Assembly: GCA_945869845.1 (NCBI GenBank)
Contig: CAMBRG010000003.1
Location: 1 to 64,000 of the forward strand
Source of the DNA: Opitutus sp. GAS368
GTDB taxonomy: Bacteria; Verrucomicrobiota; Verrucomicrobiia; Opitutales; Opitutaceae
Direction of reading: 5' to 3'
DNA length: 64,000 nucleotides
Part shown: positions 1 to 64,000 of the stretch, one piece after another
Position numbering within the stretch: position 1 is the first letter of the stretch
Layout of the letters: every line of letters begins with the position of its first letter
The notes under the pieces: model-generated
Databases searched by the model: none
Told to the model about the DNA's origin: nothing
What the model saw: the letters and a program-made list of their open reading frames with translations, nothing else
Program-made: the position numbers and the translations under genes

Positions 1-2
1 AT

Positions 3-131
3 GCGGCGGCGCTGGCCAACACGCGGCATCTGATCAAGTCGCGCGACGGGGCGAAAGACGCGGCGTTACGGGCTTATAATTACCGTCGGAGCATGGTCCA
101 CTACGTGTGCGACAACGCGGCGAAGGTGTGA
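3..131 (+). CDS. C-terminal end of an unidentified protein (partial)
   Basis: One frame is open from the window edge to TGA at 129-131 and encodes about 42 residues ending YRRSMVHYVCDNAAKV. The stretch AYNYRRSMVHYV loosely resembles the AYNxSxxYVxxV tail of some lytic transglycosylases, but this is too short to assign. The gene's start lies outside the window. Confidence 0.4.
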   Translation, partial: AAALANTRHLIKSRDGAKDAALRAYNYRRSMVHYVCDNAAKV

Positions 132-658
132 GTGTAGCTCGTTGTACGCGCAGACGAAGAAGGTCATGGTAGCAGCCATGACTTCCGGCACAGGCGGAGG
201 GCGGGCAGTTTCGGCTAGAGTGGCGGGATCGGAATCTACCCATTGATTCCAATGTTTGGATTTTTGATACGTGCGGCCCGGGCCGCGGTTGCGGACGGGG
301 CGACGGCAGCGGTCGCTGCCGGAGAAGAAAGATTTTCCGGGTGCGATCGCTCTGCTGGAGCCGATGGCAAAAGCGGAGCCAAAGAAAGCTGACGTTCAGC
401 CCGAGCTGGAGAGGGCCTTAACCGGCCATCCCGGTAACGTCGGGCTGCTTGGCAAAGCCGGATTCGCCAATCGGTCGCTCTCGGGCACATTGAACGGGGG
501 TGGTTTGCGGGTGCGCGTGCGCGCTTCTGGAGGGTATGTGAGTTTGTTTTCTTATCAGCTTTTTTTCGATTTGGCCGAGGGGAGTTGCGCTCGGGGAAAG
601 GACTCGGTCGGGACTGCAAGATTGCGCCGCGCGCCGCGGGCGGCACGTTGTGGAGTGC
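132..658. other. Intergenic region with no convincing gene
   Basis: No ORF here has both a credible start and a recognisable domain. Around 310-430 the plus strand encodes a short alpha-helical, TPR-like stretch (FPGAIALLEPMAKAEPKK) that loses its character downstream. It may be a relic of a TPR gene. The tatD start closes the region. Confidence 0.4.
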
Positions 659-1459
659 ATGCAATTGATCGATACGCACACCCATCTGGACGGGTTCGCC
701 GCGCGGGGAGAACTGCCCGCGGTGTTGGCGCGGGCGGCGGAGGCGGGCGTCGAACAGATGATCGCGATCGGCACCGCGGCGGACGATTGGGGTGTCTACC
801 GGGAGCTGGCGCGAGAATACGGCCACCAGGTCAAGTATTCGGTGGGGCTGCATCCCTGTTCGGTGGACGCGAATTGGGCGGAGGCCGTTGGGCAGATCGA
901 GGACTTCTGGGTTGGGAGCGGGCCAAAGCCGGTGGCGTTGGGCGAATGCGGGCTGGATCGGTTTCATCTGCCGAAGGACGATTCCGCGAAAGCGGCGGAG
1001 ATTCTGGGTTGGCAGCGGGCGGCGTTTCGGGTGCAGCTCGACTTGGCCCGACGGCTCGGGTGCCCGCTGGTCGTGCATTCGCGCGGAGCGTTTCAGGAGT
1101 GCGTTGAGTTGATCGATGGGAGCGGAGTGGCGTGGGAGCGGGTGATTTTCCACTGCTTTACCGAAGGTGCCGCGGAGATGGCCGAGCTGACGAAGCGGGG
1201 CGGTTTTGGGTCTTTCACCGGGGTGCTCACTTACAAATCGGCGGAGAATGTGCGGGCGGCAGCGCGGGCGCAGGGATTGCAACGGCTCATGCTTGAAACT
1301 GACGCGCCGTTTCTGACCCCGATGCCGCACCGGGGGAAACCCAATGAGCCGGCGCTGATGAGGCACACGGCTGAGTATGCGGCCGGTATTTTTGGCGTGG
1401 AGCTTGAAGAGATCGCGGCGGTCTCGACGCGAAACGCCCGGGCGTTTTTCGGGCTTTAG
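659..1459 (+). CDS. tatD: TatD family metal-dependent hydrolase (DNase)
   Basis: This is a TIM-barrel metallo-hydrolase of the TatD family, cytoplasmic, with known 3'-5' exonuclease members and roles in DNA repair or turnover. Metal-ligand motifs are visible in order: DTHTHLDG at residues 5-12, GECGLD near 100, VVHSRGA, IFHCFTEG and LETDAPFL. At 266 residues it has the normal family length. I chose ATG 659 because GGAG lies about 6 nt upstream and the protein then begins MQLIDTHTHLDG; GTG 650 in the same frame would add three residues. It converges with the HPr gene across a minus-strand terminator. The family is certain; the substrate is not. Confidence 0.92.
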   Translation: MQLIDTHTHLDGFAARGELPAVLARAAEAGVEQMIAIGTAADDWGVYRELAREYGHQVKYSVGLHPCSVDANWAEAVGQIEDFWVGSGPKPVALGECGLDRFHLPKDDSAKAAEILGWQRAAFRVQLDLARRLGCPLVVHSRGAFQECVELIDGSGVAWERVIFHCFTEGAAEMAELTKRGGFGSFTGVLTYKSAENVRAAARAQGLQRLMLETDAPFLTPMPHRGKPNEPALMRHTAEYAAGIFGVELEEIAAVSTRNARAFFGL

Positions 1460-1488
1460 GCCGGCCGACGGACGAAAGATTACGGCCC

Positions 1489-1513
1489 AAAAAAGGCGCC
1501 CGCAAAGGACGCC
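1489..1513 (-). terminator. Intrinsic terminator of the HPr gene
   Basis: Read on the minus strand, a 7-bp stem (GGCGTCC/GGGCGCC, one G-T wobble) with a 5-nt loop is followed by six T. It lies just beyond the HPr stop codon. Confidence 0.7.
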
Positions 1514-1545
1514 CTGATTTTCGGCCTAATGAACGCCGACGGCGC

Positions 1546-1848
1546 TCACGCTTCGTCGAATTTTTTTGCGAAGAGCGAGTCGAGTTCGGCGAGCATTTGC
1601 GGGGCGTCCTCGCCGGTCGCGATGAATTTGACCTTCGAGCCCTTGCAGGCGGCCAACATCATGAGCCCCATGATGCTCTTGCCGTTGACCTGCTCCTCGT
1701 CTTTTTCGACGAAAACCTCGGCTTTGAACTTGTTGGTGATGCGGACGATCATCGCGGCCGGCCGGGCGTGAATGCCCATCTTGTTCTGCACGATCAGCGC
1801 CTTGATGAGAGGCTGGGCGGCAGGCGGTGTGGCGGCGGGATTGTTCAT
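1546..1848 (-). CDS. ptsH: HPr-family phosphocarrier protein
   Basis: Small cytoplasmic phosphocarrier of the phosphotransferase system type. It accepts phosphate on a histidine and can be regulated on a serine. The active-site motif MGIHARPAAMIV contains the conserved His, and VNGKSIMGLMML carries the HPr kinase-type regulatory Ser. The length is 100 residues, slightly over the usual 85-90 because of a Pro/Ala-rich N-terminus. The start at 1848 was chosen because residues encoded upstream in the same frame do not match the family. It is divergent from kdsB with an 84-bp gap. No EI or EII genes are visible, so it may be regulatory rather than a sugar-transport component. Confidence 0.9.
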   Translation of the reverse strand: MNNPAATPPAAQPLIKALIVQNKMGIHARPAAMIVRITNKFKAEVFVEKDEEQVNGKSIMGLMMLAACKGSKVKFIATGEDAPQMLAELDSLFAKKFDEA

Positions 1849-1932
1849 GGCTGAGTGGCGGGAAAGACCGGTGAACATCAAGCGGGTTGCCCCGGCTTGC
1901 AACCCCAAAGCCAGAGGCTACGGTGCCAGCCG

Positions 1933-2679
1933 ATGCCGAAAATTGCGCTGATCGTCCCGTGTCGACTCGAGTCCACCCGCTTTCCGCGCAAGTTGTTGCA
2001 CCCGATCAAGGGCAAGCCCCTGCTGCTTTGGGTGGCTGAACGCATCGCGCGCGAGGCTCCGGAGATCCCGGTGTATTTCGCAGTGGATCATGAGCTTTTG
2101 GCAGAATGCGTGACGACGGCGGGGTTTAAAGCGATCATGACGCGGAGCGACCATGCTAGTGGCACGGATCGTCTGGCGGAGGCCAATCGCAGCATCGGGG
2201 CCGACTCCGTGATCAACGTGCAGGCGGATGAGCCTTTGGTTTCGGCGCGGCAGATTCGCGCGTTGGCGGAGTTGATCTCCGGTCCGGCGGACATGGCGAC
2301 GTTGGCCACGCGGTTCACCACGGCGGCGGATTTCGCGAATCCGAATCAGGTCAAGGTCGTGCTCGCGCCGGGCGGGCGGAAGGCGCTCTATTTTTCTCGC
2401 TCGCCGATTCCCTACGCGCGGGATTTGGCGGGCAAGGTCGATGACGCCTGGGTGCGGGCGAATCCGTGTTTCCGGCACCTCGGGCTCTATGCCTATAAGG
2501 CGGCTCTATTGGAAAAATTTGCGGGACTGCCGGCCGGTCGCTTGGAGCAAATCGAGAAATTGGAGCAGCTCCGCGTGCTCGAGAACGGGTTCAGCATCGC
2601 CTGCGATTTGACTGAGGATCCGACGATCGGCGTGGACACGCCGGAGGACGGAGAAAAGTTTGAGCGTTGGCTCGGGTAG
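1933..2679 (+). CDS. kdsB: 3-deoxy-manno-octulosonate cytidylyltransferase
   Basis: CMP-KDO synthetase activates KDO with CTP for the lipopolysaccharide inner core and acts in the cytoplasm. The N-terminal nucleotide-binding loop [16 protein letters not shown] is diagnostic. Further family motifs are [48 protein letters not shown] and the C-terminal GVDTPED. It is 248 residues, the typical length. The frame stays open upstream to 1855, but only ATG 1933 gives the canonical [11 protein letters not shown] start. Its 3' end faces carA across a symmetric hairpin. It marks the organism as Gram-negative with KDO-containing LPS. Confidence 0.97.
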
Positions 2680-2710
2680 CGCCGGACGGATTGCGACTCA
2701 GAAACGAAAG

Positions 2711-2733
2711 AGGGCAGGTCTGAGACCTGCCCT
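2711..2733. terminator. Symmetric hairpin between convergent kdsB and carA
   Basis: A perfect 10-bp stem (AGGGCAGGTC/GACCTGCCCT) with a 3-nt loop lies between the two stop codons. Flanking T runs are weak. It probably works as a bidirectional terminator. Confidence 0.65.
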
Positions 2734-2738
2734 ACTGC

Positions 2739-3911
<1,173 letters not shown>

Positions 3912-4072
3912 TAAAGCCGAAAGAAAAGGCGCGGCGGCATGGGTGCCAAGGGTTTTGTGCGCGAGGTGGGAACTTGCGCAAAAGTTTCTCCATCGGCCGT
4001 CACTAAACTGAAGTGCGTTGGTCATTTGACAGCAGTGATTAGGGGCCTAATCGTCCCGCTTCCAAAAATTCG

Positions 4073-5269
4073 ATGCCCTACACCGAAGACCGCACTGCTT
4101 GGTATGAAGGCCAAGGCCTATGGCAGCATATTCCCGCCTCAGATTGGAGTGACTGGGTGTGGCAACTGAAGAACCGAATCACGAGTGTGGCTCAGCTGGA
4201 AGAGCGCATGACGCTCACGGCCGACGAGAAGGCCGGCTGCCTTTTTGCCACTCAGAAGCTGGCGCTCGCGATCACCCCTTATTTCTTCAACCTGATCGAC
4301 CGCGATGATCCGAATTGTCCGATTCGGAAGCAGTTGATTCCGCGGGGCGGAGAAGCGGTGGTGAGTGAGGAAGAAATGCTCGATTCGCTCGGCGAGGATG
4401 AGCATTCGCCGGTGCCCGGATTGGTGCACCGCTATCCGGATCGCGTCTTGTTTTTGGTCACGGACCGGTGCGCGGCCTACTGCCGTTATTGCACGCGAAG
4501 CCGGCTGGTTTCGAACGCTCAGGATTACAATTTTCACCCGGAATTTGAACAAGGGTTGAAGTACATTGAGACGCATCCCGAGATCCGTGATGTGCTGCTT
4601 TCCGGCGGCGATCCGCTGCTGCTCTCAGACAAGAAGTTGGATAATCTGCTGTCCCGGCTGCGGGCGATCAAGCACGTGGAGTTTATCCGGATCGGCTCAC
4701 GAATTCCGGTGTTTTTGCCGCAGCGCATCACCCCGGAATTGTGCGAAATTTTCAAAAAGCACGGCCCGATCTGGATGAGCATCCATACGAACCACCCAAA
4801 GGAGGCGACGGCCGAGCTACGGGCGGCGTGCGAGCGGTTGTCGTTTGCCGGCGTGCCGTTGGGGAATCAGAGCGTGCTATTGAAGGGGATCAACGACGAT
4901 GCCGAGGTGATGAAGGCCCTGATGCACCGGCTGCTGCGGATGCGGGTTCGGCCCTACTACATCTACCAGATGGATCTGATCACCGGCGGCGCTCATTTCA
5001 AAGTCGATGTGCGCAAGGGGATCGAGATTATCCGCGCTCTGCGTGGTCACACCACCGGTTATGCGGTGCCGCAATACGTGATCGATGCGCCCGGCGGCGG
5101 CGGCAAAGTTCCGATCAATCCCGATTACGTGGAGAAAATCACCGACTCCGAAGTGGTGTTCCGCAACTACGAAGGCCAACGGTTCAGATATCCGCTGACA
5201 AACACGCCTTTGCCGGCCGGTTCTGAAGGCGAGCGCGATCTCGTGGCGGGAGCTATGATAGTGGACTGA
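4073..5269 (+). CDS. kamA: Lysine 2,3-aminomutase family radical SAM enzyme
   Basis: A radical SAM, PLP-dependent aminomutase that interconverts L-lysine and beta-lysine in known members. The 4Fe-4S motif CAAYCRYC begins near residue 133. It is preceded by VHRYPDRVLFLVTDR and followed by the SAM-binding LLSGGDPLLLSDKKL. The C-terminal APGGGGKVP is where family members carry the PLP-binding lysine. At 398 residues it matches full-length KamA rather than the shorter EpmB. No beta-lysine acetyltransferase (ablB) lies beside it, so a role in N-acetyl-beta-lysine osmolyte synthesis is possible but unsupported by context. A tandem structured-RNA region follows. Confidence 0.9.
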   Translation: MPYTEDRTAWYEGQGLWQHIPASDWSDWVWQLKNRITSVAQLEERMTLTADEKAGCLFATQKLALAITPYFFNLIDRDDPNCPIRKQLIPRGGEAVVSEEEMLDSLGEDEHSPVPGLVHRYPDRVLFLVTDRCAAYCRYCTRSRLVSNAQDYNFHPEFEQGLKYIETHPEIRDVLLSGGDPLLLSDKKLDNLLSRLRAIKHVEFIRIGSRIPVFLPQRITPELCEIFKKHGPIWMSIHTNHPKEATAELRAACERLSFAGVPLGNQSVLLKGINDDAEVMKALMHRLLRMRVRPYYIYQMDLITGGAHFKVDVRKGIEIIRALRGHTTGYAVPQYVIDAPGGGGKVPINPDYVEKITDSEVVFRNYEGQRFRYPLTNTPLPAGSEGERDLVAGAMIVD

Positions 5270-5409
5270 ATCCGTTCTCCGGCGCGGATTGAGGGATCGA
5301 TCGGTATTTTTAATGTTTAGCGATTAAGGATTTAAGCGATGATAACATCGCGAGCAAAAAACTTTCGATTTTTTTGAGCAATTTTGAATCAGACGCATCT
5401 ATCCTAACG

Positions 5410-5515
5410 AAAAGGCCGTCCTGGTAAGACGGTCAGGGTTATAGGTTCAATGGTTTGCTTGGTGTCAGGTTACATGGGCCGCCTCCTTCATCGGGGGCGG
5501 CTCTTGTAGTTTTTG
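5410..5515 (+). ncRNA. Tandem structured RNA, copy A (unknown family)
   Basis: Copy A has a hairpin with stem CCGTC/GACGG and loop CTGGTAA (5416-5432), then TCAGGGTTA, a conserved linker containing GGTT, TTGGTGT and GGTTACATG, and a 9-bp GC-rich terminator-like hairpin (5478-5501) followed by a T-rich stretch. Copy B, 202 bp downstream, has the same order and spacing with compensatory substitutions in the stems. Sequence upstream is also partly shared (TTGAGC and GCATC-TATCCT), which suggests each copy has its own promoter. I do not recognise an Rfam family. Confidence 0.65.
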
Positions 5516-5610
5516 GGGTCTGCGGCCGGGATGGGTCAGCCGTTTTGGAACCCGAAGTTTTCTCCGGCAATTTTGAGCGTTTTCGAAAATCCCGCATCCA
5601 TCTCTTCGTT

Positions 5611-5713
5611 GACAGGGCCGTGCTGGTAACACGGTCAGGGTTAGTAAGTCATTACGGTTCGTTTGGTGTTCGGTTATATGAGCCGCCCCTTAAACGGGGC
5701 GGCTTCTTTTTTC
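5611..5713 (+). ncRNA. Tandem structured RNA, copy B (unknown family)
   Basis: Copy B has the same architecture as copy A: stem CCGTG/CACGG with the identical CTGGTAA loop (5618-5634), TCAGGGTTA, the GGTTCGTTTGGTGTTCGG linker, and a terminator AGCCGCCCC/GGGGCGGCT (5681-5704) followed by TCTTTTTT. Relative to copy A, one closing pair switches C-G to G-C and a terminator U-G pair becomes C-G. Paired changes with an invariant loop are what a selected RNA fold would produce. There is no ORF inside. Confidence 0.68.
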
Positions 5714-5799
5714 CCGACGGGGTGGCTTCGCGTCAAATTCGGGAAATTTGGAGGAAATTCTTGCGCCGCCGATGATCACGCTTTTGCTCCGCTTTGCCT

Positions 5800-5889
5800 G
5801 TAGGGGTGTCTTCCGCGGAAGACTGAGATTGCGGCGCGATTCGGCCGCTCGACCCTTCGAACCTGAACGGATCATGCCGACGAAGGAAA
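5800..5889 (+). promoter_or_regulatory. TPP (THI-element) riboswitch
   Basis: The conserved thiamine pyrophosphate aptamer cores are present: GGGGTG near 5803, CTGAGA at 5823-5828, and the 3' block ACCCTTCGAACCTGAACGG running into ATCATGCC and GAAGGAA. The order and spacing match the TPP aptamer. Two intrinsic terminators follow immediately, so control is probably by transcription termination. The gene it controls is the TBDR at 5975. Confidence 0.95.
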
Positions 5890-5893
5890 CAGC

Positions 5894-5917
5894 AGGCGCG
5901 GATTGCGCCTTTTTTTG
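5894..5917 (+). terminator. First terminator of the TPP riboswitch platform
   Basis: Stem AGGCGC/GCGCCT with a 5-nt loop, then seven T, starting 5 nt after the aptamer. It is the probable ligand-controlled expression platform. Confidence 0.85.
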
Positions 5918-5918
5918 A

Positions 5919-5942
5919 GGGCGCGACTCGCGCCCCTTTTTT
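5919..5942 (+). terminator. Second tandem terminator
   Basis: Stem GGGCGCG/CGCGCCC with loop ACT, then a six-T run, directly after the first terminator and 32 nt before the receptor ATG. Confidence 0.85.
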
Positions 5943-5974
5943 CGGCGGTCCGTTTGGGTTGGGCATCATCCACC

Positions 5975-8095
5975 ATGCATCCTCCGATTCGAATCTCTCT
6001 TCTCAGCTTCGCGCTCGCCGCGACGTTGCCCGCCGCCGAGCTGGCCCAATCGCCCGGCGCCGTGACGTTGGCGCCCGTGCGCGTCACGGCCGATCTCTGG
6101 GCTTCACCACTCGCGCAAATTCCGGCGAGCGTGACCGTCTTCGACGAAGCGACTCTCCGCCTCGGGGCGGTCGGTCATTTTGGCGACTTGGCCGACCGGA
6201 TTCCCAATCTCACGTTTACCGGCGGCACTTCGCGACCGCGGTATTTTCAGATCCGCGGGATCGGCGAGAACTCCCAATACGAAGGCGAGACGCCGGATTC
6301 CGCGGTGCGTTTTCTCGTCGATGATTTTGATTTTACGGGGCTTGGCACGCTCGGGAGCACGTTTGATGTCAGCCAAATCGAGGTCTTGCGCGGGCCGCAG
6401 GCCGGTGCGTTCGGGGCCAACGCAGCGGGGGGCGTCGTGCGCCTGGTGACCAACGCGCCGACGCCGTTTTGGACGGGACGCGTCGAGTCGCGTTTCGGCG
6501 AAGACGCGTTGCGCGAGGGCGGATTTGCGCTCGGTGGTCCACTGGTCGCTGCACAGCCCGATCGTTTCATGGTGCGTCTGGCGGTGCAGCAGCACGCGAG
6601 TGACGGCTTTCGGCGCAACGCCACGCTCGGCCGCGCGACCAACGCCCGCGACGAGTTCAACGCCCGGCTCCGGCTGACGGCCAATCTCGCGCCGGCTTGG
6701 CGCTGGGAAGGCGCGGTACTCTTTTCCGAGGTAAACAACGGCTTCGACGAGTTTGCGCTCGATAACAACGGCCGCCGCACGTTCAGCGATCAACCGGGGC
6801 GCGACGAACAGCGCTCCACCGCCGCCAGCCTGCGCGGCACTTATTCCGGGCTCGATGGCGTGCGGCTCACGACCATCACGAGCGGCACCCGGGTGAATTC
6901 GGTTTACAGTTACGACGACGACTGGACCGCCGCGTCTTACGCAGGCTTCAGTGATCTTCGGCGCTCGCGGAACGGCTTCAACCAGGAGCTGCGCCTCGAC
7001 TCTGTACTCACGCGCGGTGCGTTCGGGGCCATCGACCGGTGGACGCTTGGCGGCTTCTACGCGAACCTAGCCGAGGACAGTTTCTATACGAACGAAGATC
7101 CTTTCGACCAGCGCGGCCTGCGCACGCGTTACGAGTCCGATCAATTCGCAGGCTTCGGTCAGCTCGCGCACGATTTCTCGCCGCGCACGCGCCTCATCGT
7201 CGGCTTGCGCGTCGAGCTCGTCGATGTCGGCGGCCGCGGCACGAAGACCCGCTTCCGGAAAACGCAAAACACCTTCGACCCCGTGGTCACTTTTTCGCCG
7301 GCCTTCGACGACACGCTCCTCGGCGGGAAACTCACGCTTGAGCACGACCTCACCGGCGCCGTGCTCGCGTTTGCCTCGGTCACGCGCGGTTACAAAGCCG
7401 GCGGCGTCAACCTCGATGCGCGCATCAATCCGCCGGCCGATCCGCTGACCTACGGCACCGAGATGCTGTGGAACACCGAGGTTGGCCTGCGCGGTTCTTG
7501 GCTGGAGCGTTCGCTCACGGCGGAGATCACGGCGTTCAGCCTTGATCGCGCCGACACGCAGGTGCGCGACTCGGCGGGTTTCGGCGGCAACTACCGCTTC
7601 TTCACGGCCAACGCCCGCGCCGCCCACGTTACCGGCTTCGAGGCCGCGGTGAATTATGCGCTGACTCCCGCCTGGTCCGTCGCCGGCACGCTCGCGGCGA
7701 TGGAGTCTGAACTCGATCCGTTTTCGCTCACCAACGGCAACTCCGGCGGCGGTCGCCCGCTCGCGAATACGCCGCGCACCGGCACCACGTTGGGCACGCG
7801 CTACCGGCCGGCCCCGACCGGGCTTTTCGCGTCGGCCGAACTCGTCGCCCGCGCCGAGCAATTCGACTCCAATAACCAAAACGAAGCGCGTCGCGCGTTC
7901 CGCCTCTACAACGCCAGCCTCGGCTATGCGTGGCGCGAATGGACGTTCACACTCTGGGGGAAAAATCTCACGAATACGCGTCATGAGAAACGCGTGTTCT
8001 TCTTTGGCAACGCAGACCCGGACTACGTCGAGACGCGCTACGAGACTCGGGCCGATCCGCGGCAGCTCGGCGTGAGCGCGGAGTATCGGTTCTGA
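5975..8095 (+). CDS. TonB-dependent receptor, predicted thiamine uptake
   Basis: Outer-membrane beta-barrel receptor using TonB-ExbBD energy. The 706-residue protein has a short signal peptide (LLSFALAATLPAAELAQ), a plug starting around VRVTADLWASPLAQIPASVT and including QIRGIGENS and IEVLRGPQAGAFGANAAGG, and a barrel ending SAEYRF with the terminal Phe typical of Bam substrates. There is no carboxypeptidase-like N-terminal domain. The upstream frame reaches 5903, but that overlaps the terminators, so ATG 5975 is used. The TPP riboswitch upstream predicts a thiamine or thiamine-precursor substrate, by analogy with riboswitch-linked thiamine receptors in Bacteroidetes. Substrate is inferred from regulation only. 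Confidence 0.9.
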   Translation: MHPPIRISLLSFALAATLPAAELAQSPGAVTLAPVRVTADLWASPLAQIPASVTVFDEATLRLGAVGHFGDLADRIPNLTFTGGTSRPRYFQIRGIGENSQYEGETPDSAVRFLVDDFDFTGLGTLGSTFDVSQIEVLRGPQAGAFGANAAGGVVRLVTNAPTPFWTGRVESRFGEDALREGGFALGGPLVAAQPDRFMVRLAVQQHASDGFRRNATLGRATNARDEFNARLRLTANLAPAWRWEGAVLFSEVNNGFDEFALDNNGRRTFSDQPGRDEQRSTAASLRGTYSGLDGVRLTTITSGTRVNSVYSYDDDWTAASYAGFSDLRRSRNGFNQELRLDSVLTRGAFGAIDRWTLGGFYANLAEDSFYTNEDPFDQRGLRTRYESDQFAGFGQLAHDFSPRTRLIVGLRVELVDVGGRGTKTRFRKTQNTFDPVVTFSPAFDDTLLGGKLTLEHDLTGAVLAFASVTRGYKAGGVNLDARINPPADPLTYGTEMLWNTEVGLRGSWLERSLTAEITAFSLDRADTQVRDSAGFGGNYRFFTANARAAHVTGFEAAVNYALTPAWSVAGTLAAMESELDPFSLTNGNSGGGRPLANTPRTGTTLGTRYRPAPTGLFASAELVARAEQFDSNNQNEARRAFRLYNASLGYAWREWTFTLWGKNLTNTRHEKRVFFFGNADPDYVETRYETRADPRQLGVSAEYRF

Positions 8096-8275
8096 TGGTG
8101 CGGGTGGGCGCGGAAGTGGAGCTGGAGTTTGAAGTGGCATGGGGGTCCCGTCCATGGTTTTTGATCCTGCTCTCCTTCATTCGCCGTGCCTTCGGGTCGG
8201 TGGCTACACGCGACGAGGGCGTCGCGTCCCCAAAGAAACGCACGGGCGCCCGATCCGCGGCGATGACGCGCGCCG

Positions 8276-8599
8276 TTATGGCGGTGCAAACAGGATGTGG
8301 GATTCGCCCGGCTGCATCGCCGGTGCGGGTTCCCCGATCAAAGTAAAATAGTTCTCTAAGGTCGGCCGATGATTGGTCCACAGTTCAAGAATCGCGAGGT
8401 GCCGGCCGGTCAGGTTTTGCTGATATCGTAGATTTTTATCGCAGATGATGAAGACATCGAAGCCGGCATTTTCAGTGGCGGCCAGCAGGGTCCCGTTTTC
8501 CAGATTACCCCAGCCCATTTTCTGCGCCGTCCTTACCTCGTGCCCGGGCAGCGCGAGCCGCGCCTGCACCGGTGTGCAGACGTCGAGTAAGATCTTCAT
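8276..8599 (-). CDS. DUF5615 PIN-like toxin
   Basis: A 107-residue member of the DUF5615 (Mut7-C/PIN-like) family, predicted as the RNase toxin of a toxin-antitoxin pair. The N-terminal MKILLDVCTP has the first acidic PIN residue, and FDVFIICDKNLRYQQN carries the conserved central D-K motif. A second such protein in this window (56464-56793) has the more typical MRFLIDHHLP and DEDF. The start ATG overlaps the upstream DUF433 stop by 4 nt, indicating translational coupling. RNase activity is predicted from the family, not shown. Confidence 0.8.
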   Translation of the reverse strand: MKILLDVCTPVQARLALPGHEVRTAQKMGWGNLENGTLLAATENAGFDVFIICDKNLRYQQNLTGRHLAILELWTNHRPTLENYFTLIGEPAPAMQPGESHILFAPP

Positions 8600-8796
8600 T
8601 GCCCCAATTCTGCCGCGATGCGCTCGCCGCCGTGGCGGAGCACGGCCTGCGCGTCCGCGCGGGTGACGCCCTCAAAACTCTCCAGGAAATAGTCGAGGCT
8701 CAGACCCTCGGCAAGGTAGTCGAACATTGTCTGCACCGGCAGGCGCGTGCCGCAAAACACGGGCTTGCCGCCCAAAATCCCCGGGTTGGAAACCAC
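8596..8796 (-). CDS. DUF433 antitoxin
   Basis: A 66-residue DUF433 protein, usually the DNA-binding antitoxin partner of DUF5615. The signature NPGILGGKPVFCGTRLPVQ is at the N-terminus, followed by the helical region TMFDYLAEGLSLDYFLESF. The only usable start in frame is GTG 8796; no ATG exists before the upstream stop near 8848. It ends inside the toxin start codon (4-nt overlap). The pair is divergent from the pRiA4b-like gene. Confidence 0.8.
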   Translation of the reverse strand: MVSNPGILGGKPVFCGTRLPVQTMFDYLAEGLSLDYFLESFEGVTRADAQAVLRHGGERIAAELGQ

Positions 8797-8967
8797 GAGC
8801 CCGCTGGCAGCCGACTTGATTTCGAGGGTTGTGCTTATGGTCAGAACCTAGCGCCGGCCGCCTCTGCATCAAGCGCTCATCCGGGATCACCCGGTGTGCG
8901 GTGGCGAAGGCGCTCCGGCGTGCGGGCTTTTCTTGCCGCGTCGGCGGCGGGCGGTTCCACTTCGCGC

Positions 8968-9564
8968 ATGATCGGAATTCATGAAGGCGCAGGAGGTAGC
9001 ACGAAGAAGAAGAAGGTGGAACGCGTGTTCCCGTTGCACCTGAGCTTGGTCGGCAGCGAGCCGCGCGTGTGGCGGATGGTGCTCGTGCGCGAGACGATGT
9101 GGCTCTCGCGCCTGCACGACTGTATTCAGGTGGCCTTCGATTGGTTCGATTATCAGACCCACGCGTTCAACTTCGACGACCTGCGCTATGGCAATCCGCT
9201 CAAGCGCGATGAGCTGGTGATCGAGGACGACCGCGACATCGCGCTCTCCGATCTCGATCTGGAGAACCGCGCGCGATTTTCCTACGGTTACCATTTCGCC
9301 GAAGGCTGGCAGGTCGAAATCCGCGTGGACAAGCCGGTGGCGATGGAGAAGGGCCTGCGTTATCCGTATTGCGGCGGCGGCGAGCGGGCCGGGCCGCCCG
9401 AGGACTGCGGCGGGCTCGAGGCGTTTCACGACATGCTGGCGTGCCTGAAGGAGCCCGACACCGAACTCGGCCGCGAATGGCGGGACTGGATCGGTCCCGA
9501 CTACGACGCCGAGGTGTGCGACGTCGCGAAGATCAACCAGTCGTTGCGGCGATTAACGAAGTAA
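8968..9564 (+). CDS. Plasmid pRiA4b ORF-3 family protein
   Basis: A 198-residue protein with the family's characteristic features: FPLHLSLVGSEPRVWRMVLV near the N-terminus (substrate-like beta strand and PxVWR motif), LHDCIQVAFDWFDYQTHAF, and a C-terminal Cys/Gly-rich region YPYCGGGERAGPPEDCGG. Biochemical function of the family is unknown; it is common on plasmids and in accessory regions. I start at ATG 8968 because upstream residues in this frame overlap the antitoxin gene and are not family-like. It lies between a toxin-antitoxin pair and an aldehyde dehydrogenase gene. Confidence 0.82.
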   Translation: MIGIHEGAGGSTKKKKVERVFPLHLSLVGSEPRVWRMVLVRETMWLSRLHDCIQVAFDWFDYQTHAFNFDDLRYGNPLKRDELVIEDDRDIALSDLDLENRARFSYGYHFAEGWQVEIRVDKPVAMEKGLRYPYCGGGERAGPPEDCGGLEAFHDMLACLKEPDTELGREWRDWIGPDYDAEVCDVAKINQSLRRLTK

Positions 9565-9752
9565 TTCGCTTTCAAGCCGCAAAGTGCGCCTCACCCGACG
9601 ATGGGGCTAAAGTGGGCCAATCGTTTGCCCGGATTAATTTCATGAACTCACTCTTCATTGAAAATCCACCTGCCTCCGCATCTTCTTGTTCACAAAATAC
9701 GAGTAAAAACGCCGTTTAAGGCCTTTTAATTTTTCGAAACCACACGTTACCC

Positions 9753-11291
9753 ATGACCCTACAACACAAGCCGGGAACCACTTGGGACGACGTTTATCGT
9801 CGCGCCCGCCAAGCCGCTCCTGAGGCCTTTGAGGCCAACCGCATCGCCAACTTGATCGGCGGCGAGTGGAAGTTCGTCGGGGAAACCCGCCCGCACGCCT
9901 TGGCCATCGACGCCTCGTTGATTCCCGGCCCGCCCCGGATCGACAAGCCGACGGCCGTCTCGGCGGTCGAGGGGTCTGCGCGGCAGCATGCGAAATGGTC
10001 CAAGGTCCCGTTGGACGAGCGCCAGCGCCGCGTGCAGGCGGCTCTCGGGCTCCTCCGCGAGCACCGCGACACCCTCGCCCTTCTTCTGATGTGGGAGATC
10101 GGCAAACCCTGGCGCATCGCCTGCGCGGACGTGGACCGCTGCGTCGACGGGGTGGATTGGTATATCAAGGAAATCGAACGGCAGATGGAGGGGCGGACAC
10201 CGCTGACGGGTCCCGTTTCCAATATCGCCTCGTGGAATTACCCTCTGAGCGTGCTGGTCCACGCCGAACTAGCCCAATTGCTGGCGGGCAGCGCCGTCAT
10301 CGCCAAGACCCCTTCGCAAGGCGGCTTCCACGCTTTGACGCTGGCGCATGCCCTGATGGTGCGGGCGGGGTTGCCCGTGACGTTGCTTTCCGGCATCGGG
10401 GGCGACCTCAGCGACGCGCTCATCTCGTCTCCGCAGCTCGGCGCGCTGGCGTTCGTCGGCGGGCGCTCCAACGGCCGCAAAGCCGCGAGTACCTTGGCTG
10501 ATTTGCGTCGCCGGCACATCCTCGAGCAGGAGGGTCTCAACACCTGGGGCATTTGGAATTTCTCGCAGTGGCCGCTGCTCGCGGGCCATCTCAAGAAAGG
10601 TTTCGAATACGCCAAGCAGCGCTGCACCGCCTATCCGCGCTATGCCGTCCAACGCCGCCTCTTGCCCGACTTCCTCGCCACTTACCAGGAAGTCATCGCC
10701 TCCCTGAAGTTCGGGAATCCCTTTGCGGTGGCCGCGCCGGGCGACCCGTTGCCGGAGCTGGATTTCGGGCCGGTCATCTCACAGTCCAAGGCCACCGATC
10801 TCCGGGCCCGATACGAAGAAGCCATCGTGGCCGGCGGCATCCCCTTGATCCGGGGCGGCCTGGGAGTCGGTCGCTTCATCGCGGGTCAGGACCAGTCGGC
10901 CTACATCGCGCCGGCCTGCGTGCTTAATCCGCCGACGGGTTGGTCCTTCCATCATAGCGAACCTTTCGGACCGATCGACTCGATCGTCATCGTCGATACC
11001 GAATCCGAGCTCCTGTCAGCCATGAATGTCTCGAACGGTGCCTTGGTGGCTTCCATCGCGACCGACGACCCGGCTTTTGCGGCGCGGCTCCGGCCAGATG
11101 TCCAGTCGTTCAAGTTCGGCGTCAATGCTCCGCGGAGTCGTGGCGATCGCGAAGAAGTCTTCGGCGGCCGGGGCGCCTCATGGCGCGGCGCCTTCGTGGG
11201 CGGTGATCTGCTGATCTCGGCCTTCACCGACGGGGATCGGCCGCTCTGCGGCAACTTCCCCAACGGCTCGCTCTACCCCCCGAACACCTGA
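9753..11291 (+). CDS. Aldehyde dehydrogenase family protein
   Basis: A 512-residue NAD(P)-dependent aldehyde dehydrogenase fold protein, cytoplasmic. Family motifs: SNIASWNYPLSVLVHAELAQ (the usual PWN replaced by SWN), AVIAKTPSQGG (cofactor site, normally KP), LEQEGLNTWGI with the general-base Glu near 258, and KQRCTAYPRYAVQ with the nucleophilic Cys near 291. The C-terminal HSEPFGP and the FKFGVNAPRSRGDREEVFGG segment are also family-like. LEQEG for LELGG and the long C-terminal extension make it divergent, so the substrate cannot be named. It is convergent with the small membrane protein genes. Confidence 0.85.
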   Translation: MTLQHKPGTTWDDVYRRARQAAPEAFEANRIANLIGGEWKFVGETRPHALAIDASLIPGPPRIDKPTAVSAVEGSARQHAKWSKVPLDERQRRVQAALGLLREHRDTLALLLMWEIGKPWRIACADVDRCVDGVDWYIKEIERQMEGRTPLTGPVSNIASWNYPLSVLVHAELAQLLAGSAVIAKTPSQGGFHALTLAHALMVRAGLPVTLLSGIGGDLSDALISSPQLGALAFVGGRSNGRKAASTLADLRRRHILEQEGLNTWGIWNFSQWPLLAGHLKKGFEYAKQRCTAYPRYAVQRRLLPDFLATYQEVIASLKFGNPFAVAAPGDPLPELDFGPVISQSKATDLRARYEEAIVAGGIPLIRGGLGVGRFIAGQDQSAYIAPACVLNPPTGWSFHHSEPFGPIDSIVIVDTESELLSAMNVSNGALVASIATDDPAFAARLRPDVQSFKFGVNAPRSRGDREEVFGGRGASWRGAFVGGDLLISAFTDGDRPLCGNFPNGSLYPPNT

Positions 11292-11323
11292 CCAGCAGGT
11301 CCGGCGGGCGGAGCTCAGGCGGA

Positions 11324-11488
11324 TCATCTCCCTTTATCGGCGGCTTTTTTGTCAGCGGCGGCCTCGTCGCTGCTTGTCTTGGTTTCGCTAGTCTTGGCCA
11401 ACTTGCGGAAGGCGGCCATGGCGGAGTAGAAGGCGATGCCGAACAACACCATGATGAAGCCCGCGAAATAGAGAATCAGCTCATTCAT
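11324..11488 (-). CDS. Small single-pass membrane protein
   Basis: Predicted 54-residue protein beginning MNELILYFAGFIMVLFGIAF: one transmembrane helix and a charged Lys/Asp/Glu tail (SSDEAAADKKAADKGR). ATG 11488 is preferred over the longer frame start at 11557 because it overlaps the 3' end of the upstream small gene by 8 nt, as in an operon. Function unknown. Confidence 0.55.
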   Translation of the reverse strand: MNELILYFAGFIMVLFGIAFYSAMAAFRKLAKTSETKTSSDEAAADKKAADKGR

Positions 11489-11666
11489 TTTTGGAGGTTC
11501 CGATGAGTTTGAGGTAGATACCGAAACCGAGGATGGAAGGCACCCAGAGACCGACAAAAATAGCCTCCGTTTTGTGGCCGCCGAAAAAAGTGATTTCAGC
11601 GAAAATCAGGGACAAGAAAGCAGAGACGAAGAGTAGTTTGTCGGTGAGAGTGAACTTTGAGAACAT
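11481..11666 (-). CDS. Small two-helix membrane protein
   Basis: A 61-residue protein with two predicted transmembrane segments (LLFVSAFLSLIFAEITFFGG and TEAIFVGLWVPSILGFGIYL). Its 3' end overlaps the next small gene by 8 nt, so the two are probably co-translated. A dispersed repeat (R1) lies about 40 nt upstream of the start. I do not recognise a family. Confidence 0.55.
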   Translation of the reverse strand: MFSKFTLTDKLLFVSAFLSLIFAEITFFGGHKTEAIFVGLWVPSILGFGIYLKLIGTSKNE

Positions 11667-11704
11667 GGTGAGAGCGTGGGAGGTGTTGAGTGGGAGTTAT
11701 AGCT

Positions 11705-11750
11705 GATAGGAGACTGGACTTTTTGGGGATCGGATTCGGGAGGGGTTTTC
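11705..11750 (+). repeat. Dispersed G-rich repeat, copy R1
   Basis: First of eight copies whose consensus reads roughly ATAGGGGACTGGATTTTCAG then GGGGATCGGGTCCGGGAGGG plus T's. R1 is diverged (GACTGGACTTTTTGGGGATC). It lies upstream of the minus-strand small membrane gene, so it is inverted relative to that gene. Confidence 0.7.
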
Positions 11751-11797
11751 GTAGAGGCTGGATTTGTAAACTCTCGATCGGTTTTGAACCATTGCAA

Positions 11798-12721
11798 CTA
11801 GGACTCGCGTTCCTCGTTATCGAAAATTTCAGGCATTTTTTGGTATAGGTTGTGGACCGTAAGGATGAGTAGCCCAAACAAAACCGAACTTACGATTAAG
11901 ACGACGTTGACCAAACCCTCAGTCGAAAATGATAACCGGATTAAAATGGTTGAGACGATGAAACCAGAATTACGAATGACCGTGTGGAATCTCTTGGTAA
12001 GAAAAAAAGAGAAGAGGAGTAGAATTACATCCACCACAATCAAGATCGTGAAGAATTGATCGAAAAAGATACTGTTGATATTTTTGAAAGCTAACGGCGC
12101 GGAGGTAGCTGGAGAAAAATTATCGATGGACCACGTTACGAAGGTAAAAAGCGCTAAACCCAATAAGACCGGAATTAAAATGACGGCTAGACCCTTCTTA
12201 AATCTGATGAAGCGAGCTAAGTTGGCTGGCTGAGGCCAAACCTCAGATTTCACCGGCAGGGCTTGCTTTCCCTTTAAAACAAACAGGTAGAGAAGATAAA
12301 AAAGCACCAGTGATGCGATGAGGTCATAGGTGAATTGAAGGTCCCCGCTGATGTCGAACCAGTTGGACGTGATCTCGAGATTGCCCAAATCTTTAAACAG
12401 TCGGCGAATGATGATCAGGGTGATGATTTCATACTGTTTACTGATGTAGGTCGTGATCGACCTCGGAAGATAGTAAACGAGCATGTAGACCTCGTAAACG
12501 ATGATAAACGAAAACGGAGTATAGGTCGCTACGATGGGATTGCTCAACATTTTTGAGCCAGCTCCTAATGTAAAAACCCCGAAATCGGCTAAAACGATCA
12601 GGGAAAGATGTACGAGAAAACCAAGGATGGCGATCGCGAGGATGGACCGCTCTGCCCCCGCTCTCACCTTCGCGGAGAGAAACGTGTTATAAGCTCGATC
12701 GAGCAAAGAGGGAGCAGGCAC
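11798..12721 (-). CDS. Polytopic membrane protein of unknown function
   Basis: A 307-residue hydrophobic protein with about seven to eight predicted transmembrane helices, for example SILAIAILGFLVHLSLIVLA, SFIIVYEVYMLVYYLP, LIASLVLFYLLYLFVL, LAVILIPVLLGLALFTFVTW, FFTILIVVDVILLLFSFFL and LVNVVLIVSSVLFGLLILTV. The start is GTG 12721; no better start is obvious and the exact N-terminus is uncertain. Base composition is clearly more AT-rich than the neighbouring genes, which suggests transfer. No recognisable family or catalytic motif. It points the same way as the two small membrane genes but is separated from them by R1. Confidence 0.65.
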   Translation of the reverse strand: MPAPSLLDRAYNTFLSAKVRAGAERSILAIAILGFLVHLSLIVLADFGVFTLGAGSKMLSNPIVATYTPFSFIIVYEVYMLVYYLPRSITTYISKQYEIITLIIIRRLFKDLGNLEITSNWFDISGDLQFTYDLIASLVLFYLLYLFVLKGKQALPVKSEVWPQPANLARFIRFKKGLAVILIPVLLGLALFTFVTWSIDNFSPATSAPLAFKNINSIFFDQFFTILIVVDVILLLFSFFLTKRFHTVIRNSGFIVSTILIRLSFSTEGLVNVVLIVSSVLFGLLILTVHNLYQKMPEIFDNEERES

Positions 12722-12807
12722 GAAAGTACAAGACTCCGAAAGATTCGGCAGGTCAAATTAAGCGGCGGGATATCAAATCCTTTTCGAGGTTACGGCAAGG
12801 GGACTGA

Positions 12808-12857
12808 CTGATGGGGGGCTGGATTTTCAGGGGGATCGGGTCCAGGAGGGGGTTTCT
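12808..12857 (+). repeat. Dispersed G-rich repeat, copy R2
   Basis: Contains GGCTGGATTTTCAGGGGGAT then CGGGTCCAGGAGGGGGTTT. It sits upstream of the minus-strand membrane protein gene and downstream of the TBDR that ends at 12971. Confidence 0.85.
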
Positions 12858-12970
12858 GGACGGATTAAGCCGTTCGCGAGGTGCGCATCGTGAAGCTCGA
12901 GCGTGTCGAGCGAAGTGCAAACGACGAAAGGGCGGGGCGGACATCGCGCTCTACGGCCGGGCGGCGATCG

Positions 12971-15900
12971 TCACAGATCGAACGTCGTCGTGAAGATGAA
13001 CGTCCGCGGGTTGATGATGCGGAAGGTGTGGCCGACGCCGTTGGGATAGGCGCCCACCGCCTGCAGGTGCGCTTTCGATTCCTGGATGTTACGTACGTTG
13101 AGCTGGAAGCGGGCGCGCACTTTATCGTTGAAGAGGCGCGTGGTGTAGGTCGCGAAACCGTCGAAGTAGGCGTGCGCCCCGTCGTAGATCGGGCGGTCGG
13201 GATCGAGCTGGATGGCGCGGGTGATGTCGCCGTTGATCGGGACTCCGTAGTAGCCGATGGCGCCTTTGCTTTCCCAGCGCACGGCGCCGCCCAGGGTCAT
13301 GCGTTTGAGGTGGTTTTGCTCCGTGATACCGGCGAGGCGGTAACTGGTGTTGAGGTTGAAGCGCCACTCGCGGGTCTGCGGACGGGCCTTGCCTTCGGTC
13401 GCCTGCACGAGGGCGAGCGGGTTGATGACGTTGCCGATCAGGAAACCGCCGGCGGTCGTGGTGGTCGTGCCGCGCACGGCGGTGCCGTTGGGCTGATCGC
13501 CGGCGTAAATCGTGTCGAGCCACTTGGCGCCCGAGCGCGGATCGATGATACCTTCCCATACCGGCAGGCGCTGGCGGATCCAGGCGGGGATGTTGGGCGA
13601 GAGATTGGCGTCCTTGGAGAACTGCTGGGTGAGGTTGGCGCGCAGGGTCCAGTGGCTGTTGGGATTGTAGCTCAGCTCGAACTCCTTGCCGCTCGCGCTC
13701 ACATCGGAGGTCTCGGAGATGACGTTGGTGTTGAAAGTATTCAACTGGGCCGCAGTGAGCCCCATGATCGTCGCCACGGCGCTCTCGACTTGGGCGGGCG
13801 TGAAGCCGGGGTTGCCGGCGGTGGTCCAGTTGCGGGCCTGGCGCTGGAGGCTGATGGCGTCGGCGTTGCCGGCGAAATTCGCGAAGTCCAAGCGCAGCGT
13901 GCGCTGGGCGAAGATCGCGCTCTGGCCGGCGCGGGTGTTGACTTGGTTGGTGGTGTATTTGTTGGCGCGCAGGACGAACTTGTTGCCGAGGTTGATCGAG
14001 AAGCCGTAGTCCTTGCCCTCGGAGGAGGGGTTGGGGAGTTCGTTCAACAGGATGCTGATCGCGGGGGAGTCGGGCCGGAAGCTGTCGGACTTGTTGTAGT
14101 AGGCCGTCATGCCGCCGAGGAGTTGGGAAACGAAACCCGATGCGCCGCCGCTCGCGCGGGACCTTTCGATGAACGACCAGCCGCGAAACGGTTTCACGAC
14201 AATGCCCGAGGTTTTGGTATCGCCCGAGCGCAGCGCCCAATCGCCGACCCAGCCGTCCATCATGGCATAGTCGAACTCATAGCCATTGGCCTTGAGGAAG
14301 GAAGGGCGCTGGGCCTTGTTGCGGTTTTCATCCAAGCGATTGCCAAACGTGGCGACGATCCGGTCGTCGAGCAGGGTGCTCTGGATCATGCCGCCCCAGG
14401 TCTTGATCAAGTTGAGCACGGAAAAAGTGCCGGCGGAGCCCTCGGTGATGCCGGCGCGGCCGAGCGTGACTTGATCGGTGACCCAGGCGTTGGTGGCGGG
14501 GTTGAACCAACTGAAACCGTAGTTGCCGAGCTCGTAGCCGGTGGGCGCGTAGTCGATGTTTCCGCCCTGGTTGTCGCCGGCGTAGTAGTGATAGTAACCG
14601 CGCGTGGCGAGCGGGGCGACGCCGAAGACGGGATTGGGCGCGATGCCGCTGGAGCTCTGGTTGCCCTTGGGCCGGCCGGCGGGCGCGTAGATGGGATTGT
14701 CGGACGTCATCACATCGCGGAAGCGGTAGCGAAATTCCTTCGTCTTGCGCTCCTCATAATAGCCGAGGAACTGCTGGCGGCCGAGCCAGCGCGTCCACGT
14801 CTTGGAGCTGGTGAAGTCGGCGATGTAAACGCCCTGGCCGCGATAGCTGTCGCGCGTCATGGGCTGTTCCTGCGTCACGGGCTCGCCGGCGCCGATGTAG
14901 GGCCGGCCGAAATAGGGGTTGGGGCGGCCGTCGAGGAGCCGGGTGTTGGGATCGATGTAGAGGTAGTAGCTCGCGTTGCCGGCGGAGGCCTGGCCGATGA
15001 TGTTGCGGTTGACGCGGTCGGCGTCCTCGCGCTGCCAAGCGACTTGAAACGCGAGCTTGTGCCGCTCGGTGTTGAGCGCGAACTGCTCGAACTCGACCGT
15101 CGTGGTCTCGACCTGATCCTTGATGGAGTTGGGCGCGGCGAGGTTGATGCGGGAGTAGTCGTAGACGTCGCGGCTGGAGACGCCGGCGAGCGTAGAGAAG
15201 AGCGGCCGGCCGGTGCGCACGGGTTCGGCGACGGACTCGAGCAGGCGCAGTGCGCCTCCCACATTGTTCGGGCCGTCGAGGGCCGTGGCCGAGGGCAGGC
15301 GGCTGATTTGCCAGAGCTTGATGCCGTTGTCCAAAAACAGAATCGGCTGCGCGAAATTCTGGCCGGCGAGGCCGACGGGGAAGCCGCCGATGGGATTGTT
15401 GTTCGCGTCGTAGGTGATTTGGCGTGGCACGCCGCCGACCGTGGCGATCGACGCGACCGGATCCCATGTCGGGCTGCCCACGCTCTTCCAATACGTGATG
15501 GCGTCGCGCGGGGTCACGGAAGTCGCGCGCGTGCCGACGCCGTGGTAGGAATTGAAGGAGGCGCGGATCGAGGTGTCCTTGAACGGCTGGGCGCGGAGCA
15601 TGAAGTTGAAGCGCCGCGTCTCGAAGCCCGAGGGCTTCTGTTTATATTCATCGTGCTGGTAAACGGCGCTCACGCGCACCGCGACCTTGCCGCGCAGCAG
15701 CGGGCGGTTGAGATCGAGCGAACTGCGCCAGCCGCCGAGATCGTCGAAGCGCAGCTGGGCCTGGCTGTTGGCGCGCGAGAGATTGGCGGTCGAGGCGACG
15801 AGGTTCACCGTGCCGGAGCCCTCGCCGAGGCCGAAGATGCTGGAGTTGGGCCCGCGGCTGATTTCCACCGAGTCGATGGCGGTGGGGTCGACCGGGGCGC

Positions 15901-16471
15901 GGCCGCTGTTGGCGAAATTGTTGAGCGAGAGGTTGGCCGAACCGACGCCCCGGATGCGGTTCGCGCCCTGCGGATTGTTCTGAATCTGGTCGGTGACCAT
16001 GCCGTTGCGGTCCACCTCGAAGGACGTGTAGTTGCCCGTGCCCTCGGTATTGGCCTCGTAGGCGAAGATGTCGTTTATATCGAGCATCGCGAAATCCTGC
16101 ATCTGCGCCTTCGTGACGACGGAGATCGACGAGGCGAGGTCCTCGAGCTTCGTGTTGAGGCGGGTGCCGGACATGGTGTTGGTCGCGTAGTAGCCGTTGT
16201 TCGACTCACTCACCTCAAAGGGGGAGAGTTGGATCGTCCCGCTGCCTGCCGCCGGGGCGGCGAGTGACGCAGTGACGGCGGCCCGTGCCTTCGCCTCATC
16301 GGCTTGCATCGCGGACTGCTCGGCCGGATCGAGGCGGCCGTTTCGGTTGGTGTCGTATTTGGCGAGCTGCGCGGTGGTCGGAGGAGACGACACGGCCTGG
16401 GAGTGCAGCGGAGTGCAGACAACGGCCGTGAGCAGCGCGGCGGTGAGTAACTGGGGGATTTTTGCAGCCAT
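12971..16471 (-). CDS. TonB-dependent receptor with N-terminal EF-hand-like loop
   Basis: A 1166-residue outer-membrane receptor. The signal peptide begins MAAKIPQLLTAALLTAVVC. An EF-hand-like calcium loop, YDTNRNGRLDPAEQSAM, follows at about residues 38-54 and precedes the plug (LSPFEVSESNNGYYATNTMS, IRGVGSANLSLNNFANSG, VEISRGPNSSIFGLGEGSG). The barrel ends FIFTTTFDL. ATG 16471 is chosen because the signal peptide starts there; the frame is open to 16531. It lies downstream of a glycosidase stump and the oligogalacturonate lyase in a likely polysaccharide-utilisation block, so an oligosaccharide ligand is probable. The substrate is inferred from neighbours. Confidence 0.92.
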   Translation of the reverse strand: MAAKIPQLLTAALLTAVVCTPLHSQAVSSPPTTAQLAKYDTNRNGRLDPAEQSAMQADEAKARAAVTASLAAPAAGSGTIQLSPFEVSESNNGYYATNTMSGTRLNTKLEDLASSISVVTKAQMQDFAMLDINDIFAYEANTEGTGNYTSFEVDRNGMVTDQIQNNPQGANRIRGVGSANLSLNNFANSGRAPVDPTAIDSVEISRGPNSSIFGLGEGSGTVNLVASTANLSRANSQAQLRFDDLGGWRSSLDLNRPLLRGKVAVRVSAVYQHDEYKQKPSGFETRRFNFMLRAQPFKDTSIRASFNSYHGVGTRATSVTPRDAITYWKSVGSPTWDPVASIATVGGVPRQITYDANNNPIGGFPVGLAGQNFAQPILFLDNGIKLWQISRLPSATALDGPNNVGGALRLLESVAEPVRTGRPLFSTLAGVSSRDVYDYSRINLAAPNSIKDQVETTTVEFEQFALNTERHKLAFQVAWQREDADRVNRNIIGQASAGNASYYLYIDPNTRLLDGRPNPYFGRPYIGAGEPVTQEQPMTRDSYRGQGVYIADFTSSKTWTRWLGRQQFLGYYEERKTKEFRYRFRDVMTSDNPIYAPAGRPKGNQSSSGIAPNPVFGVAPLATRGYYHYYAGDNQGGNIDYAPTGYELGNYGFSWFNPATNAWVTDQVTLGRAGITEGSAGTFSVLNLIKTWGGMIQSTLLDDRIVATFGNRLDENRNKAQRPSFLKANGYEFDYAMMDGWVGDWALRSGDTKTSGIVVKPFRGWSFIERSRASGGASGFVSQLLGGMTAYYNKSDSFRPDSPAISILLNELPNPSSEGKDYGFSINLGNKFVLRANKYTTNQVNTRAGQSAIFAQRTLRLDFANFAGNADAISLQRQARNWTTAGNPGFTPAQVESAVATIMGLTAAQLNTFNTNVISETSDVSASGKEFELSYNPNSHWTLRANLTQQFSKDANLSPNIPAWIRQRLPVWEGIIDPRSGAKWLDTIYAGDQPNGTAVRGTTTTTAGGFLIGNVINPLALVQATEGKARPQTREWRFNLNTSYRLAGITEQNHLKRMTLGGAVRWESKGAIGYYGVPINGDITRAIQLDPDRPIYDGAHAYFDGFATYTTRLFNDKVRARFQLNVRNIQESKAHLQAVGAYPNGVGHTFRIINPRTFIFTTTFDL

Positions 16472-16515
16472 GGGTGTTGGGAGAAATGGGGTTGCGGGCA
16501 AAAGCGTCGGCCGGC

Positions 16516-16722
16516 TCAGCCAGGCTCGCACTCGAAATAGGAGCCGCAGGGGACTGGATTTTCAGGGGATCGGGTCCGGGAGGGATTTTCAGCGGGATCG
16601 CCGACGTGGAGCCGCCAGCCGGGCTTCAAGTTCAAGGTCTCGCGTGGCGCTGGTGGTTCGGCGGTCCAGGCCGGGCCGATGAGCAGGGTGGACAGGAAAA
16701 CCAGGCGGGACAGGCGATGCAT
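16516..16722 (-). pseudogene. N-terminal stump of a secreted glycosidase-like gene
   Basis: ATG 16722 starts 14 nt after the lyase stop, as in an operon. It encodes a signal peptide (MHRLSRLVFLSTLLIGPAWT) and RETLNLKPGWRLHVGDPA, which resembles the first residues of mature GH2-type beta-galactosidases. The similarity stops at about 16595, where the sequence runs into dispersed repeat R3. The remaining codons simply translate the repeat. The rest of the gene is missing, and the GH2 assignment is tentative. Confidence 0.5.
16549..16591 (+). repeat. Dispersed G-rich repeat, copy R3
   Basis: GGGGACTGGATTTTCAGGGG then ATCGGGTCCGGGAGGGATTT. It lies 78 nt upstream of the minus-strand TBDR start and exactly at the break of the glycosidase-like stump. 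Confidence 0.85.
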
Positions 16723-16735
16723 GAACAAGGGGGGA

Positions 16736-18025
16736 CTAGGGCTGGCGGGCGAGCTCGACGGCGTAAACGTGGGTCACGTGCTTGCCGCCGACCTGCGGAC
16801 TGTGGAAGTTGCCGCTGAAGATGATCCACTTCCCGTCGAGGGTAAAGGTGAGGTTGGGCTCGACGCCGGTGGTCTTGCTGTAGTTGTGCTTTGCCATGTT
16901 CACGAGGCGCTCGGATTTGAGGTAGCCGATGTCGATCAGGTCCTTTTTATCGCGGAAGGAGTTACCGCGCACCATCACGGGTTTGAACAGATAGATCCAC
17001 TGACCTTGCCCCGGCGGGTCGATCGTCTCGCCGTCGGGGCCCCGAGCGGCGACGCTGCCCGGGTAGCCGCCGTCGCCCGCAAAGAACTTGCCGTCGGGCG
17101 ACTCGTTAAAGTGCACCGACCACTCCTCGCGCTTGAGGTTATACCACGTGCGATGGCCGGTCTCGAGGTTGACGTTGGCCAGCCAGAACACGGTGCTGCG
17201 CGGGGTCTGCAGGTCATACCAGACCAGCTTGCCGTCGTGACTGAAGAACTCGTGGCCCTGAATCTCCATGTTCATCGTGCGCTCGTGGAGGAGGCGGGCG
17301 GGTTTGCCGTCGTCGGCCCGGACGGTCCAGGTGCGGTCGTTGAAGTGCCACGGGCCCTCATGGCAGAAGAGAATCTGCTGCGGGTCGGTGGGGGAGCATT
17401 GCAGATGATTGGTCCAGTCGTTTTCGCGGTGGATGACTTTAAATGCGCCGGTTTTGACATTGATGGTGAAGATTTGCTTCGGCGTGCCACGGGCCCAGTT
17501 CTCCTCGAGGGTGCCGCCCATGCCGTCAGCCGGCGGGGTGCGCGGGATGACCTTGCCCTCGGGATCTGGGCCGATGCCGACCAGCAGTGATTCGTCGCAG
17601 TTCAGCGCAAACTGGCCGCCGCTGGCTTGGGTCGGCAGTTTGACCACTTCGCGGATGGCTTTCGTGTCGAGGTGCACCGCCATCAGGACGCGGCGCTCGC
17701 GGTCGACATAATAGGCCTCGCGCGTGCGCCACGCCGTGGCGATCGGTCGGGCGTTGGGCAGTATGAGTTCGAGCTTCGGGGGCGAGACGCCCAGCGTGCT
17801 CATATCGACGGTGGCGATATCCTCGCCGGTGCGGATGACGATCTTGTCCCCTTCCGGCGTATAACCGCGCTGGTGAAAATAGAGCGATGTTCCGCCGGTG
17901 TCGGGCGACAACCGGATGATGCGGTGGCCGGTATCGGGGTCGATCCAGTCGGACGGCAATGCGGCGCGCACGACGGCGGGCAGGAGAAGCAGCACCGGAA
18001 GAATGAGGCGGGTGGGGGTTTTCAT
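16736..18025 (-). CDS. ogl: Oligogalacturonate lyase (PL22)
   Basis: Predicted lyase cleaving unsaturated oligogalacturonates from pectin. It has an N-terminal signal peptide (MKTPTRLILPVLLLLPAVVR) and then PSDWIDPDTGHRIIRLSPDT and SLYFHQRGYTPEGDKIVIRT, typical of the PL22 seven-bladed propeller. Further features are HLQCSPTDPQQILFCHEGPW, where the family has metal ligands, and HNYSKTTGVEPNLTFTLDGK near the C-terminus. ATG 18025 is preferred because the hydrophobic signal peptide begins there; ATG 18034 would add three residues. A signal peptide suggests periplasmic action, unlike the cytoplasmic enterobacterial enzyme. It points to pectin or related uronate use by this block. Confidence 0.85.
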   Translation of the reverse strand: MKTPTRLILPVLLLLPAVVRAALPSDWIDPDTGHRIIRLSPDTGGTSLYFHQRGYTPEGDKIVIRTGEDIATVDMSTLGVSPPKLELILPNARPIATAWRTREAYYVDRERRVLMAVHLDTKAIREVVKLPTQASGGQFALNCDESLLVGIGPDPEGKVIPRTPPADGMGGTLEENWARGTPKQIFTINVKTGAFKVIHRENDWTNHLQCSPTDPQQILFCHEGPWHFNDRTWTVRADDGKPARLLHERTMNMEIQGHEFFSHDGKLVWYDLQTPRSTVFWLANVNLETGHRTWYNLKREEWSVHFNESPDGKFFAGDGGYPGSVAARGPDGETIDPPGQGQWIYLFKPVMVRGNSFRDKKDLIDIGYLKSERLVNMAKHNYSKTTGVEPNLTFTLDGKWIIFSGNFHSPQVGGKHVTHVYAVELARQP

Positions 18026-18230
18026 GGGAGTCATTTATACGCCGCCACCCACCTGTTTCACCAAGGGGCGAAGCGGCACGCGGGGTCTAGGAGTGGGAGG
18101 GTGATGGGGCGAATTGGAGGGAGCCGTCTCTGAGGTTGGCGGCGGCACTCTTGCCCTGCCGGAGAATCACCACCTCGGCGCCCGCGAGCAGCACGGGACC
18201 GAAGGCGTGGGCAGCGGTGGCGCTCTTACT

Positions 18231-18278
18231 GTTAGGGGACTGGATTTTCAGGGGGATCGGATTCGAGAGGGGTTTTGC
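18231..18278 (+). repeat. Dispersed G-rich repeat, copy R4
   Basis: TTAGGGGACTGGATTTTCAG then GGGGATCGGATTCGAGAGGGG. It lies upstream of the minus-strand lyase gene, about 205 nt from its start. Nothing else is seen between the lyase start (18025) and the sulfatase stop (18322). Confidence 0.85.
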
Positions 18279-18321
18279 AGCTACCTTGGATGGTCTCATG
18301 TCGCGCACGTTGATTTTGTCT

Positions 18322-19707
18322 TCATCGCACCGGCGCGACTTTCTTCTCCCACGCGGCCAGCAGACCGCGCAACCGTTTCACCTCGTCGGGGCGGCTCGCG
18401 CGCAAATCGTTTTTCTCCGCCTCGTCCGTTTGCAGATCGAAAAGTCCTTCGAGCGTCGTCGCTCCAGCGACGGTGCGATACACGTATTTCAACGATCCAT
18501 CGCGCACGGCGCGCCAGGTCGAGTCGCCGCGACGCCCGCGCCAGAATAGCGTCCGCGCCACCTCCGGCTTTTTCTCCGCGACCAGCGCAAGCACATCGAT
18601 GCCGTCGAACTCGCGGCCCGCCGGAATCTTCGCACCCGACGCACGCACGATCGACGCCGTGAGATCCATCCCGATCGCCGCTTGGTTGGTTGTGACGTTT
18701 TCGGGCAGCACGCCGGGCCAGCTCGCGATGAACGGCACCCGGATGCCGCCTTCGAGCGTCGAGCTTTTCTGGCCGTTCAATTCCGTCGGCCGCGCGCTGG
18801 CCGTGCCGCCGTTGTCGCTCATAAAAGTGATCAGCGTGCGCCCGGCCACGCCGTTCCTCTCGAGCGCCGCCACGACGCGCCCGACTGCCTGGTCCATCCG
18901 CTCAATCATGGCGCGATACACCGCGGCCGGCGCGCTGCCTTGATTCCAGCGCGTGGAATCCTTGGGCAGTGGTTTCGGCTCCTTTTCGTCGGGCGCCTGA
19001 AACGGCGAGTGCGGTGACGTGAACGGCAGGTAGAGGAAAAACGGCCGTTCGCGATTCGCGGAAATATAACGCTCCGCTTCGTCCGCGATGAGATCGGTGA
19101 AGTAGCCATCGCGCTTCTCGATTTTGCCGTTGAGTCGCAGCACGTGCGCATACGCGGGCGGATCTTCGACATGGTGAAAGTAATCCATACTGCCGCCCTG
19201 ACAGTAGAGCGCGTGATCGAAGCCGTGGAGGTGCGGCGCGAATTTGTCTTCGTAGCCGAGGTGCCATTTGCCGACGATCGCCGTCGCGTATCCTGCGTCC
19301 TTGAGCATCCGTGCAACCGACGTCTCGCTCACCGGCAATCCCAGATCGTGCGTCTCGCGCAACCGAATCGCGTCGTCGTAGCGGCCGACGTTGCCAATGC
19401 CAATGGCACATTCGAGTCCGCCGACGCGATGTTGGTAACGACCGGTCATCAGCGCAGTGCGCGTCGGCGAGCACTCCTGGCCGTTGGAGTAGAAATGCGT
19501 GAACTTGACGCCGCGTGCGGCCAGCTGATCGATGGCCGGAGTGCGAATATCCTTCACGCCGTAACATCCGAGATCGCGGTAACCGAGATCGTCGGCGAGT
19601 ATGACGACGAAGTTGGGGCGCGGAGCCGTCGCCGCCGAGCCAGTCAGCGCGAGCAAGAGCAGGCCGACCAACGCGGCGAGGTGACATTTTACAGTAGGGG
19701 AAAACAT
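18322..19707 (-). CDS. Secreted type I sulfatase (CSPTR)
   Basis: Formylglycine-dependent sulfatase, 461 residues. Signal peptide (LAALVGLLLLALTGSAATA), N-terminal metal-binding RPNFVVILADDLGYRDLGCY, and the sulfatase signature ECSPTRTALMTGRYQHR with Cys as the formylglycine precursor. Then VGKWHLGYEDKFAPHLHGFD and FMSDNGGTASARP, carrying the other metal and sulfate ligands. ATG 19707 is used because the frame start at 19743 is a GTG with no signal-peptide character. It is probably periplasmic, removing sulfate from a polysaccharide before import. The exact carbohydrate cannot be told. An anaerobic or FGE-type maturase is required; none is visible here. Confidence 0.92.
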   Translation of the reverse strand: MFSPTVKCHLAALVGLLLLALTGSAATAPRPNFVVILADDLGYRDLGCYGVKDIRTPAIDQLAARGVKFTHFYSNGQECSPTRTALMTGRYQHRVGGLECAIGIGNVGRYDDAIRLRETHDLGLPVSETSVARMLKDAGYATAIVGKWHLGYEDKFAPHLHGFDHALYCQGGSMDYFHHVEDPPAYAHVLRLNGKIEKRDGYFTDLIADEAERYISANRERPFFLYLPFTSPHSPFQAPDEKEPKPLPKDSTRWNQGSAPAAVYRAMIERMDQAVGRVVAALERNGVAGRTLITFMSDNGGTASARPTELNGQKSSTLEGGIRVPFIASWPGVLPENVTTNQAAIGMDLTASIVRASGAKIPAGREFDGIDVLALVAEKKPEVARTLFWRGRRGDSTWRAVRDGSLKYVYRTVAGATTLEGLFDLQTDEAEKNDLRASRPDEVKRLRGLLAAWEKKVAPVR

Positions 19708-19754
19708 AGGGTGAAAAAATCGCCTTCGAGCTAACGGCAGCACTCGATCGCATT

Positions 19755-19807
19755 ACCGATAGGAAACTGGTTTTTCAGGTGGATCGGATCGGGGAGGGGG
19801 TTTTCTG
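19755..19807 (+). repeat. Dispersed G-rich repeat, copy R5
   Basis: ACCGATAGGAAACTGG, then TTTTTCAGGTGGATCGGATC and GGGGAGGGGGTTTTCTGG. It lies about 48 nt upstream of the minus-strand sulfatase start and directly abuts the 3' end of the gene stump at 19809. R5 and R6 share a longer 5' part than the others. Confidence 0.85.
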
Positions 19808-19808
19808 G

Positions 19809-20075
19809 CTAGCCCGCATCACGCGGGATCATGCGGATTTTGCGCTGCGCCACCTTCGGCGTGAAACGTTCCCGCAACTCCGCGCCGGACATCTGCCGCA
19901 CATGCGATAAAAGCGTGGTCGCAGCCGAGGCGCTGGGTTTCATGCCTTCTGCTAAAACGAGCACGGCCTTCGGTTGCCCGTCCGCGGTAATGGTAATGTC
20001 AGCAGCGTGGAGCGCAGCCAGCGGCGTGAGCAACAAGACGGTGAAGAGGGTGAGGGTCCGTTTGATCGGTTTCAT
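19809..20075 (-). pseudogene. N-terminal stump of a secreted protein, possibly DUF4838/glycosidase
   Basis: An 88-residue ORF with a signal peptide (LTLFTVLLLTPLAALHAADI) followed by ITADGQPKAVLVLAEGM and ATTLLSHVRQMSGAELRERF. This resembles the GH20 domain-2-like N-terminus that precedes large glycosidase domains. The ORF ends at a TAG two bases from repeat R5, and no downstream domain remains. It lies between two sulfatase genes on the same strand, so it is probably a truncated member of the polysaccharide operon. It could also be a small secreted protein in its own right. Confidence 0.45.
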
Positions 20076-20115
20076 TCCATAAACAACAGACCAAGGCGGC
20101 GACCTTCAAAGGCTC

Positions 20116-21501
20116 TCAATAATCCCGAAATGGCCCACGTGGTTCGGTTGCGTCCATTTCCTTGCGCCAGGCGGCAAAGCGGGCCTGCATCATCTGGAGA
20201 ACCTCGGGCTTCTCTTCGGACAGGTCCTTCGTCTCCCCGATGTCGTTGGAGAGGTCGTAGAGGCCTTTGCCTTTGGCGGAGTCGAGCCACTTCCAGTGAC
20301 CGACGCGCGCAGCTTTGTCCAAACGGCGCTGCCAGAACATGTCCTGGCGAGGAGAGGGCTCTTTTCCGCGGAGCACCGGCAGCATGTCAAAGCCGTCCAG
20401 CTTAACGTCCTTCGGAGCCGGGGCGCCGGTAGCGGCGAGGAGTGTGGGCACGATCTCGAGCGTGGTGAGGAATTCGTCGGTGACTTTGCCCGCGGGCACT
20501 TTGCCGGGCCAGCGAATGATGAAGGGAACACGCAAACCACCTTCCCACATGGTGGCTTTGGCTCCCTTAAGAGGCCCGTTGCCATCGTTGCCGCCGCCGC
20601 CGTTATCGGACATGAACATGACGATCGTGTTGTCGGTCTGGCCGGCCTCGTCGATGGCCTTGAGCACGTCGCCGATGACACGATCCATCACCGTGACGGC
20701 GGCGTAATAGCGCGCGAGCTTCTCTTCTTTCACGATGCCGCGATACCTGGCGACTTCCTCTTCCGGGGCCTGAACGCCCGCTTTATCGCCGCCGTTGTCC
20801 TCCGCGAACGTGGAAGCGGAGTGTGGTGCATTGAACGGCAGATAAAGGAGAAAAGGACGCCGGCCAGCGTGCTCACGTGTGAAGTTGAGCGCCTCGCGGC
20901 CGAAGACGTTGGTGATGTATTTGCCTTTGTCCTCCTCCGTGCGCTGATTCCCACGGAACAGCGAAGGAACGTTATAGCGACTGTGCGTGTAGTAGTCGAT
21001 GCCATTGTTGCCGTGACCATAGAAGAAGTCGAAGCCGCGCTGGAGCGGCAGGTAGCGCCGGGCCTGGCCCATGTCCCATTTTCCGACGACGCCGTTCACG
21101 TAGCCACCTGCGCGCAGCATGTTGCCGATGGTGATTTCCTTGGGGTCAAGGCCGAGCGTCATCTCCGGCGACACGGCATACTCCTCCTGGGTGTAACGAT
21201 GGCCGTAATCGACCATGTCATTGCGAACCAGATCGTAGAGTCCGTTGCGCGGTGGATAGCGCCCCGTGAGGATGCTGCCGCGCGAAGGCGTGCAGGCGGG
21301 CCAGGTGACGTAAAAACTCGTGGCGCGGACACCCTCCGACGCCAGCCGATCCAAATTCGGAGTCTGAATGGGTTTGGTGCCGATGCAGCCGAGATCGGGA
21401 TAGCCCTGATCGTCGCTGACGATCAAAACCACGTTGGGTTTGGCTGCGCTGGCCGCAGAAGCGATTACAAGAAGCGCACAGGCGTAAAGGATCGATTTCA
21501 T
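20116..21501 (-). CDS. Secreted type I sulfatase (CTPSR)
   Basis: A 461-residue formylglycine sulfatase with signal peptide MKSILYACALLVIASAASA. Motifs: PNVVLIVSDDQGYPDLGCIG, ACTPSRGSILTGRYPPRNGL with the Cys to be oxidised, VVGKWDMGQARRYLPLQRGF, and FMSDNGGGGNDGNGPLKGAK. ATG 21501 is chosen because the upstream extension to 21555 overlaps the preceding stump and is not signal-like. The start is 20 nt after the stop of the truncated sulfatase, indicating one transcript with the TBDR at 21913-24861. Periplasmic desulfation of imported oligosaccharides is the likely role. Confidence 0.92.
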   Translation of the reverse strand: MKSILYACALLVIASAASAAKPNVVLIVSDDQGYPDLGCIGTKPIQTPNLDRLASEGVRATSFYVTWPACTPSRGSILTGRYPPRNGLYDLVRNDMVDYGHRYTQEEYAVSPEMTLGLDPKEITIGNMLRAGGYVNGVVGKWDMGQARRYLPLQRGFDFFYGHGNNGIDYYTHSRYNVPSLFRGNQRTEEDKGKYITNVFGREALNFTREHAGRRPFLLYLPFNAPHSASTFAEDNGGDKAGVQAPEEEVARYRGIVKEEKLARYYAAVTVMDRVIGDVLKAIDEAGQTDNTIVMFMSDNGGGGNDGNGPLKGAKATMWEGGLRVPFIIRWPGKVPAGKVTDEFLTTLEIVPTLLAATGAPAPKDVKLDGFDMLPVLRGKEPSPRQDMFWQRRLDKAARVGHWKWLDSAKGKGLYDLSNDIGETKDLSEEKPEVLQMMQARFAAWRKEMDATEPRGPFRDY

Positions 21502-21520
21502 GGTTATGGTGGCGAGCGGA

Positions 21521-21886
21521 TTACTTGGCGGCGGCCGGCTTGAGGGCCTCCGCAATCGTCACGCTGCGACGGCTGAGATCGCCGCGATCGGAATCGACGC
21601 CATCGGCGTTCAACACGTGGCCGATGCCGGCCTGATGCGGGTGAAGTCCAGTGAGGAGCGAGGCGCGCGTGAGGCAGCAGCAGGCGGAATTGTAGAAGTG
21701 CGTGAAGCGCAGGCCGCCGGCGGCGAGCGCATCGAGATTCGGCGTGGCGATCTCTGCGCCGAAGCAGCCGATATCGGAGTAGCCCACATCGTCGGCGAGG
21801 ATGAGGACGATGTTGGGGCGCTCGGCGGCGCGACCCAGCGCGCCGGCGATCACGAGCAGGGCGAGACGGAAGAAATTCAGGCTCAT
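21521..21886 (-). pseudogene. Truncated sulfatase (N-terminal third only)
   Basis: A 121-residue ORF with a signal peptide and PNIVLILADDVGYSDIGCFG, then ACCCLTRASLLTGLHPHQAG, clearly a sulfatase N-terminus. It ends VTIAEALKPAAAK at a stop where full sulfatases continue into KPAGY and the VGKWH motif. The signature has Leu in place of the usual Pro (CCLTR). Roughly three quarters of the enzyme is missing, so it cannot be active. It starts 26 nt after the TBDR stop and ends 20 nt before the intact sulfatase, so it is embedded in the operon. Confidence 0.8.
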
Positions 21887-21912
21887 ACGAGGAAAACGGC
21901 GGGCGGAAGTCC

Positions 21913-24861
21913 TCAGAACCGCCCGTTGACGCCGAGCGCGATCGAGGTGCCGGGGATGTTGGTGCTCGCCATCTGATCGCGGATGCCGCGGTAGAACGCC
22001 TCGGGGTTGTTGTAGAGGTTCGAAACGTCGAGGGTGAGGTTGAGCGACGGGCGCACCTGGTAGGCGAGACCGAGGTTCGTGATCGTGCGCTTCAGGCGGT
22101 AGAGATTCCGGCCGACACTCGCGGCGGTGAAGCTCGTGATGTAGTCGCCGGTGTAGTTGATCGCGTAGCGCACGCTGAAACCGCGGTGGCGCCACGAGGC
22201 ATGGACGTTCCCGGTGCGCGGGATGAACCCGGGCACTTGGTTGGTGCTGCGGGAGACCGTGCCGCCAAAATCACCCTCGGTCTCGATCGACGTGTAGTTA
22301 CCTCCGACCCGGAAGCCCTTCAGCAGGCCGGGGAGAAACGTGAACTGCTGCTGGTAGCTTAGCTCCCAGCCTTGCACCGTCGCCGTGCCGGCATTGGCCG
22401 TGGTGAGGCGGGTGAAGCCGGCATATTCGCCGTTGAAGCCGTTGTTGGCTCCGGTGTCGATGGTGCCGGTATTGATGCCCGCGATGATGTAATCCTCGAT
22501 CGATTTGTGGAACCAGCTGACCGAAAGATTTCCCACGGGCTCGAAGTAGTAGTCGAGCGTGGCGTCCCAATTCGCGGTCGTCTGCGGTAGCAAACTGGGG
22601 TTGCTGATCGTGAGCGTCTGCGCGCCTTCATTGGCCGTCTCATTGGGCCGCAAGTTCGAGAGCGGCGGTCGGCCGAAACCCGTCGACCAGCTGAGGCGGG
22701 CCTTCAACTTGGGAGAGAGATTGTGGGTCACGTGGATGCTGGGGAATGATTTGGTGTAGCTGCCGGACAGGTCTCGGCGGTTTCCAGCGTAGTCACGCTG
22801 AGCCGAACCGACCGGATCGGCGATTCGTTGCGCGGCCGTGCTGAGGACTCGCGCCCGCACATAGCCGGAGCTTTCCGTCTCGGTTTTTTCCGTGCGCACG
22901 CCGGCGATCAGGCCCGTGCGGCCCAGCTTGGCGTCGGTCATAAGATAAGCGGACGTGACTTTCTCGCTCACATCGGAGGAGCCGATGTAGCGGTTTTCCT
23001 CGAAGAAATAGCGGTCCTCGCTCCAGAGCGACGGGGTCACGGGCACACGTTCGTTGATGAACGTGGAGGCCTCCCACTGCGGAATCCGGCGGCCCGTTTT
23101 GCGCTCGTCATACATGCGCAGCGACGTGTCGGCGGGCAGCGCGGTGGTACCGAGGTAGTTCCAACGGCGACCGCGGTTGTTGTCCGTGCCGGAATTCTCG
23201 CGCCACTGCGCACCGGTCTTCAGGTCCGCCTTGAGCGCGGAAATCGGCAGCGTGTAGCGGGCGTTGAAATGAAGTTCCTTCACGGCGCGGTCGTTGTCGG
23301 CGTTCGCGTTGGTGAGACCGTTCGGCGCGGGGCGGTAGTTCGCGGGATTGGTGATGTCCGGGCCTTCGGTCTGGATGAAGCGCGGGTGGAGGTCGGACTC
23401 CCGGCGGTCGAGGATCCAGCCGACATTGCTGATGCGGTTGATGAGCACGGCGCCCTTGCCATTGCCGCGATTCACATTGGAACGGTTGGCGGCGGCCTTG
23501 TAGTCGAGCTGCAGCGGGCCAAACGTCTGCTCCGCCCCGAGGTCGAAACCACGGGCGCGCACGAAGACGTTGTTGGGTCCGGTCATCGTGAGATCGATGG
23601 TCGAGGCGGGCACGGCGCGCACCTGCGTGAAGCGATCCGTGTAGCCGGGCAAGATCCCCGCCGTGCCCGTGGTGCCGACGATCTGGTTCGTGTAGGCCCG
23701 CGTCTCGTAGCGGCGGCGGAACTTCTCGTTGTTGTCGACCGCAAAGGTGTTAAGCGTGAACTTCGTCGTGGGTGAGAGCCGGTATTCTAGTTTCACGTTC
23801 GCGCTGGCCTGGTAGTGGGGGTTGTAGGTGTCGGTCGTGCGATAATCCCAGACGAAGGCGGGCGTGTCGGTGGTGTTTTGGAAATCGCGATTGGTGATGA
23901 ACCACGCGGTGGCGTGCTCGCTGTAGAAGAGGTTCACGGCCACGCCAAGGTTCCGCTCGCCGCCGAAGACATCAAAGATCTCCTGGTAGCCGAGGTTCAC
24001 GAGCGGATGCGCGCGGTGCCCTTCGATGAGCGGCACTTGCTGCGTGAAGTTCGGCTGCATGCGGCCCGAGAGATTGTAGGTGATGCGGCGCTTTTCCTTC
24101 ATGCTCAGCGGCGAGCGGCTCTTGAGGTTGATGGTGCCGCCGAGCGAATCTGGGCTGCGATCTGGCATGTGCCCCTTGGTGAGTTCGATTTGGTCAAACA
24201 TCGCGCTCGCGTAGACGTTGATCTGGGTCGCACGGCCCAAGCCATCGTCGCGGCTGGTGAGGAGCACGCTGTCCATCGTGACGGTGTTCAGGCCCGGCCC
24301 CATGCCGCGCACGGTGAACGCCGCGACGATGCCGGCCTCGTTCGGCACGGCGGCGACGCCGGGCAAGTTGATCGCGACTTCGCTCGCGCTCATGTTCGGG
24401 AGGTTGCCGAACGAATCCATTGCCGCGACGTTCTTGAGATTGGGGGCGTTGCGCTGCGCGGTGATCGCAGCGGCGTCACCCTCCCGCACGCCGGACACCT
24501 TAAACCCCTCGAGCCGATAGATGCTCGTCGTAAGATCAAAGTTCTGCACGGCACGCTCCCCCGCGCCCACCGTCACGGGACGGCGCAGGGTATCGAGGCC
24601 GATGTAGGAGGCGACGACCTCGTGCGTGCCCACCGGCACGCCAGTCAGCACGTAGCGACCCGTGTTGTCGGCGAGCGTGGTCAGGCCGAGCGCCACGATT
24701 TCGACGCGGCCGCCCTCGAGGAGATTGGTGGTCGCGGCGTTGCTGACCGAACCGGTAATCGTGCCGGTCGCCGTAGCATCGGCACCGCGACTAGAGGCGA
24801 AACCAGCAAGCGCGACGAGTAGTGTTGCGCAAAAACGAACACAGGGAAGGAGGGATTTCAT
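21913..24861 (-). CDS. TonB-dependent receptor with carboxypeptidase-like domain
   Basis: A 982-residue outer-membrane receptor. Signal peptide (MKSLLPCVRFCATLLVALAG), then a carboxypeptidase-regulatory-like beta domain (GTITGSVSN to ALGLTTLADNTGRYVLTGVP, VVASYIGLDT) as in SusC-type transporters, and a plug with LPGVAAVPNEAGIVAAFTVR and LTKGHMPDRSPDSLGGTINL. The barrel ends SIALGVNGRF. ATG 24861 is selected for the signal peptide; the open frame to 24963 runs through repeat R6. It heads the operon with the sulfatases, so a sulfated glycan is a reasonable guess. No SusD-like partner is present. Confidence 0.92.
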   Translation of the reverse strand: MKSLLPCVRFCATLLVALAGFASSRGADATATGTITGSVSNAATTNLLEGGRVEIVALGLTTLADNTGRYVLTGVPVGTHEVVASYIGLDTLRRPVTVGAGERAVQNFDLTTSIYRLEGFKVSGVREGDAAAITAQRNAPNLKNVAAMDSFGNLPNMSASEVAINLPGVAAVPNEAGIVAAFTVRGMGPGLNTVTMDSVLLTSRDDGLGRATQINVYASAMFDQIELTKGHMPDRSPDSLGGTINLKSRSPLSMKEKRRITYNLSGRMQPNFTQQVPLIEGHRAHPLVNLGYQEIFDVFGGERNLGVAVNLFYSEHATAWFITNRDFQNTTDTPAFVWDYRTTDTYNPHYQASANVKLEYRLSPTTKFTLNTFAVDNNEKFRRRYETRAYTNQIVGTTGTAGILPGYTDRFTQVRAVPASTIDLTMTGPNNVFVRARGFDLGAEQTFGPLQLDYKAAANRSNVNRGNGKGAVLINRISNVGWILDRRESDLHPRFIQTEGPDITNPANYRPAPNGLTNANADNDRAVKELHFNARYTLPISALKADLKTGAQWRENSGTDNNRGRRWNYLGTTALPADTSLRMYDERKTGRRIPQWEASTFINERVPVTPSLWSEDRYFFEENRYIGSSDVSEKVTSAYLMTDAKLGRTGLIAGVRTEKTETESSGYVRARVLSTAAQRIADPVGSAQRDYAGNRRDLSGSYTKSFPSIHVTHNLSPKLKARLSWSTGFGRPPLSNLRPNETANEGAQTLTISNPSLLPQTTANWDATLDYYFEPVGNLSVSWFHKSIEDYIIAGINTGTIDTGANNGFNGEYAGFTRLTTANAGTATVQGWELSYQQQFTFLPGLLKGFRVGGNYTSIETEGDFGGTVSRSTNQVPGFIPRTGNVHASWRHRGFSVRYAINYTGDYITSFTAASVGRNLYRLKRTITNLGLAYQVRPSLNLTLDVSNLYNNPEAFYRGIRDQMASTNIPGTSIALGVNGRF

Positions 24862-24911
24862 GGGGTGTTGGATTATGTCGAACAGAGCGGGGGCGAGGTT
24901 GGGGCACGAGG

Positions 24912-24964
24912 CGTTACCGATAGGAAACTGGATTTTCAGGTGGATCGGATCCGGGAGGGGCATG
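24912..24964 (+). repeat. Dispersed G-rich repeat, copy R6
   Basis: TTACCGATAGGAAACTGG, then ATTTTCAGGTGGATCGGATC and CGGGAGGGG. It lies 51 nt upstream of the minus-strand TBDR start. Confidence 0.85.
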
Positions 24965-25304
24965 GTGGGAGCCGGATGAGTTAGCCGTAAATCAGTCGAT
25001 TTTGAGAGGGCGGCGGATTCGGCTGATGCTGGGGACTTGGGTTGGGGAACGGCGGCGACCGAAAGGGGGATTTCGGGCGCGAATCGAGGCGCGGCTTGCC
25101 GCTTGGGGTCAAGAAGCGCGGGTGGAGGGGCAGGGGAAAAGTGGCGTGACCTCCGGATCGCTCGGAGTCAAGGAGTAAGCGTTTGGGGTATTCGTTCGGC
25201 GGGACATCGCGCGGGCAAAGGCGCGCGCCGCTGCGCAAGGCAGATCGCTCACCCAGACCTGATTAAATCTAGCGTTCCGAATAGGACCACACTACTTTCA
25301 AATC
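24965..25304. other. Intergenic region
   Basis: No gene is supported between repeat R6 and the secreted repeat-protein gene. Open frames here are proline-rich or arginine-rich shadows. Promoters for the divergent genes must lie here, but no clear -35/-10 pair stands out. Confidence 0.4.
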
Positions 25305-25844
25305 ATGAAGGTCTGCATCGTCTTGCTGCTACTCGCAGCCAACGTCGCTTTCGGAGCTGCCCCAACCACGACGGCAACCCAATCCAAGCCCAACGTTTTT
25401 GGGGAGACCCGCACCGTCGTTCAATCGTCGGCAAGTAAGCCCACCACCATCGTCACTCAGAAACCCAATGTTTTTGGGGAGACGAAAAGCGTGGTGCAAA
25501 ATTCAAACGGAGCACCGGTGCAAACGATCGTGGCGCAAAAGCCAAATTATGCCGGTGAAATTAAGGCGGTCGTGAAAAATGATCGCGGCCAACAAGTCGG
25601 AGCAATTACCACGCGGCCGGCGAACGTGTTCGGCGAGACTAAGTCGGTCATCACTGATGCCCAGGGCCGGAGGGTCGGAGAGGCCGTGGCTCAAAAGCCC
25701 AATGTTTTCGGTGAGGTGAAAACGGTGTACAAAGACGCTAACGGTAAAACTACGGGGCAGGCGGTTACGACGAAGCCTAACGTTTTCGGCGAAGTTAAAA
25801 CCAAGGTTCAGGGCAAAGTCTCTACCGAGGTCTTGGTCAAATAA
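25305..25844 (+). CDS. Secreted tandem-repeat protein (KPNVFGE repeats)
   Basis: A 179-residue protein with a signal peptide (MKVCIVLLLLAANVAFGA) followed by six tandem units of about 23-26 residues. Each unit begins with KPNVFGE(T/V)K(T/S)V or a variant (KPNYAGEIKAV, PANVFGETKSV) and continues with a turn-rich segment such as DAQGRRVGEAVAQ or DANGKTTGQAVTT. The pattern suggests a beta-solenoid or YD-like fold. No catalytic residues, lipobox or anchor are seen, so it is probably periplasmic or released. Neighbours are a TBDR operon on one side and a BREX remnant on the other, neither of which explains it. I do not know the family. Confidence 0.8.
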   Translation: MKVCIVLLLLAANVAFGAAPTTTATQSKPNVFGETRTVVQSSASKPTTIVTQKPNVFGETKSVVQNSNGAPVQTIVAQKPNYAGEIKAVVKNDRGQQVGAITTRPANVFGETKSVITDAQGRRVGEAVAQKPNVFGEVKTVYKDANGKTTGQAVTTKPNVFGEVKTKVQGKVSTEVLVK

Positions 25845-25855
25845 GCCAGCCGTCG

Positions 25856-25990
25856 TGAGGTTGCCGTGGTCCTGATCTATCCCACGACCTGTTCTACATC
25901 GCCACCGAGGCGGATCTCGACACATGGCTGGCTGCTCTGCGGAAAACCGCCGAAGCTGAGCTTAAAAATTGAAATCGCATCAGCCTATAA
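25856..25990 (+). pseudogene. Probable 3' remnant of brxC
   Basis: One frame encodes DLFYIATEADLDTWLAALRK then TAEAELKN, a TGA at 25970-25972, then NRISL and TAA at 25988-25990. If TGA is read as GGA, the tail becomes AELKNGNRISL, resembling the C-terminus of BrxC/PglY P-loop proteins (TEADVDxxLxxLR..., GxRI). The rest of the gene is absent. A pglX start lies after the next two genes, supporting a decayed BREX locus. The assignment rests on my memory of the family, without alignment. Confidence 0.45.
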
Positions 25991-26010
25991 ATAAACATGA
26001 TAAAAACTTT

Positions 26011-26058
26011 AAGCACGATACACTTGATGTGCGTATCGTGCTTGATTAGTGTATCGTC
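26011..26058. promoter_or_regulatory. Operator-like inverted repeat before the AbiEi-like gene
   Basis: A perfect 11-bp inverted repeat AAGCACGATAC/GTATCGTGCTT (26011-26021 and 26033-26043) is followed by a third half-site GTGTATCGTC (26049-26058) that ends just before the ATG at 26060. AbiEi-type antitoxins autorepress through inverted repeats at their own promoter, so this is a likely binding site. Confidence 0.65.
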
Positions 26059-26059
26059 A

Positions 26060-27046
26060 ATGCCAACCCTTAAACAACGCCTGCTCGGCCACATCGAAAC
26101 CGTTGCGGGAGAGCATCTCGATCTGCTACCCGAAGCGATGGCAGCCCTGCCGCTGTTTCTGCGAGAACGGTTTGCCATTTTTTCGACCCGCCTGTTTGGG
26201 CGTAAATTCCTGCTGGCGCTGGAAGCCGAAGATTGGGAGAGCGGCTCACCCGGAGAATACGGAAAGCACCACGAAACCCTCCGGCGGAGCTTGGGTGACA
26301 ACGTCGTTTTGGTTCTGCCGATTCTGCCTTCCTATGCGCGAAACCGAATGGTTCAGATGGGGATTCCCTTCATCATTCCGGGAAGCCAGATTTTCATGCC
26401 AAACACGGTGATTGATCTGCGGGAGCGGTTCCCTCAACCGAGTGCCAGGCGGCGGCAGACCCTCGGTCCCGCCGCCCAATGCACGGTGCTCTACCATTTG
26501 TTGCGCGGATCGCTTGCCAGTATGCCGCTCAAGGAGGTTGCGCAAAAAGTCCAATACTCCCCGATCATGCTCTCGCAGGTGAAAGATGAACTGGAAGCGG
26601 CCGGCATTTGCAAAATCGTTCGTGAGGGCCGCTCACTGGTTCTGGAATTCAAGGCTGCCGGTCGGCCGCTGTGGGAGCAGGTCCAGCCGTTGCTTGTTTC
26701 TCCGGTCAAAAAGACCCGCTGGGTTCAATGGCCACAACCTGCCGCCACCGCCCTACTCGCCGGGATGAGCGCCTTGAGCCAGCGAACCATGATCGCCTCA
26801 GACCGTCTCCCCACCTATGCTCTGACCCTCACGACCTATCAGGACCTCCTGGAGCGAGGGGACATGGCGGGTTGCGCCGATGCCGAGAGCGCGACGGCGC
26901 GCATTGAGGTGTGGTCCTACGAACCGCACCTGCTCGGCGAAGACCGGATGGTGGACCCTCTGTCCCTCCACCTCAGCCTTCGTGCCACGGACGACGAGCG
27001 CGTTCAGCAGCAACTCAATCGGCTCATCGAGGAGGTCAAATGGTAA
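26060..27046 (+). CDS. AbiEi-like antitoxin/regulator, BREX-associated
   Basis: A 328-residue protein paired with an AbiEii-like nucleotidyltransferase. A winged-helix-like segment (MPLKEVAQKVQYSPIMLSQV, then KDELEAAGICKIVREGRSLV) lies at about residues 155-195, consistent with DNA binding and autoregulation. The N-terminal region (RFAIFSTRLFGRKFLLALEA) and C-terminal region are not recognised. ATG 26060 is used because the open frame upstream is occupied by an operator-like inverted repeat; no Shine-Dalgarno sequence fits before it. The stop overlaps the next gene by 7 nt. The overlap with a pglX start further down suggests it was internal to a BREX operon. Confidence 0.68.
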   Translation: MPTLKQRLLGHIETVAGEHLDLLPEAMAALPLFLRERFAIFSTRLFGRKFLLALEAEDWESGSPGEYGKHHETLRRSLGDNVVLVLPILPSYARNRMVQMGIPFIIPGSQIFMPNTVIDLRERFPQPSARRRQTLGPAAQCTVLYHLLRGSLASMPLKEVAQKVQYSPIMLSQVKDELEAAGICKIVREGRSLVLEFKAAGRPLWEQVQPLLVSPVKKTRWVQWPQPAATALLAGMSALSQRTMIASDRLPTYALTLTTYQDLLERGDMAGCADAESATARIEVWSYEPHLLGEDRMVDPLSLHLSLRATDDERVQQQLNRLIEEVKW

Positions 27047-27822
27047 GGGGCCTCGATCTCTTTCGTACCCGCTTCAAGGAATTTGAAGGTTCCTTCGTGC
27101 TGATCGGTGGCGCGGCCTGCGATGAGTGGTTTGGGTCCGCCGGGCTGGAGTTTCGCGGCACCAAGGATCTCGATATCGTCCTGATCATCGAAGTGCTGTC
27201 ACCGGCAGCCATCAAGGCCCTGCGCACGTTTGTCGCAGATGGTGGTTACGAGATCCGCGAGCGCACCGAGGGCGTCCCGGTGCTCTACCGCTTTGCCAAG
27301 CCTGAGGATGAATCGTTCCCATTCATGCTGGAGTTCTTCAGCCGCAAACCTGAAGGCATCCAACTGGGAGAAGGACAGGGCATCGTTCCCGTGCGGGCAG
27401 ATGCGGATCAGCACAGCTTGTCTGCCCTGTTGCTGGATGACGCCTACTATGCGTTGATTCAAAAGCACCATGACGCTCACGAGGGCCTGCATTTTGCCAA
27501 CGCGACCGCGCTCATTCCCCTCAAAACCCTAGCTTGGCTCAACCTGACGCGAGACAAAGCCGCGGGGGTCGAGGTGGACTCAAAGAATATCGCCAAGCAT
27601 CGAAACGACGTTTTCCGCCTGGCCGGCACTCTGCCCGGCCAGCCTGGGCCTGAGCTGCCAAAATCCATTGCCGCCGACCTCGAGCGTTTCCTCCGTTCCT
27701 TTCCGGAGGATTCGCCCGAGTGGTCCTCGATTCTCGCTTCAGTAAAAAACACCTTGGGCGGCGGGATTCGTCCGAGCGCCCTCCGCTCCGCGATCCAGGT
27801 CTTTTTCCGTCTCACCCCATGA
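27040..27822 (+). CDS. AbiEii-like nucleotidyltransferase toxin
   Basis: A 260-residue protein with a nucleotidyltransferase fold start: VLIGGAACDEWFGSAG, then FRGTKDLDIVLIIEV, giving the GG...DxD pattern of Pol-beta-type transferases. AbiEii toxins of this type modify tRNA or proteins and stop growth on phage infection. ATG 27040 has a strong GAGGAGG 5 nt upstream, inside the end of the upstream gene, and overlaps it by 7 nt. Its TGA overlaps the pglX-like ATG (ATGA). The pair appears intact although the surrounding BREX genes are lost. Toxin function is inferred from the family and gene order. Confidence 0.75.
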   Translation: MVRGLDLFRTRFKEFEGSFVLIGGAACDEWFGSAGLEFRGTKDLDIVLIIEVLSPAAIKALRTFVADGGYEIRERTEGVPVLYRFAKPEDESFPFMLEFFSRKPEGIQLGEGQGIVPVRADADQHSLSALLLDDAYYALIQKHHDAHEGLHFANATALIPLKTLAWLNLTRDKAAGVEVDSKNIAKHRNDVFRLAGTLPGQPGPELPKSIAADLERFLRSFPEDSPEWSSILASVKNTLGGGIRPSALRSAIQVFFRLTP

Positions 27823-27970
27823 ACACTTCCGCCCTGAAGACCTTTGCCCCTGCCGTACGCCTCCAACTCATGGAGGCGGTCACGCGCAAGCTCGACTTCG
27901 CCCTCACCGCCCAGACGCCGGATCACCTCACCACCTTCGCTCCGCAGGTGGCGGCGTTGCGGAAGTGGAA
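27819..27970 (+). pseudogene. 5' remnant of BREX methyltransferase gene pglX
   Basis: The ATG overlaps the upstream stop as ATGA and encodes MNTSALKTFAPAVRLQLMEA, VTRKLDFALTAQTPDHL and FAPQVAALRKW, which matches the N-terminus of BREX PglX adenine methyltransferases. Similarity ends at about codon 50, where a minus-strand DUF1016 fragment begins. All catalytic methyltransferase motifs are missing. Confidence 0.65.
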
Positions 27971-28395
27971 GCTCGCGGCGTCCGACCGCTTCGTAAAAGT
28001 CGTGCGCCTCAGGCTTCTCCAGCCGCATCAAGGCGCGGTAGTGGGACCAGTTTAATTGCGGAGAAAAGCCGCCGAACGATTTGATACCCATTGGGTCCTG
28101 AATTGGCGAGCGCACGTCTCCCACGAATAGGTCGCCCGCGGTGCGACCTTTTTCTGGCACGGCCAATTTCACGCCCAGCGGGCGTGGAATTGGGAAATGA
28201 CGATTTGCATAAGCCAAATAGAACTTTCGGAAGTATTGGAGCGTCGTTTCCGAAAACCCATCACCATACCTTTTCGTTAGTTTCAGGGACAAATCCGCCA
28301 GCACCTGCCGCCCATATTCTGCGCGTTCTTTCCCGCCTTGGATGTTCCTGCACGATCTCCCGCCCGATTAACCAGTAGGCCAGGACCATGTGGCG
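27970..28395 (-). pseudogene. DUF1016 (YhcG-like) N-terminal fragment, frameshifted
   Basis: Reading the minus strand, HMVLAYWLIGREIVQEH is followed in another frame by QGGKERAEYGRQVLADLSLK, then LTKRYGDGFSETTLQYFRKF and NWSHYRALMRLEKPEAHDFY. This is the order of the DUF1016 N-terminal domain of YhcG-type nucleases. One base is in excess at about 28335, shifting the frame, and the C-terminal nuclease domain is absent. It is fused tail-first against the pglX stump, so it probably arrived by recombination. Confidence 0.7.
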
Positions 28396-28404
28396 TGGGC
28401 AGAA

Positions 28405-28818
28405 GCGCGCCGTCACCGCGTTGACCCGCTTTTGATGATAAAGTTGCGCCCTTCAGCCGCGCACCAGAGGCGATAAACATTAATGACGTTAGAACGAATG
28501 CCGTTTGCGGGAATTTTAAGAACCCCATGCTTTTTGGCGGCCTCAAAAAGCAGCCTCTCTTTCTGGGTTAGACGGTGCCCAATCCCCCGACTACCAATTT
28601 TCGTGCGCGTTGGTCCGCCACGGCTCAAGCGTTCGACGTCATCTTTGTTCGGCTTTGGCATTTTGGTGGTTAGAAGTTCAGCTTCAGCCTGAGCCTCAAA
28701 CGATCGATGTGGCTCGGGTGTTTGTCAAAAAGCCGAGGCACCCACGGTAAGAAAGGTCCCAGTGACTCTGTTCCTCTTTCTCTTGGCCGCCACGGTGTCC
28801 GGCGCCGCCGAGATTAAG
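28405..28818. repeat. 414-bp direct repeat, copy 1
   Basis: Matches 31458-31871 over its full length with no length difference that I could see. It covers the 82-residue minus-strand gene and the start of a divergent secreted-protein gene. In this copy the latter's start codon is ACG where copy 2 has ATG. Confidence 0.85.
28413..28661 (-). CDS. Conserved 82-residue protein, copy 1
   Basis: A small basic protein, MPKPNKDDVERLSRGGPTRT, then KIGSRGIGHRLTQKERLLFE and GIRSNVINVYRLWCAAEGR. Only three residues differ from the second copy at 31466-31714 (V/F, I/T, A/V), while several DNA differences are silent, which suggests real coding under constraint. No family or domain recognised; no signal peptide or membrane segment. 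It sits in the 414-bp duplicated segment. Confidence 0.6.
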   Translation of the reverse strand: MPKPNKDDVERLSRGGPTRTKIGSRGIGHRLTQKERLLFEAAKKHGVLKIPANGIRSNVINVYRLWCAAEGRNFIIKSGSTR

Positions 28819-28937
28819 GCCCTGTACGCGCTTCGCCGAACTCGGCCACATATTTTAAGCCACAGGCGTTTCATTTCATCGCAGCTGGAAGAGGCGCAAT
28901 TGACTCACGAGCCCTCGGTTGGTGCTGTTGAGTAAAC

Positions 28938-29843
28938 GTGATTACGCTCACCCAAGCCATAGATGCACTCTACCGCTTGAACGTCGGCGTGGTGGGAACG
29001 GCAAATGAACGCCACAAACGACCCCACAAGCCTGTGCTGCTCCTAGCAGTTCTCGATACAATTGCTACGAGTGTGGCAACCCCCGAGCGAATCCCTTGGA
29101 ACGACTGGATCCGCCGCCGATTCGCGCAGTATTTTGAGATCGTTCAGGCAGTTGACGACAAATGCACGCCAGAGAATCCCTTCCACTACCTCAGAAGCGA
29201 CGGCTTCTGGGTAGCGACTAAGCTGACATCGGTCGGAGAACAGCCCCTTGAGGCACCGCCTAGCGTGGCGGATTCAGATGCACTGCGGGTAATGGCGCGC
29301 TTTGTGCCCGAGTGGCTGCCGCTAGTGGCGGTACCGAGCTCCCGCGCGGCTCTTCGTGAGGCGATTGTCGTACGTTATTTCCCGGCCTTCAGCTCCAAGT
29401 TATCCCTCCTAGCTGAAACCGCGGCGCTTGATGAGGTTGGTCCGCGGGACACGGTTGCTCGCTCCGCGGCATTCCGCCGGCAGATCTTAGAAATATACGA
29501 TTACCAGTGTTGTGCCTGTGGGCTACGCATTTGGATACCGGATCGCCAGGTTTCCTTCGTCGATGCAGCCCACGTGATCCCGTTTTCCGACTGCCGCAGT
29601 GATCATCCGACCAATGGAATTGCGTTGTGCAAGAATCATCACTGGGCGATGGACCAGAGACTCATCGCACCCGCTCCTGAGGGAGTATGGCGCGTTTCAC
29701 GAGAAATCGACCCACGCCGATCGAAGGGTGAAGAAGAACTGACGCGCCTAGACCGGCAGCGCTTGCTAATGCCGAGTGAGCCAGCCTACGCGCCGGACAT
29801 CAAGGGGCTGACGTGGCGGTTTTCGCGGCTCAGGTTGGCCTGA
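28938..29843 (+). CDS. McrA-type HNH restriction endonuclease
   Basis: A 301-residue predicted endonuclease that may cut modified (possibly phosphorothioated) foreign DNA. The N-terminal region with KRPHKPVLLLAVLDTIA resembles the sulfur-binding-type domain of ScoMcrA-like enzymes. The C-terminal HNH domain has YQCCACGLRI, FVDAAHVIPFSDCRSDHPTN, then GIALCKNHHWAMDQRL: a Cys pair, the catalytic His and the downstream Asn and His. GTG 28938 is the start; the ribosome site is weak. It is inside the island flanked by the 414-bp repeats. No dnd modification genes are near, as expected for an enzyme that targets modified invading DNA. Confidence 0.85.
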   Translation: MITLTQAIDALYRLNVGVVGTANERHKRPHKPVLLLAVLDTIATSVATPERIPWNDWIRRRFAQYFEIVQAVDDKCTPENPFHYLRSDGFWVATKLTSVGEQPLEAPPSVADSDALRVMARFVPEWLPLVAVPSSRAALREAIVVRYFPAFSSKLSLLAETAALDEVGPRDTVARSAAFRRQILEIYDYQCCACGLRIWIPDRQVSFVDAAHVIPFSDCRSDHPTNGIALCKNHHWAMDQRLIAPAPEGVWRVSREIDPRRSKGEEELTRLDRQRLLMPSEPAYAPDIKGLTWRFSRLRLA

Positions 29844-30176
29844 GTATACGTCATCGCACTTTAAGGGGAGGGGCGGATTTTTTTAAACGAGCGCCCTGCG
29901 GCGCAAATCTAAGCGGTCGTCTAAAACTCTCACTTTTTATCCGCGGTAAGTTTTACGAATATGACACGATTGCCGATTGCGGGGTTGTTCGCGGCCTGTC
30001 CCTTTTTAACCCGCTAGACAATGCATCATTCGAGTGTCTTCCCCCGTTGGGGAAGACCGCCAACCGAGCCTTAACAGGGCCGCGGTGGTCCAGGGATGCG
30101 GGCCCACGAGGTCAAATTACTCCGTGGGTCAAATCCCTGACGTTGGATGGATTGTACGGCATAGAAACCACAGCCC
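29844..30176. other. Intergenic region
   Basis: 333 bp with no supported gene. A T-run with CGAGCGCCC/GGGCGC-like pairing near 29876-29900 could be a weak terminator for the endonuclease gene. Nothing else stands out. Confidence 0.35.
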
Positions 30177-31172
30177 ATGAAAGCAATCATTCCAACTAAC
30201 AAGACCAAGGCGCCATCCCGTGAAGGGTTGGCCTTTCACGAAATTCTTTCCGATGGCCTCGTCCATACGGCGCATGTTTTCGGCGTCACCGACGATGAGA
30301 GATTCGTCGAACGGGTGCTATGCATCGCCTGGGTCAATGCGGCTCGGCTCGTGCAGTCGAATTTCAGGCAAGCCGCGACTCTAGCCAAGTCTCTCCGTGA
30401 AACGTTAGAGGTGGGCCAAACCCAAGCGGAATCCCTCTGCCGAAAAATCGCTGAAGCCATCGGGGCATCGGATACAGATCCCTTGGCTGCAATCCAAGCC
30501 TACTACGCTGAAAACGAGCACTGTCGCACGTGGACTAGCGAGAGCTCCGATTACAGTGACCGCATTCGCCAATTGATCGGTGAAGCGGTCCTCGGGGGAT
30601 TGTACAGCCGCGCTACCATTCCAGAGGCCTATCAAGCGCTCATCGCTCAATCAGGAAAACTCAGCCAAGAACATCGGTTCATTGCCAATCGGCTCATTTT
30701 TTGGGCCGATCACAAAGGACTCCCGCGGTTTCACCCCTTCATGGAGCTCTGCGTAACTCGGTATAAAACAGTTCAAGAGCGGGATCTGATTTGCGAAGGA
30801 ATCGCGAACCATCTTCCCGATATGTTAGACGAGAGCGACCCTTGGTCGCTGGAGCACTGGCTGAAGCCAGGTTGGAAAGACGGGATCATGGCAGCCAAAT
30901 TTGCTCCTGATGAGGTGAAGGCTGCAATCCAGACGCTGCCGGAAGAAAACTGGGCATTTACTCAAAAGCTGTTCAGCGAATGCATCCAAACAACCGCCAC
31001 TGCGAATGGGCGGGTCGACCTTCCCGCGGCTTTTGGGAAATTCGTGGAGGAATATAACCCCAGCGGATTTGCTGCGGAAGGGGAGGGCGCTAGCAATCCA
31101 CGACTATTGGCGTGGTGCGGGTACGACTTCGCTTTCTGGATGGGTGTCGTCGCTGAATTGGTTCGGCCGTAG
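30177..31172 (+). CDS. Protein of unknown function in the repeat-flanked island
   Basis: A 331-residue soluble, mostly helical protein starting MKAIIPTNKTKAPSREGLAF. It has no signal peptide, membrane segment or recognisable catalytic motif; notable segments are RVLCIAWVNAARLVQSNFRQ and SWSLEHWLKP-like Trp-rich loops near the middle. A GA-rich ribosome site is not obvious. It is the only other full gene between the two 414-bp direct repeats, beside an HNH restriction endonuclease, which makes an accessory or defence role possible. I do not recognise the family. Confidence 0.6.
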   Translation: MKAIIPTNKTKAPSREGLAFHEILSDGLVHTAHVFGVTDDERFVERVLCIAWVNAARLVQSNFRQAATLAKSLRETLEVGQTQAESLCRKIAEAIGASDTDPLAAIQAYYAENEHCRTWTSESSDYSDRIRQLIGEAVLGGLYSRATIPEAYQALIAQSGKLSQEHRFIANRLIFWADHKGLPRFHPFMELCVTRYKTVQERDLICEGIANHLPDMLDESDPWSLEHWLKPGWKDGIMAAKFAPDEVKAAIQTLPEENWAFTQKLFSECIQTTATANGRVDLPAAFGKFVEEYNPSGFAAEGEGASNPRLLAWCGYDFAFWMGVVAELVRP

Positions 31173-31336
31173 GAAACAGTTTAACCATGCCTTAAATGGC
31201 CCTTATTATAGGTAGTCACCGATGTGCTTCGGCTGGTGGCCAGACCGCCAAGCCGATCCGCCCCTCCGCTTGGGATTGCTAACCACAACCGAAGTCAGCA
31301 CATCAAATCAAGCCAAAGACTAACCCTCCACCTAGC

Positions 31337-31357
31337 CCAGTTTTCGGGACCCGCTCA
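31337..31357 (+). repeat. 21-bp direct repeat, left copy
   Basis: Contains CAGTTTTCGGGACCCGCTCA, identical at 42741-42761 in the same orientation. The two copies enclose the CRISPR-Cas segment. It resembles a transposon-end scar, but no transposase is nearby. Confidence 0.65.
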
Positions 31358-31457
31358 GGAGTAAAACTAACAAATAACGGCCAGACCCCTTTTTCAGCCG
31401 CTCCCGGAACGAACTTCGCCACCGTAGAAACGCCGATGACGCCCGAAGCCGCTAGCA

Positions 31458-31871
31458 GCGCGCCGTCACCGCGTTGAGCCGCTTTTGATGATAAAGTTGC
31501 GCCCCTCAGCCACGCACCAGAGGCGATAAACGTTAATGACGTTAGAACGAATGCCGTTTGCGGGAGTTTTAAGAAACCCATGCTTTTTGGCGGCCTCAAA
31601 AAGCAGCCTCTCTTTCTGGGTTAGACGGTGCCCAATCCCCCGACTGCCAATTTTCGTGCGCGTTGGTCCCCCTCGGCTCAAGCGTTCGACATCATCTTTG
31701 TTCGGCTTTGGCATTTTGGTAGGTAAAAGTTTAGCTTCAGCCTCAGCCGGAAATAATCGATGTTGCTGAGGTGTTTGTCAAAAAACCGAGGCACCCATGT
31801 TGAAAAAGCTCCCAGTAACACTGTTTCTCTTTCTCTTGGCTGCCACGGTCTCCGGAGCCGCCGAAATCAAG
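31458..31871. repeat. 414-bp direct repeat, copy 2
   Basis: Second copy of 28405-28818, same orientation and length. Differences are scattered substitutions. It contains the second 82-residue gene and the intact start of the divergent secreted-protein gene. Confidence 0.85.
31466..31714 (-). CDS. Conserved 82-residue protein, copy 2
   Basis: Near-identical to the protein encoded at 28413-28661, with Phe, Thr and Val at the three variable positions. It is divergent from a short secreted-protein ORF with about an 80-bp gap, the same arrangement as copy 1. The function is unknown. The preserved reading frame in both copies is the main argument that it is a gene. Confidence 0.6.
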   Translation of the reverse strand: MPKPNKDDVERLSRGGPTRTKIGSRGIGHRLTQKERLLFEAAKKHGFLKTPANGIRSNVINVYRLWCVAEGRNFIIKSGSTR

Positions 31872-32150
31872 GTCGCTTCACCCACATCCCACATTTGGCC
31901 GAAAAGATTCCTTCGGGCTCCAAGCCCACCCACCTTGCCAATTTCTACACGATCGAGATCAGTTACGATTTTCCCCTCGCTGGCATTCGGCCGCGAGATC
32001 AGCGTGCGTCATGAATTCCGACATTTTAGTGAACGCTGGTGCGATAGTCTACTTGGGCTTTCTCGTTTTCCTCGTTTTCATGTTTCTGAGTCCCCTCTTC
32101 ATTTGGATGAGAATCGGAACGGTCATCATTTTACTGAAAGAGATTCGTGA
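31797..32150 (+). pseudogene. Secreted protein gene, probably truncated or frameshifted
   Basis: ATG 31797 gives a clear signal peptide (MLKKLPVTLFLFLLAATVSG), then AAEIKVA. The rest of the frame looks random. An alternative frame gives FTHIPHLAEKIPSGSKPTHL and ANFYTIEISYDFPLAGIRP, which looks more protein-like, so a frameshift soon after the signal peptide is likely. Its end overlaps the next small gene. Confidence 0.4.
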
Positions 32151-32238
32151 TTCAAACGATCGAATCGCCGACAACACGACGCCAGTGGGCAGTAAGCCCC
32201 GTTCCGAAAGTTCGGGAAAATATGTTATGCCGGAGTAG
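32011..32238 (+). CDS. Small membrane protein
   Basis: A 75-residue protein with a long hydrophobic segment (AIVYLGFLVFLVFMFLSPLF) and then IRDSNDRIADNTTP, a polar tail. One or two transmembrane helices are likely. It sits between the truncated secreted gene and the Sel1 gene, all on the plus strand. Function unknown. Confidence 0.5.
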   Translation: MNSDILVNAGAIVYLGFLVFLVFMFLSPLFIWMRIGTVIILLKEIRDSNDRIADNTTPVGSKPRSESSGKYVMPE

Positions 32239-32352
32239 TTGCTCAAAGTATGCGAGCTGAGCAGGGACAGCAGGGACAGAACGCCAAGCCCCCACACACC
32301 TCACCCCGCCAATTGGCTTGGATTCACTCGCCGCTGCGCGCACGGTTCGCCG

Positions 32353-33519
32353 ATGAGCAACCTCACCCGTCTGTTCTGCGTGTCCGGTCTTTTGTTGTCG
32401 GTTGCTCTCGCGGCGTCGCTCGATGAAACCAGGAACAAGGCTGAAAGGGGAGAGGCCATCGCGCAGTACGAACTCGGCGCGAAGTACGCTAATGGCGAAG
32501 GTGTGCCGAAAGACAGCGCCGAAGCCGTGAAGTGGTATCGCAAGGCGGCGGAGCAGGGAGAGCCGATAGCCGAATTCGCACTCGGCGTGATGTATGCGAA
32601 CGGCAAAGGCGTGCCCAAAAACGAAACCGAGGCGGTGCAGTGGTATCGCAAGGCGGCGGAGCGAAGATTGTCCCTAGCTCAAATGGAACTCGGCGATGTT
32701 TATGTCGCCGGTAAAGGGGTTGCCCCAGACTTTATTGAGGCGCACGCTTGGTTCAATATTGCAGGCGCGAGTGGCCATCCTCTAGCCAACCTGCGACTAA
32801 ATATGGTCCAAGAGTACATGACCCCACTGGCTATCGCTGAGGCGACTGACTTAGCAAGGGAGCGCCTCAAGCTGATTAAGCTGAGTCCAAAACCGTGGTT
32901 ACCAAAGCTTGACGGTGAATTAGTAAAATCAGCTGAGGATACTGCGTCACCTTCCTCAGATAAGCCCGTTGAGGACGCTCCCGAGCCGCGTCCGCAGATT
33001 ACGCAAACCGTCAAGGCCAAGCCGCGTCCGCAGAACGTCGCCAAGATTGATGCGGAGGGCATTGCCAAAGGTGTGATCGGAGGTTCCACCGCGAACAAGG
33101 ACGGCGGGGCGGGCGGTAAAGCGCTGGTCGCGAGTGATGGCCGAGCCCGTCCCGCGATCTTCGCCGACAATCGCTTCGGCACGATGAACATCAGCCCAAC
33201 AGAGGTAGACGCAAAATGGAGCAACTACGGCTTCTACCTTCAGCGCATGATCGAGACGGTGCAGATTCAATGGGATCGCACCTTGCTCTCGCGCACGATT
33301 TATCCGCCGTCGGGAACGACCGTAACGATTAAATTTCGGATGGATTCCGACGGCAAGATAACGGGGATCGTCGCCGTGAAGAACACCTCAAGCGAGCAAG
33401 GCAAGGAAGCGTGTGTTTCCGCGATCACGGCGCGTTCGCCCTACGGGAAATGGTCGGATGACATGATCGCGGTGTTGGGCGATTCGCAGGAGATGACGTT
33501 TACGTTTTACTATCGGTGA
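32353..33519 (+). CDS. Sel1-repeat protein with TonB-like C-terminal domain
   Basis: A 388-residue exported protein. The signal peptide (LFCVSGLLLSVALAASLDE) is followed by three Sel1-type repeats, such as AQYELGAKYANGEGVPKDSA and EAVKWYRKAAEQGEPIAEFA, the last ending EAHAWFNIAGASGHPLANLR. A Pro/Lys-rich linker (residues about 190-240) leads to a C-terminal TonB/TolA-like domain, IETVQIQWDRTLLSRTIYPP then GTTVTIKFRMDSDGKITGIV. ATG 32353 is chosen because the open frame upstream lacks signal-peptide character. Probably a periplasmic scaffold, perhaps contacting the cell envelope. It directly precedes the cas genes but is not known as a Cas accessory. Confidence 0.82.
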   Translation: MSNLTRLFCVSGLLLSVALAASLDETRNKAERGEAIAQYELGAKYANGEGVPKDSAEAVKWYRKAAEQGEPIAEFALGVMYANGKGVPKNETEAVQWYRKAAERRLSLAQMELGDVYVAGKGVAPDFIEAHAWFNIAGASGHPLANLRLNMVQEYMTPLAIAEATDLARERLKLIKLSPKPWLPKLDGELVKSAEDTASPSSDKPVEDAPEPRPQITQTVKAKPRPQNVAKIDAEGIAKGVIGGSTANKDGGAGGKALVASDGRARPAIFADNRFGTMNISPTEVDAKWSNYGFYLQRMIETVQIQWDRTLLSRTIYPPSGTTVTIKFRMDSDGKITGIVAVKNTSSEQGKEACVSAITARSPYGKWSDDMIAVLGDSQEMTFTFYYR

Positions 33520-33631
33520 AGGAGATGTCCGCCTCACCCGAACCTCGGCGCCCCATCGCTCCTTCCTGCCTCCTGCACTTTTAGCCTCCCAATTAGTTTC
33601 GATTTTCGCCCCAGCAGTCGCTGAATTCCTC

Positions 33632-33787
33632 ATGCCTCCATTTAAACTATTCTTCGGAGGTGCCACGGGCAAATCGCCCTACGACTACCAAGCTCGGCTC
33701 GCTGGCGAAGATGACGGCGTGCCCTGCGAGTCGCAGCTCATCTCAATTTCCAAGGGCCTCGGTAAAACCGCCGCCCGGCGTCATTAA
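33632..33787 (+). pseudogene. Helicase N-terminal relic ending at Walker A
   Basis: A 51-residue ORF, MPPFKLFFGGATGKSPYDYQ, then ARLAGEDDGVPCESQLISIS and KGLGKTAARRH. It corresponds to the Q-motif and Walker A (GLGKT) start of a DEAD/Cas3-type helicase, then stops at once. The stop lies 2 nt before the intact cas3 ATG. It is probably the head of a former helicase gene displaced by the present one. Confidence 0.5.
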
Positions 33788-33789
33788 CC

Positions 33790-36498
33790 ATGCAGCCCCT
33801 AGACTTTCTCACAGCCTTCAGCGCCCTTACTGGCTCGCCCCCTTTTCCCTGGCAGACGGCACTTTATCATGAGTTTACCGCGGGTCGCATCCCAGCCTCC
33901 GCCAACATACCGACCGGACTTGGCAAAACCGCAGTGATTGCCGTTTGGCTATGCGCGCTCGCCGAGAAACCACTAACTACGCCCCGCCGCCTAGCATACG
34001 TTGTCAATCGCCGAACCGTCGTCGATCAGACCACAAGCGAAGTCGAAAAATGGCGTAACAACCTAGAAGCCGCCGGTATCCGATCCGCACTCGCGTCACT
34101 CGGCGCAGTCCCACTCCTCTCGAACGACGATCAGCCTCTCGCCATCAGCACACTTCGCGGCCAATTCGCCGACAACCGTGCGTGGTCCGCCGATCCAGCT
34201 CGCCCCGCCGTCATCGTCGGTACCGTCGACATGATCGGCAGCCGTCTCCTTTTCAACGGCTACGGCTCGGGCTTTAAAACCCGCCCCCACCACGCCGGCT
34301 TCCTTGGACAGGACACCTTGGTGGTTCACGATGAAGCACACTTGGAACCCGCCTTCCAGCGACTCCTCGAAACTCTCGCCGGCCAACAAAAGACTGATGG
34401 CGATCTTCGCCCTGTTCACATCTTGGCTCTTTCCGCCACAAACCGTTCTGCCGAAGAAACCGCCCATTCCCTCACTCAATCCGATTACGATCATCCTAGG
34501 GTCCGTCAGCGCATTCACGCAGCCAAGAAGCCCACGCTGCACGCCATCAGCGATGAGAAAAAAGATCTCGCGGAGAAACTGACCGAGCTCGCGCTCGCTC
34601 GCCGTGAAAGCGGTCGTGCCGTCCTTATTTTCGCCCGTCATCTTGACGTTGTGCAACGTGTCGCCGCTGCACTCGGAAAAGCCAAAGTTCAGCCCTCCCC
34701 GGTTAAACTCATCGGCCCGTTACGCGGCCTCGAACGAGATCGTCTGATTTACGACCCTACGTTCCAACGCTTTCTTCCCCCAACGAGTCGTGCCAAGATC
34801 AAGGAGCCCATCTCCGCCGGCACCGTTTACCTCGTAGCCACCAGCGCCGGCGAAGTCGGAGTGAATCTCTCGGCCGACGACCTCGTATGCGACCTCTCTA
34901 CGTTTGAAAGCATGGCTCAACGCCTCGGACGCGTGAATCGGTTTGGTGATTTGCCCGACGGCGACCGGCCTGCCTCCACCATCGACATCGTCCACCCGCT
35001 CAGTTTCGCCTACGAGACCTCCTTGGAAAAACAACAAGGGAAAGATCGGGTGGAAATCGCCCGCGAGCGCACCCTGGCCCTCTTCCAAAAGCTCGAAGAG
35101 AAGGGCACCGCATCTCCTGCCTCCCTTGGCGACCTTCCCATCGCCGACCGCCTCGCCGCGTTCAGCCCACCGCCAGAAATTCCGCCCGCTACCGACATTC
35201 TCTTCGATGCCTGGTCCCTTACTACCATTCGCGGCGTCCTCCCCGGTCGCCCCCCCGTCGCCGACTATCTGCACGGTATCGCCGATTGGGAGCCGCCCGA
35301 AACCCAAGTAGCATGGCGCACCGAAGTCGGCCTGCTCGACACGCCTGCACTGCGCGAACTCTACCCGCCCGCCGAACTCCTCGCCGACTACCCATTGCTT
35401 CCGCAGGAGCTACTGCGCGACCGCTCTGAGCGCATCCTTGAGCAACTCAAGAAACTCTCCCTCCTCCCAGAAATCGCCGCGTGGCCCGAGCTTCCCGTGT
35501 GGCTTGTTGGTGAAGACGGCGAAATCGAATCCACCACTTTGGCCAAACTCGCTCAGATAGACGGCAAAAACGCCGGGGCTCGGCTGGGCAACCGCACGCT
35601 GCTCCTGCCTCCGGCAGCGGGCGGTCTTAACCCCGACGGTTCTCTCGATGGCAACGCTCCTCCGACCGCGGGCGGCACCGAGGACGTCTCCTCCACAGCC
35701 CCAAATCGCGAAGCCAAGTCTCAACGAATCCGCATCCGCTCCGACGGCGCCCTCTCCACTAAAACTCCTGATGCCGCCGGCTTCCGCCTCGTCCGTCCCC
35801 GAATCGATCTGGACTCGGGAGCAGACGAAAACGACTCGTCCGATCTCGGCGGTGAAGAGTCGGCAAGTTCCGCCGGCGGACGCTACTGGTATTGGCTCGA
35901 AGCCACCGAGATGATCGGCGACGCCAATCTCCACCAAGCCAAGAGGTCAGTGCGCCTCGACATCCACGGCTCCGACGTCGAACGGCTCGCCACCGCCATC
36001 GCCAGCAAACTCGCGCTTACGCCTGAGCTGCGCCGCGCCGTTGTCATCGCCGCCCGACACCACGACGCCGGAAAAAATCGAGTGAGCTGGCAAAAGAGCA
36101 TTGGCAATCCTTCGCCCGCCATCGCACTCGCCAAGGCTGGACGTGAACTGCGCCCCCGCGCCACTGGTGAACACTACCGCCATGAGTTCGGCTCGCTGAT
36201 CGACATCGCATCCGACGCCGAATTTCTCGCTCTTTCAAACGACGAAAAGGACCTCGCGCTCCACCTCATCGCAGCCCACCACGGTCGCGCGCGCCCGCAC
36301 TTTACGGCCGAAGAGGCCACCGACTCGGATGCAGCGTTCGCCACCGCGCGAGATCTTTCCGTCACGGTACCGCTCCGTTTTGCCCGCCTCCAACGCCGCT
36401 TCGGCCGGTGGGGCTTGGCCTACCTCGAATCCATTCTCCGCGCCGCCGACTACGCCGCCAGCGCCAACCCTTCCAAAACTGTGGAGGAAACCAAATGA
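33790..36498 (+). CDS. cas3: Cas3 helicase-nuclease, type I-G (C-terminal HD)
   Basis: The interference effector that unwinds and degrades target DNA. In order along 902 residues: Walker A NIPTGLGKTAVIAVW at 39-53, Walker B/DEAH in LVVHDEAHLEP near 180, motif VI SMAQRLGRVNRFGD near 372, and an HD nuclease domain at the C-terminus with VVIAARHHDAGKNRVSWQKS near 757. An HD domain at the C-terminal rather than N-terminal end is characteristic of type I-G (formerly I-U). It starts the cas operon; its stop overlaps the next gene as ATGA. All key motifs appear intact. Confidence 0.95.
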   Translation: MQPLDFLTAFSALTGSPPFPWQTALYHEFTAGRIPASANIPTGLGKTAVIAVWLCALAEKPLTTPRRLAYVVNRRTVVDQTTSEVEKWRNNLEAAGIRSALASLGAVPLLSNDDQPLAISTLRGQFADNRAWSADPARPAVIVGTVDMIGSRLLFNGYGSGFKTRPHHAGFLGQDTLVVHDEAHLEPAFQRLLETLAGQQKTDGDLRPVHILALSATNRSAEETAHSLTQSDYDHPRVRQRIHAAKKPTLHAISDEKKDLAEKLTELALARRESGRAVLIFARHLDVVQRVAAALGKAKVQPSPVKLIGPLRGLERDRLIYDPTFQRFLPPTSRAKIKEPISAGTVYLVATSAGEVGVNLSADDLVCDLSTFESMAQRLGRVNRFGDLPDGDRPASTIDIVHPLSFAYETSLEKQQGKDRVEIARERTLALFQKLEEKGTASPASLGDLPIADRLAAFSPPPEIPPATDILFDAWSLTTIRGVLPGRPPVADYLHGIADWEPPETQVAWRTEVGLLDTPALRELYPPAELLADYPLLPQELLRDRSERILEQLKKLSLLPEIAAWPELPVWLVGEDGEIESTTLAKLAQIDGKNAGARLGNRTLLLPPAAGGLNPDGSLDGNAPPTAGGTEDVSSTAPNREAKSQRIRIRSDGALSTKTPDAAGFRLVRPRIDLDSGADENDSSDLGGEESASSAGGRYWYWLEATEMIGDANLHQAKRSVRLDIHGSDVERLATAIASKLALTPELRRAVVIAARHHDAGKNRVSWQKSIGNPSPAIALAKAGRELRPRATGEHYRHEFGSLIDIASDAEFLALSNDEKDLALHLIAAHHGRARPHFTAEEATDSDAAFATARDLSVTVPLRFARLQRRFGRWGLAYLESILRAADYAASANPSKTVEETK

Positions 36499-37280
36499 GC
36501 ACCGTGCCGAATCCCGGTTTCCGCATCCGTGTGGACGTCACCAACCCCGGACAATTCTTTGCCTGCTGCGGGTTGTTAGAACTGGCCAGTCGCCTAGATC
36601 CCGACGTCCAAGCATGGTTCGAGCCGGGAGTATTCTCCGTTTCACGAGGACCAACACTCGCAGCGTTGATCGAGCACATTCGGGGAGTTCGCCTGATCCA
36701 AGCTGACCCGGAGGATACGACGGCGTCACCGATTGAGGTAACCGCACCCTTTTCACTTCGCCTCGACTGGTGGAAATCCCGGGACCGAGCCGATTCCGAC
36801 CTCAAGGTTTGGGCTGGCACGATGGAAAGCTTTCGCATCGCGCGCGCCATGCAGAATGCTTTGCGCGCCGATGCCTTCGTATCGGAGGACCTGCTCAACA
36901 CCAGCATGGTCGCCTACGATCCAGACGCCCCCGACAAGAAAGTAGAACCGTTTTACTTCGACGCGCGCCGCGGTCCCAATGCCCATTCTCGCGATGTCGG
37001 ATTCGCACCAAACGATCTCGGCCTCACGACCATTGCGTCCCCGGCCGTAGAACTTCTTTGTCTAATTGGCCTGCAACGCACCCGCCCCGTCCGCACCGAT
37101 CTACCGCGATTCTTCGACTACAGCATTTGGTCGAACCCGCTGCCCGCGACGCTCGCGCAAGCCGCCGTCGCGGGACTGCTGCCCAACCTGAGCGGCTCTC
37201 GTTATCGTTTCGAGAGCTGGTTTCGCACCGGACAGCGTAAGCATAAAGCCTTTCTCACCGCTAAACTCATCAACCTGTAA
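36495..37280 (+). CDS. csb3: Small Cas8-like subunit (Csb3 type)
   Basis: A 261-residue protein translated from ATG 36495 in an ATGA overlap with cas3. The N-terminal IRVDVTNPGQFFACCGLLEL matches Csb3/Csx14-like small subunits that take the Cas8 position in some type I-G operons. Position between cas3 and csb1 fits. It probably contributes to PAM recognition or Cascade assembly. The family name is assigned from the N-terminal motif and operon order, and could instead be listed as a Cas8u2 variant. No Csx17 large subunit is present. Confidence 0.7.
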   Translation: MSTVPNPGFRIRVDVTNPGQFFACCGLLELASRLDPDVQAWFEPGVFSVSRGPTLAALIEHIRGVRLIQADPEDTTASPIEVTAPFSLRLDWWKSRDRADSDLKVWAGTMESFRIARAMQNALRADAFVSEDLLNTSMVAYDPDAPDKKVEPFYFDARRGPNAHSRDVGFAPNDLGLTTIASPAVELLCLIGLQRTRPVRTDLPRFFDYSIWSNPLPATLAQAAVAGLLPNLSGSRYRFESWFRTGQRKHKAFLTAKLINL

Positions 37281-37294
37281 CCATCCGACTCATC

Positions 37295-38398
37295 ATGAGC
37301 ACATCCGCCAAGTTCGATCATTACCTCTCCGAAAGCGGCCCCGCCGCCCTCGTTATTCGCGAATACCTGACCCCCGTCGAAGGCAAAGACGGCGTGCTTT
37401 TCCCTTCGACCTACGCTTCTGGTGACGGCTTCCCCGGAGGATATAACATCGATGGCGACCCCAACGGAGAAAATATCGTACTTATCGACAGTGTCGGTTC
37501 TCAAGCCAACCGCATCGAGCCGATCTTTGCGGAACCCAACTATGCCAAGTTGGTGCCACAAGTGAACATCACTGCCGGACTGAAAACGATCAGTCTGCTG
37601 CAAGCCGGGCATCGCGCCGGCGACGCGATCGTGCGCGCCTCGGCCCTCCAGCAAGAACTTCAAGATGCGTTCCACGCCTTGCTCGATGGCAACGCCACCA
37701 CTTTGGCGAAAATCGCTCCAACTTCCCTTGTGTTCGGCGTGTGGGATTCTCGCGACACCCAAGCCAAAGTCCCCCGTGCCATCGCCTCTACGATTCGCGC
37801 CTACAACGTGCGCAAGCTCACGCGCTCGGCCCAATTCGTACCCGCCATCGACTATGTCGGAGCAAAACTGCTCGACGAGGCGACCGACAAAGTGACTAAA
37901 GATTCCTACGCCGAACGCGGCTTCGTCCACGTGCCCGCCACCGGCTCACCTGGCGGTGTAATCGCGAAAGGCGACATTCGCCGCGACGCCACCCTGGCGC
38001 TCGCCGCCCTGCGTCTGCTCCACGCAGGATCCGATCCCGCAGCAACCTTGAAGCTGCGGCGCTACATCCTTGGCCTCGCGCTCGTCGCCTTCACTCGCCT
38101 GCCTTCCGGCTACCTCCGTCAAGGCACCATCCTCGTCCTTGATCCTGACAAGCCGCGCGAGTTCGTGGAGGTTCTGCCCACAGGCAAGCGCACTCCTGTC
38201 ACCGTAACCCACGAACAAGCCATCGCCTACGCCTCCGCTGTCGCGGACGATTTCGGCGTCGGTGCGGATCGCACTGAACCATTCGATCCTGAGCGCGCCA
38301 AAGAAGACCTAAAGCCGAAGAAAGAAAGAGCTGCCAAGAAGGCCAAGGGAGCAAAAGCCGCCGCCGCAACCTCCACTAAGGACGCCGCCGATGCCTGA
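37295..38398 (+). CDS. csb1: Csb1 (Cas7-group RAMP), type I-G
   Basis: Backbone subunit of the type I-G crRNA-guided complex. The 367-residue protein shows Csb1 features: IREYLTPVEGKDGVLFPSTY, DSVGSQANRIEPIFAEPNYA, SLVFGVWDSRDTQAKVPRAI and RSAQFVPAIDYVG. The C-terminus is an Ala/Lys-rich tail (KKERAAKKAKGAKAAAATST), probably disordered and nucleic-acid interacting. It starts 14 nt after csb3 and its stop overlaps csb2 by 8 nt, consistent with one operon. Confidence 0.92.
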   Translation: MSTSAKFDHYLSESGPAALVIREYLTPVEGKDGVLFPSTYASGDGFPGGYNIDGDPNGENIVLIDSVGSQANRIEPIFAEPNYAKLVPQVNITAGLKTISLLQAGHRAGDAIVRASALQQELQDAFHALLDGNATTLAKIAPTSLVFGVWDSRDTQAKVPRAIASTIRAYNVRKLTRSAQFVPAIDYVGAKLLDEATDKVTKDSYAERGFVHVPATGSPGGVIAKGDIRRDATLALAALRLLHAGSDPAATLKLRRYILGLALVAFTRLPSGYLRQGTILVLDPDKPREFVEVLPTGKRTPVTVTHEQAIAYASAVADDFGVGADRTEPFDPERAKEDLKPKKERAAKKAKGAKAAAATSTKDAADA

Positions 38399-39983
38399 TT
38401 GCCTCCGAATCAGCGTGCGTTTTCTCGACGGAGAATTCCACGGGCGCGGCGATGGCGGCGCCAACGAGTGGCCGCCTTCGCCCCTGCGCCTCTTTCAAGC
38501 CCTCGTCGCCGCCTCTGCCGCGCGTTGGAACGAGCGTCGTCGTATCCGCCACGCCGCGCCCGCCCTGCGCTGGCTTGAAGCCCTTCCGCCGCCCACCATC
38601 ATCGCCCCAAAAAGCGCAGAAGGTGCCGCCTATCGCCTCTACGTGCCGGACAACGTTGGCGACTTGGTCGGCAATAAATGGAGCAAGGGCAACGCCGGCA
38701 GCGTCGCCGACTATCGGACTGAGAAGACGGTTCGTCCCACCCATGTCCACGGCGACGGCGCGGTGCATTTTCTCTGGCTACTCGACAACCAGGAGCAAAC
38801 ACCGCACTTGCAAACCATCATGACCGCCGCGCGCTCCATTACGCATCTTGGTTGGGGTGTAGACCTCGTCGTCGCCGACGCCGAAGTCATCCCCGGGTCC
38901 GCACTCGCCTCGCTTGAGGGCGACACTTGGCGCCCCGCCCCGGATAGCGGTGGCACTTCGCTGCGGATTACCCAATCCGGCACCTTCGACGACCTTGAAC
39001 ATCGCCATCACGCTTTCCTCCAGCGCGTTACTGGCTTGGCCGGAGGCACTTTTTCCCCAGTGCCGCCCTTGAGTGTCTATCGCTCCGTGGATTACCGTTC
39101 CGACTCAGAACCTGCCCGCGCCCCTGTCGCCGTTTTTGCCCTGCGCCAGCCCGACGATTCCGGGTTCCGCTCCTTTGACCCCGTCCGGCGCGGCCTGCAC
39201 GTCGCCGCCATGCTAAGACACGTCACCGGCAGGGCAGATGTCTCCCGCTCTCTTGGCTGGACTAACGCCCAGACCGCGCGACTTGTTCATGGCCACGCCG
39301 AAGAAGACGTCTCGAACGAACCCGCCACCCGCCTGCTTTTCATTCCCATTCCGAGCATCGAAGCACGCGGCCAAGGTAAAGCCAACGTCGTCGGCGGCAT
39401 CCGTCGCGTGCTGGTCACCGCCCAAGGACCGATTACTCCCGAGCAATTCCAACGCCTCGCCCAGCGCCTCGCCGGTATTGAGCTGATAGACGAGAAAGAC
39501 GGGAAAACTACCGCTGTCCTCGCACGTCTGCCCGGTTCAGATCGACTCACCGCAGACAACTACTTGGCCCCATCCGCCACTTGGTCGACGGTCACTCCGG
39601 TCGTTCTTCCCGGCTACGACGATCCGCGCAAACTTCGCCACCGCCTACGCGAAAACGGCGGCCTCACGGCCGAAGAGAAAAGCGCCCTGCTCGCAAAACT
39701 CGACCAACGTATCGACTTGCTCCTGCGCAAAGCCCTTCGCCAATCCGGCTACTCCGAAACCATCACGCGCCACGCCGCCATCGAATGGCGCGGCTCCGGT
39801 TATCTGCCCGGCACCGACCTCGCCTCCCGCTACATGACTGGCGACCAACACCGTCGTTACCGAAAGCTTCATGTCCGAATCCAGTTTCGCGATGATCAAG
39901 GCCAACCCCTGCCTATCCCTGGTCCGATCTGCCTCGGCGGCGGCAAGTTCTCCGGCACCGGCCTGTTTGCGGCTACTACATGA
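38391..39983 (+). CDS. csb2: Csb2 (Cas5-Cas6 fusion), type I-G
   Basis: A 530-residue protein combining a Cas5-like region and a Cas6-like crRNA-processing region. Csb2 features: CLRISVRFLDGEFHGRGDGG, NEWPPSPLRLFQALVAAS near the N-terminus, FSPVPPLSVYRSVDY, and the C-terminal glycine-rich loop GPICLGGGKFSGTGLF typical of RAMP folds. It begins inside csb1 and is the last cas gene. The repeat array lies 350 bp downstream on the same strand. cas4-1 and cas2, which usually follow in type I-G loci, are missing. Confidence 0.92.
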   Translation: MPDCLRISVRFLDGEFHGRGDGGANEWPPSPLRLFQALVAASAARWNERRRIRHAAPALRWLEALPPPTIIAPKSAEGAAYRLYVPDNVGDLVGNKWSKGNAGSVADYRTEKTVRPTHVHGDGAVHFLWLLDNQEQTPHLQTIMTAARSITHLGWGVDLVVADAEVIPGSALASLEGDTWRPAPDSGGTSLRITQSGTFDDLEHRHHAFLQRVTGLAGGTFSPVPPLSVYRSVDYRSDSEPARAPVAVFALRQPDDSGFRSFDPVRRGLHVAAMLRHVTGRADVSRSLGWTNAQTARLVHGHAEEDVSNEPATRLLFIPIPSIEARGQGKANVVGGIRRVLVTAQGPITPEQFQRLAQRLAGIELIDEKDGKTTAVLARLPGSDRLTADNYLAPSATWSTVTPVVLPGYDDPRKLRHRLRENGGLTAEEKSALLAKLDQRIDLLLRKALRQSGYSETITRHAAIEWRGSGYLPGTDLASRYMTGDQHRRYRKLHVRIQFRDDQGQPLPIPGPICLGGGKFSGTGLFAATT

Positions 39984-40334
39984 TCGAGACAGCCACCGCC
40001 TCGACGTTGTCTCCGCCCTTCATTGCCGTCAGCGGGCAAGGCCGGCGCGAAGTGCGGCCTGACCGAAAGCCGGGGTGATCGGATAATCACGGCTTTGGGG
40101 CAGGCTTATCACCAATTTGACCAGCCCTGCTATATAGTCTGAGCCACGGGAGTTTTTTGACAGCGAGCCCGCGAGCGCGAGGATGGCCAGCACTCCCGCC
40201 GTGTCGCTCGCAACCTGCAGCACAAGAAATTACGCAAGAAACCGGCGCAAACCGACTGTTGGCTGGCATTGCTTAGACACACGCTCGCAAATCGTGTGCT
40301 TGCTCCTTTTCTCTCGGCTAGTTAAGCAAGCGGC
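39984..40334 (+). promoter_or_regulatory. Probable CRISPR leader region
   Basis: 350 bp between csb2 and the first repeat with no supported gene. A short inverted repeat CACACG/CGTGTG (40278-40283, 40293-40298) lies just before the first repeat. A CTATATAGTC stretch near 40129 could be part of a -10 element. The array orientation (repeat ending ATTGAAGC) puts the leader here. Confidence 0.55.
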
Positions 40335-41091
40335 CTATCCGCGCCCTAACCGGCGCGGCCCCATTGAAGCATTGGGGCGTGTTTGGCCTGCCCTGAACTC
40401 ATAGACTATCCGCGCCCTAACCGGCGCGGCCCCATTGAAGCGGCTGCACCAAAGTCGAGCAGGGCCAAGTGCTCGCCTATCCGCGCCCTAACCGGCGCGG
40501 CCCCATTGAAGCAAAGTGTGCCGAGCCGATCCGAAGCGCTTGTCTTCCTATCCGCGCCCTAACCGGCGCGGCCCCATTGAAGCTAGTCGTTGATGCCTCG
40601 GCCGGCGCCGTTGCGTTGGCCTATCCGCGCCCTAACCGGCGCGGCCCCATTGAAGCATCAGCGGCAGATAGAATCCCGCTTGCCGGTGGTAGCTATCCGC
40701 GCCCTAACCGGCGCGGCCCCATTGAAGCACTGGGGCAACGCGAAGCTCGCCGCACCGATTCGGCTATCCGCGCCCTAACCGGCGCGGCCCCATTGAAGCC
40801 CCTACCGGCTCGACGCCGCCGAGGCCAAGTTGAAAGCCCTATCCGCGCCCTAACCGGCGCGGCCTCATTGAAGCCTGACAAGAGTGGAAACTGTTTTGTG
40901 CGCTGTTCCGTCTATCCGCGCCCTTACCGGCGCGGCCTCATTGAAGCAACCAACGGGAAGCAATGCCCCGGCCAAATTCGGCCTATCCGCGCCCTTACCG
41001 GCGCGGCCTCATTGAAGCCAGCTCGTGCGCCCAATCATCCGCCGCCGTAGGTTTTCTATCCGCGCCCTAACCGGCGCGGCCCCATTGAAGC
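40335..41091 (+). CRISPR. Type I-G CRISPR array, 11 repeats and 10 spacers
   Basis: 36-bp repeats begin at 40335, 40406, 40477, 40548, 40621, 40693, 40764, 40839, 40912, 40983 and 41056. The repeat runs CTATCCGCGCCCTAACC then GGCGCGGCCCCATTGAAGC, with a 7-bp stem CCGCGCC/GGCGCGG and an ATTGAAGC 3' handle. Spacers are 35-39 bp and all different. Repeat 8 has CCTC for CCCC near the 3' end; repeats 9 and 10 have this plus CTTACC for CTAACC in the loop. Repeat 11 is again the consensus. Transcription with the cas genes is expected. Confidence 0.98.
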
Positions 41092-41177
41092 CAGAACAGC
41101 GATAAGAATTAGAATGAGACTGAGCGAGCCCCGAGCACAACACCAGTGCGCTCCAAAAACTGCCCATGGGGATAAAG

Positions 41178-41471
41178 TCATGATTTCTCCCCTAGAGCTT
41201 TTTCTCTTTGTTCAGCACGGAGCGCCACCTTCTCTCGCAAACGCTCCATTTCAACAAAGACCAAAAACTGCTCTTCGTAGAGTTCACGGAGTCCCTCTAA
41301 CCTCGGAGGTGTGATGGAAGCCACGCCTTCCTTTTCTGCGATCTCCTGAATGCGATTCAGTGCCTTGTTGGCGATTCCTTCCTCGTAATCAAAGACCTCC
41401 GGCCAGTGCTCACGCACAAGATTCAGCAGGTGATCGATTTCTTCGCCGGTGAGTTTATGTTGGGCGCTCAT
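41178..41471 (-). CDS. Third gene of a CRISPR-adjacent unknown operon
   Basis: A 97-residue helical protein, MSAQHKLTGEEIDHLLNLVR, then EHWPEVFDYEEGIANKALNR, with a likely coiled coil at the C-terminus (LYEEQFLVFVEMERLREKVA). It overlaps the preceding gene by 4 nt, so it is translationally coupled. Neither domain nor family is recognised. Position directly after the array is shared with two other small genes on the minus strand. Confidence 0.6.
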   Translation of the reverse strand: MSAQHKLTGEEIDHLLNLVREHWPEVFDYEEGIANKALNRIQEIAEKEGVASITPPRLEGLRELYEEQFLVFVEMERLREKVALRAEQREKALGEKS

Positions 41472-41800
41472 GCAGACTCCTCCTCTTTTTGCTTCTTACT
41501 AAAAATTACACCTGAGAACTTACCATCCGTGACTATTTTTACCCGTTTAAGCTTTCGCAGTTCGTCCCAGTAATGGCCCTGGGGTTGAGCCTCTACGGGC
41601 GCTTCTTGGATGATTTCACCGTCTTCGGATTTATCTGCTGGCTTAATTTCAACCGCCACTTCTCGCGGATGTTCTGGCGATAGCATCTGCGAAATCTCGT
41701 CCTCGCTCATCAGAAATGACGTCGAAGCGGCTTTTTGGTATAGTTCGCGTAAGCCTTGCATTTTGGACGGTGGATTAGGACTTGGTTTGTTGGTATTCAT
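41468..41800 (-). CDS. Second gene of the CRISPR-adjacent unknown operon
   Basis: A 110-residue polar protein with a segment GLRELYQKAASTSFLMSEDE and a Lys-rich end (SGVIFSKKQKEEESA). The GLRELY motif recurs in the third gene (EGLRELYEEQF), hinting at a shared interaction surface. It overlaps both neighbours by 4 nt. Function unknown. Confidence 0.6.
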   Translation of the reverse strand: MNTNKPSPNPPSKMQGLRELYQKAASTSFLMSEDEISQMLSPEHPREVAVEIKPADKSEDGEIIQEAPVEAQPQGHYWDELRKLKRVKIVTDGKFSGVIFSKKQKEEESA

Positions 41801-42468
41801 GCAGCCTCCTCCGTTTCAGCGTTTTCTTTCTGGTCCTTCACGCACTGCTCCAGCCAATCGTCGTAGACGTGCTCGAAGTGATCGTGGAGCTGGCGATAGA
41901 TTTGGGAAGAGATCGAGGTGAAGTAACGAAGGCTCTCGTAGTTATTGTCGTCCACGTTGAGCCAGTTGTAGCCCAGCGAAAGTCCATCGCTGTTATTGAA
42001 GCAGCTGTCGTCGAGTGAGCCTTGGTCGAACTGGTTGATCGTCTCCGCCAGATTGAGTGGCTTGGTGGAATGAGGGATCGGCAGGGTGAACTCGGCTTTG
42101 TATTCATCGACGACCCGGTAGGAGATGCCCTCGGGGCTTGGGCGAGCCCGGAGGCTGATCACGTCGCTCGTCGTCGACTTTAAGTTGATGCGGGCGATCT
42201 CAAGCTCGCCGGGCAGATAGGACGGGAGGTACTCTCCGCCCATGAAGCTGGGGTGAATGCGGCCGAGGCGAGTCCGAGTGCTCGTATCAACCTCGTCTTG
42301 CAGTAGTGTGATATCCAGTTCCTCGATGCGCCCAGATGCCCAGTAATCGGTAATCATCTGGCGGCGGTTCTCGCCGGTGACGTTGCGGAGAATCGCGGAG
42401 AGTGGATCGGTTTCGGCCCAGTAAGATTTGGGCCGGAACCCGTAGCGGATGCCTTGGTATTTTTTCAT
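41797..42468 (-). CDS. First gene of the CRISPR-adjacent unknown operon
   Basis: A 223-residue protein starting MKKYQGIRYGFRPKSYWAET. Segments include NVTGENRRQMITDYWASGRI, RTRLGRIHPSFMGGEYLPSY and LDDSCFNNSDGLSLGYNWLN. The C-terminus is acidic (DQKENAETEEAA). No signal peptide, membrane helix or catalytic motif that I recognise. ATG 42468 is preferred; residues upstream in frame look unstructured. The 4-nt overlap with the next gene shows a compact operon. It faces the CRISPR array tail-on, inside the same 21-bp-repeat-bounded segment, so a defence role is possible but unproven. Confidence 0.65.
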   Translation of the reverse strand: MKKYQGIRYGFRPKSYWAETDPLSAILRNVTGENRRQMITDYWASGRIEELDITLLQDEVDTSTRTRLGRIHPSFMGGEYLPSYLPGELEIARINLKSTTSDVISLRARPSPEGISYRVVDEYKAEFTLPIPHSTKPLNLAETINQFDQGSLDDSCFNNSDGLSLGYNWLNVDDNNYESLRYFTSISSQIYRQLHDHFEHVYDDWLEQCVKDQKENAETEEAA

Positions 42469-42843
42469 GGTGCAATTTCCAAACGCCGCAGCACCACGAA
42501 CAACTTTGGCCCGGATTGACGGAGCCCACATCATAAAAACCACCGTGGCCCGTGTTAGGCTCGGTTGGTGACGCTCGGAGAACCGAGAGTCGTCGGGATG
42601 CAGAAGTGAAAGGAACGAGGTACGATCTCGTCGTAGTCATTTTAAAATACAACCATCCACCGTGTCATAATCTCCGAATTACGCTCAGCCCCTCCTGCGG
42701 TGATCCCCCGAAATCCGGGCTACTTGTAATGTGACCTGAACCAGTTTTCGGGACCCGCTCACATAATGCGACCGCCATTGTACGGAGTTTTCCGTTCTTG
42801 GACGGAGGTTTGATAAACCGCCGGGGCGTGGCGGATTCGGCTA
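42469..42843. other. Intergenic region with 21-bp direct repeat
   Basis: Holds the promoter side of the minus-strand unknown operon, a 7-bp inverted repeat CTCGGTT/AACCGAG near 42563-42590, and the right copy of the 21-bp direct repeat. No gene is supported. Confidence 0.4.
42741..42761 (+). repeat. 21-bp direct repeat, right copy
   Basis: Identical to 31337-31357, including CAGTTTTCGGGACCCGCTCA. It lies between the unknown operon and the TBDR that ends at 42844. Confidence 0.65.
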
Positions 42844-45800
42844 TTAGAAAGTCCCTTTGACGCCAAGGGTCCAGAGGGAGCCGTAGCGCTCTTCGAAGCG
42901 AAGAGTGGCGTGAGCGGGCGTCGCCGGGCCGACGGTAGTGCCGCGGTCGGAGATGTCGCGGACGTTGCGGAGATTCGCGAAGAGGGCGAGGCGGCGGGTG
43001 AGCGAGTATTCGCCGAGGAGGTCGAGCTTGGTGAAGCCGGGCGTGTAGCTGTAGGTCCCGGGGGCGATGCTCGCGCCGGCGACGGGGCCGCGGTTTTGGT
43101 CGGCGCGCCATGTCCAGTTGAGACGGACATTATAGCGCGGGCGCGTGAAGCTGAGGCCCCAAGCGGCGCTGCGGGGAATCTCATTGAAGCCGGTGCTGCC
43201 GAGGAAGCCTTTGGCGGCATTGGTGCGCTCGAGGCTGCCGTTGGCGAAGACTTGGAAGCCGCGCGCCCAGACAGGGAGAAACGTGAGGGCCTGACGGTAA
43301 CTGAAATCGAGGCCCTCGATGCGGATGGTGCCGGGCACGTTGCGCTGGGTGCTGACTTCGTAGTCGGCGAATTCGCCGGCATCGAGGCCGTAGAGGGCGA
43401 GGAATTCAGGGTTGGCCTGAAAAATGGTGGCGCCGAAGAAATTTTGGAAATGACGGCGAAAGGCACCGAAGGAGATCTGACCGACGCCGGCGAAATAATA
43501 CTCGGCGCGGACTTTCACGGTGTTGGCGGTCCAAGGCTTGATGGCGGCGTTGTTAACGACGATGCGGTTGTTGGCGGCGGGGGGGTTGTCGGTGTTGGGG
43601 AGGGTGAGGCCGCCGGCGTATTGGGCGAAATTTGGCGGCCCGATGCTGGTGGAGACGGCGGCGCGGAGGAGGAGGTTTTCGCGAAGGTTATAGGTGGCGT
43701 TAAGCGAGGGGAAGAGGCGGAGATATTGTTTTTCGACGTGCGAGGCGCGTTCGAGGAAGGTGAGTTTCGAGGTCGCGAGGGCGTTGGTCGTGATCGGGAT
43801 GACGGCGCCGGCGGCGTCGCGGAGCGGGCGGCCTTGGGCGTCGCGCTGGACGTTGCGGCTCAGATCGGTGAGTGGGCCGTCGGCGTCGACATCGGTCTGC
43901 TCAACGCGGACGCCGCCGACGAGGAGGAGGCGCCGGTTGAGGAGGGCGACATCGCCGCGCAGGTAGGCGGCAGAGACAGATTCCCGGGCGCGGATGGAAT
44001 TGGTGACGTGGGAGCGGTAAAGGGCGTTTTCATCGAGGGTGAACTCGGTGGGGTGGGTGCGCCAGTAGGCGAAGACTTCCTGGGAATCGGGGTATTGGAT
44101 CCGGGGAAAGCCGTAGGGCGCGGAGCGGGTGGAGAAGAGCGGGTCGAGAAAGGGGAGGGCGGTGCCGTTGGTGAGATTGCCGCGGCCGTCGCGACCGACG
44201 TAGGTGTAGGTGGAGGACCACGCGCGCTTCTCGCGCGAGGTCTGGCGGAAATCGAGTCCGGTGCGAAGCGTGACGGGCACGCGCCAGAAGAAATCGCGGC
44301 GGGCGTTGGCGGTGGCGGTAAAGTTGATGTCGGAGGCGCGCTGCGGGCTGGAGGTGAGGGTGTTGAGCGCGTAGTTTTCGAGGAGGTAGGGATCGAGGGG
44401 CCGGCCGGTGGCGTGGTCGGTGACGGTGATGGTGCCTGGGCGGAGGAAGCCGGTGTCGGCGAAGCCGATGGTGACGCCGGTGCGGCGCGACTGGACGGCG
44501 AAGAAGCGCTCCTTGTCCATGTCACGGATGGCGTTTTTCCCGTAGGCGCGGCCGGTGGCGAAATCGAATTTCCAGAGCGGGCCCTCGTGACGCCAAGTTA
44601 GCGTGGGCAGATAGGTGCGGTTTTCGCGGACGCGGTTGTTGCCGTTGTTGAGGGTGAGTTGACCGACGCCGGCGACGCCCTGCACGCCGGTGGGAGAGAT
44701 CGAAGAGGCGACGATTTGGTTCGGCGCGAAGGCGAGGGAGCGGCTGGAGATCCAGCCGTCGAATGAGGAATACTGATACGAGAGGGCAAGGCGGTCGCGG
44801 GCGGAGAGGCGGAAGTCGAGGGTGATGCCGAGGGAGTCGCGGTCGGATTCCTTGGGGCCGTCCTGGATGGTAAATTGCGAGAGGTAGGGGCGGTCGGGCG
44901 TGGTGGCGGGAAACGCGGTGCCGGCGGTGGCGGTGGAGGCGCCTCGCCAGACGTTGGTGGCGCGATCCTGGCTGGAGTATTGCGTGGAGGCGCCGGCGGA
45001 GAGCGTGAAGCCGAAGTTTTTGTTCACCGGGACGACCCACGAAAAATCGGCGCCGGGCCAGACTTTGCGGCGCGGATCGCGATACATGGCGGCGCCTTTT
45101 TTGAGGCTGCGGTGATCGTCGCGCATCATGAGATAGACGCTGCCGTTGAAGATGGGGCGGGAGCGCTCAAAGGAGCTGCGGGGGACAAGATTGACGGCGC
45201 CGGCGAGGGCTTTGCCGGGAGTGTCGGGTGTGGGCGAATGGGTAACTTCGATCCGGGAGATGTTGTTGAGGTTGAAGAAGCCGACTTCGACGCCGCGGCT
45301 GGTGTTGTTGTCGCCGGGCGAGGAGAGGCCGATGCCGCCGAGGGTGACGGGGGTATTAGCGGCGGGGGCGCCCTCGATGGAGATGTAGCGTCCGTCACCG
45401 CCGGACATGTCGACGGTGACCCCGGGGAGGTATTTGAGGAACTCGGTGACGTTACCCTCGGCGACGGCACCGAATTCGGCGGTGGAGACGACGGTTTTGA
45501 TATTGGAGGCGAAGCGCTGCTCGTTGATGGCGATGGCGGCGCCCTCCATTTCCTTCGAGGTGGCGATGATAAATTTTTCTAGTTTAACGGGACCGTCGGG
45601 TACGGGGGCGGGGCGATCGGTGGCGGCGAGTGCGAGGTCGTACGCGGCGGTTTGGCCGGCGGTGACGCGCACGGTGGTGATCTGCGCCGAGGCACCGGTG
45701 TAGAAGATGCGCACGCGGGCTTCGCCGGCGGGGACGGACGCGAGGAGGTAGGCGCCGTCGGCATCGGTGAAGGTTTCGAGGGGGGTGCCCTCGACGGTGA

Positions 45801-45954
45801 TGCGAGCACCTTCGACGTAGGCGCCGCTAACGGGATTGAGCACACGGCCCGAGATGGCGCCGGTGGCCAGAGGGGATTGCGCGCGGAGCGTGCAGGCGGC
45901 GGCGAGCGTGAGGGTGAGAGAGAGCAGGGAGCGGAGGACGTGGCGGGTAAGCAT
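42844..45954 (-). CDS. TonB-dependent receptor, paralogue 1 of a tandem pair
   Basis: A 1036-residue receptor. Signal peptide (LRSLLSLTLTLAAACTLRAQ), carboxypeptidase-like domain (AISGRVLNPVSGAYVEGARI, ETFTDADGAYLLASVPAGEA), a conserved linker (AIAINEQRFASNIKTVVSTA) and plug (EFLKYLPGVTVDMSGGDGRY, GKALAGAVNLVPRSSFERSR). The C-terminus WTLGVKGTF ends in Phe. It is closely related to the next gene upstream (46053-49199), sharing the AIAINEQRFA and EFGAVAEGNV motifs, so the pair arose by tandem duplication. Substrate unknown; no enzymes in between. Confidence 0.92.
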   Translation of the reverse strand: MLTRHVLRSLLSLTLTLAAACTLRAQSPLATGAISGRVLNPVSGAYVEGARITVEGTPLETFTDADGAYLLASVPAGEARVRIFYTGASAQITTVRVTAGQTAAYDLALAATDRPAPVPDGPVKLEKFIIATSKEMEGAAIAINEQRFASNIKTVVSTAEFGAVAEGNVTEFLKYLPGVTVDMSGGDGRYISIEGAPAANTPVTLGGIGLSSPGDNNTSRGVEVGFFNLNNISRIEVTHSPTPDTPGKALAGAVNLVPRSSFERSRPIFNGSVYLMMRDDHRSLKKGAAMYRDPRRKVWPGADFSWVVPVNKNFGFTLSAGASTQYSSQDRATNVWRGASTATAGTAFPATTPDRPYLSQFTIQDGPKESDRDSLGITLDFRLSARDRLALSYQYSSFDGWISSRSLAFAPNQIVASSISPTGVQGVAGVGQLTLNNGNNRVRENRTYLPTLTWRHEGPLWKFDFATGRAYGKNAIRDMDKERFFAVQSRRTGVTIGFADTGFLRPGTITVTDHATGRPLDPYLLENYALNTLTSSPQRASDINFTATANARRDFFWRVPVTLRTGLDFRQTSREKRAWSSTYTYVGRDGRGNLTNGTALPFLDPLFSTRSAPYGFPRIQYPDSQEVFAYWRTHPTEFTLDENALYRSHVTNSIRARESVSAAYLRGDVALLNRRLLLVGGVRVEQTDVDADGPLTDLSRNVQRDAQGRPLRDAAGAVIPITTNALATSKLTFLERASHVEKQYLRLFPSLNATYNLRENLLLRAAVSTSIGPPNFAQYAGGLTLPNTDNPPAANNRIVVNNAAIKPWTANTVKVRAEYYFAGVGQISFGAFRRHFQNFFGATIFQANPEFLALYGLDAGEFADYEVSTQRNVPGTIRIEGLDFSYRQALTFLPVWARGFQVFANGSLERTNAAKGFLGSTGFNEIPRSAAWGLSFTRPRYNVRLNWTWRADQNRGPVAGASIAPGTYSYTPGFTKLDLLGEYSLTRRLALFANLRNVRDISDRGTTVGPATPAHATLRFEERYGSLWTLGVKGTF

Positions 45955-46052
45955 GGGTAGAAACGGGGTGAATCGGAGCGGAGGGGTTTATCGTGAAAAC
46001 AACGATCTGAGTCGGTGGCTGGCAGGATACTCGGATTTAAAAAAGAGGTTAT

Positions 46053-49000
46053 TTAGAAGGAGCCTTTAATGCCGAAGGTCCAGAGGGCGCCGAAGTCGGT
46101 GGATTGGCGGAAACGGGCGCTGGCGGGAGTTTGCGGGCCGTAGACGACGGTGTTCTCGGTCTGGTCGTTCACATTACGGAGGTTGAAAAAGAACGCGAGG
46201 TTGCGGCGCAGGGAAACCTCGCCGAGGACATCGATGTAGAGGCGATCGTCGCGCCAACTGTAGATCGACGGCCCGATGCGATCGGTGGCGGTCGCGGTGA
46301 TCTGGCCCTGACGACGCTGGCCCTGGTAGTTGAAATTTACGCGGAGGTTGTAGCGGGGGCGCGTGAGGCTGACGCCCCAGTTGGCCCCTTTCGGTTGATA
46401 GCCGGAGAAGAAATCGGCGGCGGCGCCGGTGACGCGCTGGCGGCTCAGGTTGCCGAACACTTGGATGCCGCGCGCCCAGTGCGGGAGAAACGTGAGCGCT
46501 TGCTTGTAGTTAATGTCGAAGCCCTCGACGCGCGTGGACGTGGAGAGATTATACTGCGTGGCGACGTCGTATTTGCCGTAAACGGCGGGATCGAGGCCGT
46601 AGAGCGCGAGGAATTCGGGCGTCGCGGGGGCGTTATTTTGAGCGAAGAAATTCTCGAATTCGCGGCGGAAAGCGCCGGCGGAGAGGACGCCGACACCGGG
46701 GAAATAATATTCGAGGCGGACCACCTTGCTGCGCGCGAACCAGGGCTTGATGCCGATGTTGGCGACGGTGGTGACGTTGGTGGGGGATGGGGGCGACTCG
46801 GTGTCGGGGAGCGTGACGCCGCCGGTGTAGAGATCGAAGTTGGGCCGGCCGATGGAATGGTAATAGGCGGCGCGGGCGGTGAAATTCTCACGCAGCGCGT
46901 AGCTGGCGTTGAGGCTCGGGAAGAGCGTGAGGTATTCCTTCTTCGCCTGCGTGCCGCGGAAGACGCGGGTGAGCTGGGCAGAGGCGAGGGGGTCAGACGT
47001 GAGGGCGAGCGGGCGGCCGTTCGGACCGAGGATAATTCTTCCGGAGGCGTCGCGTTGGAAATTGCGGGTGGGGTCGTTGAGCGGGCCTTGGCCGTCGAGG
47101 TTGGTCTGCTCGGCGCGGAGCCCGCCGACGAGTTTGAGACGATTGTCCAAAAAGCTCACGTCGCCGCGGACGAATCCGGCGATGATTTTTTCGCGGGCGA
47201 AGCGCGAGTTGTTGACGCCGGAGATATGGGTGGTGGCGGCGTTGGTGGTGAACTGCGCGGGGTTGGTCTGGAAAAATTGATAAAGCCCGTCGTTGCCGAT
47301 CCGTTGGGTCAGCGGAAAGCCGAACGGGGCGGTCTCCTGCGAGAGGGACGGATCGAGAAAGCGCGCGGCGGAATCGTCGTTGCCGACGGGCGTGGTGCTG
47401 GCGCGGCCGTCGGAACCGACGTAGTTGTAGACGGGCTGATTGAAGGCGTTGTCGCGCTGCGAAACGAGCCAGTTGAGGCCGGCTTTTAGGGCAATCGGAA
47501 TGGCGCCGCGGAAGTTGCGGCTGGCGGTGACGTAGGCGTTGCGGCGGAGATCGGCGATGACGCTTTCGTTGCTGTTGGCCGTGGCGAGCGAGTAGGAGGC
47601 GAGGCTGTAAGGATCGACGACGGCTCCGGTGGCGCCGTCGGTGACGGTGATGCGGTTGGGACGGCCGGGGTAGTCGGGCTGGATGTCGTCGAAGGCCATC
47701 GTGAGGCCGGTGCGGCGGGCGGTGGCGTTGAAGAAGCGGCCGACCTGCACATCAACGTGGTTGTTGACGTTGGAGGAGTAGGTGCCGGCGGCTTCGAATT
47801 TCCAGACGGGGCCGCGGTGATACCAGAAGAGTGTGGGCATGGCGGTCTTGTTGACGCGTTCGCGGCCCTCGGTGGCGAGGTTGAGTTCGGCGGCGCCGAC
47901 GCGGCTGCGCGTGGACGTGAGCGAGAACGCCGCGGGATCGACCTGGTTGATCTGGAAGACGAGGGCCTTGTTGTAGTAACCGATCGTGGTGCGGGCGGCA
48001 TGGAAACCCAGCGAGATGCGATCGCGCTCGGTGAGGCGGAAATCCAGCGTAATGCCGAGCGAGAGGCGGGTGGTGAATTTTCCGCCGTCCTCGTAAGAGT
48101 AGCGCGAGAGGTAGGGCTGGTCGGGCGTGGTGTAGGGAAAGGCGACGCCGTTGGTGACCGCGCTGGCCCCGCGCCAGAGCGCCACGGGCGTATCCTGCGG
48201 GGAGAATTGGGACGCTGAGCCGGCCGACACGGTATAGCCGAAGGATTTGTTAACGGGCGCGGAATAGCTGAAATCGGCGCCGGGGCGGATCTTGTGCGTG
48301 GCGTGGCCGCGCGGGCCGGGCGTGGCGCGGAGGCTCTTGTTGTTGTCCCGCATGAGCGCGGAGACGCTGTAATTGAAGACCGGTTTGGTGCGCTCGAAGG
48401 CGCTGCGCGGAACGAGATTCACGGTGCCGGCGAGGGCGGAGCCGGGCGACTCGGGTGTCGGCGAATATTCGATTTCGACCCGCGAGAGATTATTGGTGGA
48501 AAAGAAATCCATATTGAACGAGCGACCGCGGCCGCCGTCACCGCTCGAACTGGCCATGCTGAGCCCGCCGAGGGTGACGGGCACGTTGTCGGGCGGCACG
48601 CCGTTGATGGAGATCGAACGGGCGTTGCCGCCGACGTAATCCACGGAGACGCCGGGAAGGAATTTGAGAAACTCGCCGACGTTGCCCTCGGCGACCGCGC
48701 CGAATTCGTCGGTAGAGACGACGTTCTTCACGTTGGCGGCGAAGCGTTGCTCATTGATCGCGATGGCGGCGGCGTCCATCTCGCGCGTCGTGGCGACGAC
48801 GAAGGCGTCGAGCTTCACGGCTTCGGTCGCGAGGGGAGATTTCGGCGCAGCGTGGAGCGAGTCGAGGGTCACGTCGCGCGTCGACGTTTGACCGGTGGTG
48901 ACAGAAACTTGATCGGAGAAAGGCTTTAGTCCCGTGAAGAATACCTTGAGTGTGGGCCGGCCGGCCGGAACGCCATCGACGCGGTAAGCGCCGAGTTCAT

Positions 49001-49199
49001 CGGTGAAGGTTTCCAGCAAGGTGCCCTCAACAGTGACCCGGACTCTGTCGAGGTAGCGCCCGCTGGCGGCGTGGAGCACACGGCCTTCGATGGAGCCAGT
49101 GGCGACCTGCGCGCGGAGCGGCGAAACGAAGATCAGGGCGAGCGCGAGCAGCCAGAGCGATGTGGCGGCGAGACTACGAGGTGGGGATGATGGGGTCAT
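46053..49199 (-). CDS. TonB-dependent receptor, paralogue 2 of a tandem pair
   Basis: A 1048-residue receptor with signal peptide (SLWLLALALIFVSPLRAQVA), carboxypeptidase-like domain (GSIEGRVLHAASGRYLDRVR), linker AIAINEQRFAANVKNVVSTD and plug (EFLKFLPGVSVDYVGGNARS, GSALAGTVNLVPRSAFERTK). It ends WTFGIKGSF. ATG 49199 is chosen because the signal peptide starts there; upstream codons to 49328 look non-coding. It is divergent from the TBDR at 49744 with a 544-bp gap. Likely a surface transporter for complex nutrients; the ligand cannot be inferred. Confidence 0.92.
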   Translation of the reverse strand: MTPSSPPRSLAATSLWLLALALIFVSPLRAQVATGSIEGRVLHAASGRYLDRVRVTVEGTLLETFTDELGAYRVDGVPAGRPTLKVFFTGLKPFSDQVSVTTGQTSTRDVTLDSLHAAPKSPLATEAVKLDAFVVATTREMDAAAIAINEQRFAANVKNVVSTDEFGAVAEGNVGEFLKFLPGVSVDYVGGNARSISINGVPPDNVPVTLGGLSMASSSGDGGRGRSFNMDFFSTNNLSRVEIEYSPTPESPGSALAGTVNLVPRSAFERTKPVFNYSVSALMRDNNKSLRATPGPRGHATHKIRPGADFSYSAPVNKSFGYTVSAGSASQFSPQDTPVALWRGASAVTNGVAFPYTTPDQPYLSRYSYEDGGKFTTRLSLGITLDFRLTERDRISLGFHAARTTIGYYNKALVFQINQVDPAAFSLTSTRSRVGAAELNLATEGRERVNKTAMPTLFWYHRGPVWKFEAAGTYSSNVNNHVDVQVGRFFNATARRTGLTMAFDDIQPDYPGRPNRITVTDGATGAVVDPYSLASYSLATANSNESVIADLRRNAYVTASRNFRGAIPIALKAGLNWLVSQRDNAFNQPVYNYVGSDGRASTTPVGNDDSAARFLDPSLSQETAPFGFPLTQRIGNDGLYQFFQTNPAQFTTNAATTHISGVNNSRFAREKIIAGFVRGDVSFLDNRLKLVGGLRAEQTNLDGQGPLNDPTRNFQRDASGRIILGPNGRPLALTSDPLASAQLTRVFRGTQAKKEYLTLFPSLNASYALRENFTARAAYYHSIGRPNFDLYTGGVTLPDTESPPSPTNVTTVANIGIKPWFARSKVVRLEYYFPGVGVLSAGAFRREFENFFAQNNAPATPEFLALYGLDPAVYGKYDVATQYNLSTSTRVEGFDINYKQALTFLPHWARGIQVFGNLSRQRVTGAAADFFSGYQPKGANWGVSLTRPRYNLRVNFNYQGQRRQGQITATATDRIGPSIYSWRDDRLYIDVLGEVSLRRNLAFFFNLRNVNDQTENTVVYGPQTPASARFRQSTDFGALWTFGIKGSF

Positions 49200-49630
49200 G
49201 GGTGGGGCGGGGTTTATCCGGTGCGGCTGACAGAAATGCGCCGTATGGCCGGGAGTTTTCAGGTGGGGACGCGGTCGACTCACCCAAACTTGTGCCGCGG
49301 GTGAGCCGTAAACAAGGGTCGGCTGCACACATTCGTATGACGATTTTGCACATCGGCGGGCTGGACGGTGGTGCGAGCCACGCGGAGTAGGTGGGTGGGC
49401 GAAATCGCGCGCGCGAACGAGAATCTGACGGCCGCGAGCGGACGATTTGCCAGGGTCTCCACCGCTTGGACCGCGGGGGCAAAGGCGTCAGTCGGAACGT
49501 GTGGCGCCGGGGAAAACTCGACAAGCGCCGGGTTGCACAAGCGGTTTGGCGGGGAGGTTGGCCAGTCGGCTCAACGACGTTCAGGCGGTCGGTCGTAGGA
49601 ATGATTAACCGCCCACCGAAAGACGACAAC
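49200..49630. other. Intergenic region between divergent TBDRs
   Basis: No supported gene. The left part carries the promoter of the minus-strand TBDR. Several open frames exist but are arginine/proline-rich shadows of GC-rich DNA. Confidence 0.4.
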
Positions 49631-49680
49631 TCATAGGGGACTGGATGTTCAGGGGGATCGGGTCCGGGAGGGGGTTTAAC
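49631..49680 (+). repeat. Dispersed G-rich repeat, copy R7
   Basis: ATAGGGGACTGGATGTTCAG then GGGGATCGGGTCCGGGAGGG and GGTTTAAC. It lies 64 nt upstream of the plus-strand TBDR start, so here the repeat and the gene point the same way. Confidence 0.88.
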
Positions 49681-49743
49681 TGATTCGTCACTCACCCGAC
49701 GCCGTTTTGTCACTCAAGCGGAGGAGCATGGTGTTTCTCATTC

Positions 49744-52620
49744 ATGCATATCAACGCACTCACCTGTACGTTCCCTCACTCAACCGCGCGCCGGCTCCTC
49801 GCCGTCGCCTCCCTCGCGCTTCTCGCGCTGGCCCTGCTCTCGTCCACGGCTTTTTCACAAGCTGCGGCGGGTAGTATCAACGGCCGCGTCTCAGAAGCCG
49901 TCACGGGTAAGTCGCTCCAAGGCGCCATCGTCAAACTGCTCGGCACCACTGCCGTCGCCTATACCGACGCCGAGGGCCGCTTCTCGCTGCCGGGACTCGC
50001 GGCCGGCAGCTACCAAGTGGAAGTAGACTACGTCGGCCTCGACGCCTATACGACCAACGTCGCTGTTTCGGGTGGGCTGACCGCGAGCGTGAATGCCACG
50101 TTGGAAAGCAAAGTGATGAAGATGGAGTCATTCACCGTCGCCGAGTCGGCGCGCGGCCAGGCCCTCGCTATCAATCAACAGAAAACGGCCAGTGGTATCG
50201 TGAACATTGTTTCCGAGGAAACCTTCGGCCAGATGATCAGTGGAAATATCGGCTACACGCTGCAGCGCCTGCCCGGCCTCAGCGTCAACGAAGACGAGGA
50301 CGGCACGCCCAACGGCGTGAACATCCGCGGCATGGAGTCGAAATATAATTCGTTTCAGACCGATGGCTTTCGCACGCCCACATCGGGCAACAGCCGCGGT
50401 TTCGCCACGAGCCAGCTCCTCGCCGATGGCGTGAGCAATATCGAGGTGGTCAAAGCTCCCACCGCCGACCGCGATGGCGATGCGATCGGCGGCATTATTA
50501 ATACCATCTCGCGCTCCGCCTTCGAGCGCGACGGTCGCGAGATCAAGGTCACGACGGCCGGGGTGTATTACGACAAGAACAACCAGTGGAGCTACGACGC
50601 CGGGCTCCTCTACAGTGACATTCTGAGTGTTGGTGGCGGCACGAAAAATCTCGGCGTCAGTTTCACGGTCTCGGCCTACGAGACCTCCCGCGCCTACGAC
50701 AACGTCGATCTCGACTACCTTTACGTCCGCCCCACCGACCGGCCCGACCTCAAGCTCACCGAGCCGCTCTACTTTCACAGCATCGGCACGCCTCAGACGA
50801 ACTTCCGCGATGTGAAGTCATGGGGGTTGACCGGCTCGCTCGACTATCGGCTCAGCGCGAATGCGACCTTGTTTTTCCGCCCCGGCTTTAGTCACAACAC
50901 CACCACGGCCGAAAAACCCGAGGAGCGCATCTATGTCGTCACGAGCGGCGGCCCGGCCAACGTGCTGTCCATCACGCCGCGCACCGGCGCCGGCCGCCTC
51001 ACGAACAACGAACACCGCTACCAAAACCGCCAGAGCGAGGCCGACAACGATTTGTTCTCCTTCACCGCCGGCGGCGAGCAGCGCTTCGACACTATCAAGG
51101 TCAACTACAGCGGCTACTACGCTGAAAATGAACGCAACACCGACCGCAGCCTCCAATACGTCGTCCGCAACACCGGCTTCCAAAACGCCTACGACCGCTC
51201 CGACACACTCCGTCCCAAATACACCAACCTGAACGGGAAAAGCGCGTTCGACACCACGACGATCACGCGCGGCGATATGACGATCAATCCCTCGGAATAC
51301 GCTGAGGAAGTCATGTCCGGCAAGGTGGACGTGGAGAAATCCTACCGGGGCGACGCGCTGTCCGGAAAACTCAAGTTCGGGCTCAAAACTAATCGCAGCA
51401 CGCGCGAGCAGGATTCCTCGAGCAGCGTCTATGTGACGGGCACGGCCGCCAGTGGTTTTCCTTACGCTGACATCATGCGCCGCAGCAATCGCACGGTCGC
51501 CGGTATTCCCATGTCCCTTGAGACGGACATTCCGAAGCTCGAGGCCCTTTTCCGCAGCCGCCCTGAGCTCTTCGTTTTGCAGGCGCCCGCCGCGTTTCAG
51601 AACAGCGTCTTCAACGATTTCCTGAGCCGTGAGACGACGCACAGCGCCTATGTGATGGGCGCCGTGACCAAAGGGCGCACGACGCTGACACCGGGCCTCC
51701 GCATGGAGCGCAACACCTTCGAATCGACGACCAACCAGTTCATCCCCGCTCTCGGCGCCCGCGCGGCCCGCGTCGAGGTGGTGAATCGCGAACGCACCTA
51801 CAACCAGTGGCTCCCGAGCGCGCACCTCCGTCACGAGCTGGGGCGCAACCTGATCCTGCGCGGCAGCTACAACCGCAGCTACAGCCGTCCCGACCTCGAC
51901 GACCTGCTCCGCGGTCGCCTGGTCAACATCGACAACGACACCATCACCGACGGCAACCCGGACCTCGAGCCGACGACCTCGGACAATTTCGACGTGCAGC
52001 TCGAATTTTACACCGCCAACCGCGGGCTCTACTCCGTCGGCGCGTTCTACAAGACGATGGATGGGTTTTATTACAACAGCTCCGCTACAGAGGTGCTCGA
52101 TGAAAACGGCGTGCCTACGACCTATCGTGTCTCTCGCCCCGAAAACGCGCTCGGCGCGGTGAACTACGGGGTGGAGCTGATCGCCCGCCAGAAGCTCGTG
52201 TTCCTCCCCAAGCCCTTTGATGGCTTTGGGGTGGACCTCAGCGCGACCTTTACCGAGAGCGATGGAAAATACCCCGGCCGTCTGACCGAAAAACTTCCGA
52301 CCTACGGTTTCTCCGACTTCATGTTTAACGCCGCGCTCGAATACACCATCGGGCGATTCCGTTCGGAAATCAGCTACCGCTTCCGCTCCGATTTTCTCGA
52401 AGGCCTCGATTTCGATTTCACGTTCGACGATATCTTCGCCGCCAACGAGCGCGTGGATTTCGTGGCGAGCTACCAGGTGAGCGACCGCATGAAGCTCTTC
52501 CTCAACATGACGAACCTCACCGACCGTCCGCAGGTTTCCTATCAGGGTTTCGCCTACAACCCCGAGGACTACACGATGCACGGCATGCGCGCCACGACCG
52601 GCGTCACGTATCGCTTCTGA
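49744..52620 (+). CDS. TonB-dependent receptor with carboxypeptidase-like domain
   Basis: A 958-residue receptor starting MHINALTCTFPHSTARRLLA with a long hydrophobic signal segment ending in AFSQ. The carboxypeptidase-like domain (GSINGRVSEAVTGKSLQGAI, AYTDAEGRFSLPGLAAGSYQ) precedes the plug (GYTLQRLPGLSVNEDEDGTP, VNIRGMESKYNSFQTDGF, IEVVKAPTADRDGDAIGGII). The barrel ends ATTGVTYRF. Its leader and first ~25 codons are almost identical to those of the next TBDR (52777) although the mature proteins are different. An intrinsic terminator follows directly. Ligand unknown. Confidence 0.93.
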   Translation: MHINALTCTFPHSTARRLLAVASLALLALALLSSTAFSQAAAGSINGRVSEAVTGKSLQGAIVKLLGTTAVAYTDAEGRFSLPGLAAGSYQVEVDYVGLDAYTTNVAVSGGLTASVNATLESKVMKMESFTVAESARGQALAINQQKTASGIVNIVSEETFGQMISGNIGYTLQRLPGLSVNEDEDGTPNGVNIRGMESKYNSFQTDGFRTPTSGNSRGFATSQLLADGVSNIEVVKAPTADRDGDAIGGIINTISRSAFERDGREIKVTTAGVYYDKNNQWSYDAGLLYSDILSVGGGTKNLGVSFTVSAYETSRAYDNVDLDYLYVRPTDRPDLKLTEPLYFHSIGTPQTNFRDVKSWGLTGSLDYRLSANATLFFRPGFSHNTTTAEKPEERIYVVTSGGPANVLSITPRTGAGRLTNNEHRYQNRQSEADNDLFSFTAGGEQRFDTIKVNYSGYYAENERNTDRSLQYVVRNTGFQNAYDRSDTLRPKYTNLNGKSAFDTTTITRGDMTINPSEYAEEVMSGKVDVEKSYRGDALSGKLKFGLKTNRSTREQDSSSSVYVTGTAASGFPYADIMRRSNRTVAGIPMSLETDIPKLEALFRSRPELFVLQAPAAFQNSVFNDFLSRETTHSAYVMGAVTKGRTTLTPGLRMERNTFESTTNQFIPALGARAARVEVVNRERTYNQWLPSAHLRHELGRNLILRGSYNRSYSRPDLDDLLRGRLVNIDNDTITDGNPDLEPTTSDNFDVQLEFYTANRGLYSVGAFYKTMDGFYYNSSATEVLDENGVPTTYRVSRPENALGAVNYGVELIARQKLVFLPKPFDGFGVDLSATFTESDGKYPGRLTEKLPTYGFSDFMFNAALEYTIGRFRSEISYRFRSDFLEGLDFDFTFDDIFAANERVDFVASYQVSDRMKLFLNMTNLTDRPQVSYQGFAYNPEDYTMHGMRATTGVTYRF

Positions 52621-52633
52621 GCTTTTCGCTTCT

Positions 52634-52661
52634 AGGCCGGTCTTCCGAGACCGGCCTTTTT
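52634..52661 (+). terminator. Intrinsic terminator
   Basis: A perfect 10-bp stem AGGCCGGTCT/AGACCGGCCT with a TCCG loop and a T-run, 13 nt after the TBDR stop. Confidence 0.92.
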
Positions 52662-52663
52662 AC

Positions 52664-52712
52664 TGATAGGGGACTGGATTTTCAGGGGGATCGGGTCTGG
52701 GAGGGGTTTAAC
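52664..52712 (+). repeat. Dispersed G-rich repeat, copy R8
   Basis: GATAGGGGACTGGATTTTCA then GGGGGATCGGGTCTGGGAGG and GGTTTAAC, 65 nt upstream of the next TBDR ATG. It is directly downstream of the terminator. Confidence 0.88.
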
Positions 52713-52776
52713 TGATTCGTCACCTCCCCGACGCCGTTTTGTCACTCACGCGTGGGAACGCGGATCTTTCGTATTC

Positions 52777-55731
52777 ATGCACTTCAACGCACTCACCTGT
52801 ACGCTCGCTCACTCAACCGCGCGACGGCTCCTCGCCGTCTTCGCCACCGCCCTCTGCGCGACGCTCACGTCGGCTCAGCTCCCCCCCGGCCTCGTCCGCC
52901 GCCGGCCCCGCCGCTGCGGTCAAAGGCGATTCCACCACCGTCCTCTCTTCCTTCGAAGTCCGCTCCGAGCAAGACGTTGGCTACCAGGCCGCCAACACCA
53001 CCTCCGGCAGCCGCCTCAACTCGGCCCTCAAAGACACCGCCGCTTCCATCTCCGTCTTCACGCCCGAGTTTATCTCCGACATCGCGGCGAACAACCTCTC
53101 CGAGATGCTCGCCTACGCGACCAACGTCGAGGCCGAGTTTGAGGATTCCAACGCCGGCTTCAATTCTCCCACCACGCGTAAATCCGACGGCACCACCGGC
53201 GATTTTCGCATCCGCGGCATCGCTGCGGGCTACGCCATCGACCTCGTCGAAACCGCCGCCCCGCAGGACAACGATAACATTGAGCGCGTCGAAGTCTCCA
53301 GTGGCCCCAACTCCGTCCTCTTCGGCCTCAGCAGCGCTGGCGGCCTCGTCACCCTCGCCACCAAACGCGCCACTCTCCTGCGCGATCGCTCCGTCGCCAA
53401 AGCCCAGTTCGGCTCGTGGTCCCAGCAGCGCTACGAACTCGATCTCAATCGCGTCCTGATCCCCCAAAAGCTCGGCCTCCGCCTCATGGGCCTCAGCGGC
53501 GACCGCGAGGGCTGGCGCCACTGGGATTTCGAAGACACCCGCCGCTGGACGGGTGCCGTCACGTATCGGCCCTTCAAAGACACCGTGGTCCGCGGCTCCT
53601 TTGAGCGCGGTACGCTCAAGCGCCACGCCGCCTGGCCTTGGAACGCCGGTGACCAAATCACCCTCTGGCGCGCCCAAGGTGCCGTGGTGAAGGACGGCTT
53701 CGTCACCGCCACCGACACCCCGCGCGGCCTCGCCACCTTCGGCGCCAACAACCGTTTCGCGTTCTACGAAAACGACGGCACCTTCTTCAATCTCCGCAAC
53801 GAGCTCCAGAGTATCGGCTTCGCCGCCGGCCCCGGCCCGACCCTCCTCCAGCCCGCGGATATGCCCTACGACTACACGTTCAACGGCCCCGGCTCCCACT
53901 TCCTCCAGCACTACGCCAATCACCAAATCACCGTCGAGCAGCGCGTCTCCAAAGACGTCTCCATCGAGTTCGCCTACCTCCACAACGACTCCGATGCCTT
54001 CGCCACCGGCTGGAACACCCAGAGCAACGACATCGCCCTCCGCGCCGATCCCAATCTCACGCTCCCCGATCCCCGCAGCGCCACCGGCGATACCGTCCCC
54101 AATCCCCGCGCCGGCCAGTATTACATGGAGGGCGCGTGGAAACCCGAGAGCACCCAGTTCAAAAACGATGTGCTCCGCCTGACTGCCGCCTACGAACTCA
54201 ACCTCGGCAAATGGGGCTTCCACCGCCTCGCCGGCCTCGGCGAGACCGGCAAGGTCAACCGCACGAAACACGACGGTTCCGAAATCCTCGTCGATGAAAA
54301 CAACGTGCCGCTCGCCAACGCCACCCCCGAAAATGGCGCGAACAATCTCTGGCGCCGCCACTACGTCACCCTCGGCGACTACACGACCTACTACCAAGGC
54401 AACCCCGCGCTCCCCTTCGCCCCGCGCCCCGTCGCCGTCACCACCGGAACTACCACCACCGTGAAAAACGCCAACGTCCGCACCGTCACCGGCAGCGCCG
54501 GCGGGACCGGCAACAGTATCAAGCTTACCGACACGCTCATGTTCGCCATGCAGAATTCTTGGTGGAATAAAAACTCGTCACCACCTTCGGCTACCGCGTG
54601 GACGACATCGTCTTCAAGGACGGCCTCACCCAGCGCCTCACCGCCACCGACCCGCGCGTCCTCACCCGCGAGCGCGTCTCCGGCGAGTGGGAGGTCGTCG
54701 CCGGCCAATACAACCGCTACCGCTACCAGCCCACCACGCGCACCACCGGCGCCGTCTTTCACCTCAACGATCGCTTCTCCGTTTTCTATAACCAGTCCAC
54801 GAACGTCGGCGCCCCCCGCTTCGACCGCACCATCCTCCCCAATCTCCTCCCGCCCCCCACCGACGGCAAGGGCCGGGACTACGGCGTGATGATCGACCTC
54901 ACCAAGGACGGCCGCTTCTTCATGCGCGCAAATTATTACGAGACCGAATTCCTCCGCGACACCCCCGCCATCCCCGGCTCGCCCAACTACTTCGTCTCCT
55001 CGACCACCGCCGTCCTCGACCACCTCCAGACCCAAGGCCGCATTACCCAAAGCGAGCGTGACGCCCGCGCCGTCTCTTTCACCGCCTTCATGATCGACGT
55101 CGCCTCGCGAGGCGCGGAACTCGAATTCGTCGCCAACCCCGTCCGCCAATGGACCACCCGCCTCACCTATTCCTACTCCGACCGCGGCCGGGAAAATTAC
55201 TTCAACGAACGCGAACCCTACCTCACCGACTTCACGACCTTCGTCCGCTCGAAGGACAACGGCGCCGTCATCGCCGCCACCGCCCGCACCATCACGCAGG
55301 AACTCGCCTTCCTCGAAGACGCGATTCAGGACAACGCCGACAACCAGGAGCAGTCCTTCGGCACCCGCCCGCACAAATTCAATATCACCTCCCGCTACTC
55401 CCTGACTGAGGGGCGGCTCAAAGGCGGCTTCTTCGGCGGCGCGTATCGCTTCTCCGCCAAGAGCTACATGCAAGTCGACCTCCGCTCCACCTCCGCGAAC
55501 TTCGGGAAAAAATACTACGGCGATCCTCTCAAAGCCGCCGACTTCTTCGTCGGCTACGCCGCGCGCCTCCCTTGGTTGAAATCGAAGCTTACCCTCCAGC
55601 TCAACGTGAAGAACGCCTTCAACGAGTCGCTCGTCGGCCGCGGCCGCTTCAACTCCGACTTCACCGGCCTCCGCCGTGTCTACCTGCAAGAGCCGCGAAG
55701 CTGGCGCTTCACGACGACCCTCGAGTTCTAA
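52777..55731 (+). pseudogene. TonB-dependent receptor with two homopolymer frameshifts
   Basis: Three frame segments make one receptor. ATG 52777 encodes the signal region MHFNALTCTLAHSTARRLLA. At a run of seven C (about 52880) the reading moves +1 into the plug (VLSSFEVRSEQDVGYQAANT, IERVEVSSGPNSVLFGLSSA). At a run of five A (about 54572) it returns, so NSWWNKK continues as LVTTFGYRVDDIVFKDG and on to the barrel end WRFTTTLEF. Removing one C and adding one A would give an intact receptor of about 980 residues with no carboxypeptidase-like domain. It may be a sequencing artefact, a pseudogene or a phase-variable gene. Confidence 0.8.
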
Positions 55732-56328
55732 TTCCCGTCGCCCGTTGAGGCCGGAAAAAGACCGGAAACAGGAGGCCGGAAAAAGGGGGCAAACTTTGCG
55801 CTTTGTTATCCGGTCGAGGTGGGCCTGAAACGGCGCTGGGTTCGCCCGGCAGGCGCTCGCCGACTGGCTCAGGCGAAACTGACTGCCCATGCTTAGCGCC
55901 TGGGCGAGCCAGGGATTCGAGGCGGTGGTCGCCCGCTTCATCGTCGCCGCCGACCTCCCACGGCTCGCCCCTCGGCTCAGACCCTTCGGCTCGGCTCCTT
56001 CCGGCCCCTCGGCGCGGCCCGGCGGCTGATACCAACGCCTGATTATATTTAGACCTCAGGCGGTCGGCCGCCTGCTTGCAGTCGCTCGGAGCGTCCGCAA
56101 GCGGGCGGCCTACGAAAATCCAGAAATCATCAGCCGCCGGTATAACCCGGATCTGCCTGCAGGGAATGGAAGGTTTGCTACCGAATTTGACCGGCTCCGC
56201 CATAACACTCTTGCGTGGTTTCGAGGTCACTCTGCGAGGACGGCCGGAAAGAGCGACCCGACACGCTTCGTCTCACTGAGTGTTTCCCGGGAGCGGATCT
56301 GGCCGCGGGATGGCCGGTGGGGTTTGCT
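55732..56328. other. Intergenic region with a palindromic element
   Basis: No gene supported. It contains GGCCGG-AAAAAG-type short direct repeats near 55750-55790 and a large imperfect hairpin at 56066-56110 whose arms are GGCCGCCTGCTTGC and GCAAGCGGGCGGCC, with an inner CGCT/AGCG pair. The hairpin looks like a REP/palindromic repeat unit. Confidence 0.5.
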
Positions 56329-56423
56329 ACGCCTCGCTTTTGAGCACGTAAACGGCGCCTTTTTCAGAGCCGATGGCGAGGAGGCGATCGTCGGGGAACC
56401 AGACGAGTTTCTTCACGGCGGCG
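56329..56423 (-). pseudogene. Duplicated 3' end of the WD40 gene
   Basis: 95 bp matching 57073-57167 with a few substitutions and no gaps. It encodes KLVWFPDDRLLAIGSEKGAV and YVLKSEA, the last blade of the WD40 protein. It flanks the DUF433/DUF5615 pair on the side away from the intact gene. Confidence 0.85.
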
Positions 56424-56463
56424 ATGACAAGGAGTTGGAACTTTTTCGTCCAGCCCGGTGGGG

Positions 56464-56793
56464 TTACCGGATTTCCACGATGCGTGCGCCGGATTCCAAC
56501 GCGGTGACGGCGGCTCCGAGTTGCGTGCGAACTTTTTCGAGCAGCACCGGTTTCCGACAATTGCCGATCTTGACCCAAAGCAGTCGGCCGGTGTTTCCCG
56601 GCACCAGTGCTAGGTAATAAAAATCCTCGTCTTTACTCACGACTACCAGGTCGTGGGCGGCGGCGTGACGCCAGATCGTGCGATCATCGGTCTCCCTCAT
56701 CCCGATCTCCCTGACATGCTGCGCGGTGTGGCCGGCCGTTTCCAGAAACCGGGCCAAAGCGGGCGGCAGATGGTGATCAATGAGGAATCTCAC
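56464..56793 (-). CDS. DUF5615 PIN-like toxin
   Basis: A 109-residue predicted RNase toxin with the family motifs MRFLIDHHLPPALARFLETA, GHTAQHVREIG and the acidic VVVSKDEDFYYLALV. The start overlaps the DUF433 stop by 4 nt (translation coupling). It is a diverged relative of the toxin at 8276-8599. It lies between two copies of the WD40 gene's 3' end, which suggests the module was inserted there or was caught in a duplication. Confidence 0.85.
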   Translation of the reverse strand: MRFLIDHHLPPALARFLETAGHTAQHVREIGMRETDDRTIWRHAAAHDLVVVSKDEDFYYLALVPGNTGRLLWVKIGNCRKPVLLEKVRTQLGAAVTALESGARIVEIR

Positions 56794-57020
56794 GCCGACT
56801 GAAGCACGACGTGATCGGTCTGGTGTGCGGCGTAGGCGATCGCGGCGAGGATATCGTCGCGCTCAAGATCGGGGTAGTCCTCCAGAATCTCCTCGTAGGA
56901 TGCATCTGCGCTGAGGAGTTGCAGAATGTCGGTCACGCGCATCCGCATCCCGCGAATGCAGGGCCGGCCGCCGCACTTGCCGGGCTCGACGGTGATGCGC
57001 TTGAGCAATTCTGAGTTCAT
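56790..57020 (-). CDS. DUF433 antitoxin
   Basis: A 76-residue DUF433 protein, start ATG 57020, with ITVEPGKCGGRPCIRGMRMR then VTDILQLLSADASYEEILED, the typical family pattern (GGxPxIxGxRxxV and the helical region after it). It is the probable antitoxin and autoregulator for the downstream DUF5615 toxin. Confidence 0.88.
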   Translation of the reverse strand: MNSELLKRITVEPGKCGGRPCIRGMRMRVTDILQLLSADASYEEILEDYPDLERDDILAAIAYAAHQTDHVVLQSA

Positions 57021-57070
57021 TCCGTGAAGCTGCTCGGAATAAGAGTTCAGACAAGTCCCGTTTCAGAGAC

Positions 57071-58159
57071 TCACGCCTCGCTTTTGAGCACGTAAACGGC
57101 GCCTTTTTCGGAGCCGATGGCGAGGAGGCGGTCGTCGGGGGACCAGACGAGTTTCGTCGCGGCGGCGGGCATTTTCACGGTGGCGCGGAGGGGTTTGGCG
57201 CGTTCGGGGCTCCAGAGTTGCACGACGCCGTCGAGGCTCGCGGTCGCGAGGAGGCTGTGCGCGTTTTGAAAAGCGACGGCGCACACCGGCGCTTCGTGCG
57301 GGAGCATGGCGGGTTCTCGGCCTTCGGGGCCTTCGCCGGCGCAGTCCCAGATGCAGGCGTCGCGGCCGCCGCCGGTCGCGAGCCAGCGCGAGGTGTGGTC
57401 GTAGGAGAGGTGTTTCACTTTCGACTCGTAGCCGCTCATGTGGAGTTCGACATCGGTTTCCGGAATCCAGAGGTGGACGCTCGGGTCTTGGTTGCCGGAG
57501 ACGAGCCAGCGGTTGTCGGGCGACCAGACGAGGGCGTGGATGCCGTTGGCGTAGGGAAATTCTTTTTGGAGGACAAAATCATCGGCGTCCCAAAGTTGCA
57601 CGCCGCCGAAATGCGAAGCAGCGACGCAGCCGCCGGCGGGCTGGCCGGCGAGGGCGGAGATGGATTTGGCGGCTGGCGGAAAGGCGTGAGCCACGGAGCC
57701 GTCGGTCCGGAGGGCGACGAGTTTGCGGCCGGCGGAGGCGAAAAGAAGCTGAGGGCTGAGAGCTGAGAGCTGAGAGCCGGGTTCCGAACGGGGGGCGGGG
57801 GCAGGCACCCAAGCGAGGTGTTCGACCCAGGTGGGGCCGAGGGGGGCGGTCGCGGTGTGTTGGCCGGCGGTGGCGTCCCAGAATTTCACGGCGCCGTCTT
57901 GGCCGCCGGTGGCTAGGTAAAGTTGGGAGTTGAGGGGTGAGAGTTGAGAGCCGGAGGTTGAGGCGGAAGGCTGCCATGCAAGGCAGTTGGTGCCGTTGGC
58001 GTGGCCGGGGAGCTCGTGGAGTTTCTTTCCGTCGGCTGAGGCGAAGAGCGAAACGGGGCCAGCGGAACTGGCGGCCGCGAGTTGGGTGCCGTCGGGCGAC
58101 CAAGCGAGGTCGATGGCGTAGTCGTCGAGTTGGGTGGCCCAGTGTTTGGTCAGTTGCAT
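57071..58159 (-). CDS. WD40 repeat protein
   Basis: A 362-residue beta-propeller protein. Repeated blades include IDLAWSPDGTQLAAASSAGP, NGTNCLAWQPS, LYLATGGQDGAVKFWDATAG, IHALVWSPDNRWLVSGNQDP, SVHLWIPETD and KLVWSPDDRLLAIGSEKGAV; about seven blades are likely. There is no signal peptide from ATG 58159, so it is probably cytoplasmic and scaffolding. I start there because upstream residues to 58390 are arginine-rich and non-WD40. Many Verrucomicrobia place such proteins with metal-transport GTPases; no such gene is here. The last 95 bp are duplicated beyond the adjacent toxin-antitoxin pair. Confidence 0.85.
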   Translation of the reverse strand: MQLTKHWATQLDDYAIDLAWSPDGTQLAAASSAGPVSLFASADGKKLHELPGHANGTNCLAWQPSASTSGSQLSPLNSQLYLATGGQDGAVKFWDATAGQHTATAPLGPTWVEHLAWVPAPAPRSEPGSQLSALSPQLLFASAGRKLVALRTDGSVAHAFPPAAKSISALAGQPAGGCVAASHFGGVQLWDADDFVLQKEFPYANGIHALVWSPDNRWLVSGNQDPSVHLWIPETDVELHMSGYESKVKHLSYDHTSRWLATGGGRDACIWDCAGEGPEGREPAMLPHEAPVCAVAFQNAHSLLATASLDGVVQLWSPERAKPLRATVKMPAAATKLVWSPDDRLLAIGSEKGAVYVLKSEA

Positions 58160-58215
58160 GGCAGGAGTAGCGGGTAGTGAGAACCGAGTAGCGGGTAGCA
58201 CAAGCCCAAGCGGGC

Positions 58216-58290
58216 CGACGTGTAGACCTACCTCGAGCAGACGAAAATGTTCACCGTCGACGTGGTCACCACGCCTCCCGTCGCGGATCA
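58216..58290 (+). pseudogene. Inverted internal fragment of a ThuA-like gene
   Basis: The plus strand encodes TYLEQTKMFTVDVVTTPPVA, the segment that normally joins the two halves of the minus-strand ThuA-like fragment next door. It has stops on both sides and no start. Confidence 0.5.
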
Positions 58291-58548
58291 CTCGGCGCCC
58301 TTGTAGACGACCACGACGGGGGCGTAATCGGAAAACTTCGGCGCGAAGTTGGCCATGTCGACGCCGGCGAGGGGCGAGCCGCGGGTCCAATCATAATACG
58401 GGTTCGATTGGCCGGTCAGGAGCATGATCTCGTGCATGGGGGCGGCGAAGGAGGCAGGCGTGAATCCGGCGAACACCGAGAAAGTGGCAACGGCGCAAAA
58501 GCGATGGAACGCATAAGCGGGTAAGATTATTTCGGTAGCATGCATCAC
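58288..58548 (-). pseudogene. N-terminal fragment of a ThuA-domain protein
   Basis: An 86-residue ORF with a signal-like segment (CAVATFSVFAGFTPASFAAP), then MHEIMLLTGQSNPYYDWTRG and DMANFAPKFSDYAPVVVVYK, the start of a ThuA-like domain. The ~25 residues expected between these two segments are missing here and appear inverted on the other strand (58216-58290). The ORF stops where the inverted piece begins. The gene is broken. Confidence 0.6.
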
Positions 58549-58640
58549 AGGCGTTGCATTGGGTTAATAATTTCTAACCGTGGGGACCGTCCTCGGTGGC
58601 GAGCGTCTGGCTCTCCGATCCCCTCAAATCCCCCAAAGCT

Positions 58641-60074
58641 ATGAAAGAATCATCCTCCAATCATATGAATCGCCGCGACTTCATCGCGTTCTCCGCCGTG
58701 GCCGCGTCGATGCTCGGCTTCGCCGGCTGTGCGACGCTCGCGAAGAACCCGCGCAAGCCGCGGCCGATCGCGGCCGGAGCCAAAATCCGCGTCGCGCAGA
58801 TCGGTTGCGGCGGCAAGGGCTTCTCGGACATCATGGCGCATAAAAACGAGGAAGTCGTGGCGCTCTGCGATGTGGATTGGAATTTGGATACCCCCCGGGG
58901 CGGCAGTAACCGCAAGAAGCTGATCGCGGAATTCCCGAACGCGAAACGTTACACCGATTTTCGGAAGATGCTGCTCGAGATGGACGAGCAGATTGACGCG
59001 GTCTGCGTCTCGACGCCGGACCACATGCATTTCCTGCCGGCCTACATGGCGATCATGCTGGGCAAACACGTTTATGTGCAGAAGCCGCTGACGCAGACCG
59101 TCGGCGAAGCGCGGGAGCTGTTGCGGCTGGCGCGTTTGAACGGCGTCTGCACCCAGATGGGCAACCAAGGCCACGCCGGCGAAGGTATTCGCCTCGTGCA
59201 GGAATGGTTTAATGCGGGCGTGCTCGGCGAAGTGCGCGAGGCGCAGATTTGGACTAATCGCTCGGCCGCGATGGGACCCGACGGCAAAGAGCAAGTCGTG
59301 TGGCCGCAGGGCATGCAGGAGTGGCCGAAGGCGGACACGCCGCCAGAAGGTTTTTCGCAGGATCTCTTCCTCGGCCGCGCGCAGGATCGTACTTACAGCA
59401 ACGCGATCCATCCGTTCAAATGGCGCGGATTTATCGACTACGGCTGCGGTGCGCTGGGCGATATGGCCTGTCACATCATGGACGCCTCCTACTGGAATTT
59501 GAAACTTGGCGCACCGACCAGCGTTGAACTCAAAAAGATCGTGGGTAAGAGCCCGATCGCGTTCCCGAAGTCGGCCATCGTCGAGTATCAGTTCCCCGCG
59601 CGGGGCAACCTGCCGCCCGTCAAACTCACGTGGTATGAAGGCGGCGAGAAGCCCGCAAAACCTGCGCAGCTGGAAGAAAGCCGCCAACTCGCCAAAGGCG
59701 GCCAGCTCATCATCGGCAGCAAGGGCACCGTTTACGACGGCAACGACTACTGTAACAGCCCGCGCTTTATCCCGGAGTCCCTGCACAAAGAGCTCACGCC
59801 GTCGTTTCCGGCCAAGACGATTCCGCGGGTGCCAGAGAACAACCCGCACACCGAGTGGACCGCCGCGATCCGGGCCAACAACCCGCTCGCCGCCGGTTCG
59901 AATTTTGAATACTCGGTGCCGTTTACCGAGATGGTTTGTCTTGGCACGATGGCGATTCTCGTGGGCGGCAAGTTCACCTGGGATCCCGTCGCGATGAAGA
60001 CGAACAACCCCGAGGCCGATAAATTGATCTACCCGACCTATCGTAAGGGCTGGACGATCGCCGACATCGCCTGA
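58641..60074 (+). CDS. Tat-exported Gfo/Idh/MocA family oxidoreductase (lipoprotein)
   Basis: A 477-residue NAD(P)-dependent sugar oxidoreductase. The Tat signal NRRDFIAFSAVAASMLGFAG ends in a lipobox (FAGC), so it is probably an exported lipoprotein. The Rossmann domain starts IRVAQIGCGGKGFSDIMAHK. The family EKP-type motif is GKHVYVQKPLTQTVGEAREL, with Val-Gln for Glu. ATG 58641 or 58665 (MNRRDF) both fit; neither has a strong ribosome site. It is followed by an isomerase-like protein with a Tat signal, so the two may process sugars in the periplasm. Substrate not inferable. Confidence 0.88.
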   Translation: MKESSSNHMNRRDFIAFSAVAASMLGFAGCATLAKNPRKPRPIAAGAKIRVAQIGCGGKGFSDIMAHKNEEVVALCDVDWNLDTPRGGSNRKKLIAEFPNAKRYTDFRKMLLEMDEQIDAVCVSTPDHMHFLPAYMAIMLGKHVYVQKPLTQTVGEARELLRLARLNGVCTQMGNQGHAGEGIRLVQEWFNAGVLGEVREAQIWTNRSAAMGPDGKEQVVWPQGMQEWPKADTPPEGFSQDLFLGRAQDRTYSNAIHPFKWRGFIDYGCGALGDMACHIMDASYWNLKLGAPTSVELKKIVGKSPIAFPKSAIVEYQFPARGNLPPVKLTWYEGGEKPAKPAQLEESRQLAKGGQLIIGSKGTVYDGNDYCNSPRFIPESLHKELTPSFPAKTIPRVPENNPHTEWTAAIRANNPLAAGSNFEYSVPFTEMVCLGTMAILVGGKFTWDPVAMKTNNPEADKLIYPTYRKGWTIADIA

Positions 60075-60127
60075 GCGAACTGAGGATTCATCGGGCGATT
60101 CTCGCCTGAAACCGTTTCTGGGTTGCC

Positions 60128-60166
60128 GCGAAGCCGGGGTTTTAAAAGCCTCGGCTTCGCTTTTTT
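60128..60166 (+). terminator. Intrinsic terminator abutting the next start codon
   Basis: Stem GCGAAGCCG/CGGCTTCGC with an internal loop and a six-T tail at 60161-60166, ending immediately before ATG 60167. It terminates the oxidoreductase transcript and leaves no space for a ribosome site. Confidence 0.85.
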
Positions 60167-61153
60167 ATGATCAACCCCATCGCCCCATCCACCCGTCGTT
60201 CCTTTCTTAAATCTGCCGCCGCCCTTGGGGCCCTCGGGGCCCTGAGCCCGTTCGCCCGCGCGGCTGCGACGCCGGCCGCAAAACCCGCCGCCTTCAAAAT
60301 TTCGCTCGCGCAATGGTCGCTCAACAAGCGCTTCCTCAAGCGCGCCGGGGCCGAGCCGCTCGACAATCTAGAGTTCGCGAAGATCGCCCGATCCGTCGGA
60401 ATCGACGGCCTCGAATACGTGAACCAGATGTTCAAGGACAAGGCGACGGACCAGGCCTACCTCGGAGAAATGAAGAGCCGCGCGGCGGGCGAGGGCGTCG
60501 CCAGCCTGCTCATCATGTGTGACGGCGAAGGCAGCCTCGGCGCGCCGAGCGAAGCGGGTCGGCAAAAGACCGTGACGAACCACTTGAAGTGGTTGGATGC
60601 GGCGGCGTTTCTCGGCTGCCACAGTATCCGCGTCAACGCGGCGAGCGACGCCAGCCTCCCGTGGGACGAGCAGGCCAAACTCGCGGCTGCTGGACTTCAT
60701 CAATTGTGCGTCGAAGGCGACAAACGCGGCCTTTGGGTCGTCGTCGAAAATCACGGCGGGCCTTCCTCCAACGGCAAGTGGCTGACGAACGTCATGAAGT
60801 TGGCCGACCACAAACGTGTGGGCATCTTGCCCGACTTTGGGAATTTCTACACCGACCGGGTTAAGTCCGAACTCTACAATCCCTACCAAGGTCTGCGTGA
60901 GTTTATGCCCTGGGTGAAGCAGGCCGTGAGCGCCAAGTCGTGGGACTGGGATACCGGTGCCGGCCGTTTTTATACGGAAGACCGCCGCGAGAAGATCGAG
61001 ATGACCCTCGATTTTGAGCGGATGGTGAAGATCACGGTCGGCGCCGGTTATAGCGGCTACATCGGCATCGAATACGAAGGTCACAAGCACAGCGAAATCG
61101 AAGGCATTAAGCGCACCAAGCAGGCCCTCGAAGAGATCCGCACGCTCCTCTGA
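60167..61153 (+). CDS. Tat-exported sugar phosphate isomerase/epimerase-like protein
   Basis: A 328-residue xylose-isomerase-like TIM barrel. The Tat signal STRRSFLKSAAALGALGALS is followed by FKISLAQWSLNKRFLKRAG, then IDGLEYVNQMFKD, GCHSIRVNAASDA, LWVVVENHGGPSSNGKWLTN, VGILPDFGNF and YIGIEYEGHKHSEIEGI, with the Glu/His/Asp metal ligands of the family. Its frame starts at ATG 60167, directly after a terminator T-run. No alternative start fits the Tat signal. Its nearest neighbour, the Gfo/Idh/MocA protein, also has a Tat signal, and such pairs are common in Verrucomicrobia sugar catabolism. Confidence 0.88.
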   Translation: MINPIAPSTRRSFLKSAAALGALGALSPFARAAATPAAKPAAFKISLAQWSLNKRFLKRAGAEPLDNLEFAKIARSVGIDGLEYVNQMFKDKATDQAYLGEMKSRAAGEGVASLLIMCDGEGSLGAPSEAGRQKTVTNHLKWLDAAAFLGCHSIRVNAASDASLPWDEQAKLAAAGLHQLCVEGDKRGLWVVVENHGGPSSNGKWLTNVMKLADHKRVGILPDFGNFYTDRVKSELYNPYQGLREFMPWVKQAVSAKSWDWDTGAGRFYTEDRREKIEMTLDFERMVKITVGAGYSGYIGIEYEGHKHSEIEGIKRTKQALEEIRTLL

Positions 61154-61273
61154 GCGGCCCTTTTTACCACCGGGCCCGGCCGCGCGGTGGCGGCGGTTGT
61201 CCCGTCGAAAAGCAAAACGTAGTCGGTTGTTTTAGCCCGGTTCCCATCGGGCAACGCTTCACTTGTTAATCCC

Positions 61274-64000
61274 ATGAAACCCTATTCCTCGCTCTTTTTT
61301 GATCGGACCCTTCAAGTCGGGTGCGCCGTTGTCGGCCTGCTCGGCGCCTCCTCGCTTTCGGCTCAACTCGCCGCGCCGACCACTCCGGCTGCCGCCAAGG
61401 CCGCGGCTGGGAAATCGACGGTGATTCCGGGGGCGGTCGCAGCCCCGGTCGTCCCCGCTCCCGACGAGGTCATGAAGCTCTCGCCGTTCGTGGTCGAGAC
61501 CGACACCGACAAAGGCTACCAGTCGGCCTCGACGCTCGCGGGCACGCGCCTGCGGACGGAGCTTCGCGATGTCGGCGCGGCGATCAGCGTGGTGAACGCC
61601 CAGTTTTTGGCCGACACGGGCTCGACGAACACCAAGGACATTCTCGTTTACACGACGGGCACGGAGGCGTCGGGGCCCGGCGGCAACTACTCGGGCGTCA
61701 GCACGGGCAATAATTTTTCCAATGCGGAAGCCAATCTTCAGAGCCCGAATGTTTCGACGCGGGTGCGTGGACTGAGCGGCGCTGATCTCACCCGGGATTT
61801 TTTCCCCACCGATATCGGGCTCGATTCGTATAACACCGAGCGCGTCGATATTTCACGCGGGGCCAATGCCATTCTGTTCGGCCTTGGTAGCCCGGCGGGC
61901 ATTATCAACAACCAGCTGAAGGTCCCGAATCTGCGCAAAAACGCCTTGGTATTTCAGCAGACCTATAGCCGATACGATTCGCACCGCGAGGTGCTCGATC
62001 TGAACCAGTCTATCATGAAGGACCGGCTGGCGGTGCGCGTCATCGGCCTGAACGACGACAAGAAGTTTCGCCAAAAGCCCGCCTTCGAGGACGACCGCCG
62101 ACTTTACGCGGCGCTGCGCTGGGAGCCGCGCTTGTTTCGCGACGCGTTCACGCAGCTCAACGTGAGCTATGAGACCGGGGATATCTCGGCCAACCGCCCC
62201 CGGCCCACGCCGCCGCAGGACGGACTTTCGGTTTGGTTCAACGTGCTGAACAAGGTCGCCATCGATCCGAGCCAGCCCACGACGGTGACCACCAATCCGC
62301 TGCTCGCGGCGCATCTCGGCTCGGCGGGCCGATGGTTCGGCCAAGTGGGCGGCGTCTTCACCGATCCCAATTCAGCCACGATGGGCGGTCCGGGCACACC
62401 GGCCTTTATGCTCAGCCGCGGCGGCAATCCGTTCACCCAATGGTTCGGCGTCGGCAACTACACGACGCAGGGCAACAACCCGCTCTTCTTCCTCAACCAA
62501 CAGTTCGCGCCCGCCGGCCAAGCCTACGCCGGGCTTTGGAAATATCAGGAGATCCGCGATCCTTCGGTCTTTGATTTCTACAACACGCTGCTCGACGGCC
62601 CCAACAAGCGCGAGGCCGCCAAGTTCAACGCCTTCAACGCGAGCCTCCGCCAAACGTTTTTCAAAGACGCGCTCGGCTTCGAAGTCGCCTACGACGAGCA
62701 GAAGCAGGACCGCGCCAATACCAGTATCATCGGCTTCGACGCGGCGACGATCCACGTCGATATGCAAAGCCGGCTCGTGAACGGCGCGGTCAACCCCAAC
62801 TTCGGCCGGCCGTATTTCGCCTCCGATTCCATCGGCAACAATTTCTCCAACAACCGCCGCAAGGCTTTCCGCGCGACCTCCTACGCCACCCTGGATCTCA
62901 CGCAGAAATCCGGCCTGTTCCGCCATCTCGGCAAGCACACGGTCACCGGCGTTTACAGCGACCTTGAGAGCTCCACGTTCTCCCGCAGTTACCAGGGGTT
63001 CTCCTACACGACCGACCTCAACGCCTACGCCAACAATCCCGCCGCGCTGACCTACCCCGATTACGCTGCGATCCACTACCTCGGCGGCTCGCTGGCCAAT
63101 CGCACGTCGGCGGCCGGCGCCGGTATCCAAGGCCTCACCGCGCCGCACCTTCCCCGGGCCAATGGCACCGCGTTGCTCTTCGACAATAGGACCAACGAGT
63201 GGGTGACCAACGCTCCCGTGACCGTGATCGGACCGGAGAGCGGCCTCGACAAACTCTACTCCAACGCCTCGCGCGCGCGGAACCAGACCACGAGCTACTC
63301 CGCGATCTGGCAGAGTTATTTTCTGAACCGCAAACTCGTCGGCCTCGTCGGCTGGCGCGAAGACGAGTTTTCGCTCTTCGACCGCGGCGCGCCCGTGCGG
63401 GTCGCGGCGACCAATCAGGTCGATCCTTTCGCGGCGTCGTGGATCTCGCCCGCCAAACCCAACATCTACGCCAAGGACCGGACCGTGAGCTGGAGCGTCG
63501 TCGGTCATGCACCCGATTTAATCAAGCGGCGCCTCCCGCTCGGGATGGACGTGAGCCTGTCCTATAACCGTTCGGAAAATTTCCGGCCGTCCTCAACGGT
63601 GGCCGATGTTTACGGTCGCCCGTTTAGCCCGCCCGCCGGTTCCACGGTGGACAAGGGCCTCACGCTCTCGTTTGCCGACCAGAAATTCGTCCTGCGCGTC
63701 GTGAACTACAAAACCACGCAGGCGAACGACGTGAGTACCTTCTACAATACCTTTTGGCCGGGCAACGACGTCACCCGCGCGATGAACGGGCTGCGCGGCT
63801 CCAACACCAGCGAGGTGCTCATCAATAAATGGTTTGGCTTCGCGCCGAGCGATTCGCGCTACCTCCCGCTCCGGGCGTCGCTCACCGCGGCGGCGCAGGC
63901 GGGCAACGCAAACCCCGCGCTCACGGCGGCCGAGACCACCGCGCGCAACCTTTGGTTCACCCAGCGCACGGCCGCCGAATGGCTCCGCCCTGTCGATCCG
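61274..64000 (+). CDS. TonB-dependent receptor (partial, runs off the window)
   Basis: Open from ATG 61274 to the window end, 909 codons without a stop. Signal peptide (VGCAVVGLLGASSLSAQLAA), a Pro/Ala-rich linker, then plug LSPFVVETDTDKGYQSASTL, LRDVGAAISVVNAQFLADTG, RVRGLSGADLTRDFFPTDIG and VDISRGANAILFGLGSPAGI. It is the same plug type as 12971-16471 and 52777-55731, without a carboxypeptidase-like domain. It follows the Tat-exported sugar enzymes on the same strand, so an oligosaccharide substrate is likely. The C-terminal barrel end lies outside the window. Confidence 0.92.
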   Translation, partial: MKPYSSLFFDRTLQVGCAVVGLLGASSLSAQLAAPTTPAAAKAAAGKSTVIPGAVAAPVVPAPDEVMKLSPFVVETDTDKGYQSASTLAGTRLRTELRDVGAAISVVNAQFLADTGSTNTKDILVYTTGTEASGPGGNYSGVSTGNNFSNAEANLQSPNVSTRVRGLSGADLTRDFFPTDIGLDSYNTERVDISRGANAILFGLGSPAGIINNQLKVPNLRKNALVFQQTYSRYDSHREVLDLNQSIMKDRLAVRVIGLNDDKKFRQKPAFEDDRRLYAALRWEPRLFRDAFTQLNVSYETGDISANRPRPTPPQDGLSVWFNVLNKVAIDPSQPTTVTTNPLLAAHLGSAGRWFGQVGGVFTDPNSATMGGPGTPAFMLSRGGNPFTQWFGVGNYTTQGNNPLFFLNQQFAPAGQAYAGLWKYQEIRDPSVFDFYNTLLDGPNKREAAKFNAFNASLRQTFFKDALGFEVAYDEQKQDRANTSIIGFDAATIHVDMQSRLVNGAVNPNFGRPYFASDSIGNNFSNNRRKAFRATSYATLDLTQKSGLFRHLGKHTVTGVYSDLESSTFSRSYQGFSYTTDLNAYANNPAALTYPDYAAIHYLGGSLANRTSAAGAGIQGLTAPHLPRANGTALLFDNRTNEWVTNAPVTVIGPESGLDKLYSNASRARNQTTSYSAIWQSYFLNRKLVGLVGWREDEFSLFDRGAPVRVAATNQVDPFAASWISPAKPNIYAKDRTVSWSVVGHAPDLIKRRLPLGMDVSLSYNRSENFRPSSTVADVYGRPFSPPAGSTVDKGLTLSFADQKFVLRVVNYKTTQANDVSTFYNTFWPGNDVTRAMNGLRGSNTSEVLINKWFGFAPSDSRYLPLRASLTAAAQAGNANPALTAAETTARNLWFTQRTAAEWLRPVDP

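Follow-up and report, generated by a model that had tools for sequence, protein, structure and literature searches.

The window (the whole stretch of 64,000 nucleotides that was analysed) carries in tandem, both on the plus strand, two copies (~5408-5515 and ~5608/5610-5713) of a predicted small RNA (sRNA) of a previously uncatalogued family, whose kind is already known, namely that of sibling sRNAs whose promoter resembles that of an alternative sigma factor. The copies are probably stand-alone sRNA genes of ~105 nt, the products of which would be sibling trans-acting regulators made under an ECF-type sigma factor, with a conserved core as the recognition element and without Hfq or ProQ. Comparison of sequences has shown that the RNA comprises, throughout the family, two covarying hairpins, an unpaired core of ~35 nt and an intrinsic terminator, with an upstream element at fixed spacing at nearly every copy. 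The own promoter and terminator, the variable downstream genes and the several siblings per genome point to a trans-acting sRNA, and a conserved structured RNA with its own terminator and no coding signal, as characterizes intergenic sRNAs of the sibling type, was found. An earlier sequence-only reading of this DNA had proposed, among other things, paired small RNAs, a guess that fits stand-alone units each with a promoter-like element and a terminator of its own.

The two copies lie at the places and in the layout which that reading had described. They are 88% identical over 5409-5441 and 5611-5643, and each is predicted to fold into a 5' hairpin of 7 bp and a strong terminator hairpin followed by a T-rich tail, with an unpaired linker in between; the terminator hairpin corresponds to the GC-rich terminal hairpin noticed before (fold z-scores against shuffles of -3.1 and -2.5 for the two copies). 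The first sRNA (5408-5515, plus strand, with the 5' start, ~5408, predicted and the 3' end placed at the T tract) is matched by the covariance model of the family at 5406-5518 (100 bits, E 4e-20), in agreement with its fold. Its predicted promoter occupies 5371-5403 of the same strand, with TTTTTGAGCA at 5371-5380, a spacer of 15 and CATCTATC at 5396-5403, following the consensus over 109 copies. Within the RNA there follow the 5' hairpin GGCCGTC-CTGGTAA-GACGGTC (5414-5434), backed by the covariation of helix 1, the mostly unpaired conserved core GGTTTGCTTGGTGTCAGGTTACA (5452-5474), most columns of which are invariant among 34 sequences, and the terminator hairpin with its T tract (5471-5514), backed by the terminator fold and the covariation of helix 2. 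The second sRNA (5608-5713, plus strand; model match 5608-5720, 101 bits, E 3e-20) has the predicted promoter at 5570-5602, with ATTTTGAGCG at 5570-5579, a spacer of 15 and CATCCATC at 5595-5602, the 5' hairpin GGCCGTG-CTGGTAA-CACGGTC at 5616-5636 (fold and helix 1 covariation), the core GGTTCGTTTGGTGTTCGGTTATA at 5656-5678, as placed by comparison of the copies and by the 34-sequence alignment, and the terminator hairpin with its T tract at 5680-5712 (terminator fold).

Some details of the sequence-only reading had to be corrected. Of the paired changes that it had seen between the copies, the replacement of C-G by G-C at the top of stem 1 is truly two-sided, but that of U-G by C-G in the terminator is one-sided; the CTGGTAA loop, called invariant, is so between these two copies, but relatives have different loops in its place, among them GCAAG and GCAGG, or in some cases no hairpin at all. 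Against the statement that there is no ORF inside, a TTG-start ORF of 106 aa does occupy 5455-5775, but its frame is not conserved, being broken by stops or an altered spacing of the copies in three of the four close relatives checked, while in the fourth (L005) the second half is read in a different frame; a hidden protein was therefore rejected.

A blastn search with copy 1 gave close matches in most of the sampled genomes of the same genus and in many other genera, and 34 copies were assembled into an alignment (A2). Over the 22 pairs of the named structure, which was itself drawn from members of A2, this alignment not being fitted to it, 93.1% of cells were paired against 86.1% in shuffles, and two-sided changes occurred in 12 of the 22 pairs against 6.7 in shuffles, so that the stems, the loss of which in homologues would have spoken against a structured RNA, have been kept. 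None of 500 shuffles matched any of the five covariation measures, and pairing fell to 39-53% on sliding the 3' partners. Two-sided changes were present in 5/7 pairs of helix 1 (96% of cells paired) and in 7/15 pairs of the terminator helix (helix 2); at the level of sequence comparison, both stems are proven by compensatory changes. The covariance model built from A2 found matches, at a cut-off of E <= 0.01, in 110 of 150 sampled Opitutaceae genomes and in 34 of 49 genera, with the model-building sequences matching by construction and most matching genomes not being contributors; the copies were often in tandem and their number was low (1-3). In a class-wide sample, the sole matches outside the Opitutaceae were two weak ones from another family of the class (L080 and L081), rejected as terminator-like chance matches without the core. 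A core scan of 84,980 species genomes returned 82 stretches, labelled Opitutaceae, Opitutia, Verrucomicrobia or a genus therein, with one exception labelled "bacterium". As judged by these searches, the family is found across the Opitutaceae and nowhere convincingly outside them.

The RNA had been described as unrecognised, and an Rfam search had been proposed as a check; no known family was returned at gathering score. Thus, the sole gathering-score match of Rfam 15 in the whole window was the TPP riboswitch at 5792-5905 (plus strand; RF00059, 61.7 bits), a neighbour separate from the RNA and located ahead of a TonB-dependent receptor gene (5903-8095), with none over the RNA itself, and 20 homologous loci likewise gave no family over the RNA at this score. 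At lax thresholds, the best score over the RNA was that of STnc240 (RF02074; 23.9 bits against a gathering score of 55), the others being RcsR1 (RF02552; 16.5 against 60) and mmgR/suhB (RF00519; 15.3 against 41). Membership in these families was rejected, the scores being sub-threshold and mostly contributed by the terminator, while all of them share the general design of a small RNA that is unpaired in its 5' part and has a terminator. In the open-access literature, no study of a trans-acting sRNA was found for Opitutaceae or other Verrucomicrobiota. On the whole, the comparative data support the notion of an unrecognised structured RNA with covarying stems, present in two copies with their own promoters.

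The most conserved part of the RNA is unpaired: it is the stretch GTAGTTCTTAC-GGTTTGCTTGGTGTTAGGTCACA of ~35 nt, almost invariant across genera, within which the linker GTAGTTC-N4-GGTTTGCTTGGTGTTAGGTCACA is the least changeable, and the conserved linker between the hairpins, pointed out earlier from the two copies, proved to be the most conserved part among the relatives as well. In many members, the terminator stem reaches into the end of the linker (CACAAGAGCC.../...GGCTCTTGTG). The core is kept in copies that have no 5' hairpin and in distant genera whose hairpin and terminator sequences differ completely; therefore, what is essential in the RNA does not lie in the 5' hairpin with its CTGGTAA loop. 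Shortened members that lack this hairpin (L070/L075, L125, L127, L138, L140, L151), often one of a tandem pair, have their predicted RNA start only 12-20 nt before the core.

Through the unpaired core, the sibling RNAs may contact a single partner or a few, which would most likely be mRNAs recognised by base pairing, or else a protein; the 5' hairpin would protect the RNA end, the terminator hairpin would both end and stabilise the RNA, and neither Hfq nor ProQ would be required. In GcvB, a G/U-rich sequence of the sRNA pairs with many translation-start regions. Such pairing of the G/U-rich core was rejected, as no enrichment over shuffled cores was obtained: against 1875 predicted translation-start regions in 2.4 Mb of the complete genome G049 of another genus (56% of this one genome, with gene starts called by a simple script, which leaves room for a few specific targets), the duplex energies of the cores equalled those of shuffled cores, and perfect 8- and 9-mer complements at the translation starts were rarer than in most shuffles. 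The start regions of kamA, carA and the TonB receptor gave no excess complementarity, and a gene for a lipoprotein of 139 aa, in which codons 2-5 (AACACCAAGC) offer 10 perfect pairs, was abandoned as a candidate target, the site being kept in only 4 of ~28 orthologues. A long complementary target was rejected as well: within the genus, near matches on the complementary strand to 21 nt of the core belonged only to the RNA genes and their paralogues, and the 15-mer core complements in 38 genomes were situated at RNA genes or similar sites (five of these known by match only). The negative target searches leave as the partner either a few mRNAs contacted via short seeds or a protein, and the invariant stretch of 35 nt, exceeding the usual base-pairing seed, may point to the latter. 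Binding or titration of a protein in the manner of 6S RNA or CsrB, with the invariant core as the protein-binding site in place of pairing with mRNA, would accord with the near-invariance of these ~35 nt across genera, the lack of excess complementarity to translation-start regions and the several copies per genome. However, the core shows neither a repeated GGA nor any other recognised protein motif, the copy number of 1-3 is low and no protein candidate is known, so that this reading is considered rather unlikely.

For the trans-acting sRNAs of the preferred reading, a promoter-like element of their own is a characteristic of the sibling type, and a conserved element at fixed spacing appears to supply it at each copy. 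Ahead of 109 distinct copies, the bipartite pattern TTTTTGARCG-N15-CRTCTATC scored best; its spacer was exactly 15 long in 106 of these, and the scores were 11-18 of 18 (at least 15 in 92/109) against 9-15 in shuffled sequence. The conserved RNA start GTAGTCA lies ~5 nt past the element; in distant genera the upstream boxes are of the AACG type. The supposition that each copy may have its own promoter has thereby gained ground, and the description of the upstream sequence as partly conserved was an understatement. The general form of ECF-sigma promoters is GARC/AAC-N16-CGTC. In 106 of the 109 copies the element reads GARC-N16-CRTC, that is, an AAC/GARC-like box and a CGTC-like box ~16 nt apart, as in ECF promoters, and it resembles an ECF-sigma promoter, the sigma factor being assigned by motif only. 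A sigma-70 promoter fits poorly, since the downstream box is not TANNNT at a usual spacing. For ECF promoters, CGTC has been described together with a spacer of 16 +/- 1, and certain ECF factors have just one transcript as their regulon (PMC3426412). Like the ECF41 promoters (TGTCACA-n16-CGTC; PMC3426412), the element is bipartite, with a downstream box that resembles CGTC and a spacer close to 16, and stands at almost no other gene, but its upstream box is TTTTTGARCG (AACG in distant genera) and not TGTCACA. In 13 genomes of the same genus, the RNA genes are the only places where the pattern recurs, its remaining matches being as frequent as those of a reversed-pattern control, and in the 2.4 Mb of G049 most pattern matches fall inside genes; a large promoter regulon was rejected accordingly. 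Being confined to the RNA genes, the element looks dedicated to them. An ECF-type alternative sigma factor may drive it, and such a promoter would restrict the production of the RNAs to one particular condition. It is a tentative and doubtful extension of this reading that a dedicated ECF sigma factor has sibling non-coding RNAs as almost its sole output, and that these act via one invariant unpaired sequence of 35 nt, without Hfq or ProQ, on a partner (protein or RNA) without a known counterpart in other bacteria.

The usual upstream neighbour of the RNA is a gene for a KamA-family radical SAM aminomutase, found in the window at 4073-5269 of the plus strand (TIGR00238, 358 bits against a cut-off of 199). 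Of the 80 loci whose upstream sequence sufficed, 64 have kamA as the immediately preceding gene in the same orientation, usually with carA farther upstream, and the RNA typically lies 80-450 nt after kamA; at 15 loci kamA is absent despite sufficient room. Downstream genes differ between genomes in identity and strand. In 28 of 77 loci, some of them without kamA, a TPP-like site follows the RNA within 700 nt, as it does in the window. Within the genus, tandem pairs cluster by position, copy 1 with copy 1 and copy 2 with copy 2, while in two other genomes both copies cluster with each other, from which duplication or conversion more than once may be deduced (9 of the 34 inner branches of the copy tree being well supported). 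Several genomes of the same genus (L223, L226, L227, L228, L229, L231) have a further copy beside a tRNA-Met(CAU) gene of the opposite strand; this copy has a promoter-like element to itself and differs in its terminator. A third core-like site in the window's own genome, outside the window, is TAACACCAAACAAAC on the minus strand at G000:C25:30813-30827, and it is common to G062 and G185.

The shared strand and the typical distance of 80-450 nt after kamA would suit an RNA derived from the kamA 3'-UTR, co-transcribed and released by termination or processing without a promoter of its own; however, the fixed-spacing element is present at each copy, including second copies and those away from kamA, and the 15 loci that lack kamA carry the RNA as well, which makes such an origin very improbable. 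The least probable reading is a cis-acting element (riboswitch or attenuator) for a neighbour, such as the TPP-riboswitch/TonB-receptor gene or kamA: the conserved position after kamA and the TPP-like site in part of the loci speak for it, but each copy ends at its own terminator, no conserved same-strand set of downstream genes was found, the variation of these genes in identity and strand makes a riboswitch unlikely, the copy beside the tRNA gene lacks both of these neighbours, and what is conserved is an unpaired linker and not a folded pocket, which also disfavours the new riboswitch class that had been guessed at.

With Pfam models, Hfq was found in 0/61 and ProQ in 0/41 Opitutaceae genomes (control genomes being positive), so that no host-encoded chaperone of an Hfq- or ProQ-dependent sRNA was identified, and sRNA regulation in the family would need another helper or none. 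The closest working analogues are the tandem sibling sRNAs and LhrC. Multicopy, tandem sibling sRNAs are exemplified by OmrA/OmrB, PrrF1/2 and AbcR1/2, of which OmrA/B were discovered partly by Hfq binding (PMC4211561). They share with the present pair the tandem arrangement of homologous intergenic sRNAs of ~80-110 nt, with conserved stretches in common and separate terminators, but are mostly Proteobacterial; for the present family neither Hfq nor ProQ was found, and at the level of Rfam the sequences show no similarity. LhrC of Listeria monocytogenes is stress-induced, and its characterised regulation is mostly Hfq-independent, via unpaired conserved motifs (PMC13350326). The tandem copies with a further copy elsewhere and the unpaired conserved motifs are similar, although LhrC belongs to a Firmicute and directs CU-rich motifs against ribosome-binding sites, whereas the core described here is G/U-rich and no complementarity of it to ribosome-binding sites was found. 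The family is well delimited, occurs widely and in some genomes is present in several copies; a covariance model for it is ready, its start site is predicted, a promoter has been proposed, and of its carriers at least Cephaloticoccus capnophilus has a species name. It offers a direct handle on sRNA regulation in bacteria for which neither Hfq nor ProQ was found.
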